Source: Pycnococcus provasolii (taxonomy: Eukaryota; Chlorophyta; Pseudoscourfieldiophyceae; Pseudoscourfieldiales; Pycnococcaceae). Taken from it: a DNA stretch of 64,000 nucleotides. Under the pieces are notes generated by a model that was not told where the DNA came from, ran no database searches, and saw only the letters and a program-made list of their open reading frames with translations. Positions 1 through 64,000 of this stretch are shown here, piece after piece (position 1 is the first letter of the stretch; every line of letters starts with the position of its first letter). Both the position numbers and the translations under genes were made by a program. Location of the stretch: assembly GCA_938743325.2 (NCBI GenBank), contig OW568880.1, positions 124,001 through 188,000 of the forward strand, read 5' to 3'.

Positions 1-1135
1 CACCACCACCACCACCTGACGCTGACGACGATGATATCACACGAGCCTGCATCCTAGTCAATTATTCTTATATGATAGACTATCAGGTGAGGACTTGCTG
101 ATGCGAATTCTTCCCCAAAGCAAAGAACGTCTAGACGGCCAGGCACCAGGAAGGGCCGAAGAATTACCAACCGGAGGGGCAGCGAAGAACGAGAAGAACG
201 AAACGGCTCCCCAGGCACACCCCAGGCACCACTCAAAGGAAGAAAACTGAACAGTAGGTCGTGCAATCGTGTATCCCCAAATACAGTTTAGAACCAAAGG
301 GATCCTGACCTGTGATGACTTCCCAGAGCATCCCAGACACCAGAGGCCCTCCAGAAGCCCTCTGGCAGTCCCCTCGGGCTACCATAGTTCTTATGGTCGT
401 CTAAATGTGTGCACGCTACATTTATTTACTCCCATTTCTCGACCTGTAGCGTCGACCATAGACCTTTAGCAAAGTTTGCCGACCTGTAGCGTCGACCAGA
501 CATGTATCTATCCGCCGACCTGTAGCGTGCACTCATCTAGACGACCGTATATGGTTGCCCGAGGGGACTGTCTGGTTGGTTTCTCCAACCCGCTGTCCCG
601 CTCCTGCCCTCTGATGAGAAGTAAGAGTCTGCACTGCTGGGCTCTTCTTCTCTTCCCAACCATCTCCTCCACCCCGTGCACGAATGATCGGGTGATGTGG
701 ATGATGATCCATAGACGAAAAAAGTGGAAGGGGATAGAAGTTCTTAAGGCCAATTACAGTAAAGTTTACAATGGTTCTTTTTTGGCGCCGTTTCTTTTCA
801 CGCGAGCCTTTGCTTTTTCTAGTTTCTACCCCATTGCTTTTTTCTTCCCGGTGACTTCCCGGCCGGTGCACCCCCCGGCGGGTCTTTTTTACCACGACCA
901 AATACATGTACTTACATACGGCAGGCAAACGTGTAAGGTTTTTAAAAGGTTTCGTTTCGTCAAATACCACCACAAGTCCCTATTTCCCATCATCCGGTAT
1001 GTACCTGTACCCTTCTTTTGCTTCGGGGGGCCCCTTTGCTTCTTTTTCTCTTCTGGGACTTCCAACCAGCCATCACTGGGGGCCATCATCCTCTCATCAC
1101 TCTCCCCTGGAGTACTGGGTGGGTGACCAGTGAGA
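1..1135. other. Non-coding stretch before the first gene
   Basis: I see no convincing gene here. Open frames exist on both strands but are rich in Phe, Ser, Pro and Arg, lack domain-like patterns and overlap one another. The stretch starts with a short CAC/ACC microsatellite (1-16) and contains a fold-back repeat, listed separately. The last few hundred bases are pyrimidine-rich on the plus strand and directly precede the coiled-coil gene, so they probably hold its promoter and 5' UTR. Confidence 0.5.
361..578. repeat. Imperfect inverted (fold-back) repeat, MITE-like
   Basis: The left arm (about 361-420) and right arm (about 521-578) are imperfect reverse complements over roughly 55-60 bases. 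Shared blocks include CAGTCCCCTCGGGC, GGTCGTCTA and GTGCACGCTACA. The roughly 100-bp centre holds direct copies of CGACCTGTAGCGTCGACCA near 439-458 and 480-498, and a third CGACCTGTAGCGT enters the right arm. The size and shape suit a small fold-back or miniature inverted-repeat element. I could not define a target-site duplication, so the family is unassigned. Confidence 0.6.
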
Positions 1136-4100
1136 ATGATGATGAACACGATCAGCCGTAGTAGTAGTAGTAGTGGTGGTAGCACTAGTAAGAGTTGTAG
1201 TAGGCGTACTCTTAAGCCTAAAGGAAGGACACCAGCCTCTTCGGGGAAGCATTCGCATGGGGGCCGGCCAGCTGCGGGACCCCTCCGTGCGCGCGGCGAC
1301 GACTTGGAAGACAGCTTGAACGGCGAACAAACTCACGATGATGGAAACGAACGAAATAATGGAGACTCTAAGACGAACACAACCTCCCCGAACTCCAACA
1401 ACACGCTCAAACTACGCGTCGCCGCCACACTTGCCGCGGCGACCACACTTACCAACACGTACGCACCTTCAGACGCCATCGCCGCAACTTCAGACAAAAC
1501 GAACATAAACCAGGCGAGGTGCGAGGAACTGTACCAAATCGCAAAGGGAGGAGGGGGCGCGAACACGGATGAGGCGTGCGAGTACGTCAACGGAAAGCTG
1601 GAGTCGGAGGCGTATGCACTGCTTCGCAATAACGTACTCGTCGAGGCAAAACTACCAAACGTCACCGTTCCTGAAGATGCGACGTCTCTCACGACGACGC
1701 AAGGGGCAAGCCTCGCTGGAATACTCGGGGCGGCGGTAGGATTCGTGACTGGGCGGGGGCCAAAAAGTGACGACGTGAAAACACGCATTGCGAAAGACAG
1801 GGAGAGGATGCAGTCGGAATCGCAGGCTGTGGACAAGGAAGACAAGCTCCTTGAGGACCTCGAGGAGGAGCGTGCCGCGCGCAAAGAGCTCAAGAAGGAA
1901 GTGGAGGGGCTAAAAGTGGAGCTTGACGAGGCACTGGAGGAGGAGCGAGCGAGAAGCTCGGAGGTTGTCGAGGAACTCAAGAAGGCGGTGGCGGAGGCCG
2001 AGGCGGAACGCACACAGTACGAGGAACTCAACAGCGCAGCAGCAAGCGAGGTGGAGGAGCTACGCTCGACGCTCGAGAAGACGACGAAGGCGGTGGGCGA
2101 ACTCGACACCAAGGCGAACACGGAAGAAGAGCAGCGCAAGGCACTTGAGGAAGAGCTTAAGCAGATGACCACACAGAGCGCTAAAATCAAGGCTGAGCTG
2201 CAGCAGGAGGTGCACAAGCTGATTGCGGCACGGAACGAGGTGGAGGAACTCACGAAGGAGAAGGATTCGATGAAGGCGTCGTACGAAAAGGCGTCGTCAA
2301 ACATTTCGGATCTCGAGAATTTGTTCCGAGAGAAGCAGTCGGCGATGGTGGATTCGTCGCAAACCATCGCGGCGCTGCAGGAGCAGAAGGGTCAGTCTGA
2401 CGCTACCATGGCACAGATCATGGAACAGCTGGCGGAAGAGACGGAGTCCAGGGTTGCGCTTCAGGCTGCGCTTGACGAGGCCATCACCGCAACGGAGATG
2501 AGCAGCACGGAGATCAAGAAGCTTGAATTGGCAATCGGGGATCAGACGAAAGAGCTAAGCCGAGCTCAGGAAGAATTGGCAAATCAGCGCCAGGGCAAGT
2601 CTAGCATGGAAGAAGCTGTGGAGACTCTCAATCAGACGAATGTGAAGCTCGAGAGCGATTTGAAGAAGGCGACGATGGCGCTCACCAAGAGTCTCGAAAG
2701 CATTGACGTACTGCGTGCAGATAAGCTCAGCCTCGAGAAGGCGCTGACATCCACAAAGGCTCAGCTGAGCTTGGAGGTGGGAGCAAGGGAGGAAGCGAAG
2801 ACAAAACTCTCGAATTTTGAAGGTGATCTGCACAAGTCGTCGTCGGCGCTCGCGGAGGCAGCGCAGGCTCTAAAGTCGCTCGAGGGTGAGAAGAGCGCCG
2901 TGGAAGCCACCTGCTCTAAGCTCGAGGGTGAGCTGAAGCAGACGAGCGATGCCCTGAAGTCGCTCGAGGCTGAGAAGAGCGCCGTGGATGAGGTACTGGA
3001 GACGACGAAAGATCAGCTGAGCAAGGAGCTAGACGCGGAGGCGGCGCTCGTTCTAGCTCTGGACGAGGCGAAGGCGAGCATCACAAAGCTCGAGGGTGAG
3101 CTGAAGCAGACGAGCGATGCCCTGAAGGCGCTCGAGGGTGAGAAGAGCGCCGTGGAAGCCACCTGCTCTAAGCTCGAGGGTGAGCTGAAGCAGACGAGCG
3201 ATACCCTGAAGACGCTCGAGGGTGAGAAGAGCGCCGTGGAAGTCACCTGCTCTAAGCTCGAGGATGAGCTGAAGCAGACGAGCGATGCCCTGAAGGCGCT
3301 CGAGGGTGAGAAGAGCGCCGTGGAAGCCACCTGCTCTAAGCTCGAGGGTGAGCTGAAGCAGACGAGCGATACCCTGAAGTCGCTCGAGGGTGAGAAGAGC
3401 GCCGTGGATGAGGTACTGGAGACGACGAAAGATCAACTGAGCAAGGAGCTAGATGCGGAGGCGGCGCTCGTTCTAGCTCTGGATGAGGCGAAGGCGAGCA
3501 TCACAAAGCTCGAGAGTGATCTCGTGGCAAAGGAGACGGAACTTTCGAAGAAATCCGATGCGCTCACATCGACGGAGCGATCTCTTCAGGAGGCGAATGC
3601 GAAGCACGAGACTGAGATGGGGCAGATGCATACTGCGGTTACGGAGATTGAGGGTCTGCATACGCATTTGAAGACGGAGTTGGAGCTAGAGAAGGAGACG
3701 GAAATCAATCTGCAGGCGGAGCTTGACGCCCTGAAATTGAAAATGTCTCAAAATGAGTCTTTCTACCAGCAGATGCAGGGGCTGGAGGACGAAATTGCAA
3801 AGTCGTTCCGAAATTTGGAAAATATTTTATTTGAACAGCTTCCCGAGAATGCTCTGACAGGAATCTATGCCAATCGCATGTACCGGGAACGTTTCCGCGA
3901 AACGCAGAACCCCAACAGCTCGAAGGAAGACGAAATCAACGACTGGAAGCGTGCGGAGGAAGCGGTTCAGGTGATTCGAGATCGTATCACCGGGTCGTCG
4001 AAGTTGCGTATGGAGAGCGTGATGGAGCTTCTGAGTGACATTGCGAATATGCTCGAGGACGTGTCTGTAAATGAGATTCCTGTGGAGACGACGCAGCTGG

Positions 4101-4267
4101 TTGCAGAGGTATCACGGCTCACTGCCACGCTCCTGAGACAGGACAGTGACCGGCTCGCTCGGATTACATTACCGCCAGACGGCAATGTTGACAAGGCGAC
4201 GCCGCAAAAGCTCGTCATTGCGCCAAACGAGTCGGAAGAGACTCCTACAGCAACGGCATCGTCGTAG
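1136..4267 (+). CDS. Long coiled-coil protein, MFP1-like, probably thylakoid-associated
   Basis: Predicted protein of 1,043 residues. The frame also opens at GTG 1130, but the first ATG is 1136. The first ~90 residues are Ser/Arg/Lys-rich, as in a plastid transit peptide. A hydrophobic Ala/Thr-rich segment ending near PSDAIAA (about residues 90-118) looks like a lumen-targeting signal or membrane anchor. A second short hydrophobic stretch (ASLAGILGAAVGFVTG) lies near residue 200. Nearly everything after that is heptad-rich Glu/Lys/Leu coiled coil, including a homogenised internal repeat. This organisation matches MAR-binding filament-like protein 1 (MFP1), a thylakoid-anchored plant coiled-coil protein. 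The match rests on architecture, so other plastid coiled-coil proteins remain possible. The gene faces the GnT-I gene tail to tail, 198 bp apart. Confidence 0.65.
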   Translation: MMMNTISRSSSSSGGSTSKSCSRRTLKPKGRTPASSGKHSHGGRPAAGPLRARGDDLEDSLNGEQTHDDGNERNNGDSKTNTTSPNSNNTLKLRVAATLAAATTLTNTYAPSDAIAATSDKTNINQARCEELYQIAKGGGGANTDEACEYVNGKLESEAYALLRNNVLVEAKLPNVTVPEDATSLTTTQGASLAGILGAAVGFVTGRGPKSDDVKTRIAKDRERMQSESQAVDKEDKLLEDLEEERAARKELKKEVEGLKVELDEALEEERARSSEVVEELKKAVAEAEAERTQYEELNSAAASEVEELRSTLEKTTKAVGELDTKANTEEEQRKALEEELKQMTTQSAKIKAELQQEVHKLIAARNEVEELTKEKDSMKASYEKASSNISDLENLFREKQSAMVDSSQTIAALQEQKGQSDATMAQIMEQLAEETESRVALQAALDEAITATEMSSTEIKKLELAIGDQTKELSRAQEELANQRQGKSSMEEAVETLNQTNVKLESDLKKATMALTKSLESIDVLRADKLSLEKALTSTKAQLSLEVGAREEAKTKLSNFEGDLHKSSSALAEAAQALKSLEGEKSAVEATCSKLEGELKQTSDALKSLEAEKSAVDEVLETTKDQLSKELDAEAALVLALDEAKASITKLEGELKQTSDALKALEGEKSAVEATCSKLEGELKQTSDTLKTLEGEKSAVEVTCSKLEDELKQTSDALKALEGEKSAVEATCSKLEGELKQTSDTLKSLEGEKSAVDEVLETTKDQLSKELDAEAALVLALDEAKASITKLESDLVAKETELSKKSDALTSTERSLQEANAKHETEMGQMHTAVTEIEGLHTHLKTELELEKETEINLQAELDALKLKMSQNESFYQQMQGLEDEIAKSFRNLENILFEQLPENALTGIYANRMYRERFRETQNPNSSKEDEINDWKRAEEAVQVIRDRITGSSKLRMESVMELLSDIANMLEDVSVNEIPVETTQLVAEVSRLTATLLRQDSDRLARITLPPDGNVDKATPQKLVIAPNESEETPTATASS
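2863..3519 (+). repeat. Internal 84-bp tandem repeat inside the coiled-coil gene
   Basis: A 28-residue unit (84 bp, four heptads) recurs about six times. Its core is EGEKSAVEATCSKLEGELK followed by QTSDALK. A longer block containing VDEVLETTKDQLSKELDAEA and LVLALDEAKASITKLE occurs twice, near 2979-3090 and 3399-3510, so the array has a higher-order period. Copies are almost identical at the nucleotide level, which points to recent unequal crossing-over or gene conversion. Confidence 0.9.
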
Positions 4268-4465
4268 TCGAATATGCGGTAGACTTGGTGCCGTATTCGT
4301 TCGCTGTGAGACACTTATTTCTTTTTTCATATTTTTTCCATAAATAAGTAATAGAGTGGGATAAACTTTCATTTTGTTTTTTCAATTTGAAGTTACATAA
4401 TGTGCAGTCTTGTACAGGTACAGAACAGAAAACAAGCAGCCTTGTTCGTTCTGCGATTTCGGAAG

Positions 4466-6202
4466 TTAAATATAATCAATAGACGGCGCCAGAAATACGC
4501 GCGTCGCGTCATTCAACCAGAATACGACAACTCCGCGCCACGACGTGCGCGGTATGCCATCTTTCCATTCGTCGAAGATGCCAATGGACCTTGCGATTCG
4601 CACAAAGTCACTCTCGCTGCGGTACGTCAGCAGCACATCGCCTAGCGTTCGCTGAGCCTGTGCTACGGTGGAAACTGGCTTCGCGGCACTGATTAGGTTG
4701 CTGAAGTAGGTTTCGTATGCCTGACGTGGCTGGAGGAAGTCAAGCTGTCCATCCTCAAGTCGTCTCTCCCAGTCCACGGGCTCCGCACTGATGCGTATGT
4801 CCTTCAGAAACGTTTTGAAAAATTGGCCCTTACTGGCACCTTTTTCGCCGATGTTGTACGTTCGGCAAATCTCCGGGCGTATGCACTCCCGGCCTTTCCT
4901 GGTTTTGGCAAGTCGCATCCAGTCGTCCCAGTACGCGCGCGGCCACTCTGGAGCGAGCTCTAAAAACGTTTCGCGCTTCATCATCCATCCAAGGCCGGGA
5001 AAAAATTCGGAACGGTACACCGCGTCATTCACCTTGGCGAATGGCACCTTGCCATTGTCGTTCCAGCTCGACGCGCACCACAGCGACTCGTCGCGGTCCA
5101 TGAGCTTCGACGCTGCACGAAAGTACGAGAAAAAGTCAGCGGCGACGAGCATGTCGTCTTCGAGTATGATCACCTTAGAGTAGCCACGGCATTCGAACAG
5201 CTGGTGCAGGAACCAGCGGTAGTGCGCCGAGATGCGGTAGTAAGACTCGGCCTCGAACCGCGCGCTCTTCTCGTACACCACGGGCTCACTTTGGTCGTGC
5301 TCGAGATGGCCCCAGCGACCCTTAAATTCAGGAGCGTCTACAACCACCCTGCGCGTCGCTTGGTCGTGTCCATCTTGGCTCACGTACAGCGGAAAGTCGT
5401 GCAAGTTGTTGCTGTCCTTGTCGTACGCCGCCTGCACGGAGTGGAGCGTCTTCGTGAGGTAGTCTGGCCGGTTGTGCGTAACGACGACGACGGCGGCGAT
5501 GGCGGTTTGTGGGTCTGGGGTGATGCTCAAGCCAGCAGCGACGTTCTCGAGGTCGTCGTCTGAGCAGTAGAGTGGTGGCAAGCCCGCGTGCGTTGGTGGG
5601 AAGCCGGGTGCAAGGCTTGGTGCGGTGGGAAGACGATTGATAGAGTTTGATGCTGGATGCGACGGTTGTGGTGGTGGTGGTGGTGGCACTTGTTTCCTGC
5701 TGTATCTCTCGAACGGTGCACGCGTTGACGACGTTGTTGACGATGAGGCTGCGTGTGACGACTTTGACGACTCTTCGGCGTGTTCGATGGTATCAATGAC
5801 GGCGTGCACTCGTTCCGCGACTTCTTTCGCGCGAATCATTCTTAACCCGTCGTCGCGCAGAGCACGGTGCAGGATGTGTATTGCTTGTAAGGCGTCTTGC
5901 AGTCGTGACGACGCGCGCGAGGATGCGAGCCGTGCGTGCGTGAGTTCGGTTGCAAGTTCGTCTCTGTATGCGGAGTTGAGCCGGTGATGGGTTGGCGCAT
6001 CGGCGAAGATTGCGTGTATGATGAAGAAGGAGATGAGTTGGAGGAATAGAAGGATGGCGATGAAGGTTCGCAAACGACCAGCAGGTAGGAAGGTTCGCAA
6101 CGAGGTGCAACGAAGGATCAACGAGGCTATGCCATGTTGATGGGGTGACGCCGACGACGACATCGACGACATGGGTGGTGTTGTCGTCATGGGACCCATC
6201 AT
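4466..6202 (-). CDS. MGAT1: Alpha-1,3-mannosyl-glycoprotein 2-beta-N-acetylglucosaminyltransferase (GnT-I, GT13)
   Basis: Protein of about 578 residues that transfers GlcNAc from UDP-GlcNAc to the core of N-glycans in the Golgi, starting complex-type glycan formation. It is a type II membrane protein: a hydrophobic anchor (IAILLFLQLISFFIIHAIF, about residues 46-65), a Ser/Pro-rich stem, then the GT13 catalytic domain. Visible family blocks are VVVVTHNRPDYLTKTLHSVQ, the metal-binding EDD in VIILEDDMLVAADFFSYF (near residue 347), FFPGLGWMMKRETF, AYWDDWMR, RPEICRTYNIGEKGASKGQFF. The frame stays open to 6379, but that part runs into the 535-bp repeat and is low-complexity, so I choose ATG 6202, with a second ATG at 6199. 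The anchor is retained with this start. Confidence 0.95.
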   Translation of the reverse strand: MMGPMTTTPPMSSMSSSASPHQHGIASLILRCTSLRTFLPAGRLRTFIAILLFLQLISFFIIHAIFADAPTHHRLNSAYRDELATELTHARLASSRASSRLQDALQAIHILHRALRDDGLRMIRAKEVAERVHAVIDTIEHAEESSKSSHAASSSTTSSTRAPFERYSRKQVPPPPPPQPSHPASNSINRLPTAPSLAPGFPPTHAGLPPLYCSDDDLENVAAGLSITPDPQTAIAAVVVVTHNRPDYLTKTLHSVQAAYDKDSNNLHDFPLYVSQDGHDQATRRVVVDAPEFKGRWGHLEHDQSEPVVYEKSARFEAESYYRISAHYRWFLHQLFECRGYSKVIILEDDMLVAADFFSYFRAASKLMDRDESLWCASSWNDNGKVPFAKVNDAVYRSEFFPGLGWMMKRETFLELAPEWPRAYWDDWMRLAKTRKGRECIRPEICRTYNIGEKGASKGQFFKTFLKDIRISAEPVDWERRLEDGQLDFLQPRQAYETYFSNLISAAKPVSTVAQAQRTLGDVLLTYRSESDFVRIARSIGIFDEWKDGIPRTSWRGVVVFWLNDATRVFLAPSIDYI

Positions 6203-6334
6203 GGGGTTTTTTGATTTTGATTCGGAAAAACCAAAAATGCAAAAATGAAGTTTTAGGGAGGGAGGGCAACCACCACCATGTGGCGACACAACACGGCCGA
6301 AAAAGCGCGGCCAACTGCTCGCTCGCCGGCTGCC

Positions 6335-6869
6335 CGGCTGGAACCTTGCACAAATCATGCCGCTCAGGAAGGTGGTCAAGCAACCCCTGGGGCTCGCTCA
6401 TGGGCCGGTGGTGGTGCAAGCTCGCTCGCTTGCACACGGTGGTGTCAAGAAACCACCTGGGCTCGCTCGTCGGAACCAAAAAAAAAATCAACCCCTGTCA
6501 GAAGGGAGTTTGCAGGTCGATTCCTTCGAATGAGAAAGGATCGACGGGTATCATCATTGATTTCCAGACTACAAACTCGAAGTTTCCCCATCTGAGGTGA
6601 AAAAGCTTGTTCATATCCGAAGATAAGAATAAGAAATATCAACTAAATACTGATCCTAGATGACTGTAATTGAGAATAGGGTGGGATTCGAACAGGGTTG
6701 GAGAACAGGGATTAGAACAGGGTTGCAAAAAGAAAGAAAATTTCAGGTTTGGAAAATACGTACGTATTGTCGATAAAAAATTACATTGTGATCGACATGC
6801 AATATATACTCAATGAGTTCTGAACCTCGTCTGCTGCTCTCCTGAGTGAGCAGTGCTTCGCTCGTGCGC
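6335..6869 (+). repeat. 535-bp direct repeat, copy 1
   Basis: By eye this segment matches 8621-9155 base for base at a constant offset of 2,286. Homology starts at CGGCTGGAACC and ends at CTCGTGCGC. Neither end shows the TG...CA ends of a typical LTR, and I found no matching target-site duplication. It also contains part of the copia-like coding remnant, so it may be a segmental duplication rather than a true LTR. It overlaps the upstream end of the longest GnT-I frame. Confidence 0.9.
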
Positions 6870-8620
6870 GGATCTTGTTTTCGGAGAAGTGCGCCAGTCG
6901 CGTGTGCATTAGCCGCATTGGCGTGATTGGCTTAGCAGTAAATGCTCGTGGCATTGTGTTGTTTGTGTGATGGTTGACGATCTGCTCTTCGTCCGCATCC
7001 GTGTGTTGTTCTGCGCGTACGCAATAGAGTCCGTCGACGATCTCCATGTAGTATACCCTTGAAGCTGGGTCCGTAAGCGTTGCTGAATTGAAGTCGACTG
7101 ACCACCCGTCCCGTAGGAGTTGCACCAAACTCAGAAGGTTTGTGCTTAGGTTTTTCTCCGACTTAGGCCCAGGACCAGTTAATGAATCGGTGACAATTGC
7201 TAATGAATCGGTGAACAGGTCCAGACTTCAGGGGTTCTCTTTTTCTGCAGTTGTTTTTTCTCCGGTCTTTTTGTCACTTAACTGAGGTGCGGTTAACCAC
7301 TTGCAAGTGTGACGGCGTTCCTCAGTCGAGAGCTGGTTGTCCCTCCGTCCAGGACAACAAGAAGAGAGTGACCTTAAGACGACTGCTTAAGTAGGTAGCA
7401 ACTAAGAGTGGTAGTCTATTACACGAGGAAAAGGGTCGACGTCACCGGGGTCCCGAAGGTAGAGGGAAAGGAAAGCAAAGGGAAGACACCAAGAGCAAAG
7501 CTCGGTCGAACGGAGATAAAGAGGTATCCACGAAGAGGCGGCACCACAAAGAGTCAAGAGACCAACCAAGAGAGTGAGGATTGGCTCACGCCGAATCCCC
7601 ACAAAGATCCTCCTTAACAAATATCCTCAGTTCGGGGTTCACCCCCAGTTGGGGATCCCTCACAGATACCTCTCACTACGATGTACCTCGACAGCACAAC
7701 TGCGCTTCGGAACCTTACCAATCCGATCCACACTACTCACATGAAACACATTCGCACCAAACTGCTCTACGCACGCGAACTTTTTGCAGCCGGATTGATT
7801 ATTGGCACCCATATCAAAGGAACCGATAACCCTGCTGACCAACTCACCAAACCCCTCTCACGTCCACAGATTGATCATTTGCTTTTCATTCTCAGCAAAC
7901 CGACGTGGGGTGGTGGATCCAACTCGCGCAAACGCAAACACTCAGACGGTGTCACTTCGCAGAAACGTCTACGCTCAACTGCTGCAGGATACACGTCGGC
8001 TACTTCTAAACACTTTAACGCGGATCGTTACGACGGCAACCTCAGCATGTAGAGCTGTTGACTGAGCTTGAAAGCTCCAGAGCTGTCCTGTTCAACTTTG
8101 ATGTTGAATACTCTGTCAATTCCTTGTTTCTCTGCACCGACATTGAACTTGGCGCGTAGAGCGCTCATGCCTAAGGCTTAACACGTTAAGCTTAAGCTCG
8201 ATGGCGTGACGATTTCCTTAGCTCTCTTAGAGATTTTCGCTGATGCTGAAGTGTTCGACGATTTCAGATTAAGACAATGTTTGCTCCGTACGGGTTATTT
8301 ATTAGTGCGGTTTTTGTTCCGATTTTGCGTATATACACGACTACGACTATCCTTCTACAGTCTTTAGACCTCACGGATCCGTGTGACGGCGGTCTAGTGA
8401 CTGACGTTCCGTCTTAACGTCTTAAGTAGTGGACAGGTAGATATGTAATTGCAATAATAATGGTTACTAAGGAACTTAAGGTGAAGGGGGGGAAGTCCCC
8501 TCGGGGGGAGTCGACTCCACGTCACCTGGCCTCCACGTCAGGGTATCTAGTCATCTAGTGAAGATATTCCCTTAGACCCTCAAGGGTGTATCCCTATTCG
8601 GGCATTGCGTGTTCCTCACA

Positions 8621-9155
8621 CGGCTGGAACCTTGCACAAATCATGCCGCTCAGGAAGGTGGTCAAGCAACCCCTGGGGCTCGCTCATGGGCCGGTGGTGG
8701 TGCAAGCTCGCTCGCTTGCACACGGTGGTGTCAAGAAACCACCTGGGCTCGCTCGTCGGAACCAAAAAAAAAATCAACCCCTGTCAGAAGGGAGTTTGCA
8801 GGTCGATTCCTTCGAATGAGAAAGGATCGACGGGTATCATCATTGATTTCCAGACTACAAACTCGAAGTTTCCCCATCTGAGGTGAAAAAGCTTGTTCAT
8901 ATCCGAAGATAAGAATAAGAAATATCAACTAAATACTGATCCTAGATGACTGTAATTGAGAATAGGGTGGGATTCGAACAGGGTTGGAGAACAGGGATTA
9001 GAACAGGGTTGCAAAAAGAAAGAAAATTTCAGGTTTGGAAAATACGTACGTATTGTCGATAAAAAATTACATTGTGATCGACATGCAATATATACTCAAT
9101 GAGTTCTGAACCTCGTCTGCTGCTCTCCTGAGTGAGCAGTGCTTCGCTCGTGCGC
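8621..9155 (+). repeat. 535-bp direct repeat, copy 2
   Basis: This is the second copy of 6335-6869. It ends only 26 bp before the PIG-C start codon at 9182, so it must supply, or have displaced, the 5' UTR and core promoter of that gene. Confidence 0.9.
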
Positions 9156-9181
9156 TACCACCAACAAGTGCGACGGTGGTG

Positions 9182-10081
9182 ATGATGGCGCACGACAACG
9201 CCGTTTGGAAGAAGGCGCTGTGGAAGCGTCGAAGCAATAACCTACACAAACTGCCCGACAACCACACGTCCTCACGCTTCCTCGAGGATTTGGTTTTAAA
9301 CGCCAACGCCGTTCCGCGCGACGTCGTCACAGTCATGTGCGATGCGCAGGTGGTCGTGCACCAGCTCTCGTTGACTGGCCTCTTCGCCGCCACGCACGCT
9401 CACCTGCGGTCGAACCTGGTGAGCGGCAGGACGATCCTTTTCATATCGACGCTGCTTCTCGTCGCCGCCACCACCGCATGTTTCCTCCTCGACCCGGCGT
9501 ACGCGAACGCATTCACGGTGCGACGGGCACTGTTTGCACTCCAACAAGCATTCCTGGTCACAGCCGGCTGCTTCTTCATCGCACCCGTTCTCTCGACGCT
9601 GACACGCAACATCTCCAGTGACACCGTTCACGCGTGGAGCGTCGCTCTGCTCGTCGCTCACCTGTACTTGCACGACTACTTTTTCGTCGTCTCCGCCACC
9701 AATAAGCTGACTGGTGGGCTCAGTTTAGGTGCCGCCGTCCTCGCGTCCGCGCTGCTTGCTAGCCGCCTCGACTCGCCACACGTCGACGCATTCGCTCAGG
9801 TGGTTTTAAGTATGGAAGTTTTCGTGCTGAGCCCTTACGTGCGGCGAGCTCTCAAGCGTGGCCTGAGTCGAATTGCGCACACGGGCGTCACCGTCGCGCT
9901 CGTGCTTCTCTGCGCCGCCGCCATCGCGCCGCTTTCCGCGAGTCTTGCTGGCGCGAGCGTTGGCGTGTGCGCATTCGTTGGTGTGCTGTGCCCGTTGTGG
10001 CTCGTTCGCGTGCAGAAGTTCAAGACGGAAATACAAGGTCCGTGGGACGAGGCACAACTGTTGTTGGAAGGATGTACGTGA
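9182..10081 (+). CDS. PIGC: PIG-C / GPI2, subunit of the GPI-GlcNAc transferase
   Basis: Protein of 299 residues, starting at ATG 9182; the frame opens with GTG codons just upstream. PIG-C is a multi-spanning ER membrane subunit of the complex that transfers GlcNAc to phosphatidylinositol, the first step of GPI-anchor synthesis. The family pattern is clear: an N-terminal W-K block with LPDNHTSSRFLEDLVLNANA, the segment VVVHQLSLTGLF, then LSTLTRNISSDTVHAWSVAL with LYLHDYFF, SLGAAVLASALLASRL, and the closing signature VRVQKFKTEIQGPWDEA. Several hydrophobic helices fill the middle and the length is normal for the family. A TGTAA motif lies at 10117. The oddity is the promoter: the 535-bp repeat ends 26 bp upstream of the start. 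Confidence 0.95.
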   Translation: MMAHDNAVWKKALWKRRSNNLHKLPDNHTSSRFLEDLVLNANAVPRDVVTVMCDAQVVVHQLSLTGLFAATHAHLRSNLVSGRTILFISTLLLVAATTACFLLDPAYANAFTVRRALFALQQAFLVTAGCFFIAPVLSTLTRNISSDTVHAWSVALLVAHLYLHDYFFVVSATNKLTGGLSLGAAVLASALLASRLDSPHVDAFAQVVLSMEVFVLSPYVRRALKRGLSRIAHTGVTVALVLLCAAAIAPLSASLAGASVGVCAFVGVLCPLWLVRVQKFKTEIQGPWDEAQLLLEGCT

Positions 10082-10189
10082 ACAACTAGCTCGGGTATTA
10101 CGTACTTATGTATTTGTGTAACAAGATGCTTGTATATTTCTCTCACTATTTCTGAACAACTTCACGCAACCTGATCAATCACACAACCT

Positions 10190-10753
10190 CTACATGCCAG
10201 GCACGAGTTTTTTCTTCTCCTCCTCAAAGGCTGCGTCCACCACCTTGCGGTATTCGATGAATTCCTCGTGAGGTTTCGGGTGGTGGCTCCAGCATTCACG
10301 CTCGTAGAAGTCCTTCACCTTCGGGACGTGGTCAGGAACGAGCACGAGTCCCTGCTGCTTGTTTGCACCATTTTTGACGAGGAAGTCGGCGACATCTTCG
10401 TGTCCCATGTTCATTGCCCAGTGCCATGGCGCGTCGCCGGCGTTATTGGTGGCGTTCACCTTCGCACCGAGCTGCAGGAGAAGTTCCGCACCTTCCATCC
10501 ATCCTGCGTATGCCGCGAAGTGCAGTGGCGTGTTGCCCGCCGCCTCCACTTCGTTGACATCCTCGCCATCGTCGTCGACGTATTTCTGCAGGAGAGTCGC
10601 ATCGCGGTTCATGGCTGCGCGGTGCAGGTTCATGTGTCCGACGAGTCCTCGTGCGCGCGTGGATCCGCCGCCGTCGTCCTTGACTCCCACGGGTCCCCCG
10701 TACGCGGGGAACGGGCCGTCGACGCACTTATACCAGGGCTCGGGGGCGGACAT
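10190..10753 (-). CDS. Small ankyrin-repeat protein
   Basis: Protein of 187 residues from ATG 10753 (MSAPEPWYK); the in-frame codon at 10762 is TTG. Two to three ankyrin repeats occupy roughly residues 40-130: NLHRAAMNRDATLLQKYV, then NTPLHFAAYAGWMEGAELLL, then DAPWHWAMNMGHEDVADFLV. The C-terminal tail is charged (EEEKKKLVPGM) and carries WSHHPKPHEEFIEYRKVVDA, which does not look like an ankyrin repeat. No targeting signal or membrane segment is visible. A role in protein-protein interaction is inferred from the repeats alone. It is convergent with PIG-C with 108 bp between stops. Confidence 0.85.
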   Translation of the reverse strand: MSAPEPWYKCVDGPFPAYGGPVGVKDDGGGSTRARGLVGHMNLHRAAMNRDATLLQKYVDDDGEDVNEVEAAGNTPLHFAAYAGWMEGAELLLQLGAKVNATNNAGDAPWHWAMNMGHEDVADFLVKNGANKQQGLVLVPDHVPKVKDFYERECWSHHPKPHEEFIEYRKVVDAAFEEEKKKLVPGM

Positions 10754-11933
10754 GGTTTGCAAAACGGGAGCGTTATTGGTGGAAGAATGGGAGAAATGTA
10801 TTTAGAAATCGGTCACACTTCTCTCCTCCCCCCCCCCTCCCCCCCCCCCCCCCCTGCCCCTCGGGATACCGGTCGGGATCCCGGTCGGGATTCCTGGTCG
10901 GGGGTCACACGGAACGGCACGCCACTCTGTAGTAGGAGGAGATGTGTGAGTGGTGTGTGGTTGTTGTTGTTGCTGAGTTGTCGGTATCCCCACGGCGGAA
11001 AACCACGAGCGGCGGCATGACGAGCGGCGGCGGCGGCATCACGAGCGGCGGCGGCGGCGGCATCGGCATCGGCGGCGGCGCGAGCGGCGGCGTCTTCGCG
11101 TAGTAGTAAGGCATTCGATGGCGCGGTACGGCGTACCATCGAAGTCTACAAAAATCTGGGCGATAAGCAAGGCTACATGTTTCGATCAATGAGGCAAATA
11201 AACTTCCCCACGACGGAAGAAAAAGCGTTCATGAGGAACTATGTGCAGAATTGGCTTCGCAAGCCGTTCGAGTTACGCCTGGAGGACTCCGAGGAGTCGA
11301 AGGAGGATGCGCGAAAACAGAACATCCTGGCATTCGCGAAGGCTGTACGCCAACTGTCGCCGAATTGGAGCTTACTGCATGACTCGAGGACTCGAGGCGT
11401 CTCATGCGTTGGCGGACGCGGTCGAGGCGTTGAGCCAACTCACCCTCGCCACGAGCGCACCTTTGCAACACGAGTCACATCTGTAACTTGGTACCCATTT
11501 TCGTCGACTCCATTGAAAGACATTGTAGCCCGAGGCCACGTCCGAAAAGGGGCCGCCAGCGAACCCCGAAACGCGTCCAGGTCGGCGAAGGGTTGTGGGG
11601 GTTCGACCTCGAGCCCATCCGTAACAGCAAAAGGCGGAAGCTTGTGCCAAAACTCCAGTTTCGGGGAACCACCCTGGATCCTCATCTGGAGCCCAAAGTA
11701 GTTTGTCCGCGTCGAGGAAGCGCACGGCTGGCGGAGCCTTTCGCAGTGCCGCGGGTGCACCTGCACCCTCCACACTCATGACTCAGCGGATATCGTGGCC
11801 TTCGTCTACGACGTGGACGTTTCGAGGCTCGCATCTACAAATATATGAGACCGGAACCCTCCGAGAGGATGGACTGAATGAGTATTTACAAAAATGATGC
11901 AATAAGCCAGTTTACAACAACTACTACTCAAGA
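10754..11933. other. Poorly resolved stretch with C-run, GGC/CGG repeats and a possible exon
   Basis: Next to the ankyrin gene is a long C-run (about 10826-10854), followed by imperfect copies of CGGGATACCGGT and CGGGATCCCGGT (10862-10890), then a (CGG/GGC)n tract (11020-11095). Several frames of 80-125 codons on both strands overlap at 11400-11780, and I cannot tell which, if any, is real. The minus-strand frame 11440-11775 has a protein-like composition (FWHKLPPFAVTDGLEVEPP, MSFNGVDENGYQVTD), but no family is recognisable. The best plus-strand candidate is listed separately. Confidence 0.4.
11021..11701 (+). CDS. Possible coding exon of unknown function
   Basis: This frame is open from 11021 to the stop at 11701. 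The part at about 11110-11390 looks like real protein: AFDGAVRRTIEVYKNLGDKQ, NFPTTEEKAFMRNYVQNWLR, KEDARKQNILAFAKAVRQLS, a charged and probably helical stretch. The upstream part is Ala/Arg repeat from the GCG/GGC tract. The downstream part (after 11390) is low quality and probably not translated in this frame. The only visible ATGs are internal (for example 11177). It could be one exon of a split gene or a broken gene. I do not recognise a family. Confidence 0.25.
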   Translation, partial: RAAAAASRAAAAAASASAAARAAASSRSSKAFDGAVRRTIEVYKNLGDKQGYMFRSMRQINFPTTEEKAFMRNYVQNWLRKPFELRLEDSEESKEDARKQNILAFAKAVRQLSPNWSLLHDSRTRGVSCVGGRGRGVEPTHPRHERTFATRVTSVTWYPFSSTPLKDIVARGHVRKGAASEPRNASRSAKGCGGSTSSPSVTAKGGSLCQNSSFGEPPWILIWSPK

Positions 11934-13901
11934 TTATCCAAACACCTCGGGACAGTTTACACCTCGCTTATTGTTCTGCTCCTCTCGGCTGTTCGGACGG
12001 TGGTGAAACTCGTCGTGGTACAAACGCTCTGCCGTCGCAATATCCCCAGCAAGACGGTGCGCCTCCGCTAGGCACACCCGCAGCGATGGCACCCAGAGCT
12101 CTGGCTCCATGTACGAGAAGCTGCCCTGCACGTCCGCCGCACGTGACAGCACCCGCTGCACCGCCGACCAAGGCTCGGAGCTCTCCACGAGCAGCCGCGC
12201 CTCGACAGTGTCTCGCGCGATACCCGCGATTCTCCTCCACTCACCGAAGAAGGGAGAACCGCGAAGGAACATGTTCGCGTACGCCGTGTCTGGCAAAGGG
12301 TCCTGCCCATCCTCCGGAATTGTCTTCGCCGCCTCCTCCAGCAAAGCAAGAAGCCTCCTCGCCTCCTTGATCTTGCCACGGCGTGCAGCGAGCAGCGCAG
12401 CGGCGTAGTTCCAGATGACGCGTCCCACGGGCTCGTCTTCGGGCGCGTTCGCACGCTTGAGTTCGTCGTGAACGCCGGCCCAGTCGCGAAAGCGTAGCAA
12501 AAGCACGAGTCGAGGGTACGGATGGATCGCTTGCGTCATCAACGCAGCGGCACCCATCTCCGTCACAGATGCGGTATCCGCGAGCGCACGCTCCTTTTCG
12601 CCGACGAGCGTTGCGGCGAACTGTCGGCTTGCAATGTTGTGTCCAGGTCCGTACGGCTCGAGGCAATTTTGCTTGAGCGCGGTGTCGGAGTCCTGAGCAC
12701 GAAGGTTGACGCGAATTGCGTCCGCGTACAGCCCAGCTCGCAGGTAAACGTGGCCAGCCATGTGCGTGAGGTGTGCGGCGTCGTCGAATTCGACACCAGA
12801 CAGGCGCTTCGCGGCGTCCAGGGCAGCCTCGCCTCCGCCGTGGGGGAGCTGCTCGCGCACGTGAACCAGCAGGTGGAGGGCAAGCGGGTGCGACGAGTCG
12901 ATGGAGAGCGCGAGGTTGAGAACATCGTGCGCAGCGCGCGCCTCAGGCGTAAGCTCGCTGAGACTGACGTAGCTCCACGGCGTGCGCTGCAGCATAGCCT
13001 CCGCGTGCATGGCGTGTGCGGTTGCATCCTTCGGGAATGCACGACGGAACGCTTCTGTAGCCTTGATGTAGGATGTGTCGCACGAGCCGTGCACGGATGT
13101 TGTTTCGTTGTGTGCAGAGCAAGGAGGAATCCTGGAGTCGATGGCGGTTGTGAATGCACACGCGTACGAGTGCATGCTGCCGTGGCAGAGTTTTTTCGCT
13201 GTATCGACGGCGTCGCGAGCGTCACGAGCGTCGGCAAGTGAAAGACGCTCGTTGATGGTGGGTCCGAACGAGTACGCTAGTGCTGCGTGGCACATTATGC
13301 ACGTTTGGTTCGTTTGTATTGCCGCACGCAGGTTTCGCCGAGCCTCGTGCTGGTTGAAACCAAATCGTTGGAGAAGGCCTTGTGAGAGGAGTGCGTGGGT
13401 GAGGGTGTTGCTGTTGTTGTTGTTGTTGCTGTTGGTGGTGGTGGTGGTGGTGGGTGAGAATGTGTATGTCGAGCGTGGGGTTGCGTACGTGCGGTGGCGA
13501 GTGTATATGGAGGGGAGGTCGGCGGAGGGTGGAGGTGTGCACGGCGCTGAAGAAGGTGGTGATGTGCTTCTTATGACATATGTGACGGTGACGGTGAGAG
13601 TGACAGTGACGGTGACGATGAACGCCATTCTCCACGAGGAAGAACGAGGCGTGACGTTCCCCCAGGGGTGTGGTGAGGCAGACCACACCCAACCCTTCAG
13701 ATGACGATTAAGAGGAAGGGACACCAAACCCAAACCCAAATCCTCCGAAGGCTCATGTTGTGATGGCTGAACATCCGAGGCTGACTGGTGCGAATCACCA
13801 CCACGACGTCGCATGAACGATGATGTGACCACCACCACCACCAATACCACCACCACCACCACCACCACCATCAGAGCAGACATTATTACCTGAGAGGTCA
13901 T
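11934..13901 (-). CDS. TPR-type membrane-anchored protein
   Basis: Protein of about 655 residues from ATG 13901; the frame also opens at TTG 13913. The N-terminus carries a hydrophobic helix made almost wholly of valine (about residues 8-25), then a second hydrophobic segment (MAFIVTVTVTLTVTVTYVI) near residue 90 and low-complexity Asn/Thr tracts. The body, from about residue 180 on, consists of helical repeats. Its motifs resemble bacterial-type TPR proteins: NQTCIMCHAALAYSFGPTIN, AHAMHAEAMLQRTPWSYVSL, HPLALHLLVHVREQ, AAHLTHMAGHVYLRAGLYAD, AYANMFLRGSPFF. The CIMCH sequence has the CxxCH form of a haem site, but the equivalent position is conserved in this TPR family without implying haem. 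Function is unknown; anchoring in a membrane is inferred from the N-terminus. Confidence 0.75.
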   Translation of the reverse strand: MTSQVIMSALMVVVVVVVVLVVVVVTSSFMRRRGGDSHQSASDVQPSQHEPSEDLGLGLVSLPLNRHLKGWVWSASPHPWGNVTPRSSSWRMAFIVTVTVTLTVTVTYVIRSTSPPSSAPCTPPPSADLPSIYTRHRTYATPRSTYTFSPTTTTTTNSNNNNNSNTLTHALLSQGLLQRFGFNQHEARRNLRAAIQTNQTCIMCHAALAYSFGPTINERLSLADARDARDAVDTAKKLCHGSMHSYACAFTTAIDSRIPPCSAHNETTSVHGSCDTSYIKATEAFRRAFPKDATAHAMHAEAMLQRTPWSYVSLSELTPEARAAHDVLNLALSIDSSHPLALHLLVHVREQLPHGGGEAALDAAKRLSGVEFDDAAHLTHMAGHVYLRAGLYADAIRVNLRAQDSDTALKQNCLEPYGPGHNIASRQFAATLVGEKERALADTASVTEMGAAALMTQAIHPYPRLVLLLRFRDWAGVHDELKRANAPEDEPVGRVIWNYAAALLAARRGKIKEARRLLALLEEAAKTIPEDGQDPLPDTAYANMFLRGSPFFGEWRRIAGIARDTVEARLLVESSEPWSAVQRVLSRAADVQGSFSYMEPELWVPSLRVCLAEAHRLAGDIATAERLYHDEFHHRPNSREEQNNKRGVNCPEVFG

Positions 13902-14367
13902 GAGACTCTCCAAGCAGGATTCACGTCAGCAGCAGGAAGTATATTTGCTACCACAAAAATGAATGGCAAAATAAGACTTTCACGATGTGCGCCCGCGGGA
14001 TTCAGGAACGAACGTTCGAACGTGTGTGTGTGACGGGAACAAATATCCCCTAGGAAGCCTCTAGGGAACCTGGAAAAAAAGCAATCCGAAAAATAATATG
14101 ATAGCCCTCCAGAAACGGTAACCCTAACCCGTAACCCCCGTAACCCTAACCCTAATCCCCGTAACCCTAACCCTAACCCCTAATCCGCGTAACCCTAACC
14201 CCTAATCCGCGTAACCCTAACCCTAACCCGGACGTGTTTCTTTTCGTCTGGGACTTTTTTTAATGGGCACACCTCTTTGGCCCTGTTCTGTTTTTCCCTT
14301 CCCCTCCCCATAAAACTACCGTAAATATCATATCTACATCACGCCACTTGGACCTGGTTGGTCCGTC
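13902..14367. other. Divergent promoter space with a degenerate telomere-like array
   Basis: This 466-bp space lies between the starts of the TPR gene and the GT8 gene. It holds the telomere-like array at 14117-14230. Otherwise it has A/T-rich and C-rich patches and a short TGTG repeat near 14021-14033. No gene is seen. Confidence 0.6.
14117..14230 (+). repeat. Interstitial telomere-like array (CCCTAA with variants)
   Basis: CCCTAA units are mixed with variant spacers such as CCCCGTAA and TCCGCGTAA over about 115 bp. The array sits 138 bp before the GT8 start and 216 bp from the TPR gene start. The mixture of variants suggests an old or locally amplified tract rather than a fresh telomere capture. 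Confidence 0.9.
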
Positions 14368-15339
14368 ATGGCGCCCACATCCACATCCACATCACCCCCT
14401 CCAGGTGGTCGTCACGCGTTCGCGACACTCCTGACCTCTTCGTCTTACGTCCCTGGCGCAATCGCACTCGCACGCTCTCTCAGTGTTCATGCGCCTTCCT
14501 ACACACTATATGTGCTCGCTCCTGCTGCGGTTTCTTCCTCACCACTCTCCTCAATACTCTCCTCCTCACCAAACGTCTTAATACGACAAATCTCACCTGT
14601 TCCCAACCCGTACCGTGACGCTCACGAACGGTATAAGGACGTTTTCGCTAAGCTGCAAGCATGGCGCATGCACGATGTCGCGGATGTCGTCGTATTCCTT
14701 GACGCAGACACCGTCGTCACGGGGGACATCGACGAGCTGTTCAGTCGACCCACGGGAACAAACATGCTCGCGGCCGCACCTGACATTGCCGCCGCGGACC
14801 TGTTCAACGCCGGCGTTATGGCATTTGTGCCAGACAGTAACGTCGCGGATGAACTATTCAAGCTGCTGAGTACCGCCGCACTGCCAGCTTACGACACGGG
14901 CGACCAGGGCTTTTTGAACGCCTACTTCGCAGGCTGGTACACGTCCGAGGCGCGGTACCGCCTACCGCTCGTGTTCAACGCACCCGTCGAGCTTGCGATT
15001 CGCGAGCCAGCATACTTCCAGACTCTGTGGGATGCACGCAAGGTGCGCGTTGTCCACTACTGGGGGAGCCGCAAGCCGTGGCACTTCTGGAGATGCTTTG
15101 ACGCCGTGAATCCTTGTGGTGATGGCGGCGGCGGCGGTGACGGCGACGACGAAGTAGTGGACGCCACACGCGTGAACGACGCTCGGCGCGCCGTTCGGCA
15201 AAACAAGCTCCGTAAGCTCGTGGGAGACGTGCACTTCGACCTCCTTGTCACGTGGTGGACGACGTACCTGGGACGCGACGTGCGCGTGAGTGCTGCCGAT
15301 GCGCTGCGCCAGGATGACGACGACGACGACGACGACTAA
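14368..15339 (+). CDS. Glycosyltransferase family 8 (glycogenin-like) protein
   Basis: Protein of 323 residues. GT8 enzymes transfer a sugar from a UDP-sugar with retention of configuration; glycogenin, galactinol synthase and GUX-type enzymes belong here. Visible features are FATLLTSSSYVPGAIALARS at the start of the fold, the metal-binding DxD motif in VVFLDADTVVTGDIDELF (near residue 109), FNAGVMAFVPD, DTGDQGFLNAYFAGW and VVHYWGSRKPWHFW. No signal peptide or membrane anchor is visible, so a cytosolic enzyme is likely. The C-terminus ends in a run of about eight Asp encoded by a GAC repeat. The substrate cannot be told from the sequence. It is convergent with the methyltransferase gene with 86 bp between stops. 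Confidence 0.9.
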   Translation: MAPTSTSTSPPPGGRHAFATLLTSSSYVPGAIALARSLSVHAPSYTLYVLAPAAVSSSPLSSILSSSPNVLIRQISPVPNPYRDAHERYKDVFAKLQAWRMHDVADVVVFLDADTVVTGDIDELFSRPTGTNMLAAAPDIAAADLFNAGVMAFVPDSNVADELFKLLSTAALPAYDTGDQGFLNAYFAGWYTSEARYRLPLVFNAPVELAIREPAYFQTLWDARKVRVVHYWGSRKPWHFWRCFDAVNPCGDGGGGGDGDDEVVDATRVNDARRAVRQNKLRKLVGDVHFDLLVTWWTTYLGRDVRVSAADALRQDDDDDDDD

Positions 15340-15425
15340 GGTTAGCACAACCTCCTACCGTAATACCACCTTAACGACTACTACTAATACTACTAGTAAA
15401 CTATTATTACTGTAAGTGTATTATT

Positions 15426-15929
15426 TCACACAGACACACCACCACCTTCACCTCCAATCTCGTAGACGTACAGCGGGTGTCTCATGCCTCGTTCGTCATC
15501 CAACTTGAGTGTCTCGACGGGTGCGACGTTATCAAACTTGAACCACATGCTGATTACGCGTATACGCGTCTTCGCGTCCTGTAGCATGGGCAGCACCTTC
15601 CTCATGCCACGTGTGGTTAAGAAGAGGAAGGCGTGCGTGACACCTTCGAGCGGCGCTTCGAGAGCGTTCCCGCACTTGATGGTGACTTGTGAGTCAAGGC
15701 CGGCATCACGGACGAGACCTTGCGCTTGGTTTGCTCTCTCTTCGTCGATTTCGTATCCCAAAGCTGAGCAACCTGGCACGTGTTGTGCGGCCCATATCAG
15801 CACTCGGCCGTCGCCACACCCGATATCCAAGATCTTAGAGGTTTCGGAGAGCTGCAGGGCTCTCAGCAGCGGCTCGCGGTGGCACGGCTGCACGCTGCGC
15901 AGGTGCGCGTCTGTGCGAGGCGCGAGCAT
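15426..15929 (-). CDS. Class I SAM-dependent methyltransferase, small
   Basis: Protein of 167 residues from ATG 15929. Motif I is clear (KILDIGCGDGRVLIWAAQ) and is followed by an acidic motif II (YEIDEERANQAQ), VTIKCGNALEAP and a hydrophobic strand (THAFLFLTTRGM). The order and size resemble the small lysine methyltransferases of the FAM173 group (ATPSCKMT/ANTKMT), but the pattern is general to the Rossmann-like class. No targeting signal is obvious; an upstream exon carrying one cannot be excluded because the N-terminus is short. The 5' side holds degenerate CCCTA-containing sequence near 16080-16100. Confidence 0.75.
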   Translation of the reverse strand: MLAPRTDAHLRSVQPCHREPLLRALQLSETSKILDIGCGDGRVLIWAAQHVPGCSALGYEIDEERANQAQGLVRDAGLDSQVTIKCGNALEAPLEGVTHAFLFLTTRGMRKVLPMLQDAKTRIRVISMWFKFDNVAPVETLKLDDERGMRHPLYVYEIGGEGGGVSV

Positions 15930-16181
15930 GTTGCACTTGAGCTACAGTATTTTACACGCCTTGAGCAACACAAGCAGCAGCGTACTGCTTCAGCGGACGA
16001 GACGCGGCAGAGGTGCCATGCGCGCACAGAGTGATGGAGGTCACACGATCGAGGTCAAACACCTGCGGCCAGCCCCCCATGCTAACCCTACGCCCTAATT
16101 GATTTGGTCTGATGGGCAACCGCCATCACATGATGACACGTCAAAGAAAGAAAACTACAAAGATGAGCTACAAAACTAAGG

Positions 16182-16979
16182 TCACTTGGGTGTCGAAGGT
16201 GCGCCCCGACTGTGGCTCACGTCTTGCATGCTCGGCGTGTTAATCACAGGCATGGCGTCGTTGTGACTCGAAGGGTGCCACCAACGCTGCTGCTCGTGGC
16301 CAGGCAACAGCGGCGCACTCGGCGTGAGGTGTTGGTGCTGGTTGCTGCGCAAGTAGTGCACAGCGTGTACCGGCGCGACGCTCGGAACGGCGGGCATGAG
16401 CCGGCTTACTCCACGCGCGGTTAGTTCGCGCGCCTCCTGGCTGAGAGCACAGCACAGGCAGAAGAAGTGCACACCGCAGTCGTTCAGGCACCGTCCTTCC
16501 CTGATTCCGTACTTGTCTCGCAGCGTGAGTCTTGCGTTGTGCGTGTAGAGCGGAACGAGGCAGCACCCGAAGAACGGGATGAGCGACAAAATCGACGTCA
16601 GCAAGCACGACGCGTAGCACGAGACGCCGTGTAATTTTTCCTTGTTCAGTCCAAATTGCACGCACGGTAGCAGGCATGATAATGTCATGGATTCGAAGTC
16701 TGCGCAGCAGTCGCATATTCCTGACGACCACGCGTTCCACTGTGACGACGCGGGTGATGTGAGCGCGGGTGATGCGCCATTGCCAGGTACGTGTGGACTA
16801 CTACTCCCGATCATTGGGCTATTTTGGCCAGCAGCGTGTGCATTAAGGTGTGTTGGCGTGGACATGACACCGTTCAGATTATGATTCAGAGAGTAATGAG
16901 CACCACCACCAGGAGAGGCATAACTGTTATTGGGAATCCTGCTTGGAATACTGCTTCCCGCACGGAACGACCCGTACAT
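16182..16979 (-). CDS. PLAC8-family cysteine-rich membrane protein
   Basis: Protein of about 265 residues from ATG 16979; the frame continues to a GTG at 17033. The first ~95 residues are Ser/Asn/His/Pro-rich. The PLAC8 domain spans about residues 97-190: WNAWSSGICDCCADFESMTL, SCLLPCVQFGLNKEKLHG, a hydrophobic stretch (CYASCLLTSILSLIPFFGCC), RLTLRDKYGIREGRCLNDCG, VHFFCLCCALSQEARELTAR. The family includes plant PCR (cadmium resistance) and FW2.2-like proteins, which sit in membranes and affect metal or Ca2+ transport or organ size. Which role applies here is unknown. The C-terminal tail is Pro/His/Ser-rich and probably disordered. Confidence 0.9.
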   Translation of the reverse strand: MYGSFRAGSSIPSRIPNNSYASPGGGAHYSLNHNLNGVMSTPTHLNAHAAGQNSPMIGSSSPHVPGNGASPALTSPASSQWNAWSSGICDCCADFESMTLSCLLPCVQFGLNKEKLHGVSCYASCLLTSILSLIPFFGCCLVPLYTHNARLTLRDKYGIREGRCLNDCGVHFFCLCCALSQEARELTARGVSRLMPAVPSVAPVHAVHYLRSNQHQHLTPSAPLLPGHEQQRWWHPSSHNDAMPVINTPSMQDVSHSRGAPSTPK

Positions 16980-17683
16980 TATTATGATAATTCTTCTTCT
17001 TCTTCTCACCCACCCACCACCTATGGTAGTCACCGGTCTATTTTCTAAAATAAATCAAGCACCACCACCACCAATCAAGCACCACCACCAATCAAGCACC
17101 ACCACAGAAGAACACACTTAACAAACGATGTTAAGTTAAGGCGTGTTTTTTTTTAAATAAAAACACTTCGAAGTCTTCTATTAAAATACCTTAAGGGCAG
17201 AAATGAAACGCCGCGGGAAGGAGAAGCGCGAAACACCTGATCTTAATTTTATAACATTGGCGTGTGTTTCGATGATTAGGGTTAGGGTTGCTGCCCCACG
17301 TGGACGTGTCCAGAAAATATCTGTTCTGTTTCCGCCGCCATACACCTATTTGTCTATTTCTCATTCTAACATCCACCACCACCCATTTGAATATTAATCT
17401 TGTCGGAATCTTGTCACCTGTCGTCCACGTGCTTGTGCTCGTGCTCGGAATCCACAAGTGCACTATTGGCGAGAACGGCTTAAGCATCCGTGTTCTCGTC
17501 TTGTTGGATTACGTATATTCGAGACACACTCAGCTCGTGTATCAGTACTGGGCGTGCTAAGTGAGCGAGCGAGCGACATTCGAGCTCGTGATAACGTGGC
17601 GTGTTACAGGTATTCTCCAGTCGTTCGCTTAGAGAGGCAGGCTCAGAGGAGAGGCTGGCTCAGACATACATCAGACATTCAGA
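16980..17683. other. Divergent promoter space with CAC repeats and a telomere-like motif
   Basis: About 700 bp between the PLAC8 gene and the next plus-strand gene. It holds a (CAC)n-type microsatellite with AATCAAG spacers (17056-17105), a short GATTAGGGTTAGGGTT tract (17275-17290), and A/T-rich sequence near 17145-17190. No gene is seen. Confidence 0.55.
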
Positions 17684-18613
17684 ATGTCTCGCCATATGGT
17701 CTTCAAACTTCATAGTAGACTTCATACTTGCTGTTGTATTCCTTTGAGTTGTTGGAGACGTCGCAGCTTGCTCTTTTCGAAGACTTCAAGACGTCATGGG
17801 GGTTTCTCTTGCACATCTGCATCTGCATCTGCATCTTCACCTTCGTCATCGTCACAACCTCCTCCTGTTTTGTCGGGTGAATCCGTTGACGAGTACATGG
17901 CGCGAGTCTTTGGACCGAAGTGGTACGACGACTTAAAGGAGCAAGATAAACAGGCATACGAACAACTCAAGGAGGTGATGGAACGCGCGAATGCGCCTGG
18001 CGACGAACTCGCATCGACCAGCCAACCGCCGCCGCCGCCTGCGCAAGCTAACGACGACTTCACGCCAATCTCTGCTGAGGATGACGCAAGGCTCTTCCGC
18101 GGAATCGCCGATGACGACGACGACGACGACGACAAATCCAACAACAACGACGAGAACAACTTCAAGCCGCTCATCACGCAAAATGCTGCAGCTCTGCTCG
18201 TCGGATTCGCGACGCACGAGTGGCCTGTCGCACGACAGTGCTTCGACGAGGCGGGAGGCAAACACGTCAGCATCCTACCCGTAGACGACGCGTGCGTATC
18301 TGCGCCGCACCATGCGCCAAGCGTCCTGCACTTAGAAATCAGTGCGGCGTGCGACTTGCTGGCTGAGCCAGACTGGAGCGCGCCGAGTGTCGCGTCAGCC
18401 GCGCGCAGGCCTGCCGCCGCCCGAGCTGTGATTTTTGTAGGACTAGCGCCACAAGCGAGCCTTTCGCTTGCGCGAGCTCTGGAGGCGCGCGGAATCGCGC
18501 GCCTTGGTGTTGGCGTGGCTCGAGAGGAGGATAAACATGCACCCGTAGGTGAACTCGCTCATGGAGCGTGCAAGGCGGAAATGGAGTGGCGGCGGAATCT
18601 TGGGGTTGAGTAA
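17684..18613 (+). CDS. Unknown protein, possibly organelle-targeted
   Basis: Protein of 309 residues with no recognised family. Residues 1-45 are rich in Arg, Ser, Cys and His (SCWRRRSLLFSKTSRRHGG), compatible with a plastid or mitochondrial targeting peptide. A Ser/Pro spacer leads to SVDEYMARVFGPKWYDDLKE and QDKQAYEQLKEVMERANA, a compact helical motif. An Asp-rich tract near residues 145-155 is encoded by a GAC repeat. The C-terminal half (NAAALLVGFATHEWPVARQ, HVSILPVDDA, AVIFVGLAPQASLSLARALE) looks like an alpha/beta domain. It is convergent with the FG-GAP gene with 103 bp between stops. Confidence 0.7.
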   Translation: MSRHMVFKLHSRLHTCCCIPLSCWRRRSLLFSKTSRRHGGFSCTSASASASSPSSSSQPPPVLSGESVDEYMARVFGPKWYDDLKEQDKQAYEQLKEVMERANAPGDELASTSQPPPPPAQANDDFTPISAEDDARLFRGIADDDDDDDDKSNNNDENNFKPLITQNAAALLVGFATHEWPVARQCFDEAGGKHVSILPVDDACVSAPHHAPSVLHLEISAACDLLAEPDWSAPSVASAARRPAAARAVIFVGLAPQASLSLARALEARGIARLGVGVAREEDKHAPVGELAHGACKAEMEWRRNLGVE

Positions 18614-18716
18614 TTTAGTAATGGAATGTACTGTACTTTACTTCGTCCAGCGGCCATTTCCAACTTGGGGCTACTAGAGTAATGTTTATATAGTGTTACA
18701 TACAAACCTGTACAAT

Positions 18717-21644
18717 TTAATAATTAGTCTGGCGATAGAAATCGCGGTTTGTGCCGCCACCGCCACCGCCTCCACGGAAAGAACGGTAAAGCCCAGCACT
18801 CACTGCCAAGATCGCAAAGAGAATCACGACAGTTGCCCAGGCACGTACGGGTGACATGACACCTGCTCTCGAACGATCGCCCTTTCTATTGTGGTGTCGC
18901 GTCGACACAGCGCCGCCGACAAAATCGCCACCATCCGTCGAATTCCGCAAGATCCCCCTCGGCAAGCCGTCGGGCCAAGTCGCACAGTTAAGCGACTCGC
19001 GAGCATACAACACCACCCTTCCACTCTCCTCACCCACGAGAACGTGATGGCCGATCCACTCCGAGCCAATTTCCACCACCTCGACGTAAGCCGTGTGCGT
19101 GCCCAGCATCATGTCATTGCCCGCGTGCTTCATTGGCTCAGGCTGATGAAATTGCAAGCCCAGAGGCGAACGAGCATCTGGCTTGCCGCGGAGGAGAAGC
19201 AGCTGCGTTTTCTGCTTCGACGACGCGCCTCGCGACCGACGTCGGGTTGCGCCTTGCGGCACCCTCGAGCGCGCGTGCGTGCCGAGCAGCAAATCGAGGT
19301 GGCCATCCAAGTCGAGGTCCACGACCACGATGGAAATGCGCCCTAAGCTTCCCGGGAAGAGGGCGGATGCAGTACCAATGGGATCGCCGTTGACCAGCTT
19401 AAGTCGCCCACCGTCAGTCACGTGCACATCGCCGTGCCGGTAGTAAACACGCAGGTGGTCGTTTGGATCTAAGCTGACAAACCCGGCTGGCATGCGTGAC
19501 GTCGGTGCAAATGTGCCAGGTTGCACGCGCCAAGCTCCTCGGTGTGTGGCGCCCTCCCCATCGCGCAGTACCGCGGGGCGGCGAAACGCCATTCCCCCGC
19601 TAGGATGCCGTGATGCCGGAACGCCCAGGAACAGAACGTGGCGATGGCGGACGTCCGTGGCGACGAGGTCCAGCATTCCGTCACCATCCCAGTCAATCGC
19701 ACGAGGGCTCAGGTAGCCGTAGCGGTGCTCGAACGGCCCCTGCACAGGATAGTCTAGCTGATCGACATGCCGACCCGTGCACTTCGTCCTCGCATTCGCT
19801 CCGGCGTCAAGGTCACGTCGAGGGCAAAGCACCGGCTCGTCGCCGAGCACCAAAGGCAGTGGGCCGCACTCGCTTGAGAACGAAGTCGAGCGCCATGCCG
19901 CCGATACACCGCGCTGGCCATCACACTGATTCGCGGTGCTTCGCGGTGCGCCGTGCAACGCGACGAGTCGACCCTCGGAGTTGCCGCACACGACATCGAG
20001 GTACCCGTCGCCGTTGAAGTCGCCGACTGTGGGTACAGCCACGGTGCCGCAGAAGAGCGGTGCACCAGCCTCTTTCAGCGGAACGGCAGCCTCAAACGCC
20101 TTGCCACCGGCCACTGTGCGATATCCGTACATGGCACCCTCTCCACCCGCGATAAATCCCGTCGCGCGTCCGCCACGACGATTTGGGGTGGCTGTCACAT
20201 GTGGTGCGATTGTGGGATGCACGAGCAACGACGCGGGTGTGGCGGGGTTGGTGGTCACGGCGACGTGCCTTCTGACTGGCCTTGCGGCGCCGAGCATACC
20301 CTTTTTCTCCACGCGGTGCTGATCGAATGCAAAGAAGAGGCCGTGGTGCGACCCGGTGAGGATGAGATCGTCGCCGATGTGTGCTATGCCGCCGAAACCG
20401 AACGGCCTCGTCGCTCCCGCGATTGGTGCAATCGACACGTTCGCGGACGCGACGCCGAGAGGCGGTGCTGTGCCAGCGTGCAGCTGCACGCGTGGCGGCT
20501 GGCGCCCCTGCCATCTCAGCTGGCCGTCGTAAGGGCGGAAGCGCGGGTCGCGCGGTGCCACGGCAGCCTGGCCACGGCTTACCGCCACAAGCAGCTTGGT
20601 GGTGTCCACGCACGGTACCGAGACGCACTGCGTGATCCACGCACCGCTGACACGCAGCGCGCCCGTGCGTTCTGCAGAGCCTGTGACTCGAAGTACGTCG
20701 TTGCTGTCGAGCGAGACGTCCGTAGATTGGTCGAGCTCCCAGGCGTCCCAGTTGAGCTTAAATAGCGTCACGCGCAGACGGCATCGCGCCTCTTCATCAT
20801 TCTTGCTTGCTGCGCCACCTCCTCGCTTACGCGTTCGCTCGTCCCGCTCCTCCTCTTTGGCGCCGCAGTCGCGCCACGTGACAGCGGCGCGCACGCCGCC
20901 GTCTGGCACCTGCGTGATGGACGCATACACGACGAGCTTGTACGGCAGTCGTCTTCTGTTGACGTTGATTTTCAGTGCTTCAGGCTGTCGCGTCCACGTC
21001 GCGTCGATGGCATCCGTCGTTCCTTGGTTGGCGGTGTACGCGAACAGTCCTCTTGGTGCGTTAGCGGACGCGAGTCGCACGGATAGGCAGAAGAGGTACG
21101 TTTTGCTATCGTGCACGGCGGTTCCTACGGGAATCGACCACACTCCACACGACATCGGCATGCGTTTTGCATTACCACCACCACGACCACCACCAGTGTT
21201 CGTTGGAGCTGGCGCGATGGCTTTCGCCGACCACATCGGATGCGACCTTAACATGGTTGCACTCCCAGGGTCCCAGGAAGGGGTGGCTGCTGACACAGGG
21301 GCTGGCACTTCTTCCTGTGACCCTGCCCCTTCCCCATCACCGACGACGACGCCTGATGATGACAAGTCGTTCCTCTCCCCCCCATTCTCCGTCATCTTCC
21401 TCTCATCCAAGCCATCCAATCCTTTCCCAACCAGACCAACCTTCCCAACCAGTTCAGAGGCCACACCATCCCTTCCAGCCACGCCATCCCTTCCAGAAGC
21501 AGGCAAGGACGAAGCGGCCGAAGAGGACGAAGAGGCCGAGGCTGAAGCTTCACCACTCACCAATATTAAAAGGAAGAGCAGCCACGACATGGACACGGAC
21601 AGTCTCAAAAGCAAAAGCACGCCTACTCCGAGTCTCCGCGCCAT
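18717..21644 (-). CDS. FG-GAP/VCBS-repeat membrane glycoprotein, DEX1- or integrin-alpha-like
   Basis: Protein of about 975 residues from ATG 21644. The frame continues to 21977, but that extension includes translated telomere-like repeat (LTLTLT), so 21644 is the better start. It then begins with a signal peptide (VGVLLLLRLSVSMSWLLFLL). Residues ~150-900 form an extracellular domain with blade-type repeats; three have clear Ca2+-binding Asp/Asn patterns: VGDFNGDGYLDVVCGN, IDWDGDGMLDLVAT, VVDLDLDGHLDLLLGT. A single C-terminal membrane helix (WATVVILFAILAVSAGLY) and a short Gly-rich tail follow, giving type I topology. Plant DEX1 and integrin alpha chains share this plan. Adhesion or cell-surface function is inferred from architecture only. 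Confidence 0.8.
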   Translation of the reverse strand: MARRLGVGVLLLLRLSVSMSWLLFLLILVSGEASASASSSSSAASSLPASGRDGVAGRDGVASELVGKVGLVGKGLDGLDERKMTENGGERNDLSSSGVVVGDGEGAGSQEEVPAPVSAATPSWDPGSATMLRSHPMWSAKAIAPAPTNTGGGRGGGNAKRMPMSCGVWSIPVGTAVHDSKTYLFCLSVRLASANAPRGLFAYTANQGTTDAIDATWTRQPEALKINVNRRRLPYKLVVYASITQVPDGGVRAAVTWRDCGAKEEERDERTRKRGGGAASKNDEEARCRLRVTLFKLNWDAWELDQSTDVSLDSNDVLRVTGSAERTGALRVSGAWITQCVSVPCVDTTKLLVAVSRGQAAVAPRDPRFRPYDGQLRWQGRQPPRVQLHAGTAPPLGVASANVSIAPIAGATRPFGFGGIAHIGDDLILTGSHHGLFFAFDQHRVEKKGMLGAARPVRRHVAVTTNPATPASLLVHPTIAPHVTATPNRRGGRATGFIAGGEGAMYGYRTVAGGKAFEAAVPLKEAGAPLFCGTVAVPTVGDFNGDGYLDVVCGNSEGRLVALHGAPRSTANQCDGQRGVSAAWRSTSFSSECGPLPLVLGDEPVLCPRRDLDAGANARTKCTGRHVDQLDYPVQGPFEHRYGYLSPRAIDWDGDGMLDLVATDVRHRHVLFLGVPASRHPSGGMAFRRPAVLRDGEGATHRGAWRVQPGTFAPTSRMPAGFVSLDPNDHLRVYYRHGDVHVTDGGRLKLVNGDPIGTASALFPGSLGRISIVVVDLDLDGHLDLLLGTHARSRVPQGATRRRSRGASSKQKTQLLLLRGKPDARSPLGLQFHQPEPMKHAGNDMMLGTHTAYVEVVEIGSEWIGHHVLVGEESGRVVLYARESLNCATWPDGLPRGILRNSTDGGDFVGGAVSTRHHNRKGDRSRAGVMSPVRAWATVVILFAILAVSAGLYRSFRGGGGGGGTNRDFYRQTNY

Positions 21645-22471
21645 GGCGGGATCGGGATCGGGCAAAAGCGGGAAGATGGGCCACAACCTCAAGGGCAAGG
21701 CCCAAGGGGGGAGGGCGGCAACACCCCCCCGGGTTAGGGTTAGGGTTAGGGTTACCCGTTTACTGGGCCAAGGGCGTATCCCCCTCCCCTCACTAGGTTG
21801 CCAGGCAACCAGGGGGGTGGTCCTCTTTGTCATTACTCTCTGCCTCAGAGGCGTCCTTCTCCCTCTTCTGCGTTGTGCCCTGGCTCTTCTTCTGTGTTTC
21901 CCCTTTCCACCGCCCTTGCTTGGGGCCCACCCACCCACGCCCAACAATACTGTAGGCCAACAACAACATTTTACCAACTAAGGTAGCTCGAACTCGTGCT
22001 GTCTCGTGCTTGTCTCGTGGGAGTGACTGCGTGTTTGATAATTGCAAAGGGGGGCCCTTTGCACCCGGGTCCCTTTTTTCCCAATAAAGTTTAAGGTTGT
22101 TGGGCCCCGCAATTGGGTTTTCCGGGTACTGTAAACGGCCGGGATCCCAGAATGGCAGAATGACTTTATAAGCGGATGCAACTTTAAGATGCAACCCCAA
22201 TAAGGTACGGCCTAACCTTAATAAGAGGCAGGGATAGTAATTAAGAGGCCTAATGGCGTTGGGGAATCTTCGGCCGAATGCATTGGGCAGGGGAAAGGAC
22301 CAGGGAACTGCTTTGGTTTGGACAACCTCGCGATTAGGTCGGGGAAGGAACTGGTTTCCCCTCAGGGCTTCCCATCACCGGCAACGTTCCCCGGGCGTTT
22401 TCCCCATCACTCCGGCCCATCACTCCCCATCACTCCCTCGTGGCCTCTTAACTTGTTTGCGAGACCTTCCC
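21645..22471. other. Divergent promoter space with a telomere-like tract
   Basis: About 830 bp between the FG-GAP gene and the next plus-strand gene. GGGTTAGGGTTAGGGTTAGGG lies at about 21734-21757, 90-110 bp upstream of the FG-GAP start. The rest holds a run near 22050-22090 with GGGGGGCCC and CCCTTTTTT, and CGGGATCCC at 22140. A TAAG-rich patch lies near 22195-22240. The longer open frames here are extensions of the flanking genes and have low-complexity composition. Confidence 0.55.
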
Positions 22472-24508
22472 ATGGCGTCGACGCCTGCCTCGGCATCACT
22501 GGCACACAACCTTAAGGCCTCTGATAACTCCTCGTCAGATGTTTCGGGTGCGTTCTCCGTCGCGCGCGTCTCTGCGCACTCCTTGCAGTCCTCCTCCTTA
22601 CCCCCAGGGTTAGGCTCGGCGCCTACCACGCCCAAAGCCTCTTTAAAACAACCCTTGACGCCTGGGGGGGCGCGAGGAGTTGCCGGAGGGGGTGGGGAAC
22701 TTGACAATCTTGGGGTCTCGCAAACGCCGGGGGGACAAAGAGGAGCGGGTATCGTCGGACGCAGCGAGTCGCGCCTGGGAAAGTTTGCGGAAGCGCAAGA
22801 AGTTGCCAAGACGCTTGGAGCGCAGGCGGCGCAAGACAAGGCGAGGCGCATCGCGCAACAACAAAAGCAAAAGCGCGAAGCGAGCGAGCCGGCGCCGGAA
22901 GAAGTGCTCGGTGAACTCGAGAGAAACGTCGAAGTCCTGCGGGCGCGCCTCGACCGACTCGTGCGCGCAAACGAAAGCAAGGTGTCCGACCTCGCGCGAA
23001 GCCAGGACAAACTCAACGACGTGGAGACGTCGCTCAGCGGCATGGCTGACCTCACGTCCGAAATATCCATGGCGTCGATAAGCACAGCCAGCGGTGACCT
23101 CACCGCACCAGTCGCGCTGAGCATCGGCGAGTCGGCATTCGACTTCGACGACACCGCCTTCAACTTGCCAGCCGGGGCGACGCCCGCGGAGAAGGAGGCG
23201 CACATACGCGAGCTATTCAACAAGCTTGAGAAGGCGGGATGGAAACTGCGCGAGAGCGCCGCCATCAACAACACGTACAAGCAGATGCTGACCCGCATCG
23301 AGCGGCAGTGCCTCGACATGCCGCAGAACGCGGCGTGGCTCGAGAGCGAGCTCGCGCGCGTGTCGAACGAAAGCCTCAAGGCTGACCAGGACATGCACCG
23401 CGCGACGCACATGCGCGATCAGGCAAAGCGCGACATCGCGGTGATCAACACTGCCATCTTGGAGGGACGCGTCGAGTGGACCGCGCTCATTCAGGGGCGA
23501 AAGGACAAGCTGCAGGAGGTTAAGCAAATGAACGCGGATGCCGCGAAGCGCCACAAGAGGTCGCAGCTGCTTTTGGCAAAGGCGACGGGCGACATGACGA
23601 AGAAGGACGAACTCGTCGCCAAGTCGAAGCACATCGCGAGGCATCTCGAAAGATCAAAGTCGGGACACGACAAGGTTGGCGCTGCCCAGGATCTGATGCG
23701 CATGGAGGAAATGTTCCACAAAATTCGCATGATGACGGGCGAGGAGGACCTCGACGCCATCGTGGACGGAATCATCAACACGGGCAGCCTCACCGACAGG
23801 CTGAACAACAGCGTGAGCCGCCTGAGCAAGGAAGTCAAGGATAGAAAGAGCAAGCTCGCGCAGGCGGAGAACGACTTCATGGATCTGCGTCTAATGGGCG
23901 ACAGCTTTGCGATGGCTCGCCAGCAGGTTGATGTGGTGGACGAAAAACTCGACGAGACGATGCGCGAGAACGTGAGCGCAAAGTTTAACTTCGAGAAGAA
24001 GCAAACAATTCTCGTTCAGGCGAAAATTGGCATGGAAGGAACACTAGAGCGCATTGACGCTGTCAGCAACAAGAAGTCGGCATTCACGGAAGGTAATCCG
24101 CCGCCGGAATCTGCGCAGAGCGTCGAGGTGCTCTTGAAGCTTATGGAGTCGCGGCTTGGTTCATTGACGGACGTGCTGAACAGTGCCAAGGGGGTCGAGT
24201 CTGCTGCACCTGCTGCTGCTCATACCGATGCGAACGCCGACGAGGATCTGCCCACGTCGGCGCCAGTTGAAGAAGTCGAGGGTGCTGGCGGCGCAGGTGG
24301 CGTGGAGGATACAAAGGACACTTCGCCGTCGAGTGTTCCTACACAGAACATTGTGATCAACCCATACAGTCCCACACGCCGGTGGGGAGTCCTTGACAGG
24401 AATGATCTCCTGAATGAACACGACGAGGATTCCGACGATAGTGGTACTGACGAGGACGAAAGCTATGAACAACCTCTATCTCGAAAGGTTGTCAAAGGAT
24501 CTGGATAG
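22472..24508 (+). CDS. Coiled-coil protein, probable outer-dynein-arm docking/CCDC family
   Basis: Protein of 678 residues from ATG 22472; the frame is open back to 22253 but with unlikely composition. Residues 1-100 are Ser/Pro/Gly-rich. From ~110 to ~560 the protein is coiled coil, with blocks such as LFNKLEKAGWKLRESAAINN and YKQMLTRIERQC, and a conserved-looking motif EEMFHKIRMMTGEEDLDAIV. The last motif resembles EAFRKIKDATGVSD-type sequences of the CCDC151 (ODA10)/CCDC63/CCDC114 docking-complex proteins, which attach outer dynein arms to axonemal doublets. The C-terminus is acidic and disordered. Assignment to that group is inference from pattern. It is convergent with the next gene with only 24 bp between stops. 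Confidence 0.65.
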   Translation: MASTPASASLAHNLKASDNSSSDVSGAFSVARVSAHSLQSSSLPPGLGSAPTTPKASLKQPLTPGGARGVAGGGGELDNLGVSQTPGGQRGAGIVGRSESRLGKFAEAQEVAKTLGAQAAQDKARRIAQQQKQKREASEPAPEEVLGELERNVEVLRARLDRLVRANESKVSDLARSQDKLNDVETSLSGMADLTSEISMASISTASGDLTAPVALSIGESAFDFDDTAFNLPAGATPAEKEAHIRELFNKLEKAGWKLRESAAINNTYKQMLTRIERQCLDMPQNAAWLESELARVSNESLKADQDMHRATHMRDQAKRDIAVINTAILEGRVEWTALIQGRKDKLQEVKQMNADAAKRHKRSQLLLAKATGDMTKKDELVAKSKHIARHLERSKSGHDKVGAAQDLMRMEEMFHKIRMMTGEEDLDAIVDGIINTGSLTDRLNNSVSRLSKEVKDRKSKLAQAENDFMDLRLMGDSFAMARQQVDVVDEKLDETMRENVSAKFNFEKKQTILVQAKIGMEGTLERIDAVSNKKSAFTEGNPPPESAQSVEVLLKLMESRLGSLTDVLNSAKGVESAAPAAAHTDANADEDLPTSAPVEEVEGAGGAGGVEDTKDTSPSSVPTQNIVINPYSPTRRWGVLDRNDLLNEHDEDSDDSGTDEDESYEQPLSRKVVKGSG

Positions 24509-24532
24509 TAATGTTACTTTCTTCACATTCGT

Positions 24533-27500
24533 TCATTTGAAAGGAGCTTGATTTCGCCTCTTCCCCTTCTTCTTCTTCGGGAACACCTCGCCACTATTCC
24601 CGATACCTTCATGCGCCATCCTCTCCTTTGCTTGCTGGTATTCTGGCGACGTTGCTTTCGTTGAATCATCACCTTGCTCTGATTTGACAAAACTTGTAGC
24701 TTGACTTATGATTGCACCCGTTGCCTCGGTAATGGTCGAATTATCATATTCTTTCTGATGTTCCGGAGCCTGCTCTTTCTCCTCAATGACAGCCTTAACC
24801 TTCGAGCGAAGGTTGTCCTTTTGCAGATGCGCTTGGAGAAAGTTTATAAGTACTGTCAACGCTTTCGAAGCGGCTTCCAGATCTTCTCTCCTTAAATTTT
24901 GTATGAGGTTGCGGATTGAACGCAGCGACCGATACGCAATCGGGTAGTACGGATTGCTTTCGTCGACTTCCGCTGGACAGTGCAAATTCTCGTATTTTTG
25001 CAATAATGAGCTAGCTGGCCTGCGCCCGAGTTTTCTCAGGCGATTCACGATACTGCTCCAAACGATCTGTTGCTGAGTCGGTGCATCCATCCAGGCGTGG
25101 GGCACAACTGTCGTACCGGCATCTTCGACGTACACGTCACTCTCATCCGGGAGATTTTGGAAGAGGCTGTGGTCTCGTGGTTCCAGGAGCATAAATAGCG
25201 AACATACCGTACGAATCACAATCTCGGGGGCCTTTTTGTAACCGCGCATTTCCTTCAGTGCATCGTCTAGAATACTAGATGACTGGAAACGCCGTAGTTG
25301 TACGTCAATCCACATCTGATTATGCACCGCTTCCAGTACGCATGTATCAAAGCGAGGAGGTTCCTGTGACAATTGTACGTCATCCTGAGACGAGTCCGCA
25401 CTCTGCGACACTTCCGTTCCATGAGTCGCGTCTGTACTCTGGGACGAGTCCGCACTCTGCGACACCGCCTCGATGTGCTTTGCTGCTTCACTCTGCAATA
25501 TCGCCTCTTGCTGACTGCTCCTTGTGCTCTTCGCAGCTTCCTTGTACAGCTCGACGAATTCATTTAACCACCTCATTTTATTCGCATCAATACTTTCGAT
25601 CGCGTGCTTGAAATCTATAGACTGCGCGCCCACGTTTTCCAATCCGGTTGCGATGATAGCGCAAACAATAGGCAATTTCCCACCCTCTTCGTCCTTTTCG
25701 GAAACCTCTACGACGATGGGAATGAAGATGACGTCGTCACCCTCAGCATTTTTGCATGCAGTCAAATTGCCAGACGTGTACGCGGTGATGAGAGCGGGGG
25801 AATCTTCAAATCTCTCAACCACAGCTCCCAAGCAACCTTGATCCTTTCGTGCATAGACACACATGGGTGCCGCAAGCTGCTCCTCTACTCCATTGTCAAG
25901 CTTGAAAGTGGCGGTGCGTCCCGTGGGTTTCCACAGAAGGATATTTGGATGCACGTCCTTCGGCATTGCACTGGCTTGGTGAATCAGTTCGCCTATGTAC
26001 GGGTCGCCGCCACGCGCCGAGGTGGCGCACGCGTACATCCGCTGAAATAATATCGCTGCATTCGCCAAAAAGCAGGGACCGGTGTCTACACCTGAGCCAG
26101 AAGCTCCGATACGTGTGTCCGCATGTGAGCGAAGTTCCTCCAAGCTTGCCTGCAACGTCTGATTCTCTGCCAAGTACTTGTCGCGCTGCTGGAGAACCTC
26201 CTCGTCAGCATTCGCCTCTGCGTTCAATAACATTTGCTTCGTGCCCGCGAGTGCCGCCTCCAACTCGGGGTTGGCATTCACCTCAATGCGCACAACCACC
26301 TGATCCGATGCTTGCTCAGCGATCGTTGCTGCTTGTTGTGCTAGTGCTTCCGCGGAAGCTTGTGCTTCCGCACGAAGTCTTTCCAACTCAGCCTCGAGTA
26401 CGGCAGAACGCTGCTTGATCTCCTCGATCAACAGCGTTTGTTCCTCCATTTTTTTTCTACGTTCCTCCTCCTCTTCCAAGCTTTTAGCAGCACGATTGTC
26501 AGCATCAATCGCATCTTGGTAGCTCTGGCTTGCCTTGAGAGAAAGTCGGGTACGCTCTTCACGCTCTAATTCGAGTTCCTTGTGCGCTTTCTTGAGCATC
26601 TCACCCAAGTGTGAGATCTGGTTCTTTTGGTTTTGATTCACGCTGTCCATGGATCCATTCTTTTGCATCTGGCCATCATAGGAAAGTTGCATGCTTTTGA
26701 GGCTGACACGGAGCTGCATTGCGACGTTTTTGCTATCTTTAAGCTGGGCGCGCAATTCTGCGATGGTCTCATCTCTACTGGCCACCTCGCTCTCTAAATC
26801 TTGCGACCTTATCCGCTCCGCTTCAAAACGTTGCTTCCACACCTCAAGTTCAGCAGTCACCGCATTGTACTTATCTCGCTCCTTTGCTTGCTTGTTCAGC
26901 AGCTTGTTCAACTCTCGCTTAAATTCCTGGCGCTCCCTTCCGAAGCTTTTTTCGAGATCTCGCACCACAAGCTTGTTGTCCATCGACTGAGACTCGATGA
27001 CGGACTTCTTCACCGCCTCAACGTTTTGATTTTCATACGTGAGTCTTTTGATTTCCAATTCCTGTGCCTCCGCGGCCTTCTTGTGCTCCTCGATTTCATT
27101 CTGGAGCTCTTGGCGCTGCTCCTTGCACGTTGCATCGACGTCTCGTAGACCGTCCATCAGCACACGCAGAAGACCGCCTTGCAGGCGCACGAGTGAGACT
27201 GCATCCTCGCGAGCGCGGGGGGCGAGCTGTGAGACGTAAGTGCACAGGCGAAAGAGGTCCATGCGCACAATCTCGCTTTCGTCTCGTCCGGCGAGTGGCG
27301 GGACGGTTCCCATTTCGCGATGGTGCTCCCAGACAGCGCGGCTGCGCATACCCTCTGGCGCTTCTGCCCACCCTCCGGCAGCGGTGTGCATGCCAAGGTG
27401 GCCGTCCAGGCTTGCGATGTGGACTCGGTCGTACAGCTCTTGGATGAAGTCGGGTGGGTTGCTGACCGCAAGGCTCATGAGCGGTCTGTGCGGGTCTGTG

Positions 27501-28486
27501 CGGGTTGATTCGACGCGCACTGGCAGCAGCGGTGACCACATGAGCTCATCGGGCTGCAGGACGCGAACGTCAAAGTGCATGTACAGCCACGGGCCCGCGG
27601 CGGTGGATGGGAGTGGCTGCTGATGCTGCTGCATCCGTCGCTGCTTCTCATCCGGCGCGTCGACGATTTCGTCAGCTCCCATTCCACCGAAGCTTCTCGG
27701 CTGAACGGCGCGCTGAATTTGCTTGTCGTCGAAGTAGTAGCGCGTCCATCCTGTTGGCGCCGCCTGCACTCCGATGGAGACTCCTGACGTTGGCAAGATG
27801 ATGCGCTGCGACGGTTTGGTAGCGGCGAGCGAAGCTGTGTACGTTGCGATACTTTGCGCGATTGGCATTTTGAGCGATTCGTTGGCATAGTCGTCGTCGT
27901 CGTCGTCGCGGCCGCCGCCGTTGTTGGCGCCTTCTTGAGTCGTTTGCACGAACGTCGCCGTTGCTGTCGCCGTGGATGGACTTGCGTGTCCCTGGACGAC
28001 GCGTGCCTCTCCAGCGACGACTACGCCTGACATCATGCGACTGCGGTATCCCTTGCGTTCGCGCGGTGCCGTCGCAGCTACCACCTGCACGCGTGCCATT
28101 TTGACAGCCTCAGCTGCCGCCTCTCCCGACATCTGCGCGACGAGTCGTTCGTGGTATCTCCTCCTTCCTCTCACTCCGGGTGAGGCGAGGCTTCTCGGCG
28201 ACAGCACGGTGTCTGTCGACAGTCCCGCGTGTGGTCTACTTTGTGGTCGGTTTTGGTTGGTGTTGTGACTGCTTTCTTGTTGCTTTGTCGTCGTCGTCGT
28301 CGTCGCAGCTTTGGTGGAACTTGCGTGTCCCCTTGGACTCTGGTGGACGGGTGGCAGCACGACGGAGCTTGCCGCGACACGAGCGGGCAGAGGTGCAGCC
28401 TGTACAGCATCCTGAGGAGGAGGAGGAGTTGGCTTGGGTGCGGCATTAGTTGTCATGACGATGTTGTATGATGTTGACGGCCACAT
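24533..28486 (-). CDS. Large coiled-coil protein with GAF-like region and dynein-stalk-like C-terminus
   Basis: Protein of 1,317 residues (ATG 28486; a second ATG at 28456). Residues 1-250 are low-complexity. About 250-420 is a mixed domain with WLYMHFDVRVLQPDELMWSP and a VESTRTDPHRPLMSLAVSNP block. About 420-790 is a long coiled coil. About 798-985 is a globular alpha/beta stretch whose strands (ILLWKPTGRTATFKL, DDVIFIPIVVEV, LPIVCAIIAT) suggest a divergent GAF-like fold. After a Ser/Gln linker, residues ~1076-1226 (ALKEMRGYKKAPEIVIRTVC, SSIVNRLRKLGRRPASSLLQ) resemble the stalk and microtubule-binding region of dynein heavy chains. No AAA+ motor is present. A ciliary role is suggested but not shown. 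Confidence 0.6.
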   Translation of the reverse strand: MWPSTSYNIVMTTNAAPKPTPPPPQDAVQAAPLPARVAASSVVLPPVHQSPRGHASSTKAATTTTTTKQQESSHNTNQNRPQSRPHAGLSTDTVLSPRSLASPGVRGRRRYHERLVAQMSGEAAAEAVKMARVQVVAATAPRERKGYRSRMMSGVVVAGEARVVQGHASPSTATATATFVQTTQEGANNGGGRDDDDDDYANESLKMPIAQSIATYTASLAATKPSQRIILPTSGVSIGVQAAPTGWTRYYFDDKQIQRAVQPRSFGGMGADEIVDAPDEKQRRMQQHQQPLPSTAAGPWLYMHFDVRVLQPDELMWSPLLPVRVESTRTDPHRPLMSLAVSNPPDFIQELYDRVHIASLDGHLGMHTAAGGWAEAPEGMRSRAVWEHHREMGTVPPLAGRDESEIVRMDLFRLCTYVSQLAPRAREDAVSLVRLQGGLLRVLMDGLRDVDATCKEQRQELQNEIEEHKKAAEAQELEIKRLTYENQNVEAVKKSVIESQSMDNKLVVRDLEKSFGRERQEFKRELNKLLNKQAKERDKYNAVTAELEVWKQRFEAERIRSQDLESEVASRDETIAELRAQLKDSKNVAMQLRVSLKSMQLSYDGQMQKNGSMDSVNQNQKNQISHLGEMLKKAHKELELEREERTRLSLKASQSYQDAIDADNRAAKSLEEEEERRKKMEEQTLLIEEIKQRSAVLEAELERLRAEAQASAEALAQQAATIAEQASDQVVVRIEVNANPELEAALAGTKQMLLNAEANADEEVLQQRDKYLAENQTLQASLEELRSHADTRIGASGSGVDTGPCFLANAAILFQRMYACATSARGGDPYIGELIHQASAMPKDVHPNILLWKPTGRTATFKLDNGVEEQLAAPMCVYARKDQGCLGAVVERFEDSPALITAYTSGNLTACKNAEGDDVIFIPIVVEVSEKDEEGGKLPIVCAIIATGLENVGAQSIDFKHAIESIDANKMRWLNEFVELYKEAAKSTRSSQQEAILQSEAAKHIEAVSQSADSSQSTDATHGTEVSQSADSSQDDVQLSQEPPRFDTCVLEAVHNQMWIDVQLRRFQSSSILDDALKEMRGYKKAPEIVIRTVCSLFMLLEPRDHSLFQNLPDESDVYVEDAGTTVVPHAWMDAPTQQQIVWSSIVNRLRKLGRRPASSLLQKYENLHCPAEVDESNPYYPIAYRSLRSIRNLIQNLRREDLEAASKALTVLINFLQAHLQKDNLRSKVKAVIEEKEQAPEHQKEYDNSTITEATGAIISQATSFVKSEQGDDSTKATSPEYQQAKERMAHEGIGNSGEVFPKKKKGKRRNQAPFK

Positions 28487-30092
28487 GTTGTCCTTTATGA
28501 TGATGACGATGATGTTGAGGGTGTGTCAACAACTCCACCAAGAAAATAAATGAACAAGGCAAGCAAGAAGAAATGCCAATGCTGAAGAAGACGCCAACAC
28601 GATGACGCCAATGCCGATGACGCCAACACGATGACGCCAATGACGATGACGCCAATGCCGATGACGACGGACGAGCAAGGCCTTGCAAGAGCTCGAAGGA
28701 AGTGAAATGGCCAAATGGCAAAATGGCGTTGCAAGTAAGTTGAGCGCAACATAAAGCTACTACACAAGAATGGGGGACGGTGGTGTGTACAGTATTGACC
28801 GGCCGGCTAATAATGTGTTGCCCCTACAGTGTGTAAGGCCCTAGGATGGTAGTAGGGTACGGCATTTCTGTGTTCTTGACCACCCCAGGTTCCAGGGGAT
28901 GGAGGGGACCGGTGAGATCTCAATCAAGTACAAGGGTTGACCGACCGGGGAGGCTCACTCAAGTGTTTTGTACCAAGGTTTTGTACCACTCCCCGCCTGA
29001 AACCCCCACACAAATTCCCCCTTCCCCCTTCCCCTTCCCCTTCCCTGAGTGTTTGCTATAGATACCGTAGCTAGGGACTTAGGGAGGGCAGCTATCATGA
29101 GCCTATGAGCCGACGCTTCGTGTCCCCCCTCCCATGAGTCTTGTCCTACATGAGGTCCTCCCATGACACATAGGTGCCAGGTCCCAATTCTCCCAATAAT
29201 GTGATTTCACAAGTCGCAGTCGCAGGAACGTCCTGATGAAGAACTCCTGTATCGGTATACCGAAGTACATAGGTAGAATCCCATCTGCAGACCATCTTAG
29301 ACTCGTAGATTTCGTGAAATGGTGTATGGAGCCACATAATACAGCGTGATGAGTAGGGGATAGTGAGGAAGACGTGCACACGCGCGTACTCTTACCATCC
29401 GGGGTACAGTAAATTTTACTGCGGCCACCCTGATGTGACATCTGAGTTTCAGGCCTAGATGGGAAAAAATTGACAGATTTCATAACCTCTCCGGCCACCT
29501 ACATGTACCACAAGGCCACGGCCAGCCAGCCAGCGTGGCAGTGCCCTTAAGAGTTACGTCTCGGAATTCAGATTAGAGGACACGCGCCTATTCTTTCCCA
29601 CCACAATCACCCTGTGTCTCGCGTGTTCCCCATCCATCCCAATCTTCATCATTCAACTCACTCGCACCATCTCATCTCATCTCATCAAAGGCACTTCTCT
29701 TCAAGTCTTCAGCCACACCGGTCTTAAGAGAGAGTAACGCACCTTAAGCGTTAGTAGTACGCTGTCTGGACTTCGAAGACTCGCTCTTTCTTTGTTGCTT
29801 TCCTTGTTGTTGTTGTATTCTTTTACTTTTACAGGTGTCTTTCTTCATATTTCTTTCTTCACGAGCCCTGGAGGGAGTCTACTCTGCTGGTGGTGGACGG
29901 TGGTGACCAGTGTGGTTTTCGTGTGTGTGTGTCAACCTGGCTTGGCACAGTACTGGGTCGTCGTCGTGCCTCATTCTCAGTTCTCACTCACAGTCAAGTC
30001 ATCATCAGCTCGTCGTAGGTAGGAGTACATACACGTCTGGCTGGCTGGCGAGTCTCTTCACATAATCTTCTGGTTCATCATCGATCGATCTC
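28487..30092. other. Long divergent intergenic space
   Basis: 1.6 kb with no convincing gene. It contains the 14/15-bp minisatellite at 28590-28665 and a (CCCCTT)n pyrimidine run at 29013-29043. ATCTC repeats occur near 29666-29682 and a polypyrimidine tract at about 29775-29830. Open frames of 60-130 codons occur on both strands, but they have biased composition and no domain-like pattern. Confidence 0.5.
28590..28665 (-). repeat. 14/15-bp minisatellite, GACGCCAA-NN-CGAT type
   Basis: Five tandem units alternate between GACGCCAACACGAT (14 bp), GACGCCAATGCCGAT and GACGCCAATGACGAT (15 bp). It lies 104 bp upstream of the start of the large coiled-coil gene. It is open on the minus strand, where it would encode a Gly-Val-Ile repeat, but I do not regard that as a gene. 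Confidence 0.8.
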
Positions 30093-31419
30093 ATGACGCA
30101 CTTCTCATCCGCGAGCGACGCCATCGCGCGACTCTTGTTGAGGTACCCGCCCGCGTCGACGAACCAAAACCAGTACAACAACAACGCTGCTGGAAACAAC
30201 AACAGCAGCCGCGCCGCAGACGCTAGGAACACGCGAGGGGTTCTCCTCAACAGGCAGCAGAACCAGCAAAACAACAACACGAACGCCGCAGAACCAGCCG
30301 GAACAGGGGCAGCGGCGAGGATGGCGACGGCAGAACGAAAGAGTGCGCGAAACGAGTACGTAAGTGGAACATCAACCCGATCGACGAGGACGACGACCAA
30401 GGCGGAAGCGGCGGTGACTGCATACCAGCGAGAAGGCTCGCATATGCGCGCAGCCTTCAACGCCGGAAAGGCGGCGGCGTCGGCGTCGCACGGCGCTGTC
30501 TCGTCGAGGAGGGAACTCGAGGATCTCCTCGAGCGCCAGCGTGCGGCTGAGTGCAAGGTACGTACGGCCAAACGAACAAACAAACATACATACATACACT
30601 TTCGCACCGAGACGACGACGGCTGAGCAACCGGCTTGACGTCTAACCAAAACACAAAAACACAAAACACAAAACAACGCAGGTGAAGCTCCTCTCGGCGG
30701 AGCTGACGCGGCAACGCCAGAGCGCCGCATCCGCCGAGCTTGAAAGCCGAACGGCGACGACCGTCGCTGCGCGCCTCGAGGAGGAAATCATCCGGATGCG
30801 AAACATGAACCAAGATCTCGCGAGCAAGGCGCGTGAGGCGAGCACGATTGCCACCAGCTGGAAGCGCCGGTACGACGAGCTGCAGCACATGCACGAGATG
30901 GTCGTTTGGCGCTTCCACGAAAGCAATCGGCAGTACGGCGCGGTGAGCATGCAGATGAAGGAGGACACCGCCACTGCACGTGCCGAGGTGATCCGCGAGC
31001 GTGCGGCTGTTCGTGCCGAACGACGCCTTCGTACTCGCGCGGAGGCTGGCCTTGCACGTGAGCGTGCGATACGCCGCGAGGCTGAGCGCAGCCTCGGTCG
31101 CTACGTGAGCGACGACGAGAACGAGAATCGGATGCAATATGCGGCTGCGCCCGCACCCGCGCCCGAGTCGTCGCCCGCTGCGCCAACACCGGAGAGTCAC
31201 GCTCTGAACAACCTATCGAGCGAAAACGTCGCGGGCTTGGCGAATCCGTCGTCTTGGTGGATGCCAGTTGCGGAGACGTCGCTTCGTCCAACGGGCAGCA
31301 ATAACCACGTGGTGGTTGCTCTGGTTGGCGACAGCACGAGCGAACGCGCGAACCCGGAGGGGCGCGTGCTTCGTGTGCGCAACCGACTTCGCAAGGTTCG
31401 CACATCCGCTTGGTGCTGA
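30093..31419 (+). CDS. Two-exon coiled-coil protein of unknown function
   Basis: Join of 30093-30557 and 30682-31419, 400 residues. The intron (30558-30681, 124 bp) begins GTACGTACGG and ends AACAACGCAG, and lies in phase 0 within LLERQRAAECK/VKLLSAELTRQR, so the coiled coil runs straight across the junction. Residues 1-80 are rich in Asn, Ala and Gln. About 130-310 is Arg/Glu/Ala-rich coiled coil (MNQDLASKAREASTIATSWK, RRYDELQHMHEMVVWRFHES). The C-terminus is Pro/Ala-rich then basic. No family is recognised. The intron itself is A/C-rich. Confidence 0.75.
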
Positions 31420-31794
31420 CGAGCTTGCTTTGGTCTAAAGTTATTCGAGGAGGAGGACGGTGGTTGGTTCGTCGTTGTTACGTTGATTGGTTGATTGGAG
31501 CCCTGGAGAGATTGGCATGAAGGTGTTATGCACAAAACTATTTTTTACAAACTTCTGAGCCATCTTTACAAATCCGCCTGCGTAGCCTTGAATGGACCAG
31601 AGACGCCATCGGGAGGTGCTTGGCTGTGCCAATTGTTGCCCCAGCACGCAACACTGCCGTCGCGCCGAAGCGCGAGCGAGTGCCTATGTACAACCCTTCA
31701 TGTCCTCATTGTTTGTCCTGTGGGTCGTGTACGGGCATCGTAGTAGGACGACGCCCATCCCAGGCTCCCAGCCTCGCGCTTCTTCTTGAGCAGG
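31420..31794. other. Intergenic, no gene seen
   Basis: About 375 bp between the coiled-coil gene and the transposase remnant. Overlapping frames of 65-112 codons on both strands have no domain-like pattern. Some of this may belong to the degraded element that follows. Confidence 0.4.
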
Positions 31795-31974
31795 TCAAGG
31801 GTCAAATGCACGCCACAGTCCACACCCATCGCAAAACTCCACAGGTCGGCGCGCATTGTCTTTCGTTATTCCATGGCGCGTGATCATGATCGGACGTTGC
31901 ACAAGCTCCCAGTAACGGAGAAATTGAGCCAAGTCCATTGACCCCTTCTTATTGCTTGCGAGTTGGCAAGGCAA

Positions 31975-32007
<33 letters not shown>

Positions 32008-32493
32008 ATCTACTGCACCTGCGGGATCGGTGGCTGCAGCTCCTCCGGCAGTGCAAATCGTCGAGCGCGGATACTCCTCAGGTGCAATTGCGGGTATGCT
32101 CCCGTTGAAGATGATGTACTGTGGAAGGTTGTCGCCAGTGGCGAGCGAACCCACGCACACCGTCGCTTCACATGTGTCTAGCGAAGCTACACAATCGCCG
32201 TTGTCGTCCTTCGCACCAAGCAAGGTGCGCTCCTGCTTGGTCTTTCCTACGTCCTTCATGTTTAGTCCCACGCGCGTCTCGTCATAGCAGTGCATCAAGA
32301 AAAAAAAACCAACAGTGCAATCAAAGAACTCGGTTTCAAGCGCGCTTGTCCCATCCGGAACCAAATAGGCGCCTATGGGACCGTTGGTGTTGTTCGATGT
32401 GGTCGATGCCGGAACCACATCACACCCGTGCCAATGCACTTCTTCCCCAAAGATCATGGCATTCAAGAACGCGGTCGCCGTGCCCGTTAGCAC
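31795..32493 (-). mobile_element. Remnant of a DDE-type DNA transposase
   Basis: An open frame of about 230 codons on the minus strand, with no good ATG at its upstream end (it opens with GTG at 32493). The stretch FFFLMHCYDETRVGLNMKDV, followed by ATVCVGSLATGDNLPQYIIF and NGSIPA, follows the order of the DDE_1/pogo-type transposase core: a DET-type first acidic residue, a conserved strand, then a PxxIF motif. A poly-Ala tract from a GCC repeat interrupts the downstream part, and later catalytic acidic residues are not evident. The end (FCDGCGLWRAFDP) contains a CxxC. I read it as the partial, inactive middle of a DNA transposon. No terminal inverted repeats were found. Confidence 0.5.
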
Positions 32494-32516
32494 AGCTTTC
32501 CCCGAGCAGCGGCGAG

Positions 32517-32756
32517 ATGGAAAGGCCCAAGATCGCCACTTACCCGCAGTTGATGTGGCGCAGCGTCGACACCCTCCAGGAGAAGCGAGCGTGGCTGCAC
32601 GGAATGGGCATCACGGACGCCAAGATCGCCACGCACCCGGCGCTGCTGTCGTGCACCGTCGACACCCTCCAGGAGAAGCGAGCGTGGCTGAACGCACTTG
32701 GGATCACGAACGCCAAGATCGCCACGCAACCGCAGCTGATGTGGTACAACGAGCTC
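32517..32756 (+). pseudogene. mTERF-repeat gene fragment
   Basis: This frame encodes about 80 residues with two and a half mTERF-type repeats of 31 residues: KIATYPQLMWRSVDTLQEKR, then KIATHPALLSCTVDTLQEKR, then KIATQPQLMW. mTERF proteins are helical solenoids that bind organelle nucleic acids, and plants and algae have many. After 32756 the pattern stops and the frame continues into unrelated low-quality sequence. Upstream of ATG 32517 the same frame overlaps the antisense transposase remnant. A normal mTERF protein has 6-10 repeats and a targeting peptide, so this is a fragment. Confidence 0.7.
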
Positions 32757-33126
32757 GGCGACGGTGTCCGTGAAGGCCGCCACCCAGGCCGCGCCGAGTT
32801 GCGCGACGCGACCGGTAATACTGTGTTGGTTATTATTAAAATACAGGGGGGACACAAAAGAGCGCGACTGCGTGACCGCCGAACCGGGATCCCAAACCTG
32901 GTATTTTCGAAGTAGGTTTTTACCCCCCCCCCCCCCCTCCCCTCCCCTTCCCGCCACACCTGCATTCTCAGAAGTCCGTCGTCATTTTCCACCCCCCACG
33001 CACGCACGCACGCATTTATCTTATTTGTGCTCTTTAGGTGCTCGTGTGTGTGCTCGTGCTCGTGGTGTATCTTCTTTGGTATTCTTATAGCTATTAGCAG
33101 TTAGTACTTCGTACTTAGTAGTTACC
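32757..33126. other. Upstream region of RPT1 with a C-run
   Basis: About 370 bp. CCGGGATCCCAAACC at 32883-32897 is followed by a run of about 15 C at 32923-32938 and a CCCCTCCCC tract. ACGC repeats occur at 33000-33012 and pyrimidine-rich sequence runs up to the RPT1 start. No gene is seen. Confidence 0.5.
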
Positions 33127-34443
33127 ATGGCGAAGGGTGACTGCCAGACGTCGAATCAAACCCCAGCTGGGGATGACGACCCTCTTAAAGATGACGACAA
33201 ACCTATCAAAGTGCTTGACGAAGATGATATCGCACTCCTGAAAACGTATGGCATGGGATCGTATGCGACGAAAATTAAAACGCTCGAAACGGATATCACC
33301 GCGCTGTCCAACAAAGTCAACGAGCTGTGCGGTATCAAAGAATCAGATACAGGACTATCCCTACCCTCGCAGTGGGACCTCGTCTCGGACAAACAAGCCA
33401 TGCAGGAGGAACAGCCGCTGCAAGTCGCGCAGTGCACCAAGATTGTTGACGCAGGAACGGACGACGCCAAGTACATCATCAACGTCAAGCAGATCGCGAA
33501 GTTCGTCGTCGGGCTTGGAGACAAGGTGGCGAACACAGACATCGAGGAGGGCATGCGCGTGGGCGTCGACCGAAACAAATACCAGATTCAAATCCCGCTG
33601 CCGGCGAAAATCGACCCCACGGTCACGATGATGACTGTCGAGGAGAAGCCGGACGTCACGTACGGAGACATTGGAGGCTCGAAGGATCAAATCGAAAAGA
33701 TGAGAGAGGTGGTCGAGCTTCCCATGCTTCACCCGGAGAAGTTTGTGCAGCTCGGCATTGACCCGCCGAAGGGCGTCCTGTGCTACGGACCGCCAGGAAC
33801 GGGTAAGACGCTGCTCGCACGAGCGGTGGCGAACCGCACGGACGCGTGCTTCATCCGCGTCATCGGAAGCGAGCTCGTGCAGAAGTACGTCGGCGAGGGT
33901 GCTCGCATGGTTCGCGAGCTATTCCAGATGGCGCGAAGCAAGAAGGCGTGCGTCATCTTCTTCGACGAGGTGGACGCCATCGGCGGCGCGCGCTTCGACG
34001 ACGGCGCGGGTGGGGACAACGAGGTGCAGCGTACAATGCTTGAGATTGTGAACCAGCTCGACGGCTTCGACTCGCGAGGAAACATCAAGGTGCTCATGGC
34101 AACGAACCGGCCAGATACGCTTGACCCGGCTCTGCTTCGTCCTGGCCGTCTCGACCGCAAGGTGGAATTCTCTCTCCCTGACCTGGAGTCGCGAACGCAG
34201 ATCTTCAAGATTCACACGCGCGCCATGAACGTGGAGGCGGACATCCGCTTCGAGCTTCTCGCACGCCTTTGCCCCTCGAGCACAGGCGCGGACATTCGAT
34301 CCGTGGCCACGGAGGCTGGCATGTTTGCGATTCGCGCACGCCGCAAGACGGCGACCGAGAAGGACTTCCTGGACGCCGTGGCAAAGGTGATCAAAGGTTA
34401 CAGCAAGTTTTCGGCCACGCCTATGTACGCGCACTTCAACTGA
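33127..34443 (+). CDS. RPT1: 26S proteasome regulatory AAA-ATPase subunit RPT1 (PSMC2)
   Basis: Protein of 438 residues, full length for the family. RPT1 is one of six ATPases of the 19S base that unfold ubiquitinated substrates and open the 20S gate in cytosol and nucleus. Visible features are an N-terminal coiled coil, the OB-type region with [19 protein letters not shown], and [20 protein letters not shown]. The Walker A motif is GPPGTGKT and Walker B is [11 protein letters not shown]. Sensor and arginine-finger blocks are [20 protein letters not shown]. The Rpt1-typical C-terminal region is [25 protein letters not shown] motif follows the stop at 34447. The gene is single-exon and convergent with the ABC1 kinase gene, 62 bp apart. 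Confidence 0.98.
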
Positions 34444-34505
34444 CCTTGTAACTACGATGCAAAACAAAAATTCTTCAAAAGCTTTTAGAAACACATTGTT
34501 TTTCA

Positions 34506-36284
34506 TTACACGGCGCCCTTGGCAACACGTATGTCCGCGGTGAGATGCTCTTGCATGAGAGCCTCGTCCCAAACTTCGTACGGAAGTCCCTCGTCGCGCA
34601 GGACGCGGTCCGCCATGGGACCCCACCAGCGACTGCAGACGATGGGATAGCCCATCGACAGGCCCACCGCACGCAGGCGCACGGACAGAAGGCTGGCCAT
34701 GACTAAGTTGTCAGCCGCCTCCTCGAGCGGGTCTGTTTTGTGCAGGTCGTCCATGAATTGCTGGATATTCTTTCCGCCGAGAAGGTCGCGGCCGTACGTG
34801 TCGAATCCGAACCGGCACAGCTTGTAAGCGACTCCCTCGTCCATATGCCTCGACTTGTAGCCACCAACCTTACACAGCTGAAGGACGCGACTTTGGTCGC
34901 CACGCCACAGCGCCGCGTACAGCAGGCAAGCTGACAGGCGCTCGGCGCGCGTGAGCCGTTTCGTCGCCCCGTAGTCGATCAGCCCAACACGTCCGTCGGG
35001 CATTAGCAGGAAGTTACCCGCATGTGGGTCGCTCTGAAACGTGCCGTCAACAAGCAGCTGGTGCCCGTGAACGCGCATGAGCGTGTCGACGATACGCGGC
35101 ACGTTCGGCGGCGGCCGTGCGCTCACCCATCCCGCCTGCCTCAGTCCTAGTGGCTTTGCGACCGTCCAGTCGTACGTCAGCGCCGCGACATTGCGTACCG
35201 CGACGCCGGCGCGGAGAGCGGACGTGTACAGCGCGATTGTCGTGGCGCTAGCACCTCGGTACGACGATGGAACGCCGTCCTCGTCGAAGCGGCGGCGCAT
35301 CTCCGCCTCGTAATCCGGCAGCGACAACCCGAGACGACGAGCCTCCTCCTCGGCGCATACGCGCATACCGTCGACGAGCTTAGGTCCAGGAAGCAGCTCC
35401 ATCACGAGCATGCGGCGCGTGCAAAGCTTTTCGAGCGGCTTCGGCACGTCAACGTCGCGTGGAAGGTAGCGCGTGGCGCGCAGGTTCGCCGAAACTTGGT
35501 TGAGATTCGCCGCTTCCTGGCGGTAGTCAAACTCCTCCTTGAGCTGACGTGTGAGTTCGTCGAATATGATCACCTGCTCCGGTGCGAAGATCCTGCAGAA
35601 CGACCTGATTGTTTTCATGTCCTGCGCGAACAGGTTCTGCGCGTCTGGGTACTGCACTTTCACGCACACCTGCTTTCGGTTCGCCCTGAGCGTTGCTCGG
35701 TGCACCTGTCCGATGGATGCGCTTCCGAGAGGTTTCTCGTCGAACGCCTCGAACGTTTCTGTCCAAGGTTTGTTTGTTTCTTCCTCGATCGTGCGCAGAA
35801 CGTCGTCGACGGGTCTTGGCGGCACGGCATCCTCGAGGTCGCGCAGGCGTTCGCTCCAGTGTTCGCTGACATTCGCCGTGAGTCCCGCGGCCATTTGTCC
35901 GTACTTGGTGTACATGCCTCTCAGATCTTTGAGCATGTCGACGATGTGGTCGGCGTGCGCGACGTCTAGTGCGTGCCATTCTGCGTTTGCCGTTTCCTCG
36001 TCAGGTCTGGGAAAGAGTTTCTGCGCTTGTTCTAGGTACCTGTACCGTATGACGACCGGCGCGGCGACCGCGTACAGGCGCGCCGTGCGCGTCACGCCCG
36101 TGAGAAACGCCGATGAAGAAGATGTTGCAGTTGGCGATGAAGAAGAAGAAGAAGAAGATGCCGCCTCCGCCGATACATGCGATCCCGAAGGTGACGTCGA
36201 CGAGTACGCATACCCTAAGGCAAAGGTCAACGTGATAGGCCCAATGTGGCCCAACGTCGCCAATGACGAACGTGAGCGCCACAT
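34506..36284 (-). CDS. ABC1/ADCK (UbiB-family) atypical kinase-like protein
   Basis: Protein of 592 residues from ATG 36284. ABC1 kinases act in mitochondria or plastids, usually in quinone or isoprenoid lipid metabolism. The N-terminus has a hydrophobic stretch (GHIGPITLTFALGYAYSST) and a Ser-rich linker, compatible with an organelle signal and anchor. Family motifs: the KxGQ element KYGQMAAGL (127-130); the Ala-rich loop as GSASIGQVHRA (about 187-197); VCVKVQYP with the ATP-contacting Lys; EEFDYRQEAANL; then DPHAGNFLL and LIDYGATKRL (about 419 and 437). The usual HPGN is HAGN here and LDFG is IDYG, both of which keep the metal-binding Asp and Asn. The grouping is closest to ADCK1/5-type by eye. 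Confidence 0.9.
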   Translation of the reverse strand: MWRSRSSLATLGHIGPITLTFALGYAYSSTSPSGSHVSAEAASSSSSSSSPTATSSSSAFLTGVTRTARLYAVAAPVVIRYRYLEQAQKLFPRPDEETANAEWHALDVAHADHIVDMLKDLRGMYTKYGQMAAGLTANVSEHWSERLRDLEDAVPPRPVDDVLRTIEEETNKPWTETFEAFDEKPLGSASIGQVHRATLRANRKQVCVKVQYPDAQNLFAQDMKTIRSFCRIFAPEQVIIFDELTRQLKEEFDYRQEAANLNQVSANLRATRYLPRDVDVPKPLEKLCTRRMLVMELLPGPKLVDGMRVCAEEEARRLGLSLPDYEAEMRRRFDEDGVPSSYRGASATTIALYTSALRAGVAVRNVAALTYDWTVAKPLGLRQAGWVSARPPPNVPRIVDTLMRVHGHQLLVDGTFQSDPHAGNFLLMPDGRVGLIDYGATKRLTRAERLSACLLYAALWRGDQSRVLQLCKVGGYKSRHMDEGVAYKLCRFGFDTYGRDLLGGKNIQQFMDDLHKTDPLEEAADNLVMASLLSVRLRAVGLSMGYPIVCSRWWGPMADRVLRDEGLPYEVWDEALMQEHLTADIRVAKGAV

Positions 36285-36784
36285 CTGTGAGGGTGGGTCG
36301 CGACTTTCACAAGTTGTGTTTTTGATTCGCGGATGGCGGATTATTCGGAACAGAATCGGACCAAACGGACGGGAAAACGAAAAGGGGGGGGAGGGAAAAA
36401 AATCTCAGTAAGAATACCCGGGTCTAATTTACCAGGTCGGTCTGATTTGGTCGGTGTGGATGTTATCCCCCCTTAATCGTAGTGGCGAGATTTGTCGGCA
36501 TACAGCCTGAATCCCCCATCAAAATGGTGAGATTAGTCGGCATGCCACCTGAATCCCCCCCTCAAAGTGGCGAGATTAGTCGGGGAAAACTGTCGGGGAA
36601 TCCTACATAAGGTCCGTGATTGATTATTCGGGGTTCCCTTTTGCCTGGCAGCCTGGAGGAAGATTGGAAGCCGAGGGACGATTCTCAGCCCCTAGCTAGC
36701 TGGGCACCGCACCGTATCTCTCTCTCTTAGTTATCTTTCCCACATACATCAGTTCTGTTTCCCTTGCCAACATCATTGGGATCG
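36285..36784. other. Divergent promoter space with a short tandem repeat
   Basis: About 500 bp between the ABC1 kinase and transaldolase genes. It contains a G-run (36386-36394) and a degenerate 43-bp tandem repeat at about 36480-36582, about two and a half copies, built on GTGGCGAGATTAGTCGGCAT and CCTGAATCCCCC. ATTATTCGGGGTTCCC at 36633-36648 resembles the TTATTCGGGGTTAC motif of 53397-53437. No gene is seen. Confidence 0.6.
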
Positions 36785-38114
36785 ATGCTCAACGTCATGA
36801 TGCAGTCCCGGTGGTGTTTCTTTCATACTCCTAGAAGTGGTACTTCCACCTCCTTACCTTTAACGCCTCTTTCCCAGGTGGGAAGAGCTTCTTCTAGACC
36901 ATCATCACCCGTGGGATCCCTCTTTCTCTATAAAAAGAAGCGATCAGCAGCAGCAGCAATCTTGCGAGTAGCGGCGTCGTCGACTAAGACACAACAACAG
37001 GCAGTTTCGCCCATCGATGTCGCGCCAGGATCCCTGCTCGAACAACTTGCCAACATGACCGTGCTCTCCATCGACTCGGGGGACCTAAACGTCGTGCGCG
37101 CTTACGCACAAACAGGATTCATCACCGACGCGACGACCAACCCGCTGTTCGTCTCGCAAGCGGGACTGCGAGGAGAGGGCGAGTACCTGGAATTTGTCAA
37201 CGAAGCTGTCAGCTACGCCAAGGCAAACGCGGGTTCGATGAGCGACGATGAAGTCGTCAACCTCGCCATCGACAAGCTCTCGGTGAACCTCGGCCTCGCT
37301 CTCATGGACATCATCGACGGAAACGTGTCCACAGAGGTGGACATCAGGCTGAGTTTCGATGCGGACGCAAGCGTGGAGCGCGCGAGACGCCTCATCAAAC
37401 TGTACGAGGAGGCGGGTTGCGCGAACGCCAAGGGTCGCGTGCTCGTCAAGCTCGCGGGCACGTGGGAGGGCATCCAAGCCGCTCGCGTCTTGGAAGCGGA
37501 AGGAATTCGCACGAACATAACTCTCGTGTTCAGCGAGGCGCAGGCGAAGGCTGCGGGAGATGCCAAGGCGCATCTCATCTCTCCATTCCCAGGACGTGTG
37601 CTTGAGTGGAGCAAGGTTGAATATAACGTGGACGCGTACACGCAGGACGAGGATCCGGGAGTCGTGATGGTGCGCAACGCGCAGACGTTCTACAACGCGC
37701 ACGCGATGAACACGATCAACATGCCAGCGAGCTGGCGCTCAAGCACGGGCACGGAGCCCCTCGACCAGGTAAGTCTACCACCTCTCTACCAAACCCCGCA
37801 GCACATCATGCAGCTCACAAACCTATCACACGACAACGAAACTTCAGATTCTCGCTCTTGCAGGCGTGGACCGTATGACGATTCCGCCTCCTCTTCTCGA
37901 GTCGCTCGCATCAACGACCGCTGACTTGCCTCGTCGCGTGGAGACATCACGTTCCAGCACGCCTGCTGGATCACGCACGTCAATGTCTGAGCGTGAGTTC
38001 CGGTACGCGATGTGCGTAGATGGCGCGGCGAACGACAAGTTGGCGGCGGGCATACGTAGTTTTATCGGCGACACGGAGAAGCTCACTGGCGTCATCGAAG
38101 CGCAAGTTGGCTAA
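36785..38114 (+). CDS. Transaldolase, probably plastid-targeted
   Basis: Join of 36785-37768 and 37848-38114, 416 residues. The intron (37769-37847, 79 bp) starts GTAAGTCTAC and ends in TTCAG; splicing joins EPLDQ to ILALAGVDRMTIPPPLLESL, restoring the C-terminal motif of the family. Transaldolase moves a three-carbon dihydroxyacetone unit between sugar phosphates through a Schiff-base lysine. Visible motifs are ITDATTNPLFV, the Schiff-base Lys in RVLVKLAGTWEGIQAARVLE, IRTNITLVFSEAQA, HLISPFPGRVLEW and DEDPGVVMV. The first ~75 residues are Ser/Arg/Lys-rich and end near RVAASSTKTQQQ, a likely transit peptide. The frame opens at TTG 36764, but 36785 is the first ATG. Confidence 0.93.
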
Positions 38115-38252
38115 GCAGTGCCTAACACTACGATAATGAGGTAACCCTAACCCTAATCGGAATCTTCGCCACCCACCCCTTCTTCATTCTCCCCCGGAAC
38201 CGTTTTTTTTTTCCGGTTTTTCCGGTCGGGCCCCCCCATTATTTCCAGCATC

Positions 38253-41200
38253 ATGTCCGCCGTCTCTATTTCGGCACCTGCTTTGTCGTCACCGTCACCG
38301 TCACCGTCCTGTGGCGTTGGTTCGTTTTGGGATTTGACAGAAATTCCACCTGCCACTCCTGGGTGGTTCTTCAGACGCACACCCACCATCTCTTTACATG
38401 AGAATGCGTCCGCGTCGCCTCCCACTTCAGAATCCACCTCAGCTTCAGCCTTGGCATCACAATGTCGTGCGCCAATCCACACTAGCAGCGCGTCCTCAGC
38501 AGTAGCAAGGACGCAGTCAGCGGCATCCTCGTCGTGCGTTTTGCCAGGCTCGGCAGCGGCGTCAGCGTCGACGTCTACGCCGCGCAAGGGCACGGCGCCA
38601 ACTACAGCGGCACCAAATTCGCCAGAGACTGCTCGTGCTGATGGGGGGCCAAGAAACGACAAAGCAGAAAGAGCAGCCTTGTCACCACGAATGAACAAAA
38701 CGTCATCCTCGAAAAACTTAGCCAGCGGCGTGTTCTCCGTCCCTGGGCCGAACGAGTGGGTGCGCTTCTGCGCGAGAGACTGCCTCGCACTCGAGGCGGC
38801 GTATCGCCTTCACGAGTCTGACATCGTGCAAGCGTGGTGGAACGAAGTGGCGGAGAGAACCGCACCAACGCCACAGCCACAACCGCTGCCGACGGAGAAC
38901 CCGCCCGGCGAGGTGCTGCAGGAGCAGGAACAGAACGACGACGGCGAAAATACCGAAGATGCCGCGGTGCCGCAGCTTCCACCGCCGCCGTCTATCGACA
39001 CGGTCGTCGTGCGCGGTGGCCTGTACGAGGTGGACGTGTTTGCTGGAACGTGCAGTCCGCGCTACTGGGACGGACCGGCACATAGCGTTCTGCGCTCGAC
39101 GTGGTTTGCGCAGCCCAGTCCTAGCGTGCCACGCATCCCACTCCCTCAGCCTCTCTGCGAAACGCTCGAGGCTGCCTACACTACCCAGCCTTGGCGACCG
39201 GCGGCGCGCAAGGCTTCCTTTCAGCCTGACGGCACGTTCGGCGCACGCATCGACCTGTGCGAAAGTGCGATGGCGGTCGATCCTGGACCAGCAGGCGGAT
39301 CTCCGTACACCGCCGCTCTCTTCTGCAATCCCGCTGAGGCTTACCTCTGCCGAGATGCCTCCATCGGCGAGCGAATCAAGGGCGCGCTCGGCGCGCACAA
39401 GGCAACGCCCGGCTTACCTCTCATCCGAGGCTTTGTGCCTCCTCCTCCTCCTCCGAGCATGGCTAACGATGCAAGCGCAAGCGCTGCCGCAAATCCTGGA
39501 ATTCTGCAAGTGCCTTCGACGCCGCCGAGATCGAGAACGCCTTCCGAAGCTGACGCTCCTCCCCCGCCGACGACGACGTCGACGCTGGCGCAGCCGCCCG
39601 CGAGCCTGGAGGATGCGTCTCGCGAGGCGATGGAGCACCTCTGCGGCACGCATATCCCGAGCCACCTCATTTTCGCCGTTCATGGCATCGGGCAGATGAT
39701 GAAGGGAAATGACATCGAGGAGTCCGCGAACGAGCTGCGTAGTGGCTTGCATAAGCAGTGGCTGGCCGAACGTGACGCGGCGTACGACGCAACGTACCGA
39801 GCGAGGAGAAAGAAGCAGCTATCCCATGCTGACGCTGTCGCGGCTGCACTAGACGCGGCTGATCGAATTGGCCGCGTGGAGGTGCTTCCCGTGCAGTGGC
39901 GAAAGAACACTTCGCTAGAGGGGGAGTGGTTGCAGCGAATCTGCGCACCCCCGGGTGCTCGTTCGATCCGCGATGTGATCAATTCCACGGTCACAGACGT
40001 GGTTTGGTACCTGACGCCAGCATACCGTGCACGCTTCCAGCGCTCACTTGCCACGGCCATGGCATCGCTGCACAGCAGGTTTCTTGCCGTGAATCCCTAC
40101 TTTGATGGAGGGGTTAGCATCTGTGCGCACTCGCTTGGAACCGTGATCGTGCATGACGTGCTAAGTCAGCAGGTGGGCTCGGTGCGGCCGTTCAATTATG
40201 GAGAAGAGGAGACGACGACGTCGACGGAGATTGCTGAGGAGCAGGAACAGGAACAGGAACAGCAGAAGGCTGCTGCATCATCGCCACAAAAAGACAAAGT
40301 GGTACCTAGCAGCGTGACTGCGGAGCCGGAGGCTATTGGCCAACAGCTTCCATTCAAGTGCCGATGCTTCATTCTTCTTGGATCGCCGCTCTCATGTTTT
40401 CTAACAATGCGCGGTGGCAGAATCGGCGCAACACTCGATGCGTCCGCACTCGCTGGAGCGCCCTTCATCGGTGCGCATGGAGGCGCGAGCTTCACCTCAG
40501 ACCATGCGGGAGCCGATGCTGCTGAGGCGGCGCGCTCGTATTTATCCACGGCGCGTCCGGCGGAATGGGTGATGATGCACAGCGGGCGTATGGAGCGCGC
40601 CGACAAAGTCTGTCGCCTACCCGTGTGCACGCGCATGCTGAACGTGTACCACCCGAATGATCCAGTGGCGTATCGGATGGAGCCGCTCGTTGCATCGCAA
40701 GCAGGCTACGCGCACGAGGCTGCCGAGGCGGCTGCCGCGCGTCGATCGGTGTATGTACCATACCATAAGGGTGGCAACCGACACGTGGGCGTGAGCGTGA
40801 CCGAGATGGGAGAAAGCATGTCCACGAAGATGAACCTAACGCTTGGTGCGCTTGGCAGCTTCTTCTCAAGCCGCAAGAAGGCTCCGGGAAAGCCTTCTGA
40901 AAAAGACAAAGCCAAAGCCTCAAAGGACTCGATCGTGGCGGCGACTGTGGCGGACGAGGCTGCGGTGGCAGCCATGGCGGCGGAATGCTCCGAGGCTGCC
41001 GAACCTTCGGAGCCACCGTCGGCTGCATTTGAGGAGGGGGCTCGGCGCGCGGAAGGTGCCGCAATGGATCGGCTAGGTGGTCGGTCGGACGCCATTGACC
41101 CCTACAAGGGCCGCCTTGACTTTGTTCTGCAGGACGCTCTCATCAACAGCGAGCTGCTTTCGGCAGCCACGGCGCACTTTGCTTATTGGGACAACCCTGA

Positions 41201-41261
41201 CGTGGCTCGTTTCGTCCTACGTGCCGTGCACCGCGTCGACTCATGTGCGTCGCTCGTGTAG
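38253..41261 (+). CDS. DDHD-domain phospholipase A1-like protein (PA-PLA1/SGR2 family)
   Basis: Protein of 1,002 residues. DDHD enzymes act on phosphatidic acid or related lipids at ER-Golgi or vacuolar membranes; plant SGR2 is a relative. Residues 1-155 are Ser/Ala/Pro-rich. About 168-290 resembles a WWE-type region (WVRFCARDCLALEAAYRLHE, VRGGLYEVDVFAGTCSPRYW). The lipase fold starts at HLIFAVHGIGQMMKGNDIEE, and the nucleophile elbow is ICAHSLGTVIVHDVL (Ser near residue 622); the first position is Ala where GxSxG lipases have Gly. RCFILLGSPLSCFLT and NVYHPNDPVAYRMEPLV belong to the DDHD domain (from ~700 on). A Gln/Glu linker and an acidic Lys-rich segment interrupt it. TGTAA lies at 41303. 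Confidence 0.9.
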   Translation: MSAVSISAPALSSPSPSPSCGVGSFWDLTEIPPATPGWFFRRTPTISLHENASASPPTSESTSASALASQCRAPIHTSSASSAVARTQSAASSSCVLPGSAAASASTSTPRKGTAPTTAAPNSPETARADGGPRNDKAERAALSPRMNKTSSSKNLASGVFSVPGPNEWVRFCARDCLALEAAYRLHESDIVQAWWNEVAERTAPTPQPQPLPTENPPGEVLQEQEQNDDGENTEDAAVPQLPPPPSIDTVVVRGGLYEVDVFAGTCSPRYWDGPAHSVLRSTWFAQPSPSVPRIPLPQPLCETLEAAYTTQPWRPAARKASFQPDGTFGARIDLCESAMAVDPGPAGGSPYTAALFCNPAEAYLCRDASIGERIKGALGAHKATPGLPLIRGFVPPPPPPSMANDASASAAANPGILQVPSTPPRSRTPSEADAPPPPTTTSTLAQPPASLEDASREAMEHLCGTHIPSHLIFAVHGIGQMMKGNDIEESANELRSGLHKQWLAERDAAYDATYRARRKKQLSHADAVAAALDAADRIGRVEVLPVQWRKNTSLEGEWLQRICAPPGARSIRDVINSTVTDVVWYLTPAYRARFQRSLATAMASLHSRFLAVNPYFDGGVSICAHSLGTVIVHDVLSQQVGSVRPFNYGEEETTTSTEIAEEQEQEQEQQKAAASSPQKDKVVPSSVTAEPEAIGQQLPFKCRCFILLGSPLSCFLTMRGGRIGATLDASALAGAPFIGAHGGASFTSDHAGADAAEAARSYLSTARPAEWVMMHSGRMERADKVCRLPVCTRMLNVYHPNDPVAYRMEPLVASQAGYAHEAAEAAAARRSVYVPYHKGGNRHVGVSVTEMGESMSTKMNLTLGALGSFFSSRKKAPGKPSEKDKAKASKDSIVAATVADEAAVAAMAAECSEAAEPSEPPSAAFEEGARRAEGAAMDRLGGRSDAIDPYKGRLDFVLQDALINSELLSAATAHFAYWDNPDVARFVLRAVHRVDSCASLV

Positions 41262-41311
41262 TCCTATGGAAGATTGAGAAGAGAAAAAATAAACAAAGAA
41301 CTTGTAATGTA

Positions 41312-42088
41312 CTACTTATTTCGCTCAAGCCTTCCGGTGATGGGGTTGTGTCGCATTCTCGAGGCTGTGGAACCCGCGGCGTAGGAGTTGCCAGCAACGG
41401 ATGACGCGTTGCACGACCACCCGCTGGGCGGCTCGTAGCTTGTGTTTGTGTCGCCTTGCAACATTGCCGCCGCAGCCGCTCTTAGCGGCGGCACGGCGGG
41501 TGCCACCGACGGTGCACGGCTGCCCGTCGAGCGCGACGTGTCGCTTTTCATCGTCCTCATTAGCTCAGCCATTTGCTGCTCGGTTGCCGTGCGCCTCGCG
41601 CGTTCCTCCGCCATTTGCGCCTCGAGTTGCTCGACACGTTTTTGGTACGCCGCCACTTCGCTGGGTGTTCCGTCGTCGGGCCCGTAGCGTTCGGTGATGG
41701 CCGTTGGCGGGTAGCTCGGCGGCGGTCCTCTTCTGCTCGGTGCTCCTGTTTGCGTCCACCACTTGGCGTGTGTTCCCACCGATACTGTGGTGAGCGCGTC
41801 GTCGGCGCCTGCACCCTCTTTCGTGCTTCGCGTTGTCGTGTCGATTCCCCGTATCGTCGGCGCCGTTTCGTCGAGGCGTGGGAGTCTCGTGGTTGCCGTT
41901 CTGAGTGTTTTCGGCTTGGCCCGTTTCGCCGCCTTGAGTTGGTCACCAAGAAACTTTTTCAGGAGCGTTTGTCTGAACGGCTCAGATTGTATGCCGTCAA
42001 TGGCAAGGTCAGGATGGCCGTCGTTATTACTATTATGATGATTATTGTTGGTGGTGTCAGCCGCAGCCGCCGCCGCCGCCGCTGACAT
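41312..42088 (-). CDS. Unknown Ser/Thr/Pro-rich protein with a short coiled coil
   Basis: Protein of about 258 residues from ATG 42088 (followed by poly-Ala); the frame is open to 42202. No family is recognised. It is low-complexity apart from FRQTLLKKFLGDQLKAAKRA near the start, PSYPPTAITERYGPDDGTPS in the middle and a short coiled coil, VEQLEAQMAEERARRTATEQ. The C-terminus MRHNPITGRLERNK is basic and looks like a short linear motif. It is convergent with the DDHD gene with 50 bp between stops, which supports it as a real gene with its own 3' end. Confidence 0.55.
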   Translation of the reverse strand: MSAAAAAAAADTTNNNHHNSNNDGHPDLAIDGIQSEPFRQTLLKKFLGDQLKAAKRAKPKTLRTATTRLPRLDETAPTIRGIDTTTRSTKEGAGADDALTTVSVGTHAKWWTQTGAPSRRGPPPSYPPTAITERYGPDDGTPSEVAAYQKRVEQLEAQMAEERARRTATEQQMAELMRTMKSDTSRSTGSRAPSVAPAVPPLRAAAAAMLQGDTNTSYEPPSGWSCNASSVAGNSYAAGSTASRMRHNPITGRLERNK

Positions 42089-42767
42089 ACTACTACTACT
42101 CCTGTGATGTTGTTTTATTACAGGCCTCATACCCAAAATGAAACAGAATAAAATGAGAGGGGTGTGTGATTGATGGCCGGCCTCAACAATGTGAACTACC
42201 ACAAGAGGAAATTCACCACAGTCCCAGGAAGAAGAAGAAGGTTGACGGACGGACTTCTTGAGAGGTTGGCGGAGGCCGGTGTGGTGTGCAAGGTGGGGTT
42301 ATTAGTACTACTGACCGACTGAGTCACTGAGAACGGAATCCTTCCGCGATAATACAGTAGGGCTTGCCATCTTGCATGGGTCCTGCTGCAAGTTCACGAC
42401 GTAAGAAGTAGTTGGTAAACCTTTAACCCTAACCCTAACCCTAACCCTAACCCTAACCCTAACTGCATCCCCAGGGGAAACCCGAACCCAACATTGCACG
42501 GCACCCAAACGGTTGCCCAAAAAACACCTTGCCCGGTGCACCTCCTTACACACGGTTGCCCCTCCGACTCCGAGTAGATATTCCGAGTATGTACTTCCTC
42601 CTTGCACCTACCTGATGATCACGTGGAAGGGGCCTTGCAAGGGGGACGCGGCCGGCCGGCTCGCCCTCACGGTTTGGGTCAGGTGGTTGTGTCTCGGAGG
42701 AACTCTACTCGGCCTGCCCACCTGCCCTCTGGATCGGTTCGGAACGAGAAGGCCCCTGTTGTTTCTC
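42089..42767. other. Divergent promoter space with a pure telomere-like tract
   Basis: About 680 bp. A GAAGAAGAAGAAGG patch lies at 42227-42242 and the (CCCTAA)n tract at 42424-42463. Frames covering 42513-42767 are extensions of the downstream gene with non-protein-like composition. Confidence 0.6.
42424..42463 (+). repeat. Interstitial telomere-like tract, about 6.5 CCCTAA units
   Basis: The purest CCCTAA run in the window, with no variant units. It lies 336 bp from the divergent minus-strand gene start and 305 bp before the ATG at 42768. Confidence 0.95.
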
Positions 42768-43409
42768 ATGAACATGAACATGAATGGCCACGGCGGCCTT
42801 AACCTTACCGTTCGTGGTGGTGATAATAATCATAAACCTTCGTCCTCGTCTTTTGGGGGATTATCTTCTCGTGTCTTTTCTTTTTTCAGCACGTCCGTCT
42901 TCGTCGTAGTCTTCGTGGTTATTGTACTGGCGATCGTCGTGTTCAGTAGCAGTCTTGTGCGTCTTGCACCACGAACACACGACGACGCACACGCCCTAGA
43001 AATACGCAAGTTTGCTATACAGGCGAAAGAAAGTAGAGACATGTACGAAAAAATTAAACAAACGCTTCTTGACAAAGAAAAAGTCATACGCGACCTCGAG
43101 GCGCAAGTCGCTATCGCACGGGAAGAAAGAGACCTATTCAAAGACTCGTCACGCGCGAAAGATGACCTCATACGATCAAGGCACGTGCACAAACTCGCAA
43201 ACCCGCGACTCGGACGACCTGACAGCTACGAATTCCAAAAGAGAGGAAGGTACGTAGGAGAGGAAACCAGAGCAGGAAGCATCGAAATGAGCGCAGCAGG
43301 ACTTGACAGACACGAAGTCACGGGAGAGAACAGCGGAAGGAGTGCGCTGCGCAACATCCCAAAGTCGTATCGAGGGGACCGAAGTGGACGACGGAGGTTG
43401 AGACGGTGA
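42768..43409 (+). CDS. Single-pass membrane protein with coiled coil, unknown function
   Basis: Protein of 213 residues from ATG 42768 (MNMNMNGHGG). Residues ~36-62 form one strongly hydrophobic helix (VFVVVFVVIVLAIVVFSSSL) after a Ser-rich stretch. About 70-135 is charged coiled coil (KFAIQAKESRDMYEKIKQTL, DKEKVIRDLEAQVAIAREER). The tail is basic and disordered, ending RRRLRR. There is no cleavable-looking signal, so a signal-anchor topology is likely. No family is recognised. It is convergent with the TPR-SGS gene with 148 bp between stops. Confidence 0.65.
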   Translation: MNMNMNGHGGLNLTVRGGDNNHKPSSSSFGGLSSRVFSFFSTSVFVVVFVVIVLAIVVFSSSLVRLAPRTHDDAHALEIRKFAIQAKESRDMYEKIKQTLLDKEKVIRDLEAQVAIAREERDLFKDSSRAKDDLIRSRHVHKLANPRLGRPDSYEFQKRGRYVGEETRAGSIEMSAAGLDRHEVTGENSGRSALRNIPKSYRGDRSGRRRLRR

Positions 43410-43557
43410 CGACGACGCATATGACTTCATGACTGCGCGCGTGATTGCTCGCGCTGACACGAAAAAGAATCAATATTTCAGACGTTTTCTAAAAATACTT
43501 TATCAACGAGTTGCATTTTTTACCTTTTTTTTTTCTCAAAAAGATGCGTAAGCCACG

Positions 43558-44784
43558 TCAGTCCTCGTCGTAGAGGCTCGTCACGAAGCCCTTCGGCTTC
43601 GGCTTGGACATCTCCGCAGCAGCCTCGGCAGGCAAAGACTGCACCTCGTTCTTCTTAGGCGCATCGGTCGAGCTGTCTCCCGGACCCTTGAGCGACTTGA
43701 GAAGTTGGCGCTGGCTGCGGTCGTGGTGGTCGTCGTACTTAGCCTCCTCGTCGTCATCGTCGCCGTAATTGCCAAACTTCTCCTTCGGCTTCGGCCTAAG
43801 ACCGCGCTTTTTGCGCTCCTCGTTCTCCTCCTCCACCTTGCGGCAGTCGTCGAACTCCTTGTTCGCGCTCTCCGACCAGTTGGTTGTTAGCTGCGTGGAG
43901 TTGCTCTGGCACATGGACTTGTTCATCGCGCGCCGGCCATCCTCGTCTTGCTTTCTGTAAATCCACTGGAACCACTTGAACAATTTCTTGTCCCCGTCCG
44001 GCTCGTCGGTGGGCTCGCCGTGGTCGCCGTACTCCTCCTCCGCAATCATCTGCCTCTCCAGAGCCTGCCACTCCTCTTGCGTCTTCAACCGCCCGATCTG
44101 GCCGCTGTAGGCCACCTGGTCCTCCGCCTTGATGGACGCGGGATTTTTCGAGCTCTCGACGCCGTGCTCTGTTCGCAGTGGCGCCTTCTCAGCAGTCGGC
44201 GCACCTTCTTCGTCGTCAACGTCGCCGTCGATCACCTCCACTTCTTCGTCGGCACCTCTGGCAGCCTCCACAGCCGCAGCCGCGTCGGCATCCTTTTTAT
44301 CCTGTGCCTCCCTTTCATTTTTGTCTTGGAGCCGCTTCGCCATGCGCAGCTCCTTGGCCCGTTTCCACTTTTCGAGAAGGCCTTTGTGCTCTTCGGTACC
44401 TTCTGGGAAGTGGTGTAACGCCTCCTCGAAGCACTTCACCATACCCTCGTAGTCTGCCAGTGACTCGCGTACGACTCCGAGGTTATTCCATATTTCCGCG
44501 AGGTTAGGTGCAAGGCGCGAGCACCGATAGAACAAATCATCCGCCTCCAGCTTGCGGCCGGCCGCGTATGCCTGCGACGCCGACGCGAACATGCCCTTCA
44601 GCATGTCCAGGCCCGTCGCCATCGCAACAGACGCGGGACTGATGGGACGCCGAAGTTCAACTTCAACGAGGTTGGTTCGGAATTCTGGAAGCGTCGAATT
44701 CATCCCTTGGAATTGAAACCAATTGAAACGAAACCCCCAATCTGCCAAGGAAATCAGCGATCGATCATCGACTTCCTCCCTCAT
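43558..44784 (-). CDS. TPR plus SGS domain protein, SGT1-related without a CS domain
   Basis: Protein of 408 residues from ATG 44784; an internal ATG at 44622 (MATGLDMLKG) would give 354 residues and may be the true start. TPR motifs cover about residues 63-125 (AGRKLEADDLFYRCSRLAPN, LAEIWNNLGVVRESLADYEG). An acidic, Ala-rich linker follows. Residues ~255-310 match an SGS domain: LFKWFQWIYRKQDEDGRRAM, then NKSMCQSNSTQLTTNWSE. The SGS domain of SGT1 contacts HSP70 and immune or SCF partners. SGT1 normally has TPR-CS-SGS, but no CS fold is visible between the two here. A role as an HSP-linked co-chaperone is inference. Confidence 0.8.
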   Translation of the reverse strand: MREEVDDRSLISLADWGFRFNWFQFQGMNSTLPEFRTNLVEVELRRPISPASVAMATGLDMLKGMFASASQAYAAGRKLEADDLFYRCSRLAPNLAEIWNNLGVVRESLADYEGMVKCFEEALHHFPEGTEEHKGLLEKWKRAKELRMAKRLQDKNEREAQDKKDADAAAAVEAARGADEEVEVIDGDVDDEEGAPTAEKAPLRTEHGVESSKNPASIKAEDQVAYSGQIGRLKTQEEWQALERQMIAEEEYGDHGEPTDEPDGDKKLFKWFQWIYRKQDEDGRRAMNKSMCQSNSTQLTTNWSESANKEFDDCRKVEEENEERKKRGLRPKPKEKFGNYGDDDDEEAKYDDHHDRSQRQLLKSLKGPGDSSTDAPKKNEVQSLPAEAAAEMSKPKPKGFVTSLYDED

Positions 44785-45157
44785 TTCTAGAACTCCCTCA
44801 TGGCTTGAATCATGGGGAGGCTCACGTTGGCGTGGCGAGGCCCTCGAATCTGAGCCCTACCACCCTAACACACACGTGCACGTTCGGTTGGTTGGTGGGT
44901 TGGTTGGTTCCAAAAGTCACCCTGAAGTATCCTATAAGTGAACTGAACTGACTTCGAAGAAGGAGCTGTGTACAGTAAAGTTTTGTATTATGTATTATGC
45001 ACAGCGAGTGACCAACTATCCTTAGTTAAGAGTAGTCTAACCTTTGTACATACTGTAACAAAAGATTTATCATTAGGTAACTGTAACTTTAGTTTGTCCA
45101 TGGAGAATGAATCATTACGGTTATTATAGGTATCTTAGGTTGGAATATCTTTATCTT
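44785..45157. other. Intergenic, no gene seen
   Basis: About 370 bp between the tandem minus-strand TPR-SGS and K+ channel genes. It contains GGTTGGTTGGTGGGTTGGTTGG-type sequence (44885-44908). The part next to the channel gene is A/T-rich and has TTACAGT-like motifs that could serve as its 3' end on the minus strand. Confidence 0.5.
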
Positions 45158-48028
45158 TTAAAATCGAGCACCCTTGAACTGCGCACGACGCGCGGTGGAT
45201 GGCGTTCCTGGTTGCGACATACCACCGCCTGATCTCATGCCGCCATTCGCAGACATGTTCGCCTGAGATGTCGAGTCGATCGTCGATTCCAGCGTACTCA
45301 ATCGGCCCATAATGTCCGTGCGCAACTTTTTGATCTGCATATCCAGCTTGGCATTCGCTTTCAGCCGACCGTTGTCAATGCGATGAATAAGATTGTTTTC
45401 AAGATCCTCGATGCGACCAACCAATTCGCCCATGACCGAAACGAAGTGGTGCACGTCATCGGGCTTGTGCGCATCCGGACTACCTTCTCTTGGATGCTCT
45501 CGCTCGGGAACAGAAGAAGAAGAAGCTGTAGAACCAGACCTCATTCGAGTGCCATACCGGCCCACAATGCGCCCTCGTCTTGCGCCCATCTGTCCCTGTC
45601 CACCAAAAGAAGATTCGACTGACACATTCGCCTCGTTCTGCACCGCTTCAGCAGATAAACCACCGAGCCGACTTTCCATCTCCATGTGGGACCTCATCGC
45701 TTCCTCCAATTCACGATTCTCCTGCTCTCGAGCCTCCTTCATCTGTAATCGCATAACCGTTATCTTTCTTCGAGCGAGCCAAGTCCTGCCAACGCGCTGC
45801 ATGATGCATGCCGCACGATTTGCTGCAGTGATCGCCTCTGGTCCCATGTTGAACAATAGGATTGTGTCGTAGTAGGGCTTGAGCTTGTTGTAGTACATGT
45901 TCACAAGTAGGCCGCAGCCACCCCCGAACATCTCGTCCGCCGTCATGGCCGGACTTGTAAGGCGTCTTAAAGCGCGAGTGTAGGCGCGGACGTGCATCCG
46001 AAACATAAACTTCACCGCAACGACGCGAACCATTGCAGCCTGGGCAGGATACTCGTCCGTGATCTGCAGCATACGATCGCGATCAATCTGGAATGTTTCG
46101 ACGAATGTGAGCGTGATCAGGCGATAGAGGTGCGCGCGCCTGGAGTGCAGGGCGTCAAGACCGAGGAATTTGCCAACGCCGTATATGATGCCGTGGCTCG
46201 CCGCAAGTCCCTTTTTGATGATGTACAGATTTTGACTTGGCGCATACTCGCGGATGATGGTTTCCGACGGAGCAAACGTCTGCGCCTGCATGATGTTTGA
46301 CAGCCTCAGCACGTATCTTTCGGGTGCATAGCGCAGGAATGGCACGTTTAACACACTTCGAAGATGACTGTGCATCACAACCTCTGCTCGTAGCGCTGGC
46401 GTGAGATGCATAAGAACGTGTTGGTAGTTGCTAAGAGTTCGATTCGCGCGCTTGTAGCGAATGTAATTTCGCAGCCGAATGCGAAGGTCGTGGGGCAGGG
46501 CAGCCTCCTCGCTGTAGCTGTTCACCCTGTCCATAGTGTCGTAGAACTCCGTGTTTTGTTCATCCAGCTGCGTGATGATGCCGCAGATAGCTCCTACAAC
46601 GTATGCGAAGATGGATGCGCCAACCAGCTGTGCAAGGGTACCATAGATGCGCTCGACCGTTGTAACGGGCGTGATGTCGCCATACCCAATCGTGGACATC
46701 GTTGTCATACCCCAGTAAAATGATGTCACGTAGCGGTCGAACGGCGAGCGGTTCGTGTAGAAATCACTGTTATCCGCCTCGATGCGGGCGATCCAGCTAT
46801 CGGTTTCCGCGTTTTCCTGCAGGTCAGCCACGAGCATGAATCCGCAGGCCATCCAGTGGGCGATGGCAATCGTGAAGACGGTGAACTTGATGAGCGAAAA
46901 GGCTGCGTAGTTGATGGACAAACTCGACTCCCATCTGCGAAAGACGGAGGAAGCGCGAATGATACGAAGCAGCTTGAACAGCCGAAAGAGACGCAGCAAT
47001 CTGACGACACGCAGCTTGTGGATTACCTTGCTTAGCTGAGAGCTCTCGTCGCTTCGCGCCTCAATCACGAATATGTCGAAGGGGAAGACCGACAGAAAGT
47101 CGGGTACGAGCCAATAGGTGCAGTAGTTCCTTAAGATGATGCCAAGATCGTACACGTACGTCTTTTTCTTCGGGTCGAGGTAAGCGAGGCGACATTGCAC
47201 CGTCATGTCGATGAGAAAGTACACCGACGCGAGCTGGTTCAGAACGAACAGCGCGTCGTAGTGGGGCTGCAGGAATGCCACTTCGTACGGCGTCATGATA
47301 ATCGTGTACACGAGCAGCAACGTCATGCCGAGGTCCCACTTCTGCACCCACGGCTTGCGCGGCGAAAGCACCCACGGATTTCTTTTCATTTTCTCAATCT
47401 TCCTGCGCTGCGAAATCGAGGAGTCGGGGTTTCGGAACAGCCCTTCAATAGCGCGCGAACTCCACTTAGCACTCGCAACCTTCTTCCACTTGCCGATGCC
47501 GTCCCGTCGGCCCGACGACGGCGGCGTGGACATGTCTCGCGACAACTCGCTTTGCACGGTGTTCGCAAAGATCTTCATTTCCGGCGTCGGCTCGATTGTG
47601 GGAAGTGAATTGCGGTGTTGTGCTGCGGGCGGCGTGCCGTCATATGTTGGGAGGACCTTGTTGTGCGCGAGTTTTTTGGCGTCGTTGGTGGCATCGGTCA
47701 CCAAGTTGTCAGTCGATGGTGCAGGGGGCGGCGTAGCTGCTTCTTCCTCTGCAGGCGGATTTGGCGTCGGCGTCGGCGTCGGCATCCGCGTCGGTTCTCT
47801 TGGCGGCGGCAGCTCGCCAATTTCGTCGACTTCTTCTTCTTCTTCTGGAGGTGGTTGTGATGGTAGTGGTGCGGGTGCCTCGGTAACGTCCGCAGGCGGC
47901 GGCGTCGGTTCTTCTGCTGCTTCTGCTGCCGAAGAGGAGCTGGCAGCGGCAATGTTGTCGTCATCTGTCGCCCCATTTTCAGAAGTCGTTTGTTCGTTTG
48001 TTGTTGACGTCGGTTCGTCGTCGGCCAT
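45158..48028 (-). CDS. Voltage-gated K+ channel with cyclic-nucleotide-binding-type domain (EAG/plant-type)
   Basis: Protein of about 956 residues from ATG 48028; the frame opens at GTG 48148. Residues 1-230 are acidic, Pro/Thr-rich and cytosolic. Six membrane segments follow. S4 carries regularly spaced Arg/Lys (KLRVVRLLRLFRLFKLLRII, about residues 340-360). The pore has the K+ filter in TTMSTIGYGDITPVTTVERI (near 449). The C-linker (EAALPHDLRIRLRNYIRYKR) and a cNBD-like region (YVLRLSNIMQAQTFAPSETI through LITLTFVETFQIDRDRML) follow, as in EAG, CNG and plant Shaker channels. An IQ-like motif (AACIMQRVGRTWLARRK) and a C-terminal coiled coil come after. Opening by depolarisation or hyperpolarisation cannot be told by eye. 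Confidence 0.92.
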   Translation of the reverse strand: MADDEPTSTTNEQTTSENGATDDDNIAAASSSSAAEAAEEPTPPPADVTEAPAPLPSQPPPEEEEEVDEIGELPPPREPTRMPTPTPTPNPPAEEEAATPPPAPSTDNLVTDATNDAKKLAHNKVLPTYDGTPPAAQHRNSLPTIEPTPEMKIFANTVQSELSRDMSTPPSSGRRDGIGKWKKVASAKWSSRAIEGLFRNPDSSISQRRKIEKMKRNPWVLSPRKPWVQKWDLGMTLLLVYTIIMTPYEVAFLQPHYDALFVLNQLASVYFLIDMTVQCRLAYLDPKKKTYVYDLGIILRNYCTYWLVPDFLSVFPFDIFVIEARSDESSQLSKVIHKLRVVRLLRLFRLFKLLRIIRASSVFRRWESSLSINYAAFSLIKFTVFTIAIAHWMACGFMLVADLQENAETDSWIARIEADNSDFYTNRSPFDRYVTSFYWGMTTMSTIGYGDITPVTTVERIYGTLAQLVGASIFAYVVGAICGIITQLDEQNTEFYDTMDRVNSYSEEAALPHDLRIRLRNYIRYKRANRTLSNYQHVLMHLTPALRAEVVMHSHLRSVLNVPFLRYAPERYVLRLSNIMQAQTFAPSETIIREYAPSQNLYIIKKGLAASHGIIYGVGKFLGLDALHSRRAHLYRLITLTFVETFQIDRDRMLQITDEYPAQAAMVRVVAVKFMFRMHVRAYTRALRRLTSPAMTADEMFGGGCGLLVNMYYNKLKPYYDTILLFNMGPEAITAANRAACIMQRVGRTWLARRKITVMRLQMKEAREQENRELEEAMRSHMEMESRLGGLSAEAVQNEANVSVESSFGGQGQMGARRGRIVGRYGTRMRSGSTASSSSVPEREHPREGSPDAHKPDDVHHFVSVMGELVGRIEDLENNLIHRIDNGRLKANAKLDMQIKKLRTDIMGRLSTLESTIDSTSQANMSANGGMRSGGGMSQPGTPSTARRAQFKGARF

Positions 48029-48579
48029 TTTGGCTTTGGTTTGGAACGGCGACGAGCCGCTGAACGAGCTAAATGAGAGGAACGAGCTGAAGAGTGTATT
48101 GCACCGCCTTGCAAGTGAAGTCCAGGCCTGCTCTGACTCACTCAGCACTCACTCACTCGCACTCGCTTGCCAAAAGCTGTGCAAGGTACACGGGCAGGCG
48201 TGCGAGGTACCGTAAAGGTATGAGATGTGTTTGTGGCCACTTAAGACTATTGAAGAAATACCTTGAGATAGAGTCTGACGCGAGTCTCGACGCGACGAAC
48301 GACGAACTTGTCACCCACCACACGCAGTCACTCACTCACGCACACGCCTAAAGGTGGCTGACCGACGCTGACGACGAGCACGAGCACAGCCTGCTATCTT
48401 AGTGACGGCCGATGTCGGAGGATTCTGGCCAGCCGCGGTGGTTCGCGTGGTGTGGTGTCGTGCGGTGTGGTGCGAGGAGCCTCCGCCAAAAGTTGCACTT
48501 CACTTCACGCCTCAAACTCGGTCGGTTCGGCCCATCGCAATCACTCACTCGAGTCTCGATCCTCGGAGCCCTAACTAAT
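48029..48579. other. Upstream region of the K+ channel gene
   Basis: About 550 bp between the channel start and the first 168-bp repeat. It holds CACTCACTCACTCGCACTCG-type pyrimidine repeats (48138-48170 and 48320-48345). GGTGTCGTGCGGTGTGG-type sequence lies near 48451-48470, and CCCTAACTAA at 48569-48578 abuts the retroelement. No gene is seen. Confidence 0.5.
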
Positions 48580-48747
48580 ATCTTCAGTTCTACTTGTTTA
48601 ATTGGGGTTTTTGATTAGGGGGAGTCGCTCGCGCAGCTGGTTCTGGGCGGCCGCCCGGCGGGTCTCGAGACCCTCCGGCGGCCTCTCCCTTAAGGCTGCT
48701 CGCGCGTATCCACTCTTGCTGTTGGTTGCTTGCTTCGCAAACAACCT
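48580..48747 (+). repeat. 168-bp direct repeat, copy 1
   Basis: By eye it is identical to 50211-50378 at a constant offset of 1,631, from ATCTTCAGTTC to AAACAACCT. It contains GGCGGCCGCCCGGCGGG and the near-palindrome GTCTCGAGAC. Confidence 0.92.
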
Positions 48748-50210
48748 AACAGCCGCACTACACGCGAGTAGTGGGAGGTCGAACACACGCCGAACGCGTC
48801 TTCGAGGGACGTAGTTCGTGTACCGAAACGGTCTGAATACCTACGTTTAGATCGAAACATCAGCAACCTTCGATTGGAAGTTTACTGTTGGATTCTTAAT
48901 CGATTGATTAATGGGTGACGCGCCGAACGAACTCGAGGTTCTGGAAGCTCGTCGCGAAATATTGCAGCTGGAGATTGCGCTAGCGCAGGAGCGCCGTGCA
49001 GCTGCAGAAGCAGAGCAGAAGGGCAAGAAAGCGGCCGAAGAAGGAGGCGAGCCTACGTTAGATTACGTGGTGCCGGCCAGCTATCCGGACGCTCGCCACG
49101 CGGAGTCGCTACCTACGACTGGGATTCCGCGTCGTGGCAAGCCAACACTGCTTTCCTTGCCGTCGAACCCTGTTCTTCAGCACCTAGAGGCTGAATCGGT
49201 GAAACAGGGACACGCGTCTTCGCATAACGCGTGGATTTTCCGATCGATTGTGAGTGTCAGCGCATATCTGGAACTCGGAGTGCTGAGTCTTCAGCAGGAG
49301 ACTGACGACCGAGTGGAGGAACTAGCGACTTACGTCGAAGAGAACCTGGACGTCGAGCGCGGAGACGACGGGAAACCGTTAGATCCAGAAGGAGACGAAG
49401 AGAAGCTGGCGCGCTTCAACGAGCTGAACAAGAAGATCGCGAGGATTGACTCCGTTCTGGAGCGCACGCGCAACACGCTCACAGGCGTCCTGGAGCTCGC
49501 CGCGGAGCTGGAAGACTTCTTCGTAGCGAACAAGGGACCGCGTACCGTCATTACGAAGGAGACGGCAGACGCCACACTGGCACAGCTGCTGGAGGAGACG
49601 ACCGCCTACCCACCGCGCTCAAAGCGAACCACCCGCATCCAGAAAGAGATCCGCTCTAACAGGGCGACTCAGATTGCCAAGCAAGCGGCTGTTAAGTCGG
49701 TGGCAACCAACAAAAAGGATAAACCTTAGCGGCGCATGCTGCGCAGCTGGGGGAGGGTTGGAGGGCGGTTGGCGAGAACGGAAGGAACGGAAGGAATAAC
49801 AACGGATGTGCCTGGGGAAGCGCATACTGAGGACGAGCGATCGCGTGGGCAGTCGCTTGGCCGCTCAGGTCAGGGAACAGCTGGAGGAGTGGCGCCGGAT
49901 CGGCGCGGGCCCGCAGCTGTTGCACTGGATTGCCAAGGGAGTGGCGATCACATTCACGAACGGTCCTCCCCCGTCGTACGACTTGGGCGCGAGCCTAACG
50001 TCGATGACGGAGGAGGAAAACAGCTTCATGGAGGCGGAGACGTCACGCCTCCTGAAGCTGGGAGCATGGGAGGAGATCGACGGCGGAGCGGCGCACTGCG
50101 TCAACCGCGTTCATCTGGTCCCGAAGGTGGGATCGAAGAAATTCAGGCTGGTCATCGATCTAAGGCCACTGAATCTATTCTGCGGGGAAGCTACCCTGGC
50201 CCCCCCTAAA

Positions 50211-50378
50211 ATCTTCAGTTCTACTTGTTTAATTGGGGTTTTTGATTAGGGGGAGTCGCTCGCGCAGCTGGTTCTGGGCGGCCGCCCGGCGGGTCTCGAG
50301 ACCCTCCGGCGGCCTCTCCCTTAAGGCTGCTCGCGCGTATCCACTCTTGCTGTTGGTTGCTTGCTTCGCAAACAACCT
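50211..50378 (+). repeat. 168-bp direct repeat, copy 2
   Basis: Second copy of 48580-48747. A short CTGGCCCCCCCTAAAA sequence directly before it (ending at 50211) occurs again at about 50481-50496, so the junction is itself partly duplicated, as in elements with split direct repeats. Confidence 0.92.
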
Positions 50379-51156
50379 CCCACCCTCCCTCCCTGTTGAC
50401 TATAGTTGGTTACTGGAGCAGGAGACCTACTTTTGGTTTTAATTTCGGTTTGTGTAAAAGATGACCTTCATTGGCAATACTGGCCCCCCCTAAAACCCTA
50501 ACTTACAGTAACACTGCTGAGACCGGTTCGTTCTACAGTATGTGCCGTGCCACTGTGCCACTGTGCCACTGTGCCACACAACCAACCTGACCATGACCAT
50601 GACCACCTGTCACTCCTCAGGCCATCACGCCCTTTCCGGTCGCCTTTACCCACACGGTAAAACGGTAAAACTTTACATACAGCAGTCCTTAGACTAGAAT
50701 AGGGTGGCCGCTCGACGCCGGTGCTCGACCAGCCAACTTGCTCGACCAGCCAACTTGCTCGACCTTTAGCGCATTGCGTTTGTTCCGGGTGTTGATAGTG
50801 TCACGGTGCCTGACCACAGTGGAACCGCTCCCTCCCTCGGCCTGAACGAACACGAAAGGCACGAAGGCCCTTGCATTCTTGCAAGTTGCAAGCGCCAAGC
50901 GACCTCGCCCGACGCTCGTAACCTTAGGTAGGAGTGGTAGGAAGTAGGCTCAGCAAGACCAAGATGCACATGGCAACCCCTCCGGAGCCCTCTTCCTTCC
51001 CTACGATAATACCGAAGTAGCCCTACCAACACCCGGGTAACCCTAACCCTAACCCTAACCCTAACACCCTCCTCCCGATTAGGGTTAGGGTTACGCCACC
51101 TTCCTCGGGCTCGGGCCTCCCCCCCCCCCCCCCCCCCCCGTTCCCTCTTGCCAAAC
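50379..51156. other. Upstream space with head-to-head telomere-like tracts and a C20 run
   Basis: About 780 bp. A CCACTGTG microsatellite lies at 50545-50577 and a duplicated GCTCGACCAGCCAACTT at 50724-50759. (CCCTAA)4-5 at 51039-51065 is followed by the inverted GATTAGGGTTAGGGTT at 51078-51093, and a homopolymeric C run (about 20) covers 51120-51139. The minus-strand frame across the tracts reads VRVRVRV and is not a gene. Confidence 0.65.
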
Positions 51157-51867
51157 ATGGCGGCTCCAACATGCTCAGCCTCTGCGTGTGCGTGTGCACA
51201 GCGTCAACGTCAACGGCACCCTTATCCTTACCGTCATCGTGGTGGTGCTCGTGGTGGTTTTGGCTCTCCTCATATGGTGCGTCGTGATGTTTCTCTTTCT
51301 CGAGATTCTTCCCATAGTGTGGGAACCCACGCCTGCCAGGCAGGAGAATCCAACCCTGGAGGGAACTCCATTAGGCCCGCGGAGTGGTGGAAGCTCTCGG
51401 ATGATTATGCAACAGCGTTGGTGCTGTGCGACGAACTTAGAAGCAAGCACCGCGAGGCGTCGTACTTGGTACGAACTTTACGCACGTCCGTCGACGGGTG
51501 TGCCTCAGACATGGTCGACGGACTAGGCGGAGACGAACGCGACAAACGTAGACGGAGCCAAGAAGCGGAGAGACTCAGAGAACACACAAAAGCAGTCTCG
51601 CACGCAGCCGCTATCGCGTACTCCGATTTCTCAGATCCGAGAGGCGAATCGCCACTTCCTGCCGTCGCAGCTGCGGCGTGCGTCGTCGAAGAGGCTAGAC
51701 GGAGAAGCGACTCCGCGAACGACGAACCTCCGACCGTCTCCGCTTTGCTCGCAATCGTCAGCGAAGAGGCGGCAGCTCTCCGAGATGCGGAAGAGGCTCT
51801 TGCAAGAGCTCGAGCGTGCGGAAGGATGTTCGACGCCGTCGCGAAGGCGGCACTCGTGCAAGACTAA
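51157..51867 (+). CDS. Unknown protein with helical C-terminal half
   Basis: Protein of 236 residues from ATG 51157; the frame opens at TTG 51148, beside the C-run. The first ~75 residues are Arg/His/Ser-rich and unconvincing. From ~75 on the composition is helical and protein-like: WWKLSDDYATALVLCDELRS, ERDKRRRSQEAERLREHTKA, EEAAALRDAEEALARARACG. The +1 frame over 51188-51400 instead encodes a strong membrane helix (TLILTVIVVVLVVVLALLIW), so the true N-terminus may lie in that frame with an unrecognised intron near 51320-51400. No family is recognised. It is convergent with SBPase with 100 bp between stops. Confidence 0.5.
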   Translation: MAAPTCSASACACAQRQRQRHPYPYRHRGGARGGFGSPHMVRRDVSLSRDSSHSVGTHACQAGESNPGGNSIRPAEWWKLSDDYATALVLCDELRSKHREASYLVRTLRTSVDGCASDMVDGLGGDERDKRRRSQEAERLREHTKAVSHAAAIAYSDFSDPRGESPLPAVAAAACVVEEARRRSDSANDEPPTVSALLAIVSEEAAALRDAEEALARARACGRMFDAVAKAALVQD

Positions 51868-51967
51868 GTTGAAACTCATACAGTAAACTTACGCTTTTTG
51901 CTTTTGTTTGTTCTTCTCAAAAATATCGATGTTACCTATTTTCCAAACCAAACAAAATTTCCTAGGC

Positions 51968-53176
51968 TTACTCGACCATGCAGATCATCTCGTTGAAGCG
52001 GTCAACCTCCTTGCTGCTGCCGATGCACAGCGCGGTGCGCTGGTCCACCTGGTTAATCTGCACGTCAAGCACGCTTCCACCCGAGACGCCGTCCGACGTC
52101 TTTCCTCCAGCCATCTCGACGAGAAGTCCGAACGGCGCCGCCTCGAAAGCAAGACGAAGCTTCGCCGGCGAGCTGTCTGACGTGGGGTTGCTGAACACTC
52201 CCTGCTGCTTCGTGAACTGCTGGTACACGTCCGGCACCAGTCCTCCGCTGTAGCGAAGCGTGTACTTCTCCTGCATGTAGTAATCGACGAGCTTCTTGTA
52301 GCCCTCCACCTCCTTGGTGGCGCGAAGGTTCGCCGGCGCGAAGATCTTGCACTCCTCGCTGATGGTGATCTGGCTGCGGCTGCAGATCCACGGCGCGAAC
52401 GTTCCGTCGGCGAGCTGGCATCCCTCGGGAGTGCAACCGTACGAGAACTCGTACACGCCGTCGTCGAGCCCAACGAGTACCGTCGTGCGCGGTCCGTACA
52501 GCGCGATGAGCGACGTCACCTGGTCGCGTCCCGTCGCGCCGATGAGTCCGTCGTCGCCGGATCCGGACTTGGATCCCCAGACACCGATCATCGTGCCGAC
52601 AGCCCAGTTGTTGTCGACGATGGACGAGCCGTCGAGCGGGTCCCAGCAGACGGTGTACTCACCGTTGGGGTTGCACGGCTTCACCTCCGGCTCCTCCTCG
52701 GACGCGCCAAACGCGACGGTCGACGACTCGCGGCACTTGTTCCACATGATCTCGTCGGCGATGACGTCAACGGAGAGCTGAGCGTCTCCGAAGGTGTTTG
52801 AGGATCCCTCGACGGTCACGAGGGCGGAGCGCAGCGCCTCGGTGATGTCGGCGATGGCGTCGAGCATCTCCACGATGAGCGTACGCATCTGCGTGTCCGC
52901 ACACTTCGTTCCGAGCACGACATCCAGCGAGTCATACGAGTCCTGCTTTTCGGTCGTCGTGTAGAAGGAGGTGGAGCTGGCCCCGTATTCGTCCCCCCCG
53001 AAAACGCGAACGTCACCACGCACACCACTCTTCGACGAGGACTTCGCCGAGGAGGTGGAGCGAGGCACCGCAGAAGCACGGGTAGCCACTGAGGAGGCAC
53101 GACAAGACGCAGGGCGCACACACACCTTCGAGGATGACTTCACAGACTTCACAGACTTCATGGAGGAGGACATCAT
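51968..53176 (-). CDS. SBPase: Sedoheptulose-1,7-bisphosphatase, plastid
   Basis: Protein of 402 residues from ATG 53176; the frame continues upstream with unlikely composition. SBPase removes the C1 phosphate from sedoheptulose-1,7-bisphosphate in the Calvin-Benson cycle. The first ~60 residues are Ser/Lys/Arg/Val-rich (VRPASCRASSVATRASAVPR), a typical green-algal transit peptide. Visible motifs are FGDAQLSVDVIADE, the metal-binding VCWDPLDGSSIVDNNWAVGT (near 179), VTSLIALYGPRTTVLVGL, FAPANLRATKEVEG, EKYTLRYSGGLVPDVYQQF, LRLAFEAAPFGLLVEMAGG and VLDVQINQVDQRTALCIGSS. The spacing favours SBPase over FBPase. Plant SBPase has CGGTAC before NSFGDEQL; here the position reads TVEGSSNTFGDAQL, without the regulatory cysteines. 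Confidence 0.93.
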   Translation of the reverse strand: MMSSSMKSVKSVKSSSKVCVRPASCRASSVATRASAVPRSTSSAKSSSKSGVRGDVRVFGGDEYGASSTSFYTTTEKQDSYDSLDVVLGTKCADTQMRTLIVEMLDAIADITEALRSALVTVEGSSNTFGDAQLSVDVIADEIMWNKCRESSTVAFGASEEEPEVKPCNPNGEYTVCWDPLDGSSIVDNNWAVGTMIGVWGSKSGSGDDGLIGATGRDQVTSLIALYGPRTTVLVGLDDGVYEFSYGCTPEGCQLADGTFAPWICSRSQITISEECKIFAPANLRATKEVEGYKKLVDYYMQEKYTLRYSGGLVPDVYQQFTKQQGVFSNPTSDSSPAKLRLAFEAAPFGLLVEMAGGKTSDGVSGGSVLDVQINQVDQRTALCIGSSKEVDRFNEMICMVE

Positions 53177-53927
53177 TGCAGATACACAGAGGTTGTGATT
53201 GAGGTGCCGATGGCGAGTACGAGGGCGCACGCCAGCACACTCACCCCTGGGGCCGGGGGGAAGGGGGGTGCTCTGCGGACCGCACATATCTCAGTGGCGA
53301 TTCTATCCTCACATCCACAAGGGAGCTCTCCATATCTTTTTCCTCCCTGACAGCCTGATGAAGAAGGGCTGGGACACGCACTTGGGTGGGATTCCTTATT
53401 CGGGGTTACTGGATTCCTTATTCGGGGTTACTTCTTAGGCTGGGATCCCAGATGCACGTTCTTGTATTTGCCATTTCGGGGTTACTTCTTAGGCCCCAGT
53501 CCCAGATGCACGTTCTTGTATGTAGTTACATTTGCCTTTTGGGGTTACGTTTAGCAACTGCATGGTTACAGTATCCCTCTCCTCTCCGGGGATCTGGGGG
53601 TCTGGGGGGAACATCGAAGGTCTGGGGGGATACCGGTTGGTTTGGGTTTGGTTTGGGGGTTTGGTTTGGTTTGGGGGTTTGGTTTGGGGTTTGGTTTGGG
53701 GTTTGGTTTGGGGTTTGGTTTGGTTTGGGGGTTTGGTTTGGGGGTTTGGTTCGGGGTTTGGTTTGGGGGTTTGGTTTGGGGTTTTCCGTGCGGTTGATAA
53801 GGGGTAAGTTTAGGAAGGTCGGGCTTGGGCCTTAAGGAATTTTCCCGCACGCACGTATACACGCACATACAACTTCTATGCCATTTTCATTTTTTTGTTT
53901 TTTTTATTTGACGTAACGCATCAAGCT
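53177..53927. other. Divergent promoter space with two tandem repeats
   Basis: About 750 bp between SBPase and the PhyH-like gene. Two copies of a 54-bp unit (53423-53476 and 53477-53530) share CGGGGTTACTTCTTAGG and CCCAGATGCACGTTCTTGTA. The first unit is preceded by two GGATTCCTTATTCGGGGTTA segments. A G/T-rich tandem array of GGTTTGG/GGTTTGGGG units covers 53637-53785. A T-rich stretch (53886-53909) precedes the start. Open frames here are artefacts of the repeats. Confidence 0.7.
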
Positions 53928-54994
53928 ATGGCGGGCATGAAGATCAACCCTCAGGCCAGCCTTTTTTCTTTGAGTTTGGAAACATTACGTGGTGGTGGTG
54001 ATGTCCTTGATGCACACGGAGGCATATATGGATGGCGCTTCGTCGCCAAGTACCTGCAAGAACAGTACGGACTCAACGGAACGATGGCCAGGCTGCGCAT
54101 GATGACGCAGAAACACCTGCTCGGGCAAAGGCGACTCAACGACGCACATAAGTCCGTGCTCGACGTGCTGAACACGTACGGCGTCGCGAAAACGTCCGTG
54201 GACGAGTACCATGGTACCTCGTGGGACTGGCAAGGCGTGTGTGACGAGGTGCACAAAGTTATCACGGGAAGTACGCCTTCGGTGATTGGGCAGGATGGCT
54301 CGGCGCCTAAGGGCATCAACCAATACACTTTCAACAAGATGAAGGCGCCGAAGACTGATGCCTTTTTCCGCGAGTTCGACAACCTTGCAGCTCACTTCTT
54401 TGGCGAGGAACCTGAACTGCTCTTCTTTCAGATAAGGCACACCTTCACCGATACCGCCGGACTATTCAAGAAGGATGCCATCCGAGCGGCGTCGTGGCAC
54501 GTCGACCACGAAGGCCTGAAGATCCTCAAGGTGAGTGAAGAAAAAAGTCGCACTGTCAACACTGCTGTCTTAGCGTCGCGCCTAACGTGCCGGAAAACCC
54601 AAAACACGCACACACGCAAAATCTATAGGTGTTTGTGAATATGACGGACGTGAACCACACGAACGGACCACTTCGCTACCTCCTGAAGTCGAACTTTGGA
54701 AACGTGCAGAATAAGCCGTGCCACGAGCTCATGCACGACGGCCGAAGGCGCAAGGTTGTGCCCGACAAGGACACCGTGTGCGTGACGGACAAGGAGCTCT
54801 TCGAAACCTTCGACGAGGGCATGCTGACGTCGAACGAGGGTCCCCCTGGAACCATCACCGTCGTGGACACGAGCGGCACGCACAAGGATGGCTTCAGCGA
54901 GAATGCGCGCACCGTGCTCGTCGCATGCTTCATGCCGAAGCGCAAGGCGAAGCAAGGCTTGCCATGGCAGATGACCGAAGCGGCTCTCGCGTAA
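53928..54994 (+). CDS. Phytanoyl-CoA dioxygenase-like 2-oxoglutarate/Fe(II) oxygenase
   Basis: Join of 53928-54530 and 54629-54994, 322 residues. The 98-bp intron starts GTGAGTGAAG and ends ATCTATAG; splicing joins GLKILK to VFVNMTDVNHTNGPLRYLLK, which keeps the beta-strand register of the fold. The Fe(II) ligands are visible as the HxD pair in AASWHVDHEGLKILK (near residue 191) and the distal His in TITVVDTSGTHKDGFSENAR (near 285), whose Arg would hold 2-oxoglutarate. The substrate is unknown; this group hydroxylates lipids and small molecules, and many algal members are uncharacterised. The frame is open to 53895, but ATG 53928 (MAGMKINPQ) fits better. TGTAA follows at 55007. Confidence 0.85.
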
Positions 54995-55108
54995 CATCAC
55001 ACATCTTGTAAACGTACTGTATAGTATACCCTTTATTTGGTAAGTACCTACCGATGTTCTCGCAACTGACTCGAGTTGTGGTAGTTACCACCACTTCCTT
55101 GGCGAAGC

Positions 55109-55348
55109 TCACGGCAGAGTGAACGTCGACGGCGTCGGCACTTGGCGGTAAAGTGAAGTGCACAACTCGGTGAACCTGTCAACGAAGAAACTTTCCTTCA
55201 TTATGTTATTGACACCGACCAGCTTCCGCTGCGCCTTCGAGAACGCCGCTATCGCCTCGCCGACCTGACGGAACACGCCTGTTGTGGGAGGAGGTGTGTG
55301 ATCTTTGTGTGTGCCCGGGCCGGCACCGGTGTCACCTTGAGACGCCAT
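55109..55348 (-). CDS. Small protein of unknown function
   Basis: Predicted 79 residues from ATG 55348 (MASQGDTGAG). The second half is helical: VFRQVGEAIAAFSKAQRKLV, GVNNIMKESFFVDRFTELCT. The frame extends upstream to 55435 with a hydrophobic, Leu-rich stretch, so a longer form with a membrane segment is also possible. It faces the PhyH-like gene with 114 bp between stops, the spacing seen for other convergent pairs here. No family is recognised. Confidence 0.45.
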   Translation of the reverse strand: MASQGDTGAGPGTHKDHTPPPTTGVFRQVGEAIAAFSKAQRKLVGVNNIMKESFFVDRFTELCTSLYRQVPTPSTFTLP

Positions 55349-56164
55349 TAGAGGTCGTATGAAAGTAAGTAAAGTCAAAAATGAGTTACAATATAGTAGT
55401 AAAGAGAAAGCGCGCCGCAAGCTAGCCGCCAGCAAAGCGCGTCAAGCGATCGTGTCCGCACGATCGCCATCTTTACATATGATTTGAACTCAAGACGTAT
55501 AGTGGGGAGTTTATAGTGGGCTGTTAGTTTCCCACTATATTCACCCGAAACCAAAAGTCATGTGTGCTCGCCCTTTCTTCTCCACTTCGCCATGAGGAGC
55601 GCGAAGAGAACGGTGATCACGTATGCAGCGAGACCGGCGGGCACTTGATGGAGTGCACGACAATCTTCTTTCATCTTCTCATACCGCCTTGTTGTGGATT
55701 TTTGCATTGTCGAGTATCACACCTTGCACCTCAAGAGTCGCGTCACAAAATGCTCTTTCAAGTTGTTTTGGATGGCGAAAAGAAGTTGTTCTTCTTCCGG
55801 GCGGCGTTGTACGTCGCCTCCCTCTCAGGTCGCAATTCCTCGCGGATCTTGCGATGTCGTTCGCGCTGACGAGCGCGACGCGCGTCTCCTTCCTCGGGCA
55901 TTTGGAACCGCGCGCCTGATGGACGTCGTCAAGCCGAACGCCGCGGTTGTGGCTGTGCACCCGAGCGCCGTCGACCGCTACTAAGATTGTGGATGTGCCC
56001 GACCGGGATCCCGAACCTCCCCCCCCCCCCCCCTTTTTCCGCCGCCGCCGATATTTGGTACCAACCTATGATATTTTATTTCTCCCCCCCCCCCCCATCG
56101 TGCCATGTTCGCGCCCTCCTCCTGCTCATGCATGCATGTGCAAGATACTGTGTGAGTGATCAAT
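55349..56164. other. Mostly unassigned space before the adenylation-ankyrin gene
   Basis: It contains TATAGTGGGGAGTTTATAGTGGG-type sequence with its inverted partner CCCACTATA (55498-55540), the small frame listed above, GACCGGGATCCCGAACC followed by a C-run (56000-56032), and a second C-run (56087-56096). Apart from the possible small frame I see no gene. Confidence 0.5.
55558..55707 (-). CDS. Possible small membrane protein or last exon
   Basis: An unlisted short frame of 49 codons: a charged N-terminus (KSTTRRYEKMKEDC), then one membrane helix (AGLAAYVITVLFALLMAKW) with a basic end RRKGEHT. The shape is that of a tail-anchored protein or of the final exon of a membrane protein. Frame-shifted to it, 55679-55960 on the same strand reads GVILDNAKIHNKAV, which recalls the LDNAxIH motif of mariner/IS630-type transposases. 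Both readings are tentative. Confidence 0.25.
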   Translation of the reverse strand: MQKSTTRRYEKMKEDCRALHQVPAGLAAYVITVLFALLMAKWRRKGEHT

Positions 56165-59149
56165 ATGCACGCTGACGTGTACCTGTCGTCGCTTCTTAGT
56201 CAACTTGGGTTGGGTGAGGGTGTTGATTTAAGTGAGGGTGTTGTCACAGTCAGCAGTGCACAACAAACGTCGGATGAAGTTGAAGTTGCTTTGCAAGTCG
56301 TTTCGAAACGCGAATTCGTGCGAAATGCGTTTATCATAGCGACGCACATACGAAGTCGCATTATTGCGGAACATAGCAACGACGGGGTTGGCGTGCTCAT
56401 CTCAACGGCGACGAACGCAAGAGACGCAGCTACGCACGCGACGGCGGCGCTGTGTGCAGGCGGCACTCTGCCGTATGTGCCTGTCGACCCGAACGACGCA
56501 CCAGCACGCCTACGCCGTGTCGCATCTTCGTTCTCGGGAAGCGGCGCTATTATAGTCGTGCACGGCACGACGCAAGAAGAGCAGAAGGCTGCCAGCGCAC
56601 TTGCAGAAGTGGACGGCGTCGTGCTCATCTCCTCCGAAGATTTAAGAAATCTAGCGCTTGCCAACACACCATCACCATCGCCGCCGTGCATGCTGACACC
56701 GACTGCGGATGCCGTAGCAACCATATTTCACACGAGCGGATCGACTGGTCGACCCAAACCGTGTGCGTGCGGATTCAGTGCTTGGGGATGGTATGCGCTC
56801 GGACGCCTCAAAGCTTCGGGAAACCATCAAACACAACAGCGTATCTACGGAGCCGCTTCGCCGCCGACATTCGATCCCGGCGTGGGCGAACTCGTCACAA
56901 GCTTCGCACCGTGCCACTCACTCGTTCTGCCAGAGGCTGCCGCATATGCTCCGCTCAATCTGGCACTCCATACCATCGTACATGCCCGCGTAACGCAACT
57001 CGTCTGCACGCCAGCTTTCACGCGAACGCTCGCCGCAATCACAGACAAAAACATGCCCGCTTCCCTGATGTGGCTTGCGGTTGGGGGTGAAGCACTGAGC
57101 CCAGCTGATGAATCGTGGGTCAGATCAGCACGCTCCAACGGAACGCTCGTTGTGAGCGCTTATGGGCTCACAGAAGGCTGCTCGTATCAGGCATGGACGC
57201 CAGTGGATATGAACGATTTGTCTCGCGTACTATGCGAGGGATGCCTAGGTTGCACGTTATCTGCTGAAGCTACGCCTGATGGATCGGCAGAGAGCGAACT
57301 TCGCATCGATGGTCCTCAGTTGTCCACCTGTGGTGAGGCATTTTACACCGAAGAAGGCTGGAGAGTGAGGGAGCGCAACTCCGCACGTGATCATTCTCCC
57401 AGCGATTCCACGGGAACGCGATGGGAAGGTAGCTCTTTGATGACAGGGGATGCTTGCACCACCACAGACGAAGCTGGAATCATCCGGCTTCTTGGTCGTC
57501 GCGATGGCGTGTGCAAAGTGCGCGGGGTCAGAGTTCTTCCCGAGGCTCTCGCACAGCCTCTCGCGGAGGGTCTTCGCTCGGACGTCGTTGTACAGCACAT
57601 ACCCGACCATGTGGAGCGTCGTCTGCCTCCCTTTGTCATCTTCTTTGAGGCGAATCCAGCGTGTTCATTGGCACGAGACGTGCTTGTATTGGCACTCCTG
57701 CAACAATCATGGCCGGGGCGTGTGGCATCCGCTGGAGCAATCACCGTGCCTCTTCCATGCCTGCCACGATCTCCTGGCGGAGGAGCGAAGGTGTGGCGCA
57801 AGCTCCTGGCAAGAGCATTCCAATCAGCCGCAGACAATGTCGAAAATACTGGCGCTGGGGAATGGGATGATGGCGATGGCAAGGAAACGTTGTATGCGTG
57901 GCAGATGTGCAGCAGTAGCAGCAAATCCGACGACATGCCTTCGTCAATCGACCGTGCTGAACTTGCCCGGATCCTGGTCGAAGACATTGCCCGGCGCGTG
58001 ATAGCCAGCAAATCGCGTCAAGCAAAGGTACGTTCGTACCTTCGCTCGGCGGACGATGGTGACGACCCAGCAACGGAGGATGAGCGAACGCCCGCTGAGG
58101 CTGCGGTGCTTGGCGCTGTTCGTGACGTTCTCGAGTACCCTCACGCACGTCTCAGTGACACCTTTCTTGAGCTTGGCGGCGACAGCATGCTTGCCCTGCG
58201 CGTGTGTATGCGCCTTCGCGGAGGAGATTTGAACCAGAAGGATTTTACCAGAGACCTTGGAGTCAATCTGCCTGCCGCATTGCTTCCGCACCGACTCATG
58301 GCGGCGGGAGTGACACTAAGGACATTTGCAGCGGGTGCTTGTGAGCCGATTGGACATACCTCACCCGGCACAGGTGCCACCACGACAACTTCCGCGTACG
58401 AGGAGTGCACTGGTCTGGTTGCCGCAGCACAGGCGGCCGCTCGCATGGGTGATATAGGATCGATACAGCTTTCTTGCGACGCGGTCGTTAAGGGAAGAGG
58501 TGAAAGCGAGGCGCGTCGCGCTTTGCAAGGTGCTTACTTTGAAGCACTCTGCACACGAGATGGGGATGGCGCGGCGTGTTCAGCCTACCTTGCCCAGTTT
58601 CTGTATGGCGAGAAGAAGGACTCAAAAAAAGAAGCCGCGGCGCTCGCAGCAATTCGACTTCCCAATGGACGCAGTATTTTGCACCGCGCCGCGATTGCCG
58701 ATCGTGCGGATTCTGCAAAGCGCATAGCTCGTATCGCACCAACTTTGGTAGCTCATCGTGACAATGATGGGCAAACCCCGCTCATCGCGGCATGCCGTGT
58801 GGGTGCAAGCCGGGCAACATGTGAGGCGTGCGGTGTGATGGATGTGGCCCCGAAGCGCGGGACATCGCCAACCTCTCTGTGGGATGCTCGCGACGTGATG
58901 GGACGCACCGCGTTGTACTTTGCAGCGCTCAACGGGCATCTTCCCTGCGTTCAGTTTCTTCTTGAGAATGGTGCGGATAAATCGCTGCGTGGTGGCGAGC
59001 TGGATGAAACCCCTCGCGAGGCTGCCGAGCGCCGTGCCCTTTGCAGCGCCGATATGCGAGTGGAGGGTGTCAGGCAATCAGCCTACGCCGCCGTTGCTCG
59101 TGCGCTTGGAGGCAGCGGACAAACTCGTCATCTCATGACGCACCTGTAA
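56165..59149 (+). CDS. NRPS-like adenylation domain, carrier domain and ankyrin repeats in one protein
   Basis: Protein of 994 residues from ATG 56165; the frame opens at GTG 56156. Residues ~60-560 form an AMP-binding domain: core A3 FHTSGSTGRPKP (near 188), VVSAYGLTEGCSYQAW (A5), LMTGDACTTTDEAGIIRLLG (A7) and GRRDGVCKVRGVRVLPEAL (A8). The A10 region is PRSPGGGAKVWRKLL, where the usual SGK is spread out. Residues ~640-690 form an acyl/peptidyl carrier domain with the phosphopantetheine site LELGGDSMLALRV (near 669). From ~835, ankyrin repeats follow: GRSILHRAAIADRADSAKRI, DGQTPLIAACRVG, GRTALYFAALNGHLPCVQFL. No condensation, thioesterase or reductase domain is present. The A-T part resembles AASDH/ACSF4, whose C-terminus is a beta-propeller instead. 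The substrate is unknown. TGTAA lies at 59155. Confidence 0.88.
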   Translation: MHADVYLSSLLSQLGLGEGVDLSEGVVTVSSAQQTSDEVEVALQVVSKREFVRNAFIIATHIRSRIIAEHSNDGVGVLISTATNARDAATHATAALCAGGTLPYVPVDPNDAPARLRRVASSFSGSGAIIVVHGTTQEEQKAASALAEVDGVVLISSEDLRNLALANTPSPSPPCMLTPTADAVATIFHTSGSTGRPKPCACGFSAWGWYALGRLKASGNHQTQQRIYGAASPPTFDPGVGELVTSFAPCHSLVLPEAAAYAPLNLALHTIVHARVTQLVCTPAFTRTLAAITDKNMPASLMWLAVGGEALSPADESWVRSARSNGTLVVSAYGLTEGCSYQAWTPVDMNDLSRVLCEGCLGCTLSAEATPDGSAESELRIDGPQLSTCGEAFYTEEGWRVRERNSARDHSPSDSTGTRWEGSSLMTGDACTTTDEAGIIRLLGRRDGVCKVRGVRVLPEALAQPLAEGLRSDVVVQHIPDHVERRLPPFVIFFEANPACSLARDVLVLALLQQSWPGRVASAGAITVPLPCLPRSPGGGAKVWRKLLARAFQSAADNVENTGAGEWDDGDGKETLYAWQMCSSSSKSDDMPSSIDRAELARILVEDIARRVIASKSRQAKVRSYLRSADDGDDPATEDERTPAEAAVLGAVRDVLEYPHARLSDTFLELGGDSMLALRVCMRLRGGDLNQKDFTRDLGVNLPAALLPHRLMAAGVTLRTFAAGACEPIGHTSPGTGATTTTSAYEECTGLVAAAQAAARMGDIGSIQLSCDAVVKGRGESEARRALQGAYFEALCTRDGDGAACSAYLAQFLYGEKKDSKKEAAALAAIRLPNGRSILHRAAIADRADSAKRIARIAPTLVAHRDNDGQTPLIAACRVGASRATCEACGVMDVAPKRGTSPTSLWDARDVMGRTALYFAALNGHLPCVQFLLENGADKSLRGGELDETPREAAERRALCSADMRVEGVRQSAYAAVARALGGSGQTRHLMTHL

Positions 59150-59286
59150 TATACTGTAAAAAGTGAACGATACATTACAAATTTTGTTTTGTTTGAAGTT
59201 TGATGCGCGTTGTGATATATGTTTTCGTACATAGTAGTGGTGGGTCAATGGTTGACGCCTCCTGGGTCTCGATGAATGAGCTAAGG

Positions 59287-62208
59287 CTAGCGACGACGAG
59301 TCTCAGCAACACTTGCAGAATGCTCAAGCATGCGTTCCTCTTCGCGGTCTTGTACGAGCTCATCCGTGAGCTCGTCAGCCCGCCGGCGAGCACGCGCGTC
59401 TGCAGCTGCGGAACGTTGAGCCATGGCCTCGAGGTCCGAGTCTCGCAAGCTGACTCGAACAGTGCGCCGCGTCGTGCCATTCCAAGCCACCTCATGCTCA
59501 CCTGGGTTGTCTATGAGACGTCGGCGGTTGCGTCCAGCCGCGCCAAGCCCCCCAATGCGCTCCCACGCCTCGTCGATACGTCGCTCAAGAGGACCGCCCG
59601 CGCGCGACGGCCTTTCCGGGGGTGGTTCGTAAGCAACGCTCACGACGCGACGTGTATCATTCCGATCGTGATTGACGCGGCGAAGCGGCCGTGATCTCGA
59701 TCGCATGCCCATCGAAAGCGGTGCATTGGAAGTGTCCCTGCGAACCGCAGATGCGGATGCCGGACGTGACTTTTTCGTTGGACTGTTGTTCTTCCATGGC
59801 AGCGTATTTTGATTCGAACTTGTCATACGCCAACGCGTTCGTCCACCACGCGGCGTGCCTTCCTCGTTCCAGTTGCTCACCGAACCAGATGAGCTCGTGT
59901 TGATGCGAAGGGGCGGCACATCCGCGGGTCCCATCGTCGACGCAGTGTCCTCCGTAGATGACACATGGTACAGGCTGCTTGCCGAGGGATCGGGATGACG
60001 CACTGGGCTGTAGCTGCGCCCTCGCTCTTCCATGGCATTCATCGCCGCGTGCCCGATGCCTTGCATCATGCCGTGCAGCCCGTAAAACTTTGCCGAGTCC
60101 TCGTCTCCCTCCTTGAGCTTCACGGAGGCAAGCTTGCTTTGGATTTTCGAAAGAAAGCTCTCGAGAGATTCGAAGCCACCACCAGCTCTGATGATGACCG
60201 AAGCATGGTCTTTGCTCAGCACAGCCTCCTTAAAGAGCCTGAGGCCACCCACCTCATCTTCGAGCGGCTTGACGATCGAGCGCAGCGCACCCAACTTCGC
60301 CTCGACGCGATGGCGCATCTCCGCCGTGTAGTGAAGAATGTCAACGACCCATTTCCAGGCGCTGAACGCGCGCCACTGCGTATGGTATTTGAATCGTCGA
60401 AACGCGCGCTCCGCCGCCTTGCGCATGGACTTGAGCCGGTGAGCCTCCATTCGTTCGAGCGCGGCGAGCTGTGTTTTCAGCTGTCGAATTTGCTGCAGAA
60501 GCGCCGCCTCGCGATCCTGAGCCCGCCTGGCCTTGCTTTCCTTCGTGAATTGCTTCCAGCGTGCCCAAGGAGCGATCAGCGCGGCATTTCGCATGTACCT
60601 GATGTACTTGTCGCGTACGCTCGCAATGATTCGCTTCATGCGCCCGAGCTTAAGCTCCTCCTGCACCACCTGGCGCCAGTGCAGAAGCGCGGCAAGCATC
60701 GAGCTCTTCATTAAGCGCGTGAAGTTGCGAGCGGCAACTCTCAGCGCGATTTGGCCGATGCGCTCAGCCCTCTCCTGTGAAGCGGCGAGGTCGTCCTTGG
60801 TCATGGCTAGATCGCGCTCGAGCTGAGCAATGCGTCGATGCGGACCTTCCCTCGTGGCAGCCTTCCACGCGTTCCACGCGGGAAGGTAGTGCCGATTCCA
60901 GAAGTGGCGCACCGCCTTCTCGCGCATGCTTTCCACGAGGCTGTTGAGGTGTGCGGAATTCGTCACCATCCTCCACGCGGCGAACGCCTTTCCGCGAGCG
61001 ATGTTTCGAGCCTTTCGCGCGGCGACGCGCGCCATGTCGCCTCGAAATTGAACCATATCGCGCTCGCGCTCTTCGGCTTCCACCTTGAGTTGAGACACCA
61101 CCTTCTGCGTTTCGTCAATCTTCTTGCTCAGCACGCGCTTCTGCTCCTCGTGCTCGAGCTTGGCCTCCTTCAGGTCCTTCTTCAGGTACCGGTTGCGATT
61201 TTCCGCGTAGCGCAGGTTCTCCTCCGCAAATTTGCGCCTCGAGAGCTCGTCGTCGAGCTTACGCACGGTCTCCTTCTCCGTCTTTTCGGCGACGTTGACT
61301 CTATCCTCGAGCTCTGACCAGTTCATCTGTTCGCGCAGCTCGAGTTCCTCTCTCGTGTGGTCTCGCCACGCCTTGAGCGCCTTTGCGGCGACCGCGAGCT
61401 GGATTCGCTGGAGCATGTTTCCCTTTCGTCTCCTCACCATCTGTTCAAGGCGCTCGGCTCGTTTGCACGCCTTCTCGTACTCCCTTCGTAGTCTTTCGTT
61501 CGCCCGATCTGCTCGGTACTGCTTCATGGTCATGGTGTTGTCGTACCACGTGAGCAGCGCAGCGTGTGCCGCCCGCATGCGCATGCGCTTGACGATAGCG
61601 GCGAGTCTCCTTTCTCGGTCTCTGAACTGCGCATCCATAAGTCTTTGGTTTTCGAGGCTGAGGTGCTGCCATTCGAGCGACAGCGCAGATAGGAGTTCCT
61701 GCAGTTCTTCGTGCGCGAGTCTTTGCTTTTCGCTGTCCGCTGCTGCTTCCGACGCTTCCCTGCTAAGTCTTGCGCACTTCCTCTTCAACAGATAGTTGTG
61801 TTCCGCCTGTTGTCTAATTATTTTGAGTTTCGAGTTCGAAGGCGCTTGCGTGGAATACGGTTGTGGTGCGTGTCCTGGTCTTGCACCAAACAAACGTTCC
61901 CGAAGTTCGTCCGCGAGGTCTTCGAGCGTGTGCGCGTTTGCGTGCTGAACAAGAAGGTGAGAGGCGGCCGCTGGTATGGACGCCTCATAAGCTCCAACTC
62001 GTGGGTCCACACCAACAACTGTGTCCATTAACTCCTCCTCGCCTTCGTAGTCGTCGTCGAAGTCGTCGTCGTCGGAAGCAGGCGTATGAGCGAGAAGACT
62101 GACTTGCTTCGACTTCTCAAGTTGAAGAAGTTGACCTTTACTTAAAGAAGAAGCAGAAGCGCGCGACACGGGACCGCCGTGACGCACTGTCGACAGAGAG
62201 GACGCCAT
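59287..62208 (-). CDS. Coiled-coil protein with SFI1-like tryptophan repeats
   Basis: Protein of 973 residues from ATG 62208. The N-terminus (~1-150) is mixed and acidic. About 150-640 is Arg/Glu-rich helix with a spaced tryptophan motif of SFI1 type: AAHAALLTWYDNTM, AVAAKALKAWRDHT, GKAFAAWRMVTNSA, YLPAWNAWKAATRE, LAALLHWRQVVQEE, IAPWARWKQFTKES and WRAFSAWKWVVDIL. SFI1 repeats bind centrin at centrosomes, basal bodies and spindle poles. About 640-760 has LRSIVKPLEDEVGGLRLFKE and LESFLSKIQSKLASVKLKEG. The C-terminus is Arg/Ser/Pro-rich and disordered, then closes in a short coiled coil. Basal-body or centriole association is inferred. It is convergent with the adenylation-ankyrin gene with 137 bp between stops. 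Confidence 0.75.
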   Translation of the reverse strand: MASSLSTVRHGGPVSRASASSLSKGQLLQLEKSKQVSLLAHTPASDDDDFDDDYEGEEELMDTVVGVDPRVGAYEASIPAAASHLLVQHANAHTLEDLADELRERLFGARPGHAPQPYSTQAPSNSKLKIIRQQAEHNYLLKRKCARLSREASEAAADSEKQRLAHEELQELLSALSLEWQHLSLENQRLMDAQFRDRERRLAAIVKRMRMRAAHAALLTWYDNTMTMKQYRADRANERLRREYEKACKRAERLEQMVRRRKGNMLQRIQLAVAAKALKAWRDHTREELELREQMNWSELEDRVNVAEKTEKETVRKLDDELSRRKFAEENLRYAENRNRYLKKDLKEAKLEHEEQKRVLSKKIDETQKVVSQLKVEAEERERDMVQFRGDMARVAARKARNIARGKAFAAWRMVTNSAHLNSLVESMREKAVRHFWNRHYLPAWNAWKAATREGPHRRIAQLERDLAMTKDDLAASQERAERIGQIALRVAARNFTRLMKSSMLAALLHWRQVVQEELKLGRMKRIIASVRDKYIRYMRNAALIAPWARWKQFTKESKARRAQDREAALLQQIRQLKTQLAALERMEAHRLKSMRKAAERAFRRFKYHTQWRAFSAWKWVVDILHYTAEMRHRVEAKLGALRSIVKPLEDEVGGLRLFKEAVLSKDHASVIIRAGGGFESLESFLSKIQSKLASVKLKEGDEDSAKFYGLHGMMQGIGHAAMNAMEERGRSYSPVRHPDPSASSLYHVSSTEDTASTMGPADVPPLRINTSSSGSVSNWNEEGTPRGGRTRWRMTSSNQNTLPWKNNSPTKKSRPASASAVRRDTSNAPLSMGMRSRSRPLRRVNHDRNDTRRVVSVAYEPPPERPSRAGGPLERRIDEAWERIGGLGAAGRNRRRLIDNPGEHEVAWNGTTRRTVRVSLRDSDLEAMAQRSAAADARARRRADELTDELVQDREEERMLEHSASVAETRRR

Positions 62209-62384
62209 AAAGTTATAAGAGAAGCTAACCTTAGGACGAGGAGATGAAGTGCCAGGGGATGGATGTGCACGCCTTGACTGAACTTCAACTTCAACGCTTC
62301 GAGCGTGGCGTGGCGTTGCCGACTTGCCGTTGCGTTCGGCGAGTTCCCCTTGACGCCTTGACGCCTTGGCCTTGGCCTTGACCA

Positions 62385-62930
62385 GGTGGCCTCTTGCGGC
62401 CTGTTGCCTGGCCTATTGCCTCATGCGGCCTGTGGCCTGTTGCCTGGCCTGTTGCCTCATGCGGCCTCATGCGGCCTGTTTGTTGCCTCATGCGGCCTGT
62501 TGCCTGGCCTCATGCGGCCTATTGCCTCATGCGGCCTATTGCCTCATGCGGCCTGCGGGGCCTCTTGCCACCTCCTCTTGCCTCTTGCCTGGCATGTTGC
62601 CTCTTGCGGCCTCTTGCCTGGCCTCATGCGGCCTGTGGCCTCTTGCGGCCTGTGGCCTATTGCCTCATGCGGCCTCTTGCGGCCTGTGGCCTATTGCCTC
62701 ATGCGGCCTGTTGCCTGTTGCCCCATGCGGCCTGTTGCGTGTTGCGTGTTGCCGGCCTGTGGCCTGTGGCCTGTTGCCTCATGCGGCCTGTTTTGCCTCA
62801 TGCGGCCTGTTGCGTGTTGCCTCATGCGGCCTGTTGCGTGTGGCCTCATGCGGCCTGTTGCGTGTTGCCTGGCCTGTGGCCTATTGCCTCATGCGGCCTG
62901 TTGCCTCATGCGGCCTGTTGCCTCGCCTTG
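62385..62930 (+). repeat. Minisatellite of GCGGCCTGTTGCCTCAT-type units
   Basis: About 545 bp of variable tandem units built from GCGGCCT, (A/G)TTGCCT and CATGCGGCC in changing order, for example TTGCCTCATGCGGCC repeated many times with GTGGCC and CTTGCGGCC variants. All three plus-strand frames stay open through it and give Ala/Cys/Leu-rich repeats, which is an artefact of the unit. It lies 180-720 bp upstream of the SFI1-like gene start. Confidence 0.9.
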
Positions 62931-64000
62931 ACTGCACCTCTTCTTCTTTGCCAAGCTCTTCTTCCCTACGATAATTCAATACCCGTAAAATTACCCTACG
63001 AGAGTTAAACTTGCAAGCTTCCTCAAGGCCTTCAAGGCTTAGACTAAAGTGGTGTTTCTTGCAAGGGGCTGGCGAGCCACTTGAACGAACCCCAGGGGTG
63101 CCTCGCATGGAGGGATGTGCCACCTTTCAGCCTTTCACGCTTCGCAAGTGGCAAACCTCTCTCTCTCTTCTGCTCTTACTTCCTAGTACTACCGAAGTAC
63201 TTCTATACCATTCTATGAGAGCCTTTGAGAGGTACAGTATTTTATTGGTGGGCAACTGAACACGTGGAGCGTCTTCCCTTCTTCAGGTCACTCTTCACGT
63301 CGTTGGTGGTTGGGTGCCATACATGCTGTACCTCTCTTTCGTAGAGCACCCTTCTTCTCGTTCTTCTCGCTTCACGCTTCACGCTGTTCTCCTTCCCTGG
63401 TGCAGTGGTGCCTGGCTTCCCTGAACGCTTGCTGAACCTCGCTTGCTGGGTGACTTGGATCATATGGGCCTCGCCTCGCCTCGCCTCTTGGTTTTTCGTT
63501 TTTGGATGGTTTTCCAACGGCTCTCTTTGTTTTCTTGTCTTGGCCTTCTTCTGGCCCCTTTTCTTTTCGCGCGCGTCTCGCCTGAATGGGAACTGTATCC
63601 TATATCATATAGTCTTGGTGGTCGAAGAGTACTGGCAAGTCATGATGTCACGTCAAAGGTTCTACAGTCGACACACAGCTGCGCGACACTCTACTCACGG
63701 ACGCTCTCAAGACGGCCAGTCACCTACAGTATGATAAAGGTTTAGGCCGCCAACTCGCTCGGACCTCTCGCCAAAGCATAAATGTCGTCATACTCTATAG
63801 GGTGTCTTCATCTACGGTACAGTACAGTACCACCCTCTCTCCCGGACCGTCTTTCCCTACCCGGTACTCGTAACTCAGGCCACAAGGTTAAGGTTGGTCC
63901 ACAAAGTGCTCTGTCGTCATCCTTACATAGTCTATGTACATACCACCCTCTCAGGTTGGACATACCTTTATGTACTTCACTGTCCGAAATGTAAACTTTA
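62931..64000. other. Non-coding end of the window
   Basis: No gene is seen. CTTCCCTACGATAAT at 62962-62976 also occurs at 50996-51010, in a similar setting next to ACCC-rich sequence. CTCGCCTCGCCTC repeats lie at 63473-63487 and TACAGTACAGTAC near 63818-63831. Open frames of up to 109 codons have no domain-like pattern. A gene may start just beyond the right edge. Confidence 0.45.

Follow-up and report, generated by a model that had tools for sequence, protein, structure and literature searches.

Which task could an NRPS-type adenylation domain serve in a green alga when it is followed, in one and the same reading frame, by a carrier domain and ankyrin repeats? This question is raised by a locus of Pycnococcus provasolii that we analyzed within 64,000 nucleotides of contig OW568880.1 (this whole stretch is called the window hereafter). 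A preliminary description had reported one uninterrupted frame with an adenylation (A), a carrier (T) and an ankyrin part in this order, and the ORF and a Pfam scan of its product, P0001, agree with it in coordinates, continuity and domain order (Table 1).

Table 1. Features of the A-T-ankyrin gene (positions in the window; residues of P0001)
Feature	Residues	Position	Strand	Evidence or remark
Single ORF P0001		56165..59149	+	Start codon ATG at 56165, last base of stop codon at 59149; 994 aa; A domain - carrier domain - ankyrin region
Adenylation domain	about 30-549	56252..57811	+	Pfam, NCBIfam, alignment with bacterial rows, Foldseek
A3 motif TSGSTGRPK	190-198	56732..56758	+	8 of 9 positions common to at least 44 of 46 bacterial rows
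A4 motif FD	236-237	56870..56875	+	Alignment with 46 bacterial rows
A5 motif YGLTE	333-337	57161..57175	+	N ahead of motif replaced by S331
A7 motif TGD	427-429	57443..57451	+	G428 and D429 in 46/46 bacterial rows
A8 motif GRRDGVCKVRGVR (GRRD..RGVR)	444-456	57494..57532	+	Alignment with bacterial rows
A10 region LPRSPGGGAKVWRKLL	533-548	57761..57808	+	K542 at 57788-57790, after two-residue insertion
A-to-T linker, long (about 90 residues)	550-639	57812..58081	+	Sequence, alignment, model
Carrier (T) domain FLELGGDSMLAL	about 640-725	58082..58339	+	Pfam PP-binding; alignment columns
Ser/Thr/Gly-rich linker, carrier to C-terminal region	726-747	58340..58405	+	Sequence; pLDDT
Helical stretch	748-830	58406..58654	+	Model helices only, pLDDT blocks 45-61
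Two weak ankyrin-like repeats	831-865 and 866-908	58655..58888	+	Consensus score, phmmer, Pfam
Strong ankyrin repeat RDVMGRTALYFAALNGHLPCVQFLLENGADKSLR	909-942	58889..58990	+	Pfam, consensus score, consensus search
Probable C-terminal capping repeat	943-985	58991..59119	+	By eye; Ank_5 extends to 952

An amino-acid-class adenylation domain with its own carrier

Pfam AMP-binding matches residues 84-344 (E 6.5e-24), and the top NCBIfam family is "amino acid adenylation domain" (AA-adenyl-dom; residues 53-461, 3.8e-30), which leads an NRPS/PKS family by 42 bits and the first acyl-CoA-ligase family by 55 bits. Its score of 105 bits falls under the curated cut-off of 317 for the class, and the A domain is therefore divergent. 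In a reference alignment with 46 bacterial A-T stretches, to which the protein is 20-27% identical, the A3, A5, A7 and A8 motifs and the GGDS serine all align, as had been recognized from the sequence at the outset; within A8, G, R, D, K, R, G and R are kept, and the bacterial Q449 and V450 are altered. An AlphaFold2 model built on this alignment reaches a mean pLDDT of at least 70 in 40 of the 52 ten-residue blocks of residues 31-550. All of the 50 PDB matches listed by Foldseek are adenylate-forming enzymes or NRPS pieces containing one, including 1amu and the A-PCP structure 4r0m.

The specificity-pocket columns of the alignment read DPGVAGASYK. In the bacterial rows the same columns yield what we take to be known codes, among them VDWVVSLADK (row L065), presumably of the beta-alanine type. 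The code of P0001 retains the equivalents of Asp235 (D237, which we take to correspond to Asp235 of GrsA) and Lys517, the former unlike the code of L065. These residues point to an alpha-amino acid as the probable substrate; beta-alanine is not favored by them.

For the carrier, Pfam PP-binding matches residues 647-685 (E 3e-5; 24.6 bits versus a cut-off of 20.8), spanning only profile positions 2-42 of 67. Judged by its residues, the core is canonical, with S674 (58184-58186) as the phosphopantetheine serine of GGDS, and its four blocks are modeled at pLDDT 83-90; compared with the bacterial rows, insertions follow helix II. The A-to-T linker is mostly of low confidence (blocks of 35-73), and blocks of 30-45 cover residues 731-750 past the carrier. 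The absence of condensation, reductase and thioesterase domains, also part of the preliminary description, is borne out by a Pfam scan at E up to 10; a scan of this kind detects Condensation in bacterial loci L011 and L060 and NAD_binding_4 in L030 and L046. With an amino-acid-class A domain, a phosphopantetheine serine and no condensation domain, the protein belongs to the NRPS-like A-T enzymes, its activity being predicted.

A short ankyrin region at the C-terminus

The 269 residues after the carrier contain ankyrin matches. Five Ank families lie above their curated Pfam cut-offs, and the Pfam ankyrin matches fall around residues 906-952, with Ank_2 (E 2.6e-12) in two stretches; the second stretch of Pfam Ank supports the weak-repeat region 831-908. 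A phmmer match to the ankyrin consensus covers residues 834-940, and residues 748-830 match no Pfam family. Consensus scores are 31.5 for repeat 831-865 and 23.5 for repeat 866-908, and the latter alone is not significant, as it is under the 95% point of shuffled sequences (26.0). What had been called a C-terminal ankyrin array is thus a significant ankyrin region (Pfam, consensus search), but a short one, with one strong repeat, two weak ones and a probable cap. AlphaFold2 does not recover an ankyrin fold (blocks of 24-53 over residues 831-994; pLDDT 40.8, a poor value, for the C-terminal piece folded alone), and we make no claim on the fold of this region because its model is uninterpretable at such low confidence. 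Two ankyrin effectors of bacteria are matched weakly in NCBIfam, but by the repeat region alone and far below the cut-offs, and an effector-type reading was rejected.

Proposed function

We propose, with a probability of roughly 45%, that P0001 is a single-module NRPS-like enzyme, a self-loading aminoacyl carrier that docks an acceptor or a transferase through its ankyrin tail; we infer the loading from conserved residues, and both the transfer step and the function of the repeats by analogy. The A domain would bind an amino acid and ATP and form the aminoacyl adenylate, and S674 would be armed by a phosphopantetheinyl transferase encoded elsewhere in the genome. Together with the flexible linker, the K542-bearing C-terminal portion of the A domain would turn this arm to give an aminoacyl thioester on the protein's own carrier. 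As C, R and TE domains are all missing from the protein, this thioester would be passed on in trans, and the ankyrin region on its Ser/Thr/Gly-rich linker would most likely bind the acceptor protein or transferase, in the way of the ACBD6 module with N-myristoyltransferase.

ACBD6 is described as an acyl-CoA-binding domain, a linker and two ankyrin repeats, the ankyrin module binding N-myristoyltransferase (PMC7046191). The likeness would be one of function only, by analogy: a carrier of an activated acyl group, a linker, and a transferase-binding ankyrin module of small size at the C-terminus. ACBD6 differs in that its acyl-CoA is held non-covalently by an unrelated domain and is not activated by ACBD6 itself. 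With this precedent, it is plausible by analogy that the activated group is delivered to a partner which the repeats bind, as the preliminary description had hinted. The ankyrin module of ACBD6 is also reported to act on NMT2 without the carrier domain (PMC7046191), and docking therefore need not mean delivery.

A wider reading, which we consider possible but rather doubtful, is that such proteins would form a novel class of aminoacyl donors, carriers that charge themselves and have an ankyrin tail to select the protein or enzyme to aminoacylate; they would be covalent equivalents of ACBD6 and would occur widely in algae, outside secondary-metabolite gene clusters. To our knowledge, the acceptor of stand-alone eukaryotic A-T enzymes such as AASDH is not settled. 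In an A-T enzyme that carries its own protein-binding module, the ankyrin tail could be used to fish out the acceptor, and what A-T enzymes aminoacylate would become directly testable.

Relatives and known systems

The A-T-ankyrin combination is absent from all prokaryotic and viral matches examined. Close relatives are encoded by none of 15 pattern matches in viral contigs and none of 99 in GTDB contigs. A generic A-T profile gave four viral loci from 51 pattern matches and, in bacteria, at least 299 confirmed matches (594 stretches), the best 80 of which were taken as loci; the frames of these 80, of which many are truncated where the locus stops, contain no ankyrin match when searched with the consensus at E up to 10, whereas P0001 is found by this search at 1.2e-12. 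Among plasmids, 72 records match the protein, all at less than 60% identity and none covering 80% of the query, and no phage matches its C-terminal piece. In seven whole genomes the A-domain matches listed are 23-35% identical to P0001, and none of the matches listed spans A, T and ankyrin (for two of the seven, scoring covered 119 of 311 and 119 of 208 candidates). With the T-ankyrin piece as query, short matches turn up in 7 of 292 further genomes, each to the carrier alone or to the repeats alone, and none of the 292 matches both (up to six candidates scored in the larger genomes).

Our reading is compatible with a further one, in which public proteomes of algae or protists already contain an A-T-ankyrin family that nobody has remarked on and P0001 is an ordinary member of it; we regard this as a serious possibility although short of an even chance. 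Ankyrin ranks third (529 counts) among the entries considered of a table that counts domain translocations from one eukaryotic protein to another (PMC8409312). On the other side, a full-text literature search, judged by title or start of the abstract, gave no paper about such a protein.

Two known eukaryotic enzymes with a single A-T module have other parts past the carrier: AASDH/ACSF4-U26 has the architecture A-T-PQQ propeller, and Ebony A-T-AS (AS, amine-selecting domain). P0001 resembles Ebony in having a single A-T module and an additional part; this part gives only ankyrin matches with Pfam models, but its residues 748-830 might still hold an amine-selecting fold, the model of the tail being too poor for a fold comparison. 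The A-T order is shared with Lys2/alpha-aminoadipate reductase and other A-T-R NRPS-like enzymes, but Pfam finds no NAD_binding_4 reductase after the carrier of P0001. Bacterial NRPS A-PCP didomains are similar in (modeled) fold and motifs, and P0001 differs from them by its low identity (see above), ankyrin tail, long A-T linker and lack of further modules. When the PDB was searched with the A domain, 32 sequences reached E 10 or better; AASDH, Ebony and aminoadipate reductase are not among their names, and ACSM2A comes only at E 0.18.

P0001 could also be this lineage's AASDH/ACSF4-type enzyme, which would have lost the beta-propeller, gained ankyrin repeats and act on beta-alanine or a related substrate. 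Like P0001, this enzyme is a single A-T module that lacks C, R and TE domains, and ACSF4-U26/AASDH is described as an animal A-T protein with one module, in which the customary condensation domain is missing (PMC10531068). We nevertheless find this descent unlikely, as P0001 has an ankyrin region, Pfam detects neither a PQQ nor a WD family in it at E up to 10, and its pocket code, with Asp at the 235 position, is unlike the presumed beta-alanine-type code of L065.

Divergence of the A-T part

At 80 near-invariant columns, where at least 42 of the 46 bacterial rows agree, P0001 keeps 50 residues and differs in 30, including N to S331, Q to V449, E to L458, G to E460, E to A461, P to S522 and D to W544. 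The A10 lysine region had been called atypical, which holds for the D-to-W change and for a GA insertion before K542 (0/46 bacterial rows) but not for the lysine itself, since K542 aligns with a lysine in 46/46 rows. The altered columns, the GA insertion and the insertions in the carrier make a reduced or altered activity possible. The altered columns and the GA insertion would also fit a degenerating or regulatory pseudo-enzyme, with A-T remnants serving mainly as a scaffold for an ankyrin-bound partner, as would the weak codon bias of the A and ankyrin segments. The codon score of these segments and the GC3 (0.51-0.62) both lie below those of most of the 15 ORFs compared. A pseudo-enzyme seems improbable to us, however, given that the ATP loop, the A7 aspartate, the A8 arginines, K542 and the GGDS serine are kept across 994 uninterrupted codons. 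As far as the alignment can tell, the key catalytic residues (A4 and A5 among them) are kept despite the divergence.

Continuity of the reading frame

With 15 further ORFs from the window as training set, a codon scan that compares six frames ranks the frame of P0001 best in 19 of 24 scan windows within the ORF (those lost start at 56640, 56760, 57360, 57480 and 58920). At the supposed T/ankyrin junction, all six scan windows starting at 58200-58800 favor this frame, two of them (58320 and 58680) by a margin of at most 0.04 bits per codon; the coding signal is continuous across the T-to-ankyrin stretch. Upstream of the ATG, the stop-free frame goes back only to 56156. A gene-model or assembly artefact, in which separate genes or a chimeric join underlie the A-T and ankyrin parts, might be suspected from the low-complexity linker that connects them but is highly improbable with such a signal in a single stop-free frame, no N in the window and no second copy of either part there (besides itself, tblastn finds only one match, of 34 residues at E 0.64). 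An SBPase-like gene whose N-terminus is transit-like was also observed and would fit an alga.

An adenylation-carrier-ankyrin protein in one frame

P0001, the 994-aa product of the frame under study, was found to be what the preliminary description had proposed, an adenylation (A) domain, a carrier (T) domain and an ankyrin region in a single open frame (see table). Its remark that condensation, reductase and thioesterase domains are missing held as well: Pfam detected no condensation, thioesterase, reductase or propeller family at E up to 10. Amino-acid adenylation domain was the top NCBIfam family, with 105 bits against its own cut-off of 317, followed by families at 62.6 and 50 bits (42 to 55 bits lower). 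Given this rank, margin and sub-cut-off score, the A domain is, as judged from its sequence, real and of the amino-acid class, yet divergent. Unlike AASDH, P0001 has no detectable propeller and is therefore not filed under that family; it may work in an AASDH-like manner, and the class that suits it best is that of the NRPS-like A-T proteins, of which it is a divergent one carrying an ankyrin tail.

Features of the P0001 gene and its neighborhood (domains in residues of P0001)
Feature	Position	Strand	Remark
P0001 ORF	56165-59149	+	994 codons without stop
AMP-binding	residues 84-344		Pfam
PP-binding	residues 647-685		Pfam
Ankyrin	residues 906-952		Pfam
SBPase-like gene	51971-53290	-	N-terminal extension resembling a plastid transit peptide (by eye)
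Coiled-coil-like ORF, 973 aa	59287-62208	-	downstream of the P0001 gene, convergent

Coding signal was scored, relative to a mononucleotide background, with a codon model derived from 15 other window ORFs. The P0001 frame was best in 19 of 24 scoring windows within the ORF, and was beaten in those starting at 56640, 56760, 57360, 57480 and 58920. All six starting at 58200-58800 support it (58320 and 58680 by a small margin), and the carrier-to-ankyrin stretch thus looks coding in a single frame. Scores per segment (A, 0.086; linker, 0.241; T, 0.204; middle, 0.088; ankyrin, 0.053) span 0.05-0.24, versus 0.001-0.394 for the training ORFs. The 64-kb window contains zero N bases.

The three-repeat ankyrin consensus matches P0001 at 834-940 and 908-943 (E 1.2e-12), and fails to match any of the best 80 of 299 bacterial A-T frames at E up to 10, many of these frames being truncated at the ends of their loci. 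Single-repeat scores were 109.5 at 910, 31.5 at 832 and 23.5 at 866; among 500 shuffles of the C-terminal third, 5% reach 26.0 and the maximum is 41.5. On these scores one repeat is beyond doubt, and two further candidates are each weak alone, one of them below the 5% line, yet in register. By eye, residues 943-985 look like a capping repeat.

An AlphaFold2 model based on the alignment of P0001 with 46 bacterial A-T stretches reached a mean pLDDT of 63.6 and a pTM of 0.57, with pLDDT of at least 70 in 40 of the 52 ten-residue blocks of residues 31-550, 83-90 in the carrier core and 24-53 in the ankyrin region (831-994); the C-terminal piece modelled alone was also of low confidence (pLDDT 40.8). 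Residues 748-830, modelled as helices, matched no Pfam family. The 50 Foldseek matches listed against the PDB are adenylate-forming enzymes throughout. Most come from NRPSs, as A domains, A-PCP or longer fragments (1amu, TMt 0.80; 4r0m); the set also includes DltA, an amide bond synthetase, malonyl-CoA-synthetase chimeras and fatty acyl-AMP ligases.

Relatives

A pattern search returned no close relative of P0001 in viral or GTDB contigs, and bacterial A domains are roughly equidistant from it: identity was 23-31% in the best 80 of 299 bacterial loci, and A-domain identity 23-35% among the matches listed in seven whole genomes, none of the listed matches spanning the A, T and ankyrin parts. 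With the T-ankyrin piece as query, 7 of 292 further genomes gave short separate matches to the carrier or to the repeats, and none gave both; the number of candidates scored was capped in some of the genomes. Pfam placed a condensation, reductase or aminotransferase domain downstream of the A-T unit in six of seven loci scanned; in the seventh (L076) a methyltransferase lies within the A domain and the carrier is the last domain. Four viral-collection contigs (L006-L009) encode NRPS-type A domains with 24-28% identity to P0001. In full-text literature searches for the combination, none of the papers listed had a title or abstract opening on an A-T-ankyrin protein, a mention in the body of one of them being possible. 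Ebony and ACSF4-U26 (AASDH) are described as animal single-module NRPS-type proteins, the latter as a beta-alanine-activating enzyme (PMC10531068).

Catalytic residues, pocket and possible function

Identity between P0001 and the 46 aligned bacterial stretches is 20-27%. Columns constant in all 47 rows include T190, S191, G192, T194, G195, K198, F236, Y333, G334 and E337, and further G428, D429, R445, D447, G454, R456, K542, G671, G672 and S674; a single chain holds the predicted residues for both adenylation and phosphopantetheine attachment. In 80 columns one residue is common to 42 or more of the 46 bacterial rows; P0001 keeps it in 50 of these and changes it in 30, including N to S331, Q to V449, E to L458, G to E460, E to A461, P to S522 and D to W544. 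By this alignment the catalytic core is intact and much of its surroundings has drifted, because columns such as S331, V449, L458 and W544 are changed. The A10 region, previously called atypical, is odd in a GA inserted before K542 and in W544, whereas the lysine itself is present.

Ten pocket columns were located by motif and are given in GrsA numbering. As a control, bacterial rows yielded recognisable codes at the same columns (DFWNIGMVHK, DLTKVGHIGK, DVWHVSLVDK and VDWVVSLADK, codes for threonine, asparagine, serine and beta-alanine), with D first in 45 of 46 rows and K last in all 46. The P0001 code, DPGVAGASYK, has no equal among those 46 rows, and we know of no specificity code identical to it. 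Its pocket is lined by small residues, has a tyrosine at position 331, and retains the Asp and Lys that hold the alpha-amino and carboxylate groups of the substrate. Since Asp and Lys are kept, the predicted substrate is an alpha-amino acid.

We propose that a PPTase would arm the carrier, that P0001 would load its own carrier, that the aminoacyl group would be passed on in trans, and that the ankyrin tail would dock a partner. For this last step ACBD6, an acyl-CoA-binding protein with ankyrin repeats, is a real precedent: NMT2 is bound by its ankyrin module, which together with the linker is enough to stimulate and protect NMT2, and ACBD1 gains the stimulation when linker and ankyrin are grafted onto it (PMC7046191). 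The ACBD6 carrier domain is described there as not needed for the NMT2 effect, and docking by P0001 could for this reason be regulatory instead of serving delivery.

Genomic context

The genes that Pfam identified in the window mark it as eukaryotic DNA: GNT-I, GPI2, 26S subunit 7 and an SGS domain, together with an ion channel whose cyclic-nucleotide-binding match lies below cut-off. No NRPS/PKS-type ORF occurs among the 21 other window ORFs scanned with Pfam, and there is thus no sign of a biosynthetic cluster around P0001. The SBPase-like gene with its transit-like N-terminus suggests photosynthesis; among solved structures, however, 4ir8 (putative SBPase, 3.2e-84) ranks ahead of 5iz3 (3e-69) and 7b2o (2e-66), these being apicomplexan, moss and green-alga proteins, respectively.

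The coiled-coil-like ORF carries W-containing repeats with, by eye, a Sfi1/centrin-binding look, its sole Pfam match being a sub-threshold GAS2. A protein encoded at 38157-41258 (+) has a DDHD domain and a WWE_2 match barely over cut-off (Pfam). Interstitial TAACCC runs (telomere-like TTAGGG repeats) lie at 14119-14229, 42424-42463 and 51038-51065, and a dense, degenerate tandem repeat with units of the GCCTCATGCG type occupies 62410-62924.
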